A stretch of DNA of 34,125 bases, taken from assembly GCA_903863885.1 (NCBI GenBank), contig CAIPEB010000557.1:1-34125 (forward strand), given 5' to 3'. The DNA is from an uncultured Planctomycetaceae bacterium. GTDB lineage: Bacteria > Planctomycetota > Planctomycetia > Pirellulales > Pirellulaceae. Positions 1 to 34,125 of this stretch are shown piece by piece (position 1 is the first letter of the stretch; the number at the start of each line of letters is the position of its first letter). The notes under the pieces were generated by a model that worked only from the letters and a program-made list of their open reading frames with translations, was not told the DNA's origin and made no database searches. The position numbers were made by a program, and so were the translations under genes.

Positions 1-10
1 TCATCTTCGG

Positions 11-46
11 TCCTCCCGGGCCCCACGGGGCCTTCCCCAGGGAGGA
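11..46 (+). terminator. Nested hairpin, possible rightward terminator
   Basis: TCCTCCC (11-17) pairs with GGGAGGA (40-46), and inside it GGCCCC (19-24) pairs with GGGGCC (27-32) around an AC loop. TTTT follows at 49-52 on the plus strand. This could end a rightward gene lying before the window. The arms are partly mismatched and the T run is short, so it may only be an intergenic repeat of the same general design as the hairpin at 25752-25790. Confidence 0.3.
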
Positions 47-90
47 TCTTTTCATATCCACGCCGCACACGGCAGAGCCTGGTAAATTCT

Positions 91-107
91 CACCGCCAGA
101 GGCGGTG
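91..107. repeat. Short perfect hairpin, REP-like
   Basis: CACCGCC (91-97) and GGCGGTG (101-107) form a perfect 7-bp stem with an AGA loop. It lies about 140 bp beyond the stop of the leftward VCBS gene. There is no T run on either side, so it is a poor intrinsic terminator. It may be a dispersed REP-type palindrome, but no second copy is present in this window. Confidence 0.35.
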
Positions 108-158
108 GCTTAGTCAGGAGTTAGCTTCCGGTCGGCAAGCTGTCAGTTACCGTCCCAA

Positions 159-232
159 GTTCTCCGTTCTCCGTTCTCCGTTCTCCAGACTCCAGACTCC
201 AGACTCCAGACTCCAGACTCCAGACTCCAGAC
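159..232. repeat. Two adjoining 7-bp tandem repeat blocks
   Basis: Four copies of GTTCTCC (159-186) run directly into six copies of AGACTCC (187-228) plus a partial unit, AGAC (229-232). All units are 7 bp and end in CTCC, so the second block probably derives from the first. The array sits in the non-coding tail 17-90 bp beyond the VCBS gene stop. A two-unit fragment of the second type, GACTCCAGACTCC, recurs at 19608-19620. Heptanucleotide tandem repeats of this kind are prone to slippage. Confidence 0.9.
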
Positions 233-248
233 AGCCTTCTCCTCCCCG

Positions 249-2216
249 TCACGGATGCCGCATCCAATAGAAGCGGCCGTCTTCGGCTCCGCCGAGAAAG
301 TCGGGCACTCCGTTGCCATCGAAGTCGACAGTGGCGGGACTCACATCGTGGCCTTCGATGTTCCGCGATGCCAAAGCACCGACACGTTTAAACCGCCAGA
401 CATCGCCCTGCCTGCCGAGACCGCGATAGAAATCGGCGTTCGACGAGTTCAGGAGCAAGTCGAGTTCACCGTCCTGATCCCAGTCCGCAACGCAGAGCTT
501 GCGGCGACCGCTGCCCCCGGCACTGCGGAAGCTCAGGCGCAGCGGTTCACCGCGCTCGTCGCAGAACGCGCGAACTGGCGGCAGCAATACCAGCGAACCA
601 TCTCGACGGGCCCGCGGAAACAAGGCGAGATATCCTTCGCTGTCCAGCATGGCCAAGTCGGGCAGTCCGTCGCGGTTGAAGTCGTGCACCACGGGTGTCG
701 TCCGCCACTGCGTGACGAGTTCCTTGCCCTGCGGCTGCCACCACGTCCATGAAGGCTTGGGGGCAGTCCCCTGCCATTCGACCTCAATCGCCTGGGGAGC
801 CGACAGAGCAGGCGACTTGGCGGAGCCGCAGTTCTTCAGCCACTGCACACGTCCCCAGATCGAATTGAAGACCACGTCGGACAGGCCATCCATATCCCAA
901 TCCGCGACATTCAAAGTGGTATAACCCCACTTGGCCTCGGCCGGTCCCTGAATGCTTCCGTTCTTTCCGGCCATAACGCGAAACGTCTCGCCCGTCGCAG
1001 TCAGCCTTCGCGGCGCGGCCCAGCGGGGAATCGACTCGCGCGGCCCGCTGAGGTTTTCAAAGAACTCGATGAACCCCGCCGTGTTCCCCGACACGATATC
1101 GATGTCGCCGTCACCATCCCAATCCGTCCCGACCGGGGTCGCCAGCGCGCCGCATTTCAGTGTGTCTGCCTGCTGTTGAAAGAAACGCGGCGGCAGAAAC
1201 TGGGGTAACCGGTCCTGCGACAGCATGGCGGTATTTTCCAGGATCGCCACGCGACCATCCTCCTGCCCCACGATCAAGTCCAGGTCTCCATCGCGATCCC
1301 AATCGAACGCGATCGGCACGATCATCTCGAGTTCCATGACCAGGGGTGACCCGTCCACGTTCTTGAGCCTGCGGCCGATGTCGTACTTCGGCTCCTTGCG
1401 GGTGCCGATGTTCTCGAAATAGGTGAAGCCGTCGAGGAATTCCCCGCACAAGAGATCGAGATCGCCGTCCCGATCAAAGTCCTCGAAATTCGGCGACGGG
1501 CAACCGAAGACATCGACCGGCCTGCCCGCTGCTTCGACCCTCACGGCGTCCGCGTAGGCCGGAGCCTCATTCGTTCCCTGGTTGCGGAACCAGAACACGA
1601 ATCCGTGCAGCGGTCCGTTGGTCCATTCGCCAGCCGGGTTCCACGCGTCGTCCCAACCGTAATCGCTCCAGTCCTCGATGCCCGCGATCAGATCCAGCGT
1701 GCCGTCTCCGTCGTAGTCGGCGTAGCGCCATTGGTTATGCCGCACCTTTGGGCCCTTCGTCTGACTTCCCACGGGCTTGTAGAAGTCCGGCGAGACCGCT
1801 AGTTCGGCACGCGCGTCGATTCCCTTTCGCGCGAAGTCCGGGTATTCAAAGCCGGGCGTCAGTACACGCACCTGCGAGCCAACGTAGCTCGGCATCACGT
1901 AAGGCAGCGTCTTGCTGAGCTTGCGGGCCGGTTTGAACACCGGAAATTTCTCTTGAGGCGTGGCGGGATTCTCGAACAGCCACACTCCGTTAGAAGGCTT
2001 GTCCGGACACGAGACAATCAGGTCGAAATCGCCGTCGCCATCCGCATCGCACGGCACGGGCCAGGCCCACAGTCCGACTCCCAGGTCGACAACGAGCCCC
2101 GGATGATTGAAAGGCAACTGCTGCAGTGTACTTTCCTCGGCCGCCGGAAGGTCGATGCCCTGCCAAAGTGCGGCCGCAAAGATAAGGGTCAGGAATCGGT
2201 GACTCCGGCTTGTCAT
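249..2216 (-). CDS. Secreted VCBS/FG-GAP repeat protein
   Basis: A 655-residue exported beta-propeller-like protein. Residues 1-26 form a signal peptide with a basic start, a hydrophobic core (LTLIFAAALW) and an AxA-like end (PAAEE). At least nine aspartate-rich calcium-binding loops of the form DxDxDGxxD follow, for example DADGDGDFD (57-65), DYDGDGTLD, DFDRDGDLD, DWDGDGDID and DFDGNGVPD near the C-terminus. Such loops are the hallmark of FG-GAP/VCBS repeats in integrin-like propellers. I chose the ATG at 2216 because GAGAGGG precedes it at good spacing; the frame is open upstream to 2294, but that extension is not signal-like. It lies 112 bp downstream of the oxidoreductase gene, and a LacI-type operator sequence sits in that gap. 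The ligand is unknown; surface adhesion or polymer binding is an inference. Confidence 0.88.
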   Translation of the reverse strand: MTSRSHRFLTLIFAAALWQGIDLPAAEESTLQQLPFNHPGLVVDLGVGLWAWPVPCDADGDGDFDLIVSCPDKPSNGVWLFENPATPQEKFPVFKPARKLSKTLPYVMPSYVGSQVRVLTPGFEYPDFARKGIDARAELAVSPDFYKPVGSQTKGPKVRHNQWRYADYDGDGTLDLIAGIEDWSDYGWDDAWNPAGEWTNGPLHGFVFWFRNQGTNEAPAYADAVRVEAAGRPVDVFGCPSPNFEDFDRDGDLDLLCGEFLDGFTYFENIGTRKEPKYDIGRRLKNVDGSPLVMELEMIVPIAFDWDRDGDLDLIVGQEDGRVAILENTAMLSQDRLPQFLPPRFFQQQADTLKCGALATPVGTDWDGDGDIDIVSGNTAGFIEFFENLSGPRESIPRWAAPRRLTATGETFRVMAGKNGSIQGPAEAKWGYTTLNVADWDMDGLSDVVFNSIWGRVQWLKNCGSAKSPALSAPQAIEVEWQGTAPKPSWTWWQPQGKELVTQWRTTPVVHDFNRDGLPDLAMLDSEGYLALFPRARRDGSLVLLPPVRAFCDERGEPLRLSFRSAGGSGRRKLCVADWDQDGELDLLLNSSNADFYRGLGRQGDVWRFKRVGALASRNIEGHDVSPATVDFDGNGVPDFLGGAEDGRFYWMRHP

Positions 2217-2319
2217 TGCGTTCCCTCTCACGTCCGGTGATGGCGTTGTGCAATCCGGAAGCCGCGGTATTTCCCGGCATTCCGGAACATGCACGGAATT
2301 CAGAGTCGATCGTCATCTC

Positions 2320-2333
2320 TGAAAGCGTTCACA
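2320..2333. promoter_or_regulatory. LacI/GalR-type operator (cre-like)
   Basis: TGAAAGCGTTCACA fits the published cre consensus TGWNANCGNTNWCA at every position on both strands. The central CpG is typical of LacI/GalR-family operators. The site overlaps the stop codon of the oxidoreductase gene and lies about 104 bp upstream of the VCBS start codon. It shares its first ten bases with the site at 3926-3939. No regulator gene is in the window, so the binding protein is inferred. Confidence 0.5.
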
Positions 2334-3759
2334 GTTTCCAACCTTCGCGGTAGGCGCGTCGCACGTAAGATTGGGCTTCCGCATCGTTGGTTACTTCCAT
2401 CTTCTGACCGTCCCACATCAAGCGGCGTCCCGGGAACCGCACGGCCAGATTGCCCATCAGCACCATTTCGGACAGCGGTCCGGAGTAGTCGAAGTTCGAA
2501 CTGGCGGCCGGTCCGCCTTTGCACGCCCGGATCCAGTCTTTCTCGTGGCCGTCCATTCCGCCCGGAATGCGTGCGATCGTCGCAGGTGGAGGGGTGAACT
2601 CCTTCATCCGCGTTTCAGGAATCAATCGCGGACCTTTGCCGTAGCAACCGCACATGATGGTCCCCTTGTCCCCGATGAAGAGCGCCCCGCCGTCCGAATC
2701 GCCCATTTGGCGTCCCTCTTCCAATTCTTCGGGGCGAGGTGGCATCATGCCGCCGTCCCACCAGGTCAATCGCACCGGCGTCATGTCGCCGCGAGCCGGA
2801 AAGTGATAACGCACAATCGTCGAACGCGGATACATTTCGTTGCGAGGCTCGGTCTTCTGCCAGAATCCGCCCCAATACGTCGAGATGCAGCCTTCGACGC
2901 TGTCGGGGTACTGCAACTTCAATGCCCAGAACACGGGATCAAGCACGTGGCAGCCGAGATCGCCAAGTGATCCTGTACCGAAATCCCACCACGCCCGCCA
3001 ACTCAAAGGCAGATACGCCGGATGGTACGGGCGGGGCGGCGCCGGTCCGAGCCACAGGTCCCAATCGAGAGTCGCCGGCACGGGCGGCGTGTCCTTCGGA
3101 CGTTCCATTTCAATCCCCTGCGGCCAGACGGGCCGATTGGTCCATGCATGAACTTCGCGAACCGCTCCGATCGCGCCGCCCCAGATCCATTCGCAGAGCA
3201 CTCGAATCCCGTCGCCCGAATGCCCCTGATTGCCCATCTGAGTGGCCACCTTGTGTTCTCGCGCCGCTTCGGTCATCACGCGAGCTTCATACACGGAGTG
3301 CGCCATCGGCTTCTGAACGTAGACGTGTTTCCCCGCCCGGATCGACGCCATCGCAACAACAGCATGCGTGTGATCGGGTGTGGCAACAATCACCGCGTCG
3401 ATGTCCTTCTGACGGTCCAGCATTTCCCGGAAATCGCGATAGACCTTGGCCTGCGGATACTCCGCGATGGTTTTCGCCGCGTACTCCTGATCCACATCGC
3501 ACAGCGCGACGATGTTCTCGGCGGAGCACTGCTTCAGGTTGCTGCGTCCCATGCCGCCAATGCCCACACCCGCGATATTCAAACGATTGCTCGCCGGCGT
3601 CTCGCCGTCGAGACCCAGGGCGCGGCCGGGAACAATCGTAAACGCAGCGACCGACGCCGCGGCGCCACCGAGAAAGCGGCGACGACTCGTCTTTCCCATC
3701 GTCGATTTCATCTGCTTCGGAGCGACACTCAGAGCATGTTCTTCGGGAGCGGGTTGCAT
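2329..3759 (-). CDS. Tat-exported Gfo/Idh/MocA family oxidoreductase
   Basis: A 476-residue NAD(P)-dependent oxidoreductase-like protein. A Tat signal with the twin-arginine motif RRRFLGG (26-32) and a hydrophobic stretch sends the folded, probably cofactor-loaded protein out of the cytoplasm. The Rossmann nucleotide-binding loop is GVGIGGMGR (64-72). The conserved Lys-Pro pair is K150-P151 in YVQKPMAHS, and the catalytic-region segment GDLGCHVLD is at 266-274 with H271. All are as expected for this family, which acts on sugars, inositols and related compounds. The ATG at 3759 has AAGGTGG about 5 bases upstream; ATGs at 3711 and 3699 would also keep the Tat motif. It is probably cotranscribed with the VCBS gene. 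The substrate cannot be read from the sequence. Confidence 0.93.
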   Translation of the reverse strand: MQPAPEEHALSVAPKQMKSTMGKTSRRRFLGGAAASVAAFTIVPGRALGLDGETPASNRLNIAGVGIGGMGRSNLKQCSAENIVALCDVDQEYAAKTIAEYPQAKVYRDFREMLDRQKDIDAVIVATPDHTHAVVAMASIRAGKHVYVQKPMAHSVYEARVMTEAAREHKVATQMGNQGHSGDGIRVLCEWIWGGAIGAVREVHAWTNRPVWPQGIEMERPKDTPPVPATLDWDLWLGPAPPRPYHPAYLPLSWRAWWDFGTGSLGDLGCHVLDPVFWALKLQYPDSVEGCISTYWGGFWQKTEPRNEMYPRSTIVRYHFPARGDMTPVRLTWWDGGMMPPRPEELEEGRQMGDSDGGALFIGDKGTIMCGCYGKGPRLIPETRMKEFTPPPATIARIPGGMDGHEKDWIRACKGGPAASSNFDYSGPLSEMVLMGNLAVRFPGRRLMWDGQKMEVTNDAEAQSYVRRAYREGWKL

Positions 3760-4187
3760 GTTCCCACCTTTCGTAAGTCCTGGTCGTTACGGAACCGATC
3801 TGCATTTCCTGTTTGCTCGGACAACAGTTCCGCCGCAGACAACGTGTGAAGTCGTTGTGAAAAAACCGAAAGAAAATACCGGAGGGCGTCAGGCAGATTG
3901 CAGGGTGTCGTGCGGCCGATGATGTTGAAAGCGTTTCCATCATGCCGCATGTGCAGCACAACATCCAGTACCAATCGGCATTAACGAAATCAACAGTCAC
4001 CTCTCCGCAACGTGGTGCGTATGCTTGCGGCAGTCACAACGCAGTCGATAGCATACGGCCATGCATCGTGGCCCGAACGCACGCAGCCTGCGATTAAAAG
4101 CCCGCCGCTGAACGCGACGAGGAACCGGAGAAAGAGCCGGGCAACGGGGCCGTACCCGCGAGAAATACCTGCACAGGATCACCTCGG
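3760..4187. other. Divergent intergenic region, 428 bp
   Basis: No protein-like frame is present on either strand. The region separates the leftward oxidoreductase gene from the rightward beta-helix gene, so it must carry both promoters. Its one clear signal is the LacI-type operator at 3926-3939. I could not place -35/-10 boxes with confidence. Confidence 0.7.
3926..3939. promoter_or_regulatory. LacI/GalR-type operator (cre-like)
   Basis: TGAAAGCGTTTCCA matches the cre consensus TGWNANCGNTNWCA at 13 of 14 positions, failing only at the second W. It begins with the same ten bases as the site at 2320-2333. It lies about 170 bp upstream of the oxidoreductase start and about 250 bp upstream of the beta-helix start, inside their shared divergent region. 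One regulator could therefore control both directions. Confidence 0.5.
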
Positions 4188-5462
4188 ATGAAAGCAAGCT
4201 ACTTGATTGTCGCAGCGTTTTCGCTTGTTTCCACGGTCATTTGGGCCGAAGAAGGCGGAACCAGAAGCGTCCTCGAATTCGGTGCGGTTGCCGATGGCAA
4301 GACCGATGCGACGCCCGCTTTTCAGAAAGCCATGGACGAAGTCGCCGCGAAGGGCGGCGGGTGCGTTCTTGCGCCTCGAGGAAACTATCTGTTCGCCGGA
4401 CACTTGAGCGTGCCCCAGGGCGTCACGCTGAAGGGCGTGTGGGAATCGGTTCCTTCGCACAACGGTATTCGGGACCGCGGGCTTCCCAAACCCACGGACG
4501 ACGGCACGACCTTTCTGGTCACCGAAGGCGCCGGAAACGAAGCAGGTCCGGCTTTCATCACGTTGAATACGAACAGCACGCTGAAGGGTGTTGTCGTGTT
4601 CTATCCCGATCAAGTTGCCGACGCCGAACCCAAGCCGTACCCGTATGCGATCGCAATGCGAGGCAAGAGTCCCAGCGTGCTCGAGGTGGAGCTGCTCAAT
4701 CCGTTCAACGGAATCGATGCGACGCAAAACGAGCGACATCTCATCCGCAATATCTCGGGACAACCGCTGCGGCGCGGCGTATACGTGGACCAGATCTACG
4801 ACATAGGACGCATCGAGAACGTCCACTTCAATCCGTGGTGGAGCACGAAGCCCGGTCTGTTCCAATGGCAGATGCAGAACGGCGAGGCGTTTGTGTTCGC
4901 CCGCACCGACTGGCAGTACGTGCTGAACACATTCTGCTTCGGTTACAAAGTCGGCTATCGGTTCATGGCGAGCAAAGCGGGAGTGTGTAACGGCAATTTC
5001 CTGGGGATCGGTGCGGACGACTGCCACACGGCGTTGGTCGTCGAGCAATCAGCCCCCTTCGGTTTGCTGATCACCAACGGCGAGTTTGTCTCCTTTCACG
5101 GTCCCGACCCGACGATGATCGAAGTCACGCCCACCCACACGGGAAGTGTGCGTTTCGTGAACTGCGCGTTCTGGGGACCTTGCAACCAGATCGTCAAGGT
5201 CGCGGGAAAGGGAACGGTGGGCTTCGGCGATTGTACGTTTACGCAATGGGATGCCGGCAAGAAAGGAACTCCGGCCATCCGCGCTGAGGGAGGCGCGCTG
5301 CTCGTTCGAGGGTGCGAGTTCCGGCAGGACAGGCCCCAGGTCGAACTGGGCGCCGGCGTCACACGGGCAATCATCTCCGAGAACCTGCTTGTCGGCAAGG
5401 AACAGATCCTGAATCACAGCGAGGGCAATGTCCGCATCGACGGCAACGTCGGACCGAAATGA
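4188..5462 (+). CDS. Secreted right-handed beta-helix protein, pectate-lyase superfamily
   Basis: A 424-residue exported protein. Residues 1-20 are a signal peptide ending VIWA-EE. The next segment, FGAVADGKTDATPAFQKA (about 31-48), is the typical opening of the Pectate_lyase_3 / glycoside hydrolase 28- and 55-like beta-helix fold. It continues with GGGCVLAPRGNYL and VTLKG turns. Many short Asn/Gly-rich strands follow, consistent with a parallel beta-helix. The family holds polysaccharide lyases and hydrolases; I cannot identify catalytic residues, so activity and substrate are unassigned. AGGA lies 12 bases before the ATG. The ceramidase-like gene starts 78 bp downstream on the same strand, so the two are probably cotranscribed. 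Confidence 0.85.
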   Translation: MKASYLIVAAFSLVSTVIWAEEGGTRSVLEFGAVADGKTDATPAFQKAMDEVAAKGGGCVLAPRGNYLFAGHLSVPQGVTLKGVWESVPSHNGIRDRGLPKPTDDGTTFLVTEGAGNEAGPAFITLNTNSTLKGVVVFYPDQVADAEPKPYPYAIAMRGKSPSVLEVELLNPFNGIDATQNERHLIRNISGQPLRRGVYVDQIYDIGRIENVHFNPWWSTKPGLFQWQMQNGEAFVFARTDWQYVLNTFCFGYKVGYRFMASKAGVCNGNFLGIGADDCHTALVVEQSAPFGLLITNGEFVSFHGPDPTMIEVTPTHTGSVRFVNCAFWGPCNQIVKVAGKGTVGFGDCTFTQWDAGKKGTPAIRAEGGALLVRGCEFRQDRPQVELGAGVTRAIISENLLVGKEQILNHSEGNVRIDGNVGPK

Positions 5463-5540
5463 ACTCAATAAGGCCTGTTGTTCTCTGCCATGCTGCCGAC
5501 TTCGGCTGTTGAAGCTACTTCTTGAAAAGGGACGGTCATC

Positions 5541-7001
5541 ATGCGAATGCAGCAAGTTCGAATGTTCGGATTGTCGGTAACTCTGTCCGCACTCGCCACA
5601 GTCGCATGGGCGGGCGAATTGCAGGTCGCGACGGCCACGATAGACATCACGCCCAAGCTTCCCGTCGCAGTCACCGGGCAATTCAATCTGCGCATCGCCA
5701 CGCAAGCGGAGACTCCGCTGACCGCGAACGTGCTCGTGCTCCAGTCGCAAACCGACGGCAAACCAGGGGATTGTGCGGTCATAGTTTCGTGTGACCTTGT
5801 CGCCGCTCCGCCGGAAATCCTGGAAGCCGTGCGGCAGGCAGTCCGCAAGCGACTGCCCGATCTGGATACGCAGAAGATCTTCATGGCCGGCACGCACACC
5901 CACACGGCGCCGGTGCTCGAACCGGGCGTGTACCCGATCCCGGAAACAGGAGTCACGCAGGTCGCGGAATACCACGCGTTCCTGGCCGAGCGGGTCAGCG
6001 AAGCTATCGAACGCGCCTGGAACGCCCGCAAGCCCGGGAGCGTAACCTGGGGACTCGGTCATGCCGTGGTGGCCTACAACCGGCGGGCGAGTTACGCCGA
6101 CGGCCGATCCCAGATGTACGGTCCCACGGACGTTCCCGATTTCCGCGGTCTGGAGGGGTACGAGGACCACGACATCAATTCGCTGTTTGTCTGGAACAGC
6201 GAAGGCAAACTGATCAGCATCGCGGTCAACGTCTCTTGCACGGCCCAGGAGGTCGAAGGACGATCGACGGTCAATGCGGACTTCTGGCATCCGGTTCGCA
6301 AGCGACTGCATGCCCGTTACGGCGAAGAGGTGTGCGTGCTCGGACTGATCGGGGCCGCGGGCGACCAGTCGCCCCACCTGATGTATCGCAAGGCGGCCGA
6401 CGACCGCATGACAACGCTGCGAGGCCTTGATCGCATGGACGAGATCGCCCGCCGCATCGACCGGGCCGTCGACGAGGCCTACGAGGCCGTGAAAAACGAC
6501 CGGCACGCGGACGCAGTACTTGCCCACGGTGTCGAAAAACTCCAACTGCCGGGACGGCTTGTGCTCGAACCGGAATACAAGGAAGCCAAGGCCGCGTGTG
6601 AAGAGGCCGCCGCTCAAATGGCCAAAGACCCCAAGAGCGCCGAGCAGGTCATGCGCCGCCTGAAGTGGTACGAGGTGACCGTTCAGCGTTTCGAGAAACA
6701 GGCCGCGAATCCGCATCCGACGTTTGACGCGGAAATCCACGCCGTGCGCATCGGCGATGCGGCAATCTGCACAAACCCGTTCGAGCTGTTCACGGACTAC
6801 GGCATTCGCATCAAGGCCCGCAGCCCGGCGGTCCAGACGTTCGTGGTCCAGTTGGTCGGCGAGGGAACGTACCTGCCGACCGAGAAAGCGGTCCAAGGCG
6901 GCCACTACAGCGCCATCGTGCACAGCGGCATGGTCGGCCCCGAAGGCGGACAGATTCTGGTTGACCGCACCGTCGAACTGCTGAAGTCACTCTGGAAATA
7001 G
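5541..7001 (+). CDS. Secreted neutral/alkaline ceramidase-like hydrolase
   Basis: A 486-residue protein related to the N-terminal catalytic domain of neutral/alkaline ceramidases (Pfam Ceramidase_alk), which cleave the amide bond of ceramides with a zinc ion. Residues 1-24 form a signal peptide (cleavage near AWA-GE). Family landmarks are ATIDITP (32-38), the metal-site histidines in GTHTHTAP (117-124), the segment NVSCTAQE (230-237), and GDQSPH (274-279), whose Ser277 lines up with the catalytic serine of GDxSPN in true ceramidases. At under 500 residues it lacks the C-terminal domain of the roughly 650-700-residue enzymes. Short homologues like this are often of unknown substrate. AAAGGGA precedes the ATG at about 8 bases. 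Confidence 0.85.
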   Translation: MRMQQVRMFGLSVTLSALATVAWAGELQVATATIDITPKLPVAVTGQFNLRIATQAETPLTANVLVLQSQTDGKPGDCAVIVSCDLVAAPPEILEAVRQAVRKRLPDLDTQKIFMAGTHTHTAPVLEPGVYPIPETGVTQVAEYHAFLAERVSEAIERAWNARKPGSVTWGLGHAVVAYNRRASYADGRSQMYGPTDVPDFRGLEGYEDHDINSLFVWNSEGKLISIAVNVSCTAQEVEGRSTVNADFWHPVRKRLHARYGEEVCVLGLIGAAGDQSPHLMYRKAADDRMTTLRGLDRMDEIARRIDRAVDEAYEAVKNDRHADAVLAHGVEKLQLPGRLVLEPEYKEAKAACEEAAAQMAKDPKSAEQVMRRLKWYEVTVQRFEKQAANPHPTFDAEIHAVRIGDAAICTNPFELFTDYGIRIKARSPAVQTFVVQLVGEGTYLPTEKAVQGGHYSAIVHSGMVGPEGGQILVDRTVELLKSLWK

Positions 7002-7027
7002 AAAAAGCCCCGGGAAGGGGCAAAAAA
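7002..7027 (-). terminator. Intrinsic terminator of murB
   Basis: Read on the minus strand, GCCCC (7021-7017) pairs with GGGGC (7011-7007) around a 5-base loop and is followed by TTTTTC. That is a standard rho-independent terminator 43 bp past the murB stop. On the plus strand the hairpin is followed by A residues, so it would work poorly for the ceramidase-like gene, which stops immediately before it. Confidence 0.75.
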
Positions 7028-7069
7028 CGCACATCAGGACCCAGCGTCGCTGCGACTCGACGTGCTGCT

Positions 7070-7948
7070 TCACCAGATCTCGATCTGCGTCTCGAGCGCC
7101 ACGCCGAGCCGTTCGGCGACGCCCGCGCGCAGTACTTCGATCAGCTCGATCACCTGGTTGCTGGTCGCGTCCGTATTGGCGACGATGAAGTTCGAGTTCT
7201 GCGGACACACCATAGCTTCGCCGACCGCCGCGGTCTTCAGCCCGGCCTGCTCGATCAGGCTGGCCGCGCTGATGCCGCCCACGTCTTTAAAAATGCATCC
7301 GGCGTTGACGTTTCCCTGCGGCAGCGTGGCTTTCTTGACGATCCAGGCTTTCTGCATCCGCTTGGTCAATTCGGCCGAGTCGTCTTCCTCCAGAGCGAAA
7401 TCAGCCTGCAGAATGACCGGGTCGTCGAGGCTGCTCTGGCGGTAGGAAAACTGCAGCTCCTCACGCGAGTGGACGACGATATCGCCGTTGCGATTCATGA
7501 CGCTTGCAGTCGCGGTCCACTGCCCCACATCCAGACCGCTTGCGCCTGAATTGCTGTGGAGTGCTCCGCCGACCGTCCCGGGGATTCCGACCAACTGCTC
7601 GAGGCCGGCCAGACCTTCGCGCACCGCCGTCGAAATCACGTGCCCGAGCTTCGCGCCTCCGCCGGCCGAGATCACGTTTCCCTTCGAGGAAATCTGGGAG
7701 AACGCCGCAGCGGCCAAACTCACGACCACGCCGCGAACACCGGCCTCGCGCACAAGCAGGTTGGATCCGCCGCCCAACACGCGGACGCCGAGCCCCGCCT
7801 CGTGGCTGCGTTTCATGAGCGCCGCCAGTTCGTCGACGGATGTCGGTTCCGCGTAATATTCCGCACTTCCGCCAAGCCGGAACCAAGTGTGTGGCGCTAG
7901 CGGTTCGTTGTCGCGAACGAAATGCTCCAAGCTGGTCAGCAAGCCCAT
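7070..7948 (-). CDS. murB: UDP-N-acetylenolpyruvoylglucosamine reductase
   Basis: A 292-residue FAD enzyme of the cytoplasm. It reduces UDP-GlcNAc-enolpyruvate to UDP-MurNAc with NADPH, the second committed step of peptidoglycan synthesis. The FAD-binding segments are LGGGSNLL (58-65) and GIPGTVGGAL (121-130), and the family YR signature is SYRQS (168-172). The proton-donor loop normally reads NAGSxFK, but here it is NAGCIFK with Cys218. Length and lack of the large E. coli-type insert fit the shorter type II MurB. The start at 7948 has GGGGA 8-12 bases upstream. It stands alone, with a terminator behind it and the metal-ATPase gene ending 147 bp upstream on the same strand. Confidence 0.95.
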   Translation of the reverse strand: MGLLTSLEHFVRDNEPLAPHTWFRLGGSAEYYAEPTSVDELAALMKRSHEAGLGVRVLGGGSNLLVREAGVRGVVVSLAAAAFSQISSKGNVISAGGGAKLGHVISTAVREGLAGLEQLVGIPGTVGGALHSNSGASGLDVGQWTATASVMNRNGDIVVHSREELQFSYRQSSLDDPVILQADFALEEDDSAELTKRMQKAWIVKKATLPQGNVNAGCIFKDVGGISAASLIEQAGLKTAAVGEAMVCPQNSNFIVANTDATSNQVIELIEVLRAGVAERLGVALETQIEIW

Positions 7949-8095
7949 CGCGATTTCCCCAATCGATTGGACTCAAAAAAACAACCCGCGATTCACGTCA
8001 TGTCTCGCATAGATCGTGCCGCGATCTTATGTGCCCAGCCGATCAGTGTCAACGCGTCGCGGCAACTCCACAAGCCGTCCGCAAGCAGCCCGGCC

Positions 8096-10294
8096 TCAGG
8101 GCAGGAGACTCTTCCGTCGCAGCAGGAGGCTGTTGGTCACCACCGAGACGCTGCTGGCGGCCATCGCTGCCGCGGCCAACACCGGGGGAACACGAATTCC
8201 CGCCAGCGGAACGAAGACTCCGGCAGCGGCCGGCATCAGCATTACGTTGTACAACAGCGCCCAAACAAGGTTCTGGCGAATCGTCCGCAGGGTCGTCCTC
8301 GCCAGCCGGATCGCCGCGGGCACGCTGCGCAGGTCGGCGCGGGTCAGCACAATCGCGGCCGTTTCGATCGCCACGTCCGCGCCGGATCCCATGGCCACCC
8401 CCAGATCCGCGGCTGCCAGAGCCGGCGCGTCGTTGATGCCATCGCCCACCATCGCGACCAGCTCCCCGCTCTGCTGAAGACGCCGCACTTCGTTCTGCTT
8501 TCCCTCCGGGAGAATCTCCGCAATTATCTCTGTGACCCCAACCTCGCGTGCCACCGATTCAACGCTGATTCGCCGATCTCCCGAGAGCATGACGACACGC
8601 AGCCCCATGCCCAGCAGTTGTTCGACCGCCTCGCGACTCTCCGGCAACACCACGTCCGCAACCGCCAGCATTCCGCAGTATTCCGAGTCTCGTGCAACGA
8701 ACAACAGCGTCCTGCCCTCGTGCCGCATTTGATCGGCAGCCCGCACTACGTCCGCGTCCAGTCCGATATCGTGGCTTTCGAGCAACTGCTCGTTGCCGAC
8801 CAGAATCCGGCGTTTTCCCGCCGAAGCAACCACGCCTTCGCCCGGCCGCACAGTCAGTTGATCGCCCCTCGCGAGAATCAGGCCGGCGCCGCGGGCCTTC
8901 TGGCACACCGCGCGAGCCAGCGGATGGTTGCTCAACTGTTCGGCCGTCGCGGCCAGGCCCAGCAATTCGCTGGCCGTCTTGCCGGGCGCCGGAGATATAC
9001 CAACAACCTCCGGGCGTCCGGCAGTTACCGTGCCGGTCTTGTCGAGCACGACCGCGCTTACCCGCGCCGCCATTTCCAATGCCGCAGCGTCCTTGACGAG
9101 GATCCCCATCTCGGCGCCGCGGCCGCTGGCCACAATGACGGCCGTCGGCGTCGCCAGCCCCAGCGCACACGGACAGGCGATGACGAGTACGGCCACGGCA
9201 CAACTGAGCCCCATCGCTGGATTTCCCGCGATTGCCCAGACGATTCCGGTCGCCAGTGCAATTGCCAGGACGGTCGGGACAAATCGGGCCACCACCCGAT
9301 CCGCCAGTCGCTGCACGTCCGCCTTGGACTGCTGAGCATTCTGTACCAGTGCGATCACCCGGGCCAGGGCCGTCTCTCCGGCCGGCTTGAGCACGCGCGC
9401 CGTCAGCGCCCCCTGGCCGTTGACCGTCCCGGCCAGAATCGTGTCTCCCGGCTTCTTGTCCACGGGGATCGGTTCGCCCGTAAACCAGGATTCATCCACA
9501 TCGCTGTAGCCGGCGACGATTTCTCCGTCCAGCGGCACTCGATCGCCCGGTCGGACCAGCATCGATACTCCGGGGCGCACCTGTTCCAGCGGCACGGCCA
9601 CCCACGCACCGTCACGCTGCACGGTCGCCTGGGATGGCGTCAACGCGAGCAATCGGCGAATCGCCTCCGAAGTTCGGCCTCGAGCGCGCGTCTCAAGATA
9701 TTTTCCAAGTGTGATAAACGTGAGGATCATCCCCGCGTCCAGGAAGCTCATTCCGTGGTGTGAGTGAAACAGTTCCCAAATGCCCGAGATGAATGCCACC
9801 CCCGTGCCGAGGGCAACCAGGGTATCCATGTCAACATCGTGATGTCGCAGTCGCCGCAAGGCTCCCGAAAAATAGGGCCAGCCAACGTAAGCCTGCATCG
9901 GCAGAGCCAGAAGAAACTGCATCCACCGCTGCACGCCAGCGCCGGAAAATAGATGCCCCGCGTAATGTACAACGAGCATCGGGATCAACAGCGTCAGCCC
10001 TGCAATGAACCGCCGCCTCCACGTCCGCAATTCACGGTCCTGACGTTCGGCCAGAGAATCGCCCGCCGAGGCCGGGGAGCAGGCAACGTAGCTGGCCTGG
10101 AACCCGATACGGGTCACCGCGTCGGCCAGATCCTGAGGTGTTGTGTTCCCGCTCACCCGCACCGAGGCCTGCTGGATCGCCAGGTTGACGTGCGCTTCCG
10201 TAACTCCCGGCACAGCCAACAGCGCTGCTTCGACGCGTCCCACGCAGCTCGCGCAGTGCATGCCTTCAACGCTCAGGACGACCGGGTCTTTCAT
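8096..10294 (-). CDS. copA: Cu(+)-exporting P1B-type ATPase
   Basis: A 732-residue metal pump. From the ATG at 10294 it has one N-terminal heavy-metal-associated domain with GMHCASC (Cys14 and Cys17). The actuator-domain TGEP is near 272. The transmembrane metal site is CPC (374-376) in VIACPCALG, the phosphorylated aspartate is in DKTGT (418-422), SNHPLARAV marks the nucleotide domain near 455, and GDGIND is near 617-622. The seventh helix carries the YN and the eighth the MxxSS pattern (AAMAASSVSVV) of Cu(+)-selective P1B-1 pumps, so silver/copper(I) efflux is the likely role. A TTG at 10312 would add six residues; neither start has a strong ribosome site, so I prefer the ATG. No copper regulator or chaperone gene is adjacent. 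Confidence 0.94.
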   Translation of the reverse strand: MKDPVVLSVEGMHCASCVGRVEAALLAVPGVTEAHVNLAIQQASVRVSGNTTPQDLADAVTRIGFQASYVACSPASAGDSLAERQDRELRTWRRRFIAGLTLLIPMLVVHYAGHLFSGAGVQRWMQFLLALPMQAYVGWPYFSGALRRLRHHDVDMDTLVALGTGVAFISGIWELFHSHHGMSFLDAGMILTFITLGKYLETRARGRTSEAIRRLLALTPSQATVQRDGAWVAVPLEQVRPGVSMLVRPGDRVPLDGEIVAGYSDVDESWFTGEPIPVDKKPGDTILAGTVNGQGALTARVLKPAGETALARVIALVQNAQQSKADVQRLADRVVARFVPTVLAIALATGIVWAIAGNPAMGLSCAVAVLVIACPCALGLATPTAVIVASGRGAEMGILVKDAAALEMAARVSAVVLDKTGTVTAGRPEVVGISPAPGKTASELLGLAATAEQLSNHPLARAVCQKARGAGLILARGDQLTVRPGEGVVASAGKRRILVGNEQLLESHDIGLDADVVRAADQMRHEGRTLLFVARDSEYCGMLAVADVVLPESREAVEQLLGMGLRVVMLSGDRRISVESVAREVGVTEIIAEILPEGKQNEVRRLQQSGELVAMVGDGINDAPALAAADLGVAMGSGADVAIETAAIVLTRADLRSVPAAIRLARTTLRTIRQNLVWALLYNVMLMPAAAGVFVPLAGIRVPPVLAAAAMAASSVSVVTNSLLLRRKSLLP

Positions 10295-10505
10295 CGGCTT
10301 CGGAACTTTCAATTCAGGCGGCGACTTCCCGACCAGAGGTCTGTTGAAGAATACCAGATTCCACGGGCGACTTTCTTCGTCCGCAGCACGGTTTGCTTGA
10401 ACGGTCGCGTGTTTTCCATCAGGCTACTGAAGTTCGGCTAGCCCCGCCGCAGCCCCAGCGTCACAATGTGCTTCAAACATTCTTGCGGAATTGTGAGGAA
10501 GGACA

Positions 10506-11801
10506 ATGATCGCGGAGGTCGTCTCCATCGGCGATGAAATCACCAGCGGCCAACGACTGGATACCAACAGCCAGTGGCTCAGCCAGCAACTGGGCGAATG
10601 CGGCATACGCGCTGCCTATCACACGACAGTCGGAGACGATCTGGCCGCCAACGTACGGGTGTTCCGCGAAGCCATTCAGCGCGCCGACATCGTGATCTCC
10701 ACGGGCGGCCTCGGGCCAACGGCCGACGACCTGACCCGCGAGGCACTTGCCGAAACAACGGGGCGACCATTGCGTCTTGATTCGACGGCGCTGTCCCAGA
10801 TCCGGGCGTTGTTCACGAGGCGGAAGCGTGAAATGCCGGAGCGGAACGCCGTGCAGGCCATGTTCCCGGAGACGAGCCGGGTCATCCCGAATCTCAACGG
10901 CACCGCGCCTGGCATCGATCTTTCCGTCGCCCGCCCGGACCGCAGTCCGAGTCGCATTTTCGCGTTGCCGGGAGTTCCGGCGGAAATGCGCGAGATGTGG
11001 AAGCACAGCGTTGCGCCCGCGATCGCCGAGATGCTGGGACCGTCGAGGCATGTCATCCGGCATCACTGCATCAAGTGCTTCGGAGTCGGCGAGAGCGAAC
11101 TGGAACGTATGCTGCCCGACATGATCCGGCGCGGACGCATCCCCACCGTCGGCATCACAGCCAGCAAAGCAACCCTGACCCTGCGTGTCTCCGCTGAAGC
11201 GGCATCGGATGAGGCGTTTCATACTCTGTGTGCACCGACCGTCAAGACAATTCGCGAGCTGCTCGGGTCCTTGATCTTCTCCGAAGACGACCGCGAGGAA
11301 CTACAGCACGTCGTCGTTCGGCTTCTGGCGCAACAGCACAAGTCGCTGGCAACTGTCGAATTCGGTTCCGGCGGACTCCTCTCCCAATGGCTGACCGATG
11401 CCGATACCAATGGCCGCGTGTATCGAGGGGGCATCGTGTTGCCGACCGGCACAGCCGTTTTGTCGAATCCGAATCAAGTCCCCGCAGCAACGACGAACCT
11501 GCGGCGGACGTATTTTCCGCCAGGCACAGACGAAGCGTCGGCCACCGGCGAATATGCAGAGACGGCGAGGTCGCTGCTCGACGCGGATTACGCGTTGGTC
11601 ATTGGTTCCTTCCCGCAAAGCGACTCGGCCGACCAGAAGCCGGGCAATGTGTACCTGGGGCTCGCATCGCCGCACGGCTGCAAAGTCCACTGCCATCCGT
11701 TCGCAGGACACCCCGAATTGCTCCGCGAACGCACGCTTAAACTGGCGCTGAATGCGCTGCGGCTCGAACTCGAATCGGCGGACATCGCACCGCCGCGATG
11801 A
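10506..11801 (+). CDS. cinA: CinA-like protein with degenerate deamidase domain
   Basis: A 431-residue two-domain protein of the CinA family. Residues 1-170 are the molybdopterin-binding-like (COG1058) domain with STGGLGPTADDLT (65-77) and FALPGVPAEM (152-161), both well conserved. The C-terminal part aligns with the PncC-type NMN amidohydrolase domain, but its signature ESCTGG reads EFGSGG (285-290), and the later TGIAGPGG segment is replaced by IGSFPQSDS (366-374). The deamidase half is therefore probably inactive or altered. GAGGAAGGAC gives a strong ribosome site before the ATG. Family roles discussed are NMN recycling and ADP-ribose pyrophosphatase activity; only the N-terminal function is supported here. 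It converges on the HEAT-repeat gene with 19 bp between. Confidence 0.85.
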   Translation: MIAEVVSIGDEITSGQRLDTNSQWLSQQLGECGIRAAYHTTVGDDLAANVRVFREAIQRADIVISTGGLGPTADDLTREALAETTGRPLRLDSTALSQIRALFTRRKREMPERNAVQAMFPETSRVIPNLNGTAPGIDLSVARPDRSPSRIFALPGVPAEMREMWKHSVAPAIAEMLGPSRHVIRHHCIKCFGVGESELERMLPDMIRRGRIPTVGITASKATLTLRVSAEAASDEAFHTLCAPTVKTIRELLGSLIFSEDDREELQHVVVRLLAQQHKSLATVEFGSGGLLSQWLTDADTNGRVYRGGIVLPTGTAVLSNPNQVPAATTNLRRTYFPPGTDEASATGEYAETARSLLDADYALVIGSFPQSDSADQKPGNVYLGLASPHGCKVHCHPFAGHPELLRERTLKLALNALRLELESADIAPPR

Positions 11802-11820
11802 ACTGTGTCTGACAGAGGCG

Positions 11821-13662
11821 CTACTGCGTGAGCGGTTCGAGAAACCAGTTGACCTCGTAGTTGATCAAGGGCGGGAGTTGAGGCGGCTTTTCGCCGGTGA
11901 TCTGCTCGACCGCCCACAGGCACGCCGTGCCGACCGGCGAGTAAGGGTTATCGAGCTGAGCGAACCGGCGCAAGTCTTCGACCTTGCTCTTGGCCTTCAT
12001 GCGTCCCAACCCGATTGCGCACATGTATCGCACCGGATTGAGTTCGGGGGGCGTGGAACCGATATCCGCAAGCCGTTCTGCGAACTGGTTCACGTATTTG
12101 CAGTCAGGCTGGTTCTCGTAGAGATATGCCAAAGCCCAGCAGGCGCCCTGGCGGGCTTCGATGCCCACCATGGCCTTTGGCACGAGTTGCGCCATCAGCG
12201 GTTCAGCTTCCCGATAGCGATGCTGCCCGTACCATTGAAATAGCTGGCTCAACTGCTTCGACGTATGCAGAGGTGCCAGGCCTTTTCTCATTTCGGGGTA
12301 TGCCACGCTTGCGTATTCAAGCGATTTGGGAAGCGTCTCGGCCACGTCGAGTTTTCGCAGCGCCCACGCCGCCGCGATGGCCGCTTCGCCGCGAGGTTGG
12401 CGCAGCAGTTCAACCAGGCGACCGGCGGCCGGTTTGTGATCCAATGCCCCAAGCACCAGCGATGCCTGCTCGCAGCCACGCCACGAATCCTGTTTCAGGA
12501 CGAGCATCGACTTTTCGAGAACCGTGGACTTGAGCGCGTCGCGTTTGCCCCAATCGGCAAACAAAGTGGCGACACGCCGCCGGATCGTCGGGTTGCGGTC
12601 ATCCAGATGCGGATGCAGGCGATCGACGGCATCCGGATCTTCCTGTGTCGCGATGATCGAAACGGCAATGGCGCGGACTCCTGCGTCGCCGCTGGCGAGC
12701 GACGCACGGGACTGCACGCGAGCAGCCGCCAAATCGATTTCCGATAGGCGGTGCAGAGCGGGCGCTGCAACCACCGGGTCATTGTCGGCGGACAATTGCT
12801 GGCACAGTTCGATGGCTCGAGCATCACCCTGCCGCTCGAGCAACTGGGCCGCGAGCAATCGCGAAAACTGGCCCTCAGCGCCGGGAACAGCCGCGAGTTC
12901 CTTGGCCAGATCGACAAGGCCCGAGTCGCGTATGTTTCCCAGCGCTCGCGCCACGGCCAAGCGGAATGGCCGTTCCGCCCCCGTCTGCCGCACGATTGCC
13001 TGAAGCGGCTCGACGGCCTTCTCCTCGCGGACCTGCCCCAATGATTCGGCGGCCAACAGGCGGAGCAGGCGAGGCGTCCGGTCATCTGCCAGCCGGGCGA
13101 GCCAACGTTCCCGGTACGGTTTGTAGTCCCAGGACGCCAGCGCCGGTTCCACGATCGCGCACATCAGCACATCGCCGGTTTCGGCCGCTTTTTCCAGATC
13201 GGCAGCCGCCGAACGGGCGTTGACCGTGACAAGCGCCTGCGCGGCAGCGCGGCGCACCACCGGATCATCGTCCTTTTCCAGCACGACCGTGAGCGGTCCG
13301 ATCGTGCTCTCCAGCCCCTGCATGCCGCGTCCGAACGCGAGCGAAATCGTCCCCGCGGTCAATCGCCGGATTTCCGAGTCGGGCCGTTTGAGAGCCGCCA
13401 GCCAGAGTTTTTCCAATTCGGGCGAAAACTTGGAAATCGACGGCGGATACGTGAGCAGCGGATCCTGCATCATCACATCGTCAACCGCCAGTTCGGCGCC
13501 GGCCAGCATTCCGCCGGGAGCGCTGCACGCGATCCACATCCACGCCGCAGCGCACAGCAGGACCTTCACGGTATACCGCATCGCCGTCGGCGCCGCGCCG
13601 GCCAAGACTGTCAACCGCCGTACCAACGAAGGCACCGGCCACTTATCGGGGGCCGTCGTCAT
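11821..13662 (-). CDS. HEAT-repeat protein, membrane-anchored or secreted
   Basis: A 613-residue protein with a hydrophobic segment at about 33-49 (VKVLLCAAAWMWIAC) acting as signal peptide or anchor. The rest is mostly helical HEAT/PBS-type repeats, recognisable by units such as DDDPVVRRAAAQAL, DDRTPRLLRLLAAESLG and DDRNPTIRRRVATLF. These solenoids mediate protein-protein contacts and carry no catalytic motif I can see. I keep the ATG at 13662, which has GAGAG upstream; the ATG at 13581 (residue 28) begins a neater signal peptide but has no ribosome site. It lies 85 bp downstream of the ABC permease gene on the same strand and may be read through from that operon. Confidence 0.85.
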   Translation of the reverse strand: MTTAPDKWPVPSLVRRLTVLAGAAPTAMRYTVKVLLCAAAWMWIACSAPGGMLAGAELAVDDVMMQDPLLTYPPSISKFSPELEKLWLAALKRPDSEIRRLTAGTISLAFGRGMQGLESTIGPLTVVLEKDDDPVVRRAAAQALVTVNARSAAADLEKAAETGDVLMCAIVEPALASWDYKPYRERWLARLADDRTPRLLRLLAAESLGQVREEKAVEPLQAIVRQTGAERPFRLAVARALGNIRDSGLVDLAKELAAVPGAEGQFSRLLAAQLLERQGDARAIELCQQLSADNDPVVAAPALHRLSEIDLAAARVQSRASLASGDAGVRAIAVSIIATQEDPDAVDRLHPHLDDRNPTIRRRVATLFADWGKRDALKSTVLEKSMLVLKQDSWRGCEQASLVLGALDHKPAAGRLVELLRQPRGEAAIAAAWALRKLDVAETLPKSLEYASVAYPEMRKGLAPLHTSKQLSQLFQWYGQHRYREAEPLMAQLVPKAMVGIEARQGACWALAYLYENQPDCKYVNQFAERLADIGSTPPELNPVRYMCAIGLGRMKAKSKVEDLRRFAQLDNPYSPVGTACLWAVEQITGEKPPQLPPLINYEVNWFLEPLTQ

Positions 13663-13747
13663 TAGTCACTCTCGAATCGCTAAGAAGTACCAAGAAACCT
13701 GAGACAATTGAACCTCAGCAATCAAGCGAACCGCGAACTTCGACCGA

Positions 13748-15403
13748 TTACAGCGGCTTCAATAGTCTCCGCACCCGCACGACGAATCCCAGCAGGCAGC
13801 AGACGCTCACGACGCCGGCGATCCACCAGCTTGCCGGAAGCAACTCATACTGCGCAAAGCCGGGCATCCCGATAACGCTCAACGCCGCTCCCAGCGGATT
13901 GATCATCAATGCGGCCTCGACCACTGGCCGGCCAAACGGCGCATCGCGGCCCAGCCAGATCAACAAAGGCCCGAGGAAGATCGCCATCAGGACGACGTAC
14001 GTGACGACCGTTGCCGCCGCGGTCCGCGACATCCAGCACCCCACGGCTGAACTCACCGAAAGCGTGTAGACGACCGTCAGCAGCAGACAGATCTGAACCA
14101 CATAGATCTGCAGCCACATCGACGGCTCAATCCAAATCATGATCAGATAGCCCGGTACCGTGGCCATCAGCACGAGCAGCATCGTCCACAGCACACTTGC
14201 CAGTTTGCCGGTCACGATGCGCCAGCCCGCGATCGACGTGGTCTGCAGGAGACTCCAGCCGCCGCTTTCGATCTCGGAACTGACCAGCGGAGCCGCCAGG
14301 CTCGGCGTGATCAGCACGACGAGCACGACCTGCAGCAGCACCATCAGTCCGCCCATCGTCTCGACTCCCCAGTCCACGGTCCCGGTCGTGGCGGCGAGCG
14401 TCATCAGCAGCGAGATGACGGCGCAGGCGGCTATCAGACGCAGCAGCCAATGGAAGCGGCCGAACCGCCGCGTGCGGAATTCCTTCACCATGACGGGGTT
14501 CATGTAAAAGGGAATGCCCGGCTTTCTCCGCTGAGGATCAACCAGGAACACCATGCGCCGAGCCGTGCGAACGGCCAGCCCGCGGTCATCCGTGACTTTC
14601 CCCTGAGCGCGCGAGCGGTCGAACATACGATGGTTCAGTTGGGCCAGAGTTCCCGCGGCCAAAAGGGCCGAGACCAGAATCGCGCCGAACGCAAACCCCT
14701 CCGGTCCCTTGCGTTTCTCCAGCAACCCCTGAGCGCCGACCCCCGCATCTCCCACGATTTCCATTACCGTCGGAACGGGCGAAAGACCCCGCAGCAGCGA
14801 CGCGCCGCGCGCCAGATATCCATCCTTGCCCTGCATCAGGTAGTTCGGGCCGAGCGTCGCGAAGACGAGCGCGAATACGGCCGCATAGGTGACTCGCACC
14901 GACGAATCCGGCGTCTGGGCGTGGCAGCTGACGTACAATCCGACCAGCACGCACTCGAGCATCACCAGCCCCAGCACCAGGTAGAGCGATCCGATGTCGC
15001 GCAGCAAATCAACGCCGCCCATCGCATAGCAGGCCGTGGCTGCGGGCAGACTGGTCGCAAGCAGCAGTACCGCAAAGCCGACCACCCCGAGCACCTTTCC
15101 CAGATAGATCTCGCCCGGTTTCAGCGGCGAATTGAGCAGCAGCAGGAGCGTCCCTTGAATTCGCTCGCGCACCACCGAAACGGCCGGAAACGCAGGCACC
15201 AGCAGAAGGACTCCGCCCAGAAGCCCGTAGGCAAACACTCGGAACACGAGGCGGGACTGGGCGCCGGAAAGATCGACCAGTGCACTCGTGGGCCAGCGAG
15301 CCAGCACCAGCAAGGCGAACAGGGCCGCGGAGACGCAGATCGCCGCTACCGCACGCGGTGTGCGCAGGATACCCGAAAGCTCTCGTTGCAGTATGACAGT
15401 CAT
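13748..15403 (-). CDS. ABC-2 type permease, two halves fused (GldF-like)
   Basis: A 551-residue integral membrane protein made of two similar halves. Each begins with a basic amphipathic stretch (LQRELSGILRTPRAV at 4-18; NPVMVKEFRTRRFGR near 308-322) and continues with about six hydrophobic helices, the layout of ABC-2 export permeases. A single polypeptide could thus supply the whole membrane channel. Its ATG overlaps the ATPase stop by 4 bp (ATGA at 15400-15403), showing translational coupling. The partner ATPase and the upstream GldG-like protein point to an exporter or envelope-remodelling transporter like the Gld ABC complex. The substrate is unknown. Confidence 0.88.
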   Translation of the reverse strand: MTVILQRELSGILRTPRAVAAICVSAALFALLVLARWPTSALVDLSGAQSRLVFRVFAYGLLGGVLLLVPAFPAVSVVRERIQGTLLLLLNSPLKPGEIYLGKVLGVVGFAVLLLATSLPAATACYAMGGVDLLRDIGSLYLVLGLVMLECVLVGLYVSCHAQTPDSSVRVTYAAVFALVFATLGPNYLMQGKDGYLARGASLLRGLSPVPTVMEIVGDAGVGAQGLLEKRKGPEGFAFGAILVSALLAAGTLAQLNHRMFDRSRAQGKVTDDRGLAVRTARRMVFLVDPQRRKPGIPFYMNPVMVKEFRTRRFGRFHWLLRLIAACAVISLLMTLAATTGTVDWGVETMGGLMVLLQVVLVVLITPSLAAPLVSSEIESGGWSLLQTTSIAGWRIVTGKLASVLWTMLLVLMATVPGYLIMIWIEPSMWLQIYVVQICLLLTVVYTLSVSSAVGCWMSRTAAATVVTYVVLMAIFLGPLLIWLGRDAPFGRPVVEAALMINPLGAALSVIGMPGFAQYELLPASWWIAGVVSVCCLLGFVVRVRRLLKPL

Positions 15404-16365
15404 GCGTTCGCTCGCGTCACGGACAGGAACGCGTCCTCCAGGTCTTTCGTCACCTCGCGAAACTGGGCCACCAGGATCTTCGCGTCAATCAGCCGAGCCA
15501 GCATCGCCGCGACTCCCGCGTCCGGCTGATGCGTTTCAAACTGCACCAGGCCCTCACGGGCCCGCTCCACCACGGAAGGGCGTTCCGCCTCTTCGAGCGT
15601 TTTGCGAACCACGCCCGCAGCGTCGGCCACTCGGGCCGGGTCGGCAAGCTGGACCTCGAAGGTTCTCTGCTGCCTCAAGTCGCGCATGATCTCGTCGAGC
15701 GTGCCGAATGCCCGCAGCTTGCCCTGCGTGATGATGGCGATGACGTTACAGATGCGGGCCAGTTCGGGCAGGATGTGGCTGGTCACGATCAGTGCCTTTC
15801 CCATTCCGGCCAAACGGAGCAGCAACTCGCGCATTTCGATCCGCGCCTGGGGATCGAGCCCGTTGGCCGGTTCGTCCAGAATCAGCACCTGCGGATCATG
15901 AAGCAGCGTGCGGGCCACGCCGATTCGCTGCTTCATGCCGTGGCTCAGCGTTTCAACAAACCGGTCCTGCATGTATGTCGATCCGGTCGTGTCGAGCACC
16001 TCCGCGATCCGCCGATTCCGTGCGCTGCGGGGAATGCCGAAAGCCGCACCGAAGAAGTCGAGATACTCGCGGACCCGCATGTTGGAATACGAGCCGAACG
16101 TGTCGGGCATATAGCCGACCAACCGCTTGATCTGCCGCGAATTGCGGACACAGTCCGCGCCGGCGATCCGGGCCCAGCCGCTGGTGGGCCGCATTACTCC
16201 GACGAGAATATTGATCGCAGTCGTCTTGCCCGCGCCGTTGGGACCGATGAAGCCGAGGATCTGGCCGCGGCCGACCGAAATGGTCAGGCCGTCAAGCGCG
16301 GTCAGTTCGCCGAAGCATTTGGTCAGCCCGTTCGTTTGGACGACTGGTTCTGCCACGTCCGTCAT
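15400..16365 (-). CDS. ABC transporter ATP-binding protein (GldA/NatA-like)
   Basis: A 321-residue cytoplasmic ATPase that powers the adjacent permease. It has Walker A GPNGAGKTT (41-49), signature TLSHGMKQR (139-147), Walker B LILDEP (161-166) and the switch His197. The signature is SHGMKQR rather than LSGGQ, as is usual in the CcmA/NatA/GldA exporters. About 90 extra C-terminal residues follow the ATPase core. The frame is open to 16428, but I choose the ATG at 16365 because it overlaps the preceding gene's TGA in an ATGA junction and the family similarity begins just after it. Confidence 0.93.
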   Translation of the reverse strand: MTDVAEPVVQTNGLTKCFGELTALDGLTISVGRGQILGFIGPNGAGKTTAINILVGVMRPTSGWARIAGADCVRNSRQIKRLVGYMPDTFGSYSNMRVREYLDFFGAAFGIPRSARNRRIAEVLDTTGSTYMQDRFVETLSHGMKQRIGVARTLLHDPQVLILDEPANGLDPQARIEMRELLLRLAGMGKALIVTSHILPELARICNVIAIITQGKLRAFGTLDEIMRDLRQQRTFEVQLADPARVADAAGVVRKTLEEAERPSVVERAREGLVQFETHQPDAGVAAMLARLIDAKILVAQFREVTKDLEDAFLSVTRANA

Positions 16366-18866
16366 GGTCGCGATTCCTCTTGACTTGTTCGTCCATCGAG
16401 CGTCAGACGAACATATTCGATTTGCCACGTGGTCAGACGCGAATCGTCGGCGGCCCAGCCGCTCGTCTCCGCCTCAGCTTCCACAGCCGATTTTCCCACT
16501 GTAATGATGACCTGGACTCGTCCGTCGCCATCTTCCGTCAGGTGCTTGTCCTTCAGCTCGAAATCGTAGACGCCGCTCGGACTCGAAACTGATCTCAGCA
16601 GCTCAGGCCGTTTATCGACGACTGCCGATACGCTCAGCAGTCGCGACGGCGCATTGATGCGAAGTGTCAACTTCCCGCTTTTCAGCTTGCAGGGAAGCAC
16701 TTCGTCCGGAACTTTAAAAAAGAGAGTCGCTTCGGAACCCCGAGTGAGCTTGCGCAGCCACTGTCCGGTTCGCGCATTGAACACCGACGACACGCCCTTG
16801 CCATCCGACGGCATCGACGGCTTCAGAAATGTCGCCGGAATGCGGAAGTCGGTTTCAGGGGGAGTCTTTGCCAGTTCCAGAGGCAGCACCGCGAGCGAAT
16901 CTCCGTCCAACCGGAAGTCCTTGGGGAACTCGACGCCCGCGTCAAACGTCCGGTACCAGCCCGCAACCGCAACTCGGGTCAGGTAGGCTTCGGGCGTCCC
17001 CGCCTGAAGGACACCCCGCATCGCTTCCTGTTGCGCCCGCTGGCGGTCCGAAAGCAGAGAGCCCGCGATGAACTGACCGGCCGGCAGAACATCTTCGGGA
17101 CGTGACACGAAGGTGCCGTCGCTTTTCATTTGGACTGCCAAAGACGGAACGCCCGGGCCCGAGATCACCGGATCGTTCAACGCAGCAACGCTGGCGAATC
17201 GACCTTCGAGACCGTTCGGTCCGAATCGCGCAACAACCGCGGTCGGCGCCGGTTGAGATCGACAGTCTTCCATCCGCACCAACCCGACGCTCGCGGCCTG
17301 GGTGGATACATTCTGCGTTTCCATGGTGTCGTTGCCCGCCCACACCTGACGCCGCACTTCCAGCCCCGAGTGCGCATCAGGAGTGACGAGCGAACATCGT
17401 GAACCGCTCCATAGCACCTCGCGGTTCTGCCGCTCGTAGACTGCAGCCAGTCCGTCGGAGAAGACCTCGCCCGTCTCCGAAGAGATGCTCGCCAACTGCG
17501 AATAGGCAATCGTCGGCATGATGCTGGAAGTGCTGGCCGCACCTACCGCCACCATCACGCCCGCCGCGATCACAGTGGCAATCAGCACCACGCCAACAAG
17601 CAGGCCCGCTCGGTTGCGACGATAAAGCCAGACGCCGGCGACGAGCAGCGACAGGCAATAGGTCGACAAAACGCTCATGGCCATCCATCGCGCCGGCACG
17701 CGATAACCGATCCGCTGCTGCAGCATCGGCTGAAATGCCTTGAGATCAACGGGCTTCCTGGCTGGCTGCAGCAACCGATACGAGATCGAGCGCCAAGCCT
17801 GTGTCGCCTCGCGTCCTTCGCCCGGCCGGAAGCCGCGCGGGCCCAATGCGCTCAGCAGGACCTCTCCGTTGCCGAAAGGCACCCATATCGCGGCGGGCCA
17901 CCCCTGAACCCGGCAAGGCACATCGTGCAACGTCGTCTCGACACGCACCATCACGACGGGATCGTCGTACTCGAGTTTGTCCTGGGAAACCACCCGGCCC
18001 GATTCGTCCACGGAATCCAGAGTGAACCGATCCAGTTCCACCCGGTCGACAATCGCGAGCGAAGCGGCGTTGCCGAGCAGCGCGTGGACCGTCGATGGAC
18101 TGACTCGATCCAGCGTAATCCAAAGCCGGCCGCCTTTGCGCACCCATGCGCGGAGCGCCGCCAGTCCGGCCGAATCGCACGCGATGCGGTCGCTGGTCAA
18201 AAGGAACTGCCCGATGCCATCCAGTGCGCTGGGCCAGGGCGGAATGAAGTCATTGCCAAAATCGTTCGCGCTCTCGGGCAGTTCCATGATTCTGCGAGCG
18301 GACATCAACGTCTCCCAGGCGTCGATATCCGGTTCGGGAGCCGTCGGATCGTTGCTGTAGTCCGGGCGCCTCGTGCAGGTACCGGATTTCACCGCGTCCT
18401 CGGCCAGGCCGAGCAGGTGCCGCGCAACCAGCGGTTCGCCCGTCTTGTGCTGCAGTACTTCGCGTCCCGAGGTCGGATCAAGCGTGATGGCCCGCAGGTC
18501 CTTCCGCCGGTGGTCTTCGTTCGACTCCAGGGGCACCTGAATCGGCAGCCAGGTCACCCGTTTCGCATGGGCGGGAACCCAGATACGCCTCGCGAACTGC
18601 CGTGAAGGATCCTCGGCAAAGTAGACCGAGACGAGTGATTCGCCGTCCTGGCTGCCCCGGTTCGTTGCGTTCATGCCGAGAACCGACCAACTGCCCGGTT
18701 TGTGCATCCGGATAATGGCCGAGTGGATGCTTGTCCGCACGTCAATCTGGTCGCTGTTTGCCGAATTAGTCCCGCTGGCGCTGGGCGCATCGCCACCGGA
18801 GACCTCCGACGACCCGATCCCCGCCAGAGCCAACACGAGCGAAATGCCCAAGAAATGCCGATTCAC
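16362..18866 (-). CDS. GldG-like membrane protein of an ABC export operon
   Basis: An 834-residue protein, first gene of the three-gene ABC operon. It has a signal peptide (1-24). A periplasmic domain includes a GldG-like segment around 218-252 (FLLTSDRIAC, then RAWVRKGGRLWITLD), where such proteins test an opened lumen or channel. Two membrane helices lie at about 393-415 and 420-444, followed by a second large soluble domain of beta-rich character. I place the start at the GTG at 18866, which has GAGGAA about 8 bases upstream and begins MNRHFLGISLVLALAG. The in-frame ATG at 19034 would add 56 residues with no signal-like character. The first-gene position and ATGA junction with the ATPase tie its job to the transporter. 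No catalytic motif is evident. Confidence 0.8.
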   Translation of the reverse strand: MNRHFLGISLVLALAGIGSSEVSGGDAPSASGTNSANSDQIDVRTSIHSAIIRMHKPGSWSVLGMNATNRGSQDGESLVSVYFAEDPSRQFARRIWVPAHAKRVTWLPIQVPLESNEDHRRKDLRAITLDPTSGREVLQHKTGEPLVARHLLGLAEDAVKSGTCTRRPDYSNDPTAPEPDIDAWETLMSARRIMELPESANDFGNDFIPPWPSALDGIGQFLLTSDRIACDSAGLAALRAWVRKGGRLWITLDRVSPSTVHALLGNAASLAIVDRVELDRFTLDSVDESGRVVSQDKLEYDDPVVMVRVETTLHDVPCRVQGWPAAIWVPFGNGEVLLSALGPRGFRPGEGREATQAWRSISYRLLQPARKPVDLKAFQPMLQQRIGYRVPARWMAMSVLSTYCLSLLVAGVWLYRRNRAGLLVGVVLIATVIAAGVMVAVGAASTSSIMPTIAYSQLASISSETGEVFSDGLAAVYERQNREVLWSGSRCSLVTPDAHSGLEVRRQVWAGNDTMETQNVSTQAASVGLVRMEDCRSQPAPTAVVARFGPNGLEGRFASVAALNDPVISGPGVPSLAVQMKSDGTFVSRPEDVLPAGQFIAGSLLSDRQRAQQEAMRGVLQAGTPEAYLTRVAVAGWYRTFDAGVEFPKDFRLDGDSLAVLPLELAKTPPETDFRIPATFLKPSMPSDGKGVSSVFNARTGQWLRKLTRGSEATLFFKVPDEVLPCKLKSGKLTLRINAPSRLLSVSAVVDKRPELLRSVSSPSGVYDFELKDKHLTEDGDGRVQVIITVGKSAVEAEAETSGWAADDSRLTTWQIEYVRLTLDGRTSQEESRP

Positions 18867-19651
18867 AGTTGAATTCCTCAGTTCTCTCGTACAGGCCAAG
18901 AGGTTACCCTGCCCGCGAACGATTCGCAATCGTGCCCGCACGACAATGCCTGCGCATGCCACGACCGGCGAAAGTTCATGCGGGAATTCACTCGACAAAC
19001 GCGCTATCTGCAGAAAAGCGGAACGTCTGGACAAGAGCGAGAAGAGGGTCGCCGGACGCGAGGCTCCAGCGACCCTTTCGTGTTCCGGGACCGGAAATCA
19101 GGCGGGGCCCGATGCCTGCCGGGCAGCCTTGCGACAACGCGCGGCAGGTCTTGTGAACGGAAATGCTCGTCTCTTGCTTCCCGCGAAGGTCCCTCGCAGA
19201 CCTGTCGCGGATGTGTGTTTTCAGGACGAGTAAGCGCAGTACGCGGCAGGCTATCAAACGGCGCGAATCGGTACAGCCGCCGTGCGAGTTTTTCGCACCT
19301 CACGCGGAGGCCTCAACTCCCGGCCAAGAGCGGCGGCCGCTTCTTCGCATGGACGTCGCCTGCCCAAAGCCGGAGGGTACCGGCGACGCCGCGTCGACGC
19401 TTGCGGCCATGTCTTCGATTTGCAACGATAGTCCGAGACGTGCGGAAATCCCGCCTGCCAAGCCGAATGAAAAAAACAACGCCGGTAGTCGGTGGTCGTT
19501 CCGGGTGGCGCGGGAGTGTTGTCCCATCACTTGCACGAATTGTGAAATCTTCTGATGGGCGGTTCACGCGTCTGTTTTGCGAATCGATGCCAGATCGGAA
19601 AGCGACCGACTCCAGACTCCGGCCTCCGGATTACCTCGTACGAGACAAGAC
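18867..19651. other. Long divergent intergenic region with many inverted repeats
   Basis: 785 bp with no convincing gene; the open frames across it are Arg/Ser-rich and unlike any protein. It separates the leftward GldG-like gene from the rightward ABC importer operon. Perfect or near-perfect stems are at 18919-18924/18928-18933, 19045-19052/19069-19076, 19140-19151/19198-19209 (one G-U pair), 19282-19287/19293-19298, 19354-19360/19382-19388 and 19523-19529/19553-19559. It could hold promoters, an RNA leader and perhaps a small RNA. I match it to no known RNA family. Confidence 0.6.
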
Positions 19652-21235
19652 ATGGCAATACGCATCGGGGCCGTTCGAGTTCGCCGCGGCGTGACCAATA
19701 ACCTCCACGCACTGACATTGTCGGCCGCCGCATCCCTGGCAATTCTCGGGTTCCTTTTGTATCGCGGTGTTCAGCAGCCCGGCGACGGAAATGCTCCGCG
19801 GCTCTTCATGTACTGCGCCGCAGGTCTCCGTTATCCGGTCGAGGAAATCGTCCAGCAGTACCGGCAGCGTTACGGCGTACAGGTCGAAATCCAATACGGC
19901 GGCTCCAACACGCTGCTTAACCAACTCGAAGTCGCGCGAGTCGGCGACCTGTATCTCTGCGCCGATGAAACCTACATTCGTCAGGCACGAAGCAAGGGAC
20001 TCGTAAGAGAGGTCCTTCCGATCGCGTTCCAGACTCCGGTCATCGTTGTCAAGAAGGGCAACCCGAAGCGGATCGCCATGCTCGATGACCTGCTGCGCGA
20101 GGACGTGACCGTGGCGCTCGGAAATCCTGATGGCGCCGCGATCGGCAAAATCACTCATGATCTGCTGACGGCCGCCGGACTTTGGGAAAAGATCTCGGCT
20201 CATGTGACGAAACGCGGCGTCTTCAAACCGACAGTGAACGAAATAGCAAACGACGTGAAGTTGGGCAGCGTGGATGCAGGCATCATCTGGGATGCGACCG
20301 CTGCCCAATACCCGGAACTGGAATCGATCAAGGCCGATGCACTCGACCCGGGGGCTTCGCTCGTCGAAGTCGGCGTCTTGTCGAGCGCACGAAACCCGTC
20401 GGCCGCCATCCGGTTCGCCCGATACGTTGCCGCAAGCAACGCGGGACTCGAGACGTTCGCGAAGCATTCCCTGCGAGTGACCAATGGAGATTTATGGGAC
20501 GAAAATCCCGAAATCACCTTTTTCGCCGGATCGGTGAACCGCCGCGCTCTCGAGCCGATCATCTCGGAGTTCGAGCGCCGCGAGGGTGTCCGCGTCAACA
20601 CGGTGTACAACGGATGCGGAATTCTCACGGCGCAGATGCGCACAATCCAGCAGAACCAGGACAAGACATTCCCCGACGCCTACATGGCCTGCGACGTGTA
20701 CTACCTCGACAACGTCCGCGAACTGTTCCAGGAAGCCGTCAATGTATCGGACACGGACATCGTGATCGCCGTCCAAAAGGGCAATCCCAAGGGCATCCGC
20801 GAGTTGAAGGACCTGACGCGCGCGGGCATGCGAGTTGCGGTCGGCCAGCCCGAACAATGCACGATCGGCGCCTTGACCAAGCGACTGCTGGAGCATGAGG
20901 GACTGTACGACACGCTGATTAGCGGCAATGTCGTGACTCAGACCGCGACGTCGGCCATGCTCGTCCCGGCAGTCACGACGAATTCGGCCGACGCGGCACT
21001 GGCCTACGCGACGGACACGCTGGGCGAACCGGGCCGCATCGAAGTGATCCGCCTGGACTCGGAACTTGCCAAGGCCATCCAGCCATTCAGCATTGCGAGA
21101 TCCAGCCAGCACAAGCAACTCGCCCGCCGGTTGTTCGAGCAGGTCGCTCGTTCGCGGGAGATCTTCGAGAAGAGCGGCTTCCACTGGCGACTGGATGCCA
21201 GCGGCGAAAGAGAAGTTCCCGCGGAGAAGCCATGA
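19652..21235 (+). CDS. Tandem two-domain ModA-like substrate-binding protein
   Basis: A 527-residue binding protein of a molybdate-type ABC importer. Residues about 17-36 are one hydrophobic segment (LHALTLSAAASLAILGFLL) serving as signal or membrane anchor. Two consecutive periplasmic-binding modules follow: the first opens FMYCAAGLRYPVEEIV (about 50-65) with YGGSNTLLNQL, the second FFAGSVNRRALEP (near 290-302) with YNGCGILTAQM. Each repeats the family pattern of an initial strand, a Ser/Gly loop and a later VVKKGNPK or AVQKGNPK segment. Normal ModA proteins have one such module of about 250 residues. The ATG at 19652 is chosen because the 25 residues upstream in the frame are not signal-like; its ribosome site is weak. 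The permease ATG overlaps its TGA. Confidence 0.87.
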   Translation: MAIRIGAVRVRRGVTNNLHALTLSAAASLAILGFLLYRGVQQPGDGNAPRLFMYCAAGLRYPVEEIVQQYRQRYGVQVEIQYGGSNTLLNQLEVARVGDLYLCADETYIRQARSKGLVREVLPIAFQTPVIVVKKGNPKRIAMLDDLLREDVTVALGNPDGAAIGKITHDLLTAAGLWEKISAHVTKRGVFKPTVNEIANDVKLGSVDAGIIWDATAAQYPELESIKADALDPGASLVEVGVLSSARNPSAAIRFARYVAASNAGLETFAKHSLRVTNGDLWDENPEITFFAGSVNRRALEPIISEFERREGVRVNTVYNGCGILTAQMRTIQQNQDKTFPDAYMACDVYYLDNVRELFQEAVNVSDTDIVIAVQKGNPKGIRELKDLTRAGMRVAVGQPEQCTIGALTKRLLEHEGLYDTLISGNVVTQTATSAMLVPAVTTNSADAALAYATDTLGEPGRIEVIRLDSELAKAIQPFSIARSSQHKQLARRLFEQVARSREIFEKSGFHWRLDASGEREVPAEKP

Positions 21236-22059
21236 GCCAGATTGCACCGCGGGAGGCGTTTCCGGAACATCGCGCCCGCACCGATGTTCCGTTTTTTCTG
21301 TTGATGGGCCTGATCGGCGCGTTCTACGTCGGGTGCATATTGCTGATGCTGCTGGCCGATTTGGCCTACACGTCACCCGGCGAGTTTCTCGGCGCATTCG
21401 CAAAGCCGGAGATCCGCTATTCGTTGCGACTGACCATGGTCTCGTGCACGATGTCGGCGATCCTGTCGCTCGTTTTTGCGATTCCGATCGGCTACCTGAT
21501 GTCGCGTTATCGATTCCGCGGCCGGAACCTTGTCGATGCAATACTCGATATTCCGATTGTGCTGCCGCCGCTGGTGATCGGATTGAGCCTGCTGATCCTA
21601 TTTCAGTATGTTCCCGCGAGATTCACGGCCTTTCGAGAGGCGATTGTCTATCAGGTGCCGGCCGTGGTAATTGCGCAGTTCATGGTGGCCTGTGCGTTCG
21701 CCGTCCGCACGATGCGGGCGACTTTCGACCAGATCGACAGCCGTCGCGAACAGGTCGCTCTGACGCTGGGCTGCAGCCGCTCGCAGGCCTTCGGGCTGGT
21801 CGTGCTGCCGGAAGCCTGGCGGGGGATCGTAACGTCAGGCACGCTCGCCTGGGCCCGGGCGTTGGGTGAATTCGGGCCGTTGCTGATCTTCGCCGGAGCC
21901 ACTCGCCGCAAGACCGAAGTCCTCTCGACAACCGTTTTCCTGGAATTGAGCATCGGCAACCTCGAAGCGGCCGTCGCCGTCTCGTTGATAATGGTCGCCT
22001 CGGCCGTCATTGTGCTGATCGTTGCCCGCACGTGGGGCACCCGAGCCTTGGACCCGTAA
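21232..22059 (+). CDS. ModB/CysU-type ABC importer permease
   Basis: A 275-residue inner-membrane protein with about six hydrophobic helices (near 20-43, 66-90, 103-125, 142-160, 198-221 and 245-266). The cytoplasmic EAA loop that docks on the ATPase lies at about 173-195 (TLGCSRSQAFGLVVLPEA), followed by ARALGEFGPLL (209-219), which is characteristic of molybdate, tungstate and sulfate permeases. Its start overlaps the binding-protein stop as ATGA (21232-21235), so the two are translationally coupled. One permease gene implies a homodimer, although the binding protein has two modules. Confidence 0.92.
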   Translation: MSQIAPREAFPEHRARTDVPFFLLMGLIGAFYVGCILLMLLADLAYTSPGEFLGAFAKPEIRYSLRLTMVSCTMSAILSLVFAIPIGYLMSRYRFRGRNLVDAILDIPIVLPPLVIGLSLLILFQYVPARFTAFREAIVYQVPAVVIAQFMVACAFAVRTMRATFDQIDSRREQVALTLGCSRSQAFGLVVLPEAWRGIVTSGTLAWARALGEFGPLLIFAGATRRKTEVLSTTVFLELSIGNLEAAVAVSLIMVASAVIVLIVARTWGTRALDP

Positions 22060-22075
22060 CCACTCAGGATCACCT

Positions 22076-22789
22076 GTGATTCGCGTATCGGAACTGTCGC
22101 TGCGATCCGGAAACTTCTACCTCGAGCGAGTCTCGTTCGAAGTGGCGACGGGCCAGTACGGCGTCCTGATGGGCAGGACCGGGAGCGGCAAGACAACGCT
22201 GCTCGAATCGATCGCAGGACTCAAGCCGGTCGCCGCCGGACGCATCGAACTGGGCGGCCGCGACGTGACGCGATCCAAGCCCGCCGAAAGAAACCTCGGC
22301 TATGTCCCGCAGGACGGGGCGCTCTTCACGACGATGTCCGTGAGCGACCACCTGGCCTTCGCGCTGGAAATCCGGCGAATCAGCCGGGCGGAAATCGAAC
22401 GACGCGTGCTCGAACTGGCGGAATGGCTGGAAATCGAGCACTTGCTCGATCGCTCCATTCGGGGTCTCAGCGGCGGCGAAAAGCAACGGGTCGCCATCGG
22501 ACGGGCGATTTCGTTCCGGCCCGGCACGCTGCTGCTGGATGAGCCGCTCAGCGCTCTGGACGACGTCACCCGAGCCCACATGTACGTCGTGCTCGAACGG
22601 GTGCGGAAACTGACCGGTGCGACGATCCTGCACGTCACGCACAACGCATCCGAAGCCGCGAGTCTGGCCGACCGGCTGTTTCGCATCGAAGACGGACAAG
22701 TCGTCGAACACCCGCTTCCCGATTTGGACCGCGTCCACTCAAATACGGACTCGCACGCCGGCGGAACGCCCGGCAGCAAGCTGCACTGA
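22076..22789 (+). CDS. ModC-like ABC importer ATP-binding protein
   Basis: A 237-residue ATPase that energises the preceding permease. It has Walker A GRTGSGKTT (33-41), Q-loop VPQDGALF, signature LSGGEKQR (131-138), Walker B LLLDEP (152-157) and the switch histidine in HVTHNASEA. It starts at the GTG at 22076 with AGGA about 8 bases upstream, 16 bp after the permease stop; the in-frame ATG at 22022 would overlap the permease gene deeply. Classic ModC proteins are about 350 residues because of a C-terminal molbindin/TOBE domain. This one ends soon after the ATPase core, so any oxyanion sensing must lie elsewhere. Confidence 0.92.
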   Translation: MIRVSELSLRSGNFYLERVSFEVATGQYGVLMGRTGSGKTTLLESIAGLKPVAAGRIELGGRDVTRSKPAERNLGYVPQDGALFTTMSVSDHLAFALEIRRISRAEIERRVLELAEWLEIEHLLDRSIRGLSGGEKQRVAIGRAISFRPGTLLLDEPLSALDDVTRAHMYVVLERVRKLTGATILHVTHNASEAASLADRLFRIEDGQVVEHPLPDLDRVHSNTDSHAGGTPGSKLH

Positions 22790-22926
22790 ATGAGTCGCAC
22801 GGAACCAGCTGCACTGTGCAATCTGTGCGATGAACGGTGCAAGTCATCGGGAAATGGGACGGCCTGGGCGCCGCAGGACGCAGGAATTTCGCATCAACTC
22901 TTTTTTTCTCCGCGGAGCGTTTGTCA

Positions 22927-23361
22927 ATGAAAGTGGCGACGATCAAGACCAAGCGTGGCGATATCCGGCTTCAGCTGTTTGACGACAAAGCACCGAAGAC
23001 CGTGGCCAACTTCGAGAAACTGGTCAACAAAGGCTTTTACAACGGCCTGAAGTTTCACCGCGTAATCGCCGACTTCATGATCCAGACCGGCTGCCCGCAA
23101 GGGACCGGCCGGGGCGGCCCCGGTTACACGTTCGCGGACGAGTTTCACGCCGATCTCAAGCACGACAAGGCGGGCATTCTGTCGATGGCCAACGCCGGCC
23201 CGAACACAAACGGCTCGCAGTTCTTCATCACGCACCGCGAGACGGCCTGGCTTGACGGCAAGCACTCGGTCTTCGGCCAGGTAATCGACGGCCAGGACGT
23301 CGTCGACGCGATCTGCCAGGGCGACGTCATGGAAAAAGTGACGATCACGGAAGAAGCCTGA
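22927..23361 (+). CDS. Cyclophilin-type peptidyl-prolyl isomerase
   Basis: A 144-residue single-domain cyclophilin that catalyses cis-trans isomerisation of X-Pro bonds. The active-site signature [19 protein letters not shown] (43-61) contains catalytic Arg45, and GSQFFIT (96-102) and [10 protein letters not shown] (108-117) complete the pocket. There is no signal peptide, so it is cytoplasmic. The ATG at 22927 has GGAG 11 bases upstream; an in-frame start at 22837 would add 30 residues foreign to the family. It lies 137 bp after the ABC importer operon and is probably separately transcribed. Confidence 0.95.
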
Positions 23362-23530
23362 AAAAGCAGCGGCGCTTAAACTCGAAATTGTCCGGACCGC
23401 CTGCGAGGTATATCTTGTTGGGTGGTGCGGTTCTTCATGCGCGTGCACGACACGATGCCGTCGCGGCCCGGTAGCGATATCATCCCAGTGGCGCGAATGC
23501 GCCGCCTCGAACCGATTGCGATCGAAGCCT

Positions 23531-24967
23531 ATGCCCAAAATGCAGGTCCGACGCGTTCTGAAACCGATGGTCTTCACGGCACTGTCCGGCATGGCGCTGG
23601 CCGCCTTGCTGGCCTGCGATACGCCCGTGTATCGCTATGCCATGTACCGCTGGGAGCCTGCGCCCTACGAGCTGTATTTTTTCCACGACCAACCGGCGGG
23701 AAGCGAGGACACGGCCGTGGCTCAAGCGGTTCGGGAATTGGCGGGCGGCGATAAACAACCGGCCAACCTCCAGTTCTTCGACGTCAATCTGGCGGAAGAC
23801 AAGGAAATGCTGAAGATCTCTCCCGCCGTAAAGCAGGCGTTCCTCGCAAAATCCGATCGCACGCTGCCGGCCTATCTGGCAGTGACCTCGTACGGAATGG
23901 AACTGTTCTTTGGGAAACTGGACGAAGCCGCGGCGCGAGCGCTCATCGACTCGCCGGTGCGGCGTGAACTCGCGTCGCAGCTGGCACAGGGAAAAGTCGG
24001 CGTCTTCCTGTATATCCCCTGCAGCAAGCCCGAGGCGAACACCCAGGCCGAGACGATTCTGAAAACGCTCATCGGCGAAATGAACGCAGGGAAACTCGAT
24101 CTGCCGGCCATTCCGGTGGCACCGGCAGCCGAAGGCGGCAGCGCGGGCCAGTCAAAGATCACGCACGAGTTGGGAATGCTCGAGGTCAAGCGTGATGATG
24201 CCCGCGAGCAATGGCTGTTGAAAATGCTCCTCGGCGTTGAAGACGATCTCAAGACAGAAGATGTGCCCATCGTTTTCCTCTGCTACGGACGAGGCCGAGC
24301 GCTGCTGCCGTATCTCGGTGCGGGAATCACGCGGGAAAATCTCGTCTATGAGATCGAATTCATCTGCGGGGCCTGCTCGTGCACGGTCAAAGAACAGAAT
24401 CCGGGCATCGATCTGCTGGTCCGCCAGAACTGGGAGGATGCCGCGAAGCTGCTCGCCGAGAAATTCGGCTCTGAAGAAGGCAATCCCTACGGCCCCGGTT
24501 CATTCTATCCCGAACTGGTCATTCCCAGCGGTGCCGCTTCCTCGGAAATGACGGCATCGACACCGGGCACGAGCACGGACGACGTGGTGAAGCCGGCCGC
24601 GCAGCCCGCCGCGACTGAAACGGAACGGGCGACACCGGCCACCGACCCGCAGCAGGCGGCCGCAGAAGCCAAACCGCAGGCGGCAGCCGCGCCGCCGGCC
24701 GGCAAGACCGAACCATCAGCTCCGACTGAAGACAGCCCAGCCAAAGAAGAGAATTCGCCGGGCGCGAATCAGACGCCCGAAGGCAATCCGGGCAAGACTC
24801 CGTCCGATTCCAAGCGTGCCGCGCGAATGACGTCCCGTGCCGAACACAGCACGCAGGTCGAACCGGCAAGCGAATGGTACTCCAGCGCGTACATTGTCGG
24901 AGGGGGAATTGCCGTTGGACTGGGAGTGCTGTTTCTGATTACCGTCTGGGTATTGCGTCCCCACTGA
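23531..24967 (+). CDS. Unrecognised lipoprotein with C-terminal membrane helix
   Basis: A 478-residue protein I cannot assign to a family. The N-terminus is a lipoprotein signal ending in a lipobox, ALAALLAC, with Cys29 as the lipidated residue. Residues 30-330 are a soluble domain with a possible thioredoxin-like flavour (LQFFDVNLAEDKEML; VGVFLYIPCSKPEA). A cysteine cluster CGACSC sits near 281-286. A Pro/Ala/Glu-rich low-complexity linker then spans about 335-440, and a final hydrophobic helix (YIVGGGIAVGLGVLFLITVW) ends in a short basic tail. Lipid at one end and a helix at the other suggest that it spans from one membrane face to another, which is an inference. The ATG at 23531 is preferred over the in-frame TTG at 23516. 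A LolD-type ATPase gene starts 114 bp downstream. Confidence 0.75.
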   Translation: MPKMQVRRVLKPMVFTALSGMALAALLACDTPVYRYAMYRWEPAPYELYFFHDQPAGSEDTAVAQAVRELAGGDKQPANLQFFDVNLAEDKEMLKISPAVKQAFLAKSDRTLPAYLAVTSYGMELFFGKLDEAAARALIDSPVRRELASQLAQGKVGVFLYIPCSKPEANTQAETILKTLIGEMNAGKLDLPAIPVAPAAEGGSAGQSKITHELGMLEVKRDDAREQWLLKMLLGVEDDLKTEDVPIVFLCYGRGRALLPYLGAGITRENLVYEIEFICGACSCTVKEQNPGIDLLVRQNWEDAAKLLAEKFGSEEGNPYGPGSFYPELVIPSGAASSEMTASTPGTSTDDVVKPAAQPAATETERATPATDPQQAAAEAKPQAAAAPPAGKTEPSAPTEDSPAKEENSPGANQTPEGNPGKTPSDSKRAARMTSRAEHSTQVEPASEWYSSAYIVGGGIAVGLGVLFLITVWVLRPH

Positions 24968-25081
24968 TTTTCATCCGGCAGGCGGGATTCTCGACTCGAA
25001 ATTCACAGTTGCAGACCACCGCTGCCACAATCCGAAATATCGAAAACCTCCGTCCCTTCCCGCCGCATCGCCCAACAAACG

Positions 25082-25732
25082 ATGATTCAACTGCAGCAGG
25101 TCAGCAAGGCTTACACCACGTCGCGAGGAACCGTTCGAGCGCTGGACGGCATCTCGCTTGATGTGGCCAGCGGCGAGTTCCTCGCGGTCCGCGGAGCGAG
25201 CGGCAGCGGCAAGTCAACTTTGCTCGCCGTCGTCGGCGGCCTCGCGCAGCCGACCGCCGGCCGAGTCACCGTCGGCGGATGCGAACTCACGCAGATGTCG
25301 CCGAGCCAGCGTTCCCAGTTCCGCGCAGAGCACATCGGGTTCGTGTTTCAGATGTTTCACCTGCTCCCTTACCTCAACGTCGTCGACAACGTGCTGCTTG
25401 CCGCACGATCGATGACGCCGGAGCACAAGGCATACGCATTAGAACTGCTCGATCGGTTTGGCCTGACCGAGCGGCGGTGGCACAGACCCGCACAACTCAG
25501 CGCGGGCGAACGGCAGCGGGTCGCCATGGCCCGGGCGATGCTGAACCGCCCCGCCCTGCTCCTGGCTGACGAACCCACCGGAAATCTGGATGATCGCAAC
25601 GCGGGGGCGGTGCTTGATCTGTTGGACCAATATCACACGGACGGAGGCACGGTCGTGCTTGTGACGCATCATGCCGATGCGGCGGCCCGCGCCCAGCGAA
25701 CCGTCACGCTCGAAGCGGGACGGTTCGCTTAA
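25082..25732 (+). CDS. LolD/MacB-type ABC ATP-binding protein
   Basis: A 216-residue ATPase with Walker [10 protein letters not shown] (38-46), signature LSAGERQRV (139-147), Walker B LLLADEP (159-165) and the TGNLD extension (166-170) typical of the LolD/MacB/FtsE group. That group works with FtsX-like permeases in lipoprotein release, macrolide export or cell-division signalling. No permease gene lies beside it: the gene before is the unrecognised lipoprotein, and the gene after is on the opposite strand. The ribosome site before the ATG is weak. The exact role is therefore open. Confidence 0.88.
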
Positions 25733-25751
25733 GAACGTGCTTCACAACTCA

Positions 25752-25790
25752 CTCTCCCCTGGGAGGAGTCGGCCCGGCAGGGCCGGAGAG
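25752..25790. repeat. Nested intergenic hairpin
   Basis: CTCTCC (25752-25757) pairs with GGAGAG (25785-25790), enclosing a perfect GGCCC (25771-25775) / GGGCC (25780-25784) stem with a GGCA loop. It lies 20 bp beyond the LolD-type gene. There is no T run, so intrinsic termination is doubtful. The design of an outer pyrimidine-purine arm around a GGCCC/GGGCC core resembles the hairpin at 11-46. Confidence 0.45.
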
Positions 25791-25928
25791 GGGCACTCCC
25801 CTCCCCGGACGCCATCCCGTTCGTGTGCCACTCGCAAGGTAGTGTCGCAGGGCAGCGTTCAGCGACCCGTCATGGTCCGCTGAAGCCAATTGCGAGCGCG
25901 GAATCGGAACGGCGACGGAATCAAGTCC

Positions 25929-26930
25929 CTAAGCGTCTTCTTCTTTCAGGACTTTCTGCAGGTAAGCGAGCGATCGCTCGGCCTCGTCTTCCGTGCCGCA
26001 CTCGACCGAAAGCACGCCTTTGAAGCCCGCTGCCTTGAGGCGTTTCACAACGCGGTGCCAATCGATTTCACCGTCGCCGCACGCGCAACCCACGGCAGTT
26101 CCCGTGACCTTGCCCCGTTCCGCGGCTGCCTGCTTGCGGGAAATGTCCTTCGCATGGACGTGCACGACTTTGTCCGCGACGGCTTCGAGCATCGCGTAAG
26201 GGTCTTCACCCGAAAGGAACGTATTCCCACAGTCGTAATTCACGCGAATCCAGGGCGAATCCACGAGTTCGAGGATCCGGGTGAGCGACTTGACCTTCGA
26301 CGTGTATGGCCCGTGCTGCTCCACGGCGATGTAGACGCCGTTCTCGTCGCACGTCTCGATGATCGACTGCAGGTTGATTCTCATCACCGCGTAGGCGTCA
26401 TCCTCGTTCATCCACTTCGGCGGATACATGTCCTCGGTGATCTGCACGATGTTCACGCCGAGCGCCTTGGCATAACGAATACCGCGGCGGGCATAGAGCA
26501 CGCCCCACTCGGTGTTCAGCAGGTCCGAATGCGACGACAGTCCGCTGATCTTCACGCCGGCAGATTCGCAGAGGTCGAGGATTTCCTTGGGATCGGTGTC
26601 CATGCTGGTCACGTGGCAATAGCCCGCGTTGGAAAGCAGGCAGCGCCCCATCAGGAAGCACGGTTCCACCCATTTGTAGCCGAGTTCCCCGGCTCGCTTG
26701 ATCCCGTACTTCAGGCTCTTGTCGCCGTGGCGCACGTATTCGAGATTGATGCCGATCTTCATCTTGCCGTCATCGGCTGCCTTGGCTTCCGCAGCGTTCG
26801 AAGTGGTTGCGGCGACGACACTCAGCGACGTGCCGATTGCTCCCGCGGCCGCGACTGAGGTCTTCAGAAAATCACGTCGAGCTACATCGCACTGGTGAGA
26901 ACCAGCGTTCTGGTTTGATTCTTGCGTCAT
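25929..26930 (-). CDS. Tat-exported sugar phosphate isomerase/epimerase-like TIM barrel
   Basis: A 333-residue protein of the xylose-isomerase-like / AP-endonuclease-2 TIM-barrel superfamily. A twin-arginine signal, RRDFLKT (18-24), precedes a hydrophobic Ala-rich stretch, so export in folded form is expected. Family metal-site segments are visible in order: AVEQHG, VNYDCGN, HVHAKDI and LSVECG, which supply the Glu, Asp, His and Glu ligands. The start at 26930 has GGAAGGG about 6 bases upstream, better than the open extension to 27008. Members isomerise or epimerise sugars and keto acids; the substrate is not evident. It stands alone, with the radical SAM gene 128 bp upstream on the same strand. 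Confidence 0.9.
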   Translation of the reverse strand: MTQESNQNAGSHQCDVARRDFLKTSVAAAGAIGTSLSVVAATTSNAAEAKAADDGKMKIGINLEYVRHGDKSLKYGIKRAGELGYKWVEPCFLMGRCLLSNAGYCHVTSMDTDPKEILDLCESAGVKISGLSSHSDLLNTEWGVLYARRGIRYAKALGVNIVQITEDMYPPKWMNEDDAYAVMRINLQSIIETCDENGVYIAVEQHGPYTSKVKSLTRILELVDSPWIRVNYDCGNTFLSGEDPYAMLEAVADKVVHVHAKDISRKQAAAERGKVTGTAVGCACGDGEIDWHRVVKRLKAAGFKGVLSVECGTEDEAERSLAYLQKVLKEEDA

Positions 26931-27058
26931 GGGAACCCTTCCACTTGAATGGATCATCGGCAACAACTGGGTTGGAGTGTACCGCCGCTTCGATGCGTCC
27001 GTCAACAATTAGTCCGGCCGGCAGGGAGTTGCAGCCCGGCGGATTCCGGATCGAGACT

Positions 27059-27934
27059 TCACAGCGCACGCCAGGATTCGGGACGCAGAGCCGAGCGTCC
27101 CCGCGCCAGCGCCGCGTCGAGCGTCGCGAGCAATCTCGACTTGTCCTTCGGCAGAGTCCCGGCCAGCGGCAGGTAATTCGACGCGTGGTTCGTGCGAAAG
27201 AGGCAGCCCGAGAGCCCGTCGAGATTCATGATGATCTGCCGCATCTCCCGCAAGAGCGATTCGGGGGTCAGCAGTTGGAACGTGCCGCTTTCGTACTGAG
27301 AGTGCAGCGGAGTCCCCGGAATCAGCATGAGCGTGAGCAGCGACAGGTATCTCGGATCCATGGCGCTGACCACCCGCCCGGTCGCCTCCGCGTGCTCCTG
27401 CGACAATTCGGTGCCGCCCAGGCCCAGCAGCGCGATCACGGATACGCGGATCCCGGCTTCCTGCGCCCGCTGCACGGATCGGATCATCTCGTCGGCGGTG
27501 GCCTTCTTGTTGACCCGCTCCAGCACGACGTCGCTGCCGCTCTCGAGTCCCAGGTACGCGATACGCAGCCCATGTTCGCGCAGCGTCCGCAGTTCATCCG
27601 GTGTCTTGGCGAGCAGGTCACGCGCGTTGGCATAAATGCCGACCCGCTGCAGATCCGGGAAAGCTTGCGACAGCGCGTTCAGGATCTCCAGGAGCCGCTC
27701 GGTTCCAAGCACCAGGGCATTGCCGTCTGCCAGAAACACGCGGCGAGTCTCGGGCATGACCCGACCGGCCAGTTCCACGTCGTGAAGCACTTCCCCGATC
27801 GGCCGAACCTCGAACGGCTTGTCAGGGTAAGTGCCGCAGAAAGTGCACTGGTTGTGCGAGCAGCCGTACGTGACCTGCAGAATATAGCTGTCCGCCTCGC
27901 TGGGAGGCCGGATCACTGTGCCTCGGTATCGCAT
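27059..27934 (-). CDS. Radical SAM protein
   Basis: A 291-residue radical S-adenosylmethionine enzyme. The cluster motif is GCSHNQCTFC, giving cysteines 25, 30 and 33 with CX4CX2C spacing rather than the usual CX3CX2C; several COG1032-like proteins share this GCSHNxCxFC form. FLADGNALV and YLGLESGSDVVLERVNKK are further radical SAM barrel landmarks (the GGE-like and beta-4 regions). No B12-binding or SPASM domain is present. I choose the ATG at 27934, since the only upstream option is a TTG at 27985 giving 17 unrelated residues; neither has a clear ribosome site. The substrate is unknown. Confidence 0.88.
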   Translation of the reverse strand: MRYRGTVIRPPSEADSYILQVTYGCSHNQCTFCGTYPDKPFEVRPIGEVLHDVELAGRVMPETRRVFLADGNALVLGTERLLEILNALSQAFPDLQRVGIYANARDLLAKTPDELRTLREHGLRIAYLGLESGSDVVLERVNKKATADEMIRSVQRAQEAGIRVSVIALLGLGGTELSQEHAEATGRVVSAMDPRYLSLLTLMLIPGTPLHSQYESGTFQLLTPESLLREMRQIIMNLDGLSGCLFRTNHASNYLPLAGTLPKDKSRLLATLDAALARGRSALRPESWRAL

Positions 27935-28010
27935 GCCCGCACGATAACCATGCCCTGCGGATCGATCAATGGCAGGAGTTGACAATGCGTACGGTGCGGT
28001 AATTCTGCAA

Positions 28011-28475
28011 TCAATCCGCCGGCCGTGCGCCTTCGTGATTCGCTACGATGACCACTCCGGCGACATAACGGTCAGCCCGAACACTCACAAGTCCAGGGGG
28101 AGACCTTTCCACGTCAGCCACTTGCACCGGTCGCTCACCGCGAACTTCGCCAGGCAAATATGCATTGAGGTCCTTCAGGTGCTCCCTCAAATCGTCGAGG
28201 CTGTCGCCCCGGGTCCAGTAATCGCGGTAATCCTGCAGATAGCCGACCCACGCGTCGTCGTCCTGCCAAATCACTGGCACAGCCAGTGCCACACAAACGA
28301 ACTGGTCAACTAATTCTTTCGCTCTGCCTTGGAACGCGAATCGGTTCTGTCCAACCCTCCGTTCGTCATAGACCGTCTGCCAACTGCTCGGTGGCTGGCC
28401 CGGCACCTCTTGCGTAATCGCGCCGAAGTCGAAGCCCTCAGCGATCGCCCCGGCATCAACGAGGCAATCGATCGG
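28011..28475 (-). pseudogene. Decaying frame with HicB-like antitoxin domain
   Basis: A continuous open frame of 154 codons that lacks an ATG. Its upstream part (28475 to about 28295) reads like real protein (AIAEGFDFGAITQEV, SSWQTVYDERRVGQ) but has no start and no family I can name. Its middle, about 28167-28277, matches the HicB antitoxin pattern: VIWQDDDAWVGYLQDY followed by DYWTRGDSLDDLREHLKDL. After that the sequence only loosely follows HicB and runs on as a tail. A GTG at 28292 could start a 93-residue HicB-like protein. No HicA toxin gene is adjacent. A 32-bp dispersed hairpin repeat (28266-28297) sits at the junction of the two halves, suggesting rearrangement and decay. Confidence 0.45.
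28266..28297. repeat. REP-like hairpin repeat, copy 1
   Basis: Its core is CACTGGC-ACA-GCCAGTG, a perfect 7-bp stem with a 3-base loop. It matches the element at 29890-29921 at 24 of 32 positions in the same orientation. The copies flank the SGNH hydrolase gene. This copy overlaps the junction in the HicB-like remnant. Confidence 0.6.
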
Positions 28476-28528
28476 TTACAATAGCGGCCCGTTCCAAGAG
28501 GATATCCTGAGGCCCGAGGGAGTTTCGC

Positions 28529-29749
28529 ATGCGAAGAAACCAGTTGCTTGCCGGCATGCTCATCGCCTGCTGCATTTGTGCGCCAGCGCTGTCGGCCGAT
28601 AACAACCCGCCAACACGGACCCTCGGCCGCGTCTTTGACAAACTCAAGCGGGGAGAGGAAGTCGCGATCTGCTACTTCGGCGGCAGCATTACTGAAGCGG
28701 CGGGTTACCGCGTCAAGACGCTGCGGTGGTTCACGGAAGCTTTCCCCAAGGCCAAAGTGCGCGAAATCAACTCGGCCATCGGAGGCACCGGCAGCGACCT
28801 GGGGGTTTTCCGGTGCGCTACCGAAGTCATCGCAAGAAAACCGGACCTGGTCTTCGTCGAGTTCAACATCAACGATGGAAGTCCCACGAACGATTTTCGC
28901 AAGGCCACGATGGAAGGCATCGTACGGCAGCTCTGGACTTCGCCGACGCAGCCCGAAATCGTCTTTCTTTACACGACGAGCCGCGATCTCAATTGCCCAC
29001 GCGGCAGCCATCCCGCGGTGGCGCGCCACTACGGCATACCCGAAATCGATCTGCAGCCGCCGCTGATCGAGGCGCTCAAGCGGCCCGACCTGCCGCAGCC
29101 GACCGACGAGAAACTGCGAGATCCCAAGTTCGACTGGAAAGCGCCGGGCCAGGTCTTCATGAGCGACTCGGTTCACCCCAACGACCTCGGGCACAAGATC
29201 TACGCGGATACGATCGTCGCATATTTGAAAACGCAGATTGACGCGGCTCCGTCCCCTGCCCCGGTCCTGCCTCCGCCGCTGGTCACCGACGAATTCGCGA
29301 CGGGACATCTGGTGCCGCCGGGCGCCGCGAAGCTCAGCGGAGATTGGGAGGTGCTGCAACCCGACGACAAGAACTGGCTCCTGTCGCGTTACAAGGACGG
29401 CGCGATCAACGCCCGCCGCGCCGGCGATTCGCTCGTCTTCGAGTTCGAGGGCACTGCGATCGGACTGTTCGAAAACGTGCAGTCGGACGGCGGAAAATAC
29501 GAATGGACAATCGACGACGGCGTGAATTCCCAGGGCGATCCGAATTTCGGCGGACCCAAGGGCCAGAAACACGGGATCGTCGATACGGCTCCCGGGCCGT
29601 ACTTTCCGCGCAACCATTACGCGATCTTCTCGTGCGGCCTTGCGCCGGGTAAGCACAGCCTGAAGATCAGGGTGCTGGAAGAGCGGGACAAGACCAGCAG
29701 CGGCAACCGGCTCCTGATCGGGTACTTCATGGTGTCGGGCTCGAAATGA
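28529..29749 (+). CDS. Secreted SGNH/GDSL-type hydrolase
   Basis: A 406-residue exported esterase-like protein with a signal peptide at 1-22 (cleavage near ALSA-DN). SGNH blocks are in order: GGSIT (51-55, nucleophile Ser53), GGTGS (85-89, oxyanion Gly), NIND (113-116, oxyanion Asn) and DSVHPND (213-219, catalytic Asp213 and His216). A second domain of about 160 residues follows a Pro-rich linker (near 240-250) and looks beta-rich, perhaps carbohydrate-binding. Such enzymes commonly remove acetyl or other acyl groups from polysaccharides; the substrate is inferred only by class. GAGGGAG precedes the ATG. The MFS gene lies 241 bp downstream on the same strand. Confidence 0.9.
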   Translation: MRRNQLLAGMLIACCICAPALSADNNPPTRTLGRVFDKLKRGEEVAICYFGGSITEAAGYRVKTLRWFTEAFPKAKVREINSAIGGTGSDLGVFRCATEVIARKPDLVFVEFNINDGSPTNDFRKATMEGIVRQLWTSPTQPEIVFLYTTSRDLNCPRGSHPAVARHYGIPEIDLQPPLIEALKRPDLPQPTDEKLRDPKFDWKAPGQVFMSDSVHPNDLGHKIYADTIVAYLKTQIDAAPSPAPVLPPPLVTDEFATGHLVPPGAAKLSGDWEVLQPDDKNWLLSRYKDGAINARRAGDSLVFEFEGTAIGLFENVQSDGGKYEWTIDDGVNSQGDPNFGGPKGQKHGIVDTAPGPYFPRNHYAIFSCGLAPGKHSLKIRVLEERDKTSSGNRLLIGYFMVSGSK

Positions 29750-29889
29750 ACGGCCCGCGCCGGAAGTCATCCGCCGTGCGAGAGAACTCCGCACGCGTGG
29801 CGCTGGCTCAGGCAGTGCTGCAGGGCCGCACACGGAACCGAACCGGTGGATTGAATTTCTGACACGTCAAGTTGTTATCCGATGACGAT

Positions 29890-29921
29890 GCAGAACACTG
29901 GCAGAGCCAGAGGCACGCGAA
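29890..29921. repeat. REP-like hairpin repeat, copy 2
   Basis: The core is CTGGC-AGA-GCCAG, a 5-bp stem with a 3-base loop. It aligns without gaps to 28266-28297 at 24 of 32 positions. It lies in the 241-bp gap between the SGNH and MFS genes, and that gap shows no other feature apart from the short frame at 29965-29994. Confidence 0.6.
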
Positions 29922-29964
29922 CGGATTGGCCACCCTGTTCTTTTCTCCGCCTGACGGGTAATAC

Positions 29965-29994
29965 ATGGCGATTCGACGAGGCTCTTCAGAATGA
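29965..29994 (+). CDS. Possible 9-residue upstream ORF (MAIRRGSSE)
   Basis: ATG at 29965 opens a nine-codon frame whose TGA (29992-29994) overlaps the MFS start codon as ATGA. A weak ribosome-site-like CGGG lies upstream. The junction would couple translation of the MFS gene to this leader. It is short enough to be chance; conservation alone could decide. Confidence 0.25.
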   Translation: MAIRRGSSE

Positions 29995-31229
29995 ACAAAA
30001 GCGCTGAGAACACGCTCCGATATGCCTGGTTGGTCGTCGCGCTGCTCTGCCCCGTGGCGCTGCTGAATTACCTCGACCGCCAGATGCTGGCCGCAATGAA
30101 GTTCTCGGTCATGCACGACATTCCGAGCATCGGCTCGGAAGCCAATTGGGGCCAGATGCTCGGCCAGTTCAAATGGGTCTACGCGTTTCTCAGCCCCGTC
30201 GGCGGTTACATCGCGGACCGGTTCAGCCGGCGTTTCACGATCTGCGGCAGCCTTCTCGTCTGGTCCTTCGTCACCTGGCTGACCGGCCACGTCACAACCT
30301 ACAACGATCTGCTCTGGGCCCGGTCGATGATGGGGGTGAGCGAGGCGTTTTACATTCCCGCCGCGTTGGCACTGATCGCGGACTATCACGCGGGTCCGAC
30401 TCGGTCGCGTGCCGTCGGTTTTCACCAGATGGCGATTTACGCCGGCGTGATCGTCGGCGGATTCAGCGGCTATGTCGCCGACAGCCCTGATCTGGGCTGG
30501 CGATCCGCGTTCGATGTGTGCGGCATCTTCGGCATGCTGTATGCCTTTCCGCTGGTTTACTTCTTGCGTGACAAGCCGCAGACCGCCGAAGCCGCTGATC
30601 CGCGACGCGACTCGGTGCGCGCATCATTCGCCGAATTGCTGACCAACGCGTCGTTCATCCTGCTGGTGCTTTATTTCACGCTGCCCGCGCTGGCCGGGTG
30701 GGTCGTGCGCGACTGGATGCCGGCCATCCTGAAGCAGCAGTTCCAGATCGGGCAGGGAAAGGCCGGCGTGTCGGCAACGCTTTACTGGCAATCGGCCGCC
30801 ATCGTCGGGGCCGTTCTGGGCGGATGGCTGGCCGACCGCTGGATGCGCCGCAATCAACGCGGACGGATCTACGTCAGCGCGATCGGCATGAGCCTGATCA
30901 TTCCTGCGATGTTCGGCGTCGGAAACGCCGGAACGCTCGGCATGGCTGTCTCGTTCCTCATGCTCTTCGGGCTGGGCTGGGGCTTCTTCGACTGCAACAA
31001 CATGCCCATCCTCTGCCAGATCGTGCGTCCCGAACTGCGGGCAACCGGCTACGGAATCATGAATCTGGTCAGCATCAGTTGCGGCGGCTTCGCTGATTGG
31101 GGATTCGGCGCTCTGCGCGATGCACACGTGCCTCTGAATGTGATCTTCAGCGCGTTCGCAAGCACGGCCCTGATCTCCGTTGTGCTGGTGCTGTTGATCC
31201 GTCCGCGGGACACCGAAAAAGCCGCGTGA
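29991..31229 (+). CDS. MFS transporter, ACS/hexuronate-like
   Basis: A 412-residue carrier with about twelve hydrophobic helices. LNYLDRQMLAAM (25-36) in the first helix and the loop after helix 2 (GGYIADRFSRRF) give the major-facilitator signature. The nearest familiar group is the anion:cation symporters, which import hexuronates, sialic acid and other organic anions by proton or sodium symport. The substrate is not fixed by the sequence, but the epimerase gene 25 bp downstream suggests a sugar or sugar acid. GAGG lies 12 bases before the ATG, which also overlaps the TGA of a nine-codon frame. Confidence 0.9.
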   Translation: MNKSAENTLRYAWLVVALLCPVALLNYLDRQMLAAMKFSVMHDIPSIGSEANWGQMLGQFKWVYAFLSPVGGYIADRFSRRFTICGSLLVWSFVTWLTGHVTTYNDLLWARSMMGVSEAFYIPAALALIADYHAGPTRSRAVGFHQMAIYAGVIVGGFSGYVADSPDLGWRSAFDVCGIFGMLYAFPLVYFLRDKPQTAEAADPRRDSVRASFAELLTNASFILLVLYFTLPALAGWVVRDWMPAILKQQFQIGQGKAGVSATLYWQSAAIVGAVLGGWLADRWMRRNQRGRIYVSAIGMSLIIPAMFGVGNAGTLGMAVSFLMLFGLGWGFFDCNNMPILCQIVRPELRATGYGIMNLVSISCGGFADWGFGALRDAHVPLNVIFSAFASTALISVVLVLLIRPRDTEKAA

Positions 31230-31254
31230 AAACTCCTTTCGATTGAAGTGGGTC

Positions 31255-32478
31255 ATGGGCCTCGACATCACAAGCGCCGCGGGGCGTGCGGAATTCGCGG
31301 GTTTCTACCGTTCGTTCCTGCTGGACAACTGCATGCCGTTCTGGCTCCGCCACGCCATGGATTCCGAATTCGGCGGCATCATCACATCCCTGGACCGCGA
31401 CGGTTCCATCCTCGACACGGACAAGAGCATCTGGTTCCAGGGGCGTGCCGGCTGGATGTTCGCGACGCTGTTCAACACCGTGGCGCAGACACCGGAATGG
31501 CTGCAGGCTTCTCGCAGTTGCATCGAATTCCTCCGCAGGCACGGCCACGCGCCAAACGGCAAGATGTACTTTGTCGTGACGCAGGACGGCCGGCCGGTGC
31601 GCATGCGGCGTTACGTTTTCAGCGAGGCCTTTGCCGCCATCGCCAATGCGGCCTATGCGCGGGCGGCCCAGGACGATCGCGCGGCGCGGGATGCGGAACA
31701 GGCGATGGCCAGCTATGTGCGATATTCGTTCACCCCCGGTTTGATTCCGCCAAAGACGGAGTCCGCGCGTCCAGCCAAGGGAATCGTCGCCCCGATGATC
31801 ACGATTGCCATCGCTCAGGAATTCCGCGCAAACCTGGGCGACCGGTGCGTGGCCGGGCGCACGTGTTCCGAGTGGATCGACTCCAGCATCGCGGAAATCG
31901 AACGGGATTTCATGAAGGCCGAACATGAGGCCGTGCTCGAGATGGTGTCGCCCGATGGAAAGATCATCGACCACTTTGACGGCCGCACGCTGAATCCCGG
32001 CCACGCCCTCGAAGCCGCGTGGTTCATCCTGCATGAAGGCCGATTGCGCAACGACGAAAAGCTGATCCGCCTCGGCACGACGATTGTGGATTGGATGTGG
32101 AAACGAGGCTGGGACGAGCAATTCGGCGGATTGTTCTATTTCCGCGACCTGTTCGACAAACCGGTCCAGGAGTACTGGCACGACATGAAATTCTGGTGGC
32201 CGCACACCGAGGCAATCATCGCAACGCTGCTGGCCTGGCAGGCAACCGGCAATGCGCGTTACGCGGAGTGGCACCGGCAGGTCCATGACTGGAGTTTCCG
32301 GCATTTTGCCGATCCGCAGTTCGGCGAGTGGTTCGGGTACCTGCACCGCGATGGGAGCCTGTCGGTGCGTTTGAAAGGCAACCTCTGGAAAGGGCCGTTC
32401 CACCTGCCCCGCATGCTCTGGTACGGCAGCCAATTACTGTCCGTTTCGTGCGAGGAAGGCCCTGTCCGCTTGCATTAA
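31255..32478 (+). CDS. AGE-family sugar epimerase/isomerase
   Basis: A 407-residue cytoplasmic enzyme of the N-acylglucosamine 2-epimerase family, an (alpha/alpha)6 barrel that interconverts sugars at C2 or isomerises aldoses and ketoses. Conserved histidines are at 250 (NPGHALEA), 317 (WWPHTEA) and 383 (GPFHLPR); the first and last match the catalytic pair H248/H382 of the porcine enzyme. An in-frame TTG at 31243 would add only four residues; I use the ATG at 31255. It follows the MFS gene by 25 bp and is almost certainly cotranscribed, giving uptake plus epimerisation. Whether it acts on ManNAc/GlcNAc, mannose or cellobiose is undetermined. Confidence 0.9.
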   Translation: MGLDITSAAGRAEFAGFYRSFLLDNCMPFWLRHAMDSEFGGIITSLDRDGSILDTDKSIWFQGRAGWMFATLFNTVAQTPEWLQASRSCIEFLRRHGHAPNGKMYFVVTQDGRPVRMRRYVFSEAFAAIANAAYARAAQDDRAARDAEQAMASYVRYSFTPGLIPPKTESARPAKGIVAPMITIAIAQEFRANLGDRCVAGRTCSEWIDSSIAEIERDFMKAEHEAVLEMVSPDGKIIDHFDGRTLNPGHALEAAWFILHEGRLRNDEKLIRLGTTIVDWMWKRGWDEQFGGLFYFRDLFDKPVQEYWHDMKFWWPHTEAIIATLLAWQATGNARYAEWHRQVHDWSFRHFADPQFGEWFGYLHRDGSLSVRLKGNLWKGPFHLPRMLWYGSQLLSVSCEEGPVRLH

Positions 32479-32568
32479 TCCGGTGGGCCAAGATACGCTG
32501 CCATCTTGTCGGAAACTGCGATACCCCCTCCACCGGGGAATCCAGGGCACCTTCCAGGAATTGAACTC

Positions 32569-33198
32569 ATGTTCTCGCTGCAGCGACTTCTCAGCAAGGG
32601 AGACCGTTTTTTTGATCTGCTCGTCGCCAGTGCCGAGGAAGCGCGGGAGTCCGTGGCCGCGCTGCTCGAGCTGCTGGAAGCGCCGATGGAGGAGCGGACA
32701 ATCGAGAAATTCGTGCTGCGTCGCAGCAAGGACAAGCGGATCGCTGAACAGATCAGTTCGCTGCTCTGCAACTCCTTCATTACGCCTCTGGAACGTGAGG
32801 ATATCGAGGCGCTTTCCCACGCGCTTTCCCGGATTCCCAAGACCATCAAGAAATTCGCCGAGCGATTCCTGTTCGCCCAGGCAAGTCTGCCGCGCGACGG
32901 ATTTGAAGACCAAACGCAACTGCTCAAGCAGGCCACGGACACGCTGTACGAAATGGTCCACCAACTGCGGGGCGGCGGCGACCTGGGGAGCATCCAGGAG
33001 CTGAACAGCAAGTTGCACAGCTACGAAGGCGCGGCCGACGCGATCATCCTGAACCTGCTGAGACAGCTGTACAGCGGAAAATACGAAGCACTTCAGATGA
33101 TCGTGCTGCGTGACCTTTACGAATTGCTCGAGAAGGTGATTGACCGCTGCCGCGATGCGGGCAATGTGGTGCTGCAAATCACGTTGAAGAATTCCTGA
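32569..33198 (+). CDS. DUF47 (PhoU-like) phosphate transport regulator
   Basis: A 209-residue all-helical protein of the DUF47/YkaA family, distant relatives of PhoU that almost always sit beside a PiT phosphate permease and are thought to control it. The family opening FSLQRLLSKGDRFFDLL (2-18) and the internal EREDIEALSHALSRI (near 65-79) are clear. Length fits the usual 205-215 residues. The ATG at 32569 has AGGA about 10 bases upstream; the frame is open upstream but not family-like. The PiT gene starts 22 bp downstream, so they form an operon. Confidence 0.93.
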   Translation: MFSLQRLLSKGDRFFDLLVASAEEARESVAALLELLEAPMEERTIEKFVLRRSKDKRIAEQISSLLCNSFITPLEREDIEALSHALSRIPKTIKKFAERFLFAQASLPRDGFEDQTQLLKQATDTLYEMVHQLRGGGDLGSIQELNSKLHSYEGAADAIILNLLRQLYSGKYEALQMIVLRDLYELLEKVIDRCRDAGNVVLQITLKNS

Positions 33199-33220
33199 CG
33201 ATTGCTGGGAGTTTCCGGTA

Positions 33221-34125
33221 ATGTTCGCGGTGCTGTGCGTCATCCTGTTTGGATTGATCTTCGAGTACATCAACGGCTTTCACGACACGGCGAACGCCAT
33301 CGCAACGGTCGTTTCGACCCGCGTATTGAACCCGCGACAAGCCGTGCTGATGGCCTCTTTCTGCAATCTGATCGGCGCGATGTGGGGTACCGCGGTCGCG
33401 ACAACAATCGGCAAGGGATTGGTCGATACGAATGCGGTCAGTCTGCATACCCTGACTGCTGCGCTGTTGTCGGCGATCGCATGGAATCTGATCACCTGGT
33501 GGTTCGGGTTGCCGTCCAGTTCCAGCCATGCGCTGATTGGCGGTCTGTGCGGCGCGGCGGTCGCTTCGACTGCGAACGATTTCGCAGTCGTGAATTTCTG
33601 GTCGATCAACGCTCAGACTCACAAGGCGGAGGGTCTGTTACCTAAAGTGATCGTGCCGATGATCGTGTCGCCGGTGATGGGTCTGGTGCTCGGCTTTGTC
33701 ATCATGGGGCTGCTGATGGTATTGCTGCGAAACTGGAAGCCGCACCATGTCAGCCGCACGTTCGGCAGGCTGCAGTTGGCCAGCGCTTCGTTGATGGGCT
33801 TGAGCCACGGTACGAACGACGCTCAGAAGACGATGGGGATCATCGCACTGGCGCTCTTCTCCGCGACCCGCAAAGGCTACCTGGCGAATCTGCCGTTCGG
33901 ACTGGGCTTCCTATCGACTCCCGAATTCGAGGTCCACACGTGGGTCAAGGTGGTCTGTTCGTTGACGATGGCTGCCGGAACCGCGGCGGGCGGCTGGCGC
34001 ATCATCAAGACGATGGGCCACAAAATGGTGAAGTTGCAGCCCGTCCACGGATTCGCGGCGGAGACGACCGCGGCCACGGTGCTCTTCGCCGCCGCGCAAA
34101 TGGGCATGCCTGTTTCCACCACGCA
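33221..34125 (+). CDS. PiT-family inorganic phosphate permease, 3' end cut by window
   Basis: The first 301 residues of a low-affinity phosphate transporter, running off the window edge. The N-terminal family signature is GFHDTANAIAT (19-29). Its inverted-repeat partner LSHGTNDAQKTMG is near 194-206. The segment LPSSSSHALIGGLCGAAVA (99-117) is also typical. About eight hydrophobic helices are visible so far, including FAVLCVILFGLIF at the start. It is the translational neighbour of the DUF47 gene (22-bp gap), a classic pair. It reads from ATG 33221 in a single frame to the last base. Confidence 0.93.
   Translation, partial: MFAVLCVILFGLIFEYINGFHDTANAIATVVSTRVLNPRQAVLMASFCNLIGAMWGTAVATTIGKGLVDTNAVSLHTLTAALLSAIAWNLITWWFGLPSSSSHALIGGLCGAAVASTANDFAVVNFWSINAQTHKAEGLLPKVIVPMIVSPVMGLVLGFVIMGLLMVLLRNWKPHHVSRTFGRLQLASASLMGLSHGTNDAQKTMGIIALALFSATRKGYLANLPFGLGFLSTPEFEVHTWVKVVCSLTMAAGTAAGGWRIIKTMGHKMVKLQPVHGFAAETTAATVLFAAAQMGMPVSTT

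Follow-up and report, generated by a model that had tools for sequence, protein, structure and literature searches.

The locus described here raises the question of what two ModA-like binding modules, fused in one membrane-anchored chain and coupled to a single permease gene, deliver to that permease: the same oxyanion from both, or two ligands of different character. It lies in a stretch of 34,125 nucleotides from an uncultured Planctomycetaceae bacterium (contig CAIPEB010000557.1), referred to below as the window. The reading that we develop is that the genes specify a ModABC-like importer for molybdenum or tungsten, in which module 1 would be the oxyanion catcher and module 2 a second, thiophilic site feeding the same permease; we judge the chances of this being correct to be about even.

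Organization of the Operon

The transporter genes and the parts of the tandem protein are located as follows.

19652 to 21235, + strand: tandem substrate-binding protein (SBP), 527 residues, ATG at 19652, stop codon at 21233 to 21235
19700 to 19771, + strand: membrane anchor helix, residues 17-40 (DSSP of the AlphaFold2 model; no lipobox found)
19796 to 20491, + strand: module 1, residues 49-280, ModA-like (NCBIfam modA, 74.0 bits; cut-off 62.5)
20465 to 20515, + strand: inter-module linker, residues 272-288, with a GDxW motif conserved in 37 aligned sequences
20504 to 21196, + strand: module 2, residues 285-515, Cys-pocket module (NCBIfam modA, 53.2 bits, below the cut-off of 62.5)
21232 to 22059, + strand: ModB/NifC-like permease, 275 residues (TIGR01581, 187.8 bits, cut-off 210.3; modB, 154.9 bits, cut-off 182.6)
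22076 to 22789, + strand: ModC/WtpC-like ATPase, about 237 residues, without the C-terminal part of ModC

The Pfam family SBP_bac_11 matches both halves of the tandem SBP (156.3 and 120.2 bits), and the ATG of the permease at 21232 overlaps the stop codon of the SBP, and this single permease gene, to which the preliminary description had already linked the SBP, lies directly downstream. An alternative upstream start of the SBP is possible at an in-frame TTG at 19577. The start of the ATPase was taken as a GTG by choice, the list of open reading frames opening the same frame at TTG 22022; the protein covers positions 1-211 of the 347 in the WtpC profile and 5-211 of the 353 in modC (NCBIfam). 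Among 37 full-length tandem sequences, a hydrophobic stretch (19 residues with a mean hydropathy of at least 1.4) precedes module 1 in 35, and its absence from the other two (L003 and L039) perhaps reflects where their start was set; no match to a simple lipobox pattern was obtained in any of the 37. In the linker, Asp280 and Trp282 are invariant in these sequences and Gly279 is present in 36 of them.

Downstream of the operon, a cyclophilin-type peptidyl-prolyl isomerase is encoded at 22834 to 23361, and a protein without a Pfam match, with a CGACSC motif in the window copy, at 23516 to 24967; the latter recurs near tandem operons, and CGACSC or CSACSC is present in three of nine copies, the window's included, some copies being cut by the ends of their loci. 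A MacB-type ATPase (25082 to 25732) recurs there as well, and these two are frequently accompanied by an FtsX permease and a PQQ-propeller protein. Upstream, the other strand carries an ABC-2-type exporter pair and an 890-residue open reading frame without a Pfam match (13748 to 16428 and 16362 to 19034).

Predicted Structure of the Two Modules

An AlphaFold2 model of the whole tandem protein, built on the 37 sequences, has a mean pLDDT of 91.4 and shows two complete modules preceded by the helix of residues 17-40; a model of module 2 by itself has a mean pLDDT of 95.3. Each module has a type II, two-lobed SBP fold in the predicted structures and aligns with E. coli ModA (1wod), module 1 with a Z score of 28.4 and an rmsd of 1.9 over 223 residues and module 2 with a Z score of 26.3 and an rmsd of 2.4 over 218 residues. 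The models and these alignments rule out a module without the SBP fold. Pfam matches, AlphaFold2 and conservation agree in placing two complete modules behind one membrane anchor, as first described, and the lack of a ligand pocket in one predicted module, which would have told against that description, is not seen at the level of the fold.

Distribution and Conservation

Sixty genomes, among them that of the window, were searched at the protein level, and 26 contain the full tandem; G046 was scored as lacking it, having only a 67-residue match that spans the boundary between the modules and lies at the end of a contig. Eleven further named loci, all from Planctomycetota, Verrucomicrobiota or Kiritimatiellales, came from a pattern search of GTDB contigs, a method limited to close relatives. 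In the alignment of 37 full-length sequences, the other 36 are 31-60% identical to the window protein, and the reading frame, both modules and the linker are kept far beyond chance; this conservation rules out chance or an assembly artefact as the origin of the fusion.

A profile of module 2 was searched against 392 Planctomycetota genomes and gave 51 matches of at least 230 bits, in 49 genomes, the next score being 134 bits. Forty-eight of the 51 are in frames of at least 490 residues and the other three are near contig starts or ends, one of these (L147) retaining part of module 1 and being cut by the contig edge; no complete stand-alone module 2 gene was seen among the 51. The survey of the fusion that the preliminary description had called for therefore finds it to be widespread, in 49 of 392 Planctomycetota genomes and also in Verrucomicrobiota and Kiritimatiellales, and the two-site binding protein is both old and widespread in Planctomycetota and their relatives. 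No title concerning a fused or Cys-pocket ModA was found among the matches listed from the open-access literature, which is weak evidence of absence.

The permease lies directly downstream in 34 of the 37 tandem loci. In the remaining three (L009, L018/L092 and L021/L093), loss of the permease can be rejected, since the genomes carry a 61-76% identical permease elsewhere. Spread on plasmids was also rejected: 17 plasmid records match, none over more than 80% of the query, and the best 10 of the 17 match module 1 only. So was selenocysteine, the in-frame TGA codons of some homologues being at the C-terminal end in the frames read and, by their look, ordinary stops.

The Binding Pockets

In the complex of E. 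coli ModA with perrhenate, the ligand is contacted by Ser12, Ser39, Pro124, Ala125, Val152 and Tyr170 (PMC8895017). The corresponding residues of module 1 are Gly58 (Ser12), Ser85 (Ser39), Ile164 (Ala125), Val195 (Val152) and Trp213 (Tyr170). Among the 37 aligned sequences, module 1 keeps Ser39 in 36 and Val152 in all, and departs from E. coli ModA elsewhere: Gly replaces Ser12 in 30, Ala125 has become Ile or Val in 34, and Trp stands at the Tyr170 position in 29; the position of Ala58 is Ala, Gly or Ser throughout. Module 1 does not reach the WtpA cut-off, scoring 15.1 bits against 242.75. Since its pocket departs from that of E. coli ModA, its ligand could be another anion, a point taken up below with the substrate.

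In module 2, Cys322 corresponds to Ser39, Cys347 to Ala58, Cys403 to Val123 and Tyr452 to Tyr170. Cys322, Cys347, Asp348, Tyr452 and Gln477 are present in all 37 aligned copies, in which Gly406 is likewise invariant. With L147 added, Cys occupies both the Ser39 and the Ala58 positions in 38 of 38, and the pair recurs in 29 of 29 further genomes (28 checked by script and L110 by eye from its sequence), these being from 30 loci of the profile search, one of which is the window itself. The third position is looser: 26 of the 38 have Cys and the other 12 have Ser or Thr (26 Cys, 7 Ser and 4 Thr in the 37 aligned). Nor does Cys at position 123 set module 2 apart, since 12 of 21 other M1-like proteins share it. 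Cys is found at neither the Ser39 nor the Ala58 position in 16 single ModA-type proteins and the 37 module 1 sequences; all 16 of the former have Ala at position 58. The ligand loops thus do differ, as was noted at the outset, the GGSNT of module 1 (Ser85) and the NGCGI of module 2 (Cys322) both lying at the position of Ser39 in ModA.

The remainder of the oxyanion pocket is also altered in module 2. The position of Ser12 is Val, Met, Leu or Ile and that of Val152 is Ser, Gly or Ala in all 38 copies, and the equivalent of Tyr170 is the one ModA ligand residue kept, again in 38 of 38. The alignment to ModA ligand residues that the preliminary description proposed is therefore divided in its outcome, with part of the site retained in module 1 and the Tyr170 equivalent alone in module 2. 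A second alignment bears on the same place: Glu57 of FbpA, described as an iron ligand (PMC2632678), aligns with Cys347 and hence with Ala58 of ModA, the alignment being reliable only around the Glu57 motif. Because the cysteines align with pocket positions in both ModA and FbpA, it follows from the alignment that they would face the ligand, and module 2 may bind a thiophilic species. The suggestion that the two modules bind different ligands is favored at the level of sequence by Cys at two positions and by the loss of the Ser12 and Val152 equivalents.

An alternative explanation is that a single oxyanion, molybdate or tungstate, is the ligand of the two modules alike, and that duplication does no more than raise its local concentration or widen the range of affinities. 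The two modules share a fold, the Tyr170 equivalent is retained in every module 2, and the two domains of GlnPQ are described as both binding glutamine, with different affinities and independently of one another (PMC8025302). Set against these points are the replacements at the Ser12, Ser39 and Val152 positions in all 38 copies, the oddness of a fixed Cys pair as a site for a hard oxyanion, and the separation of module 2 as one distinct, long-stemmed clade; we consider it improbable that the two sites share a ligand in this way.

Phylogeny of the Modules and Apparent Loss of Module 2

Eighty-one modules were placed in a maximum-likelihood tree (quick search, with SH-aLRT support only), which groups module 2 as one clade with a support of 100 and a long stem. 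Single-module proteins at three loci (L027, L029 and L030) fall within the module 1 clade, and because L029 and L030 adjoin different tandem module 1 sequences, with supports of 89 and 92, the tree gives moderate support to the view that module 2 was lost secondarily in two or more lines. The permeases beside L027 and L029 are 60% and 57% identical to that of the window; L030, which is the same gene as L081, is a single module 1-type SBP without an adjoining permease. Module 1 by itself can thus probably serve the channel. The preliminary description had offered cooperation of the modules at one homodimeric channel as an alternative to different ligands; since the single module 1-type proteins of L027 and L029 adjoin the same kind of permease, such cooperation is apparently dispensable.

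Another reading is that module 2 delivers no ligand and is instead a regulatory or sensing domain, in which the cysteines form a redox- or metal-sensitive switch that governs how module 1 docks or how fast transport proceeds. Such a role is compatible with the pair of invariant cysteines, given that the protein is extracytoplasmic, with a short linker bearing an invariant Asp and Trp, and with the absence of module 2 from three members of the module 1 clade. However, the whole fold of module 2 is kept at high confidence, and the invariance of Gly406, Tyr452 and Gln477 exceeds the needs of a disulfide switch; in addition, no constant signalling gene accompanies the tandem in 41 clustered loci, many of which are short and whose clusters are not all annotated. 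A switch is, on this evidence, an unlikely function for module 2, and a second binding site is preferred.

A Second Lineage with Two Binding Proteins

The Planctomycetota search also revealed neighboring SBP genes in pairs, each pair with one related permease alongside (L078, L128-L134 and L138), a locus in which the paired SBP genes are about 2.8 kb apart (L146), and three loci (L135-L137) with a separately arisen SBP fusion. In the last of these the companion module, which has His where the window's family has Cys, is placed first, whereas the Cys module is second in the window's family. His occupies the Ala58 position of the companion in 13 of 13, and the companions form their own clade (SH-aLRT 99, 12 rows), other modules in the same region of the tree having Gly or Ala at that position. 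Because the companion modules of two clades carry Cys or His where others have a small residue, the comparison argues that position 58 matters for ligand binding, beyond a disulfide alone.

The independence of the Cys and His changes is left undecided by the 81-module tree. The broadest interpretation would be that in module 2 an oxyanion site of ModA type has been turned by nature into a thiolate metal site, giving one importer for two chemically unlike nutrients, an oxyanion entering by way of module 1 and a soft metal or thio-species by way of module 2, and that the same position became His, apparently independently, in the second two-SBP lineage; this we put forward as speculative and rather less than probable. 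When 20 flanking genes of other loci were compared with Pfam, one suggestive match emerged, an EB_dh-type domain beside a split pair: the ethylbenzene-dehydrogenase-type protein at L134:6087-7559 is encoded directly behind the operon of the pair, a possible link to a molybdoenzyme.

The Substrate of the Importer

The genome containing the window is 96% complete. SBP_bac_11 matches it in five places, two of which are the tandem modules; the others are a sulfate SBP whose gene neighbors that of a CysT-like permease, one resembling a 2-aminoethylphosphonate SBP (its best NCBIfam profile) and a PotD-like protein, the last two calls both being under their cut-offs. The sole PBP_like_2 protein is PstS. 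No other candidate for ModA, WtpA or TupA was found in this genome among the SBP_bac_11 and PBP_like_2 matches. MoaA is encoded, and the Pfam Molybdopterin family, which also includes a subunit of complex I, matches in four places, one of them marginally.

Across the 392 Planctomycetota genomes, classic ModA was found in 2 of the 49 with the tandem and in 136 of the 343 others (Fisher p 9e-8), a comparison that, like those below, ignores kinship, the genomes of one phylum not being independent. Classic ModA was defined by a match to the modA profile with E at or below 1e-30, chosen so that module 1 itself would not count. At a looser value of 1e-22 the avoidance is weaker, with 10 of 49 against 167 of 343 (p 2e-4); two of these ten (G337 and G408) have the match on contigs other than that of the tandem, and in six the match may be module 1 itself. 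Among the 60 nearest relatives the numbers are 2 of 26 with the tandem and 12 of 34 without (p 0.015); restricted to the family of the window they are only 1 of 21 and 5 of 16 (p 0.066). MoaA is present in 47 of the 49 tandem genomes and 258 of the 343 others (p 4e-4). Twenty of the 60 relatives have MoaA and neither the tandem nor classic ModA, and therefore other molybdenum importers must exist; the 20 include four with a single module 1-type protein and also G046, with its short tandem-like match.

The recurring neighbors of the tandem operon, namely ThiF/MoeB-family, PQQ-propeller and FtsX/ATPase genes and one unknown gene, were considered as a clue to the ligand and set aside, as they do not fix it. 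In favor of the molybdenum or tungsten reading, 13 of the 41 loci examined, many of which are short, have a ThiF/MoeB-family gene nearby, although four of the 13 (L037, L038, L040 and L041) are near relatives; six such genes were typed, of which two reach a MoeB cut-off and the other four fall under all cut-offs shown. MoeB/ThiF proteins serve other sulfur pathways too.

The system could instead import another anion or a metal (for example vanadate, selenite, phosphonate or iron), the avoidance of ModA being a matter of lineage history. The altered pocket of module 1 and a permease that falls under the ModB cut-off would fit this, and the co-occurrence counts are phylogenetically dependent; distinct SBPs for sulfate and phosphate and of the phosphonate and polyamine types are nevertheless present in the genome, and it encodes MoaA with no other candidate importer of molybdenum or tungsten found in it. 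We regard a different substrate as somewhat unlikely. The fold, the SBP content of the genome, MoaA and the avoidance of ModA, taken together, make molybdate or tungstate the best reading of the genomic data.

Proposed Mode of Action

The mechanism that would accommodate these observations has one chain, tethered in the inner membrane by its N-terminal helix, presenting two different modules to a channel that is presumably formed from two copies of the one permease. Module 1 would catch the oxyanion, dock and feed the channel. Module 2, with Cys322, Cys347, in most sequences Cys403, and Tyr452, would most likely take a second, thiophilic ligand rather than bare molybdate, such as a soft metal ion, a species that bears sulfur or one resembling arsenite, and would deliver it to the same permease.

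All Planctomycetes covered by one survey were found to use molybdenum (PMC6147048). Many of the genomes searched here carry no classic ModA, and the tandem SBP is a candidate for a missing molybdenum importer. With two unlike pockets on one chain before a single permease, the system allows a test of whether two kinds of ligand can enter through one ABC importer, and the Cys module would, if its ligand is confirmed, add to the ModA fold a binding chemistry that is new to it.

Comparison with Known Systems

The system resembles ModABC (E. coli ModA; TIGR01256, TIGR02141 and TIGR02142) in the fold of both modules, in the order SBP, permease, ATPase, in having one permease gene, and in the retention of the Ser39 and Val152 equivalents in module 1, but differs in having two modules per chain, a membrane helix, the Cys pocket of module 2 and an ATPase that lacks the C-terminal part of ModC. 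Against the modA cut-off of 62.5 bits, the whole SBP scores 122 and module 1 is also above it, while module 2 alone is under. Because the permease misses the ModB cut-off (it is also under that of TIGR01581) and the ATPase that of ModC (161.9 against 285.05 bits), the system is classed as ModABC-like and not as ModABC.

FbpA has a fold related to that of module 2 (1d9y: Z score 20.4, rmsd 2.6, 221 residues) and, as discussed above, Glu57 at the place of Cys347. It differs in that module 2 has Cys for this carboxylate, and the module 2 profile matches ModA proteins far better by sequence. The FbpA iron site (His9, Glu57, Tyr195 and Tyr196) is not reproduced, there being no aligned Tyr pair and an Asn in the column of His9, in an alignment that is dependable only near Glu57.

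The HisAsp two-SBP systems are similar to the tandem in having two ModA-type SBPs, one related permease where seen and a companion altered at the Ala58 position. They are distinguished by His in place of Cys, by genes that are mostly separate and by their separate clade.

GlnPQ, in which two tandem substrate-binding domains (SBDs) are described as differing in ligand and affinity and acting independently, with glutamine bound by both (PMC8025302), shares with the present system two different SBDs in tandem, one translocator and a short linker. Its ligands are amino acids and its SBDs are joined to the permease, whereas the window has a separate protein with a membrane helix and a permease encoded by its own gene. 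The relative placement of the modules also differs, a Foldseek superposition of GlnPQ (6h30) over both modules giving an rmsd of 21.2 and a TM score of 0.28. With these differences, GlnPQ is the nearest working analogue of the tandem protein.
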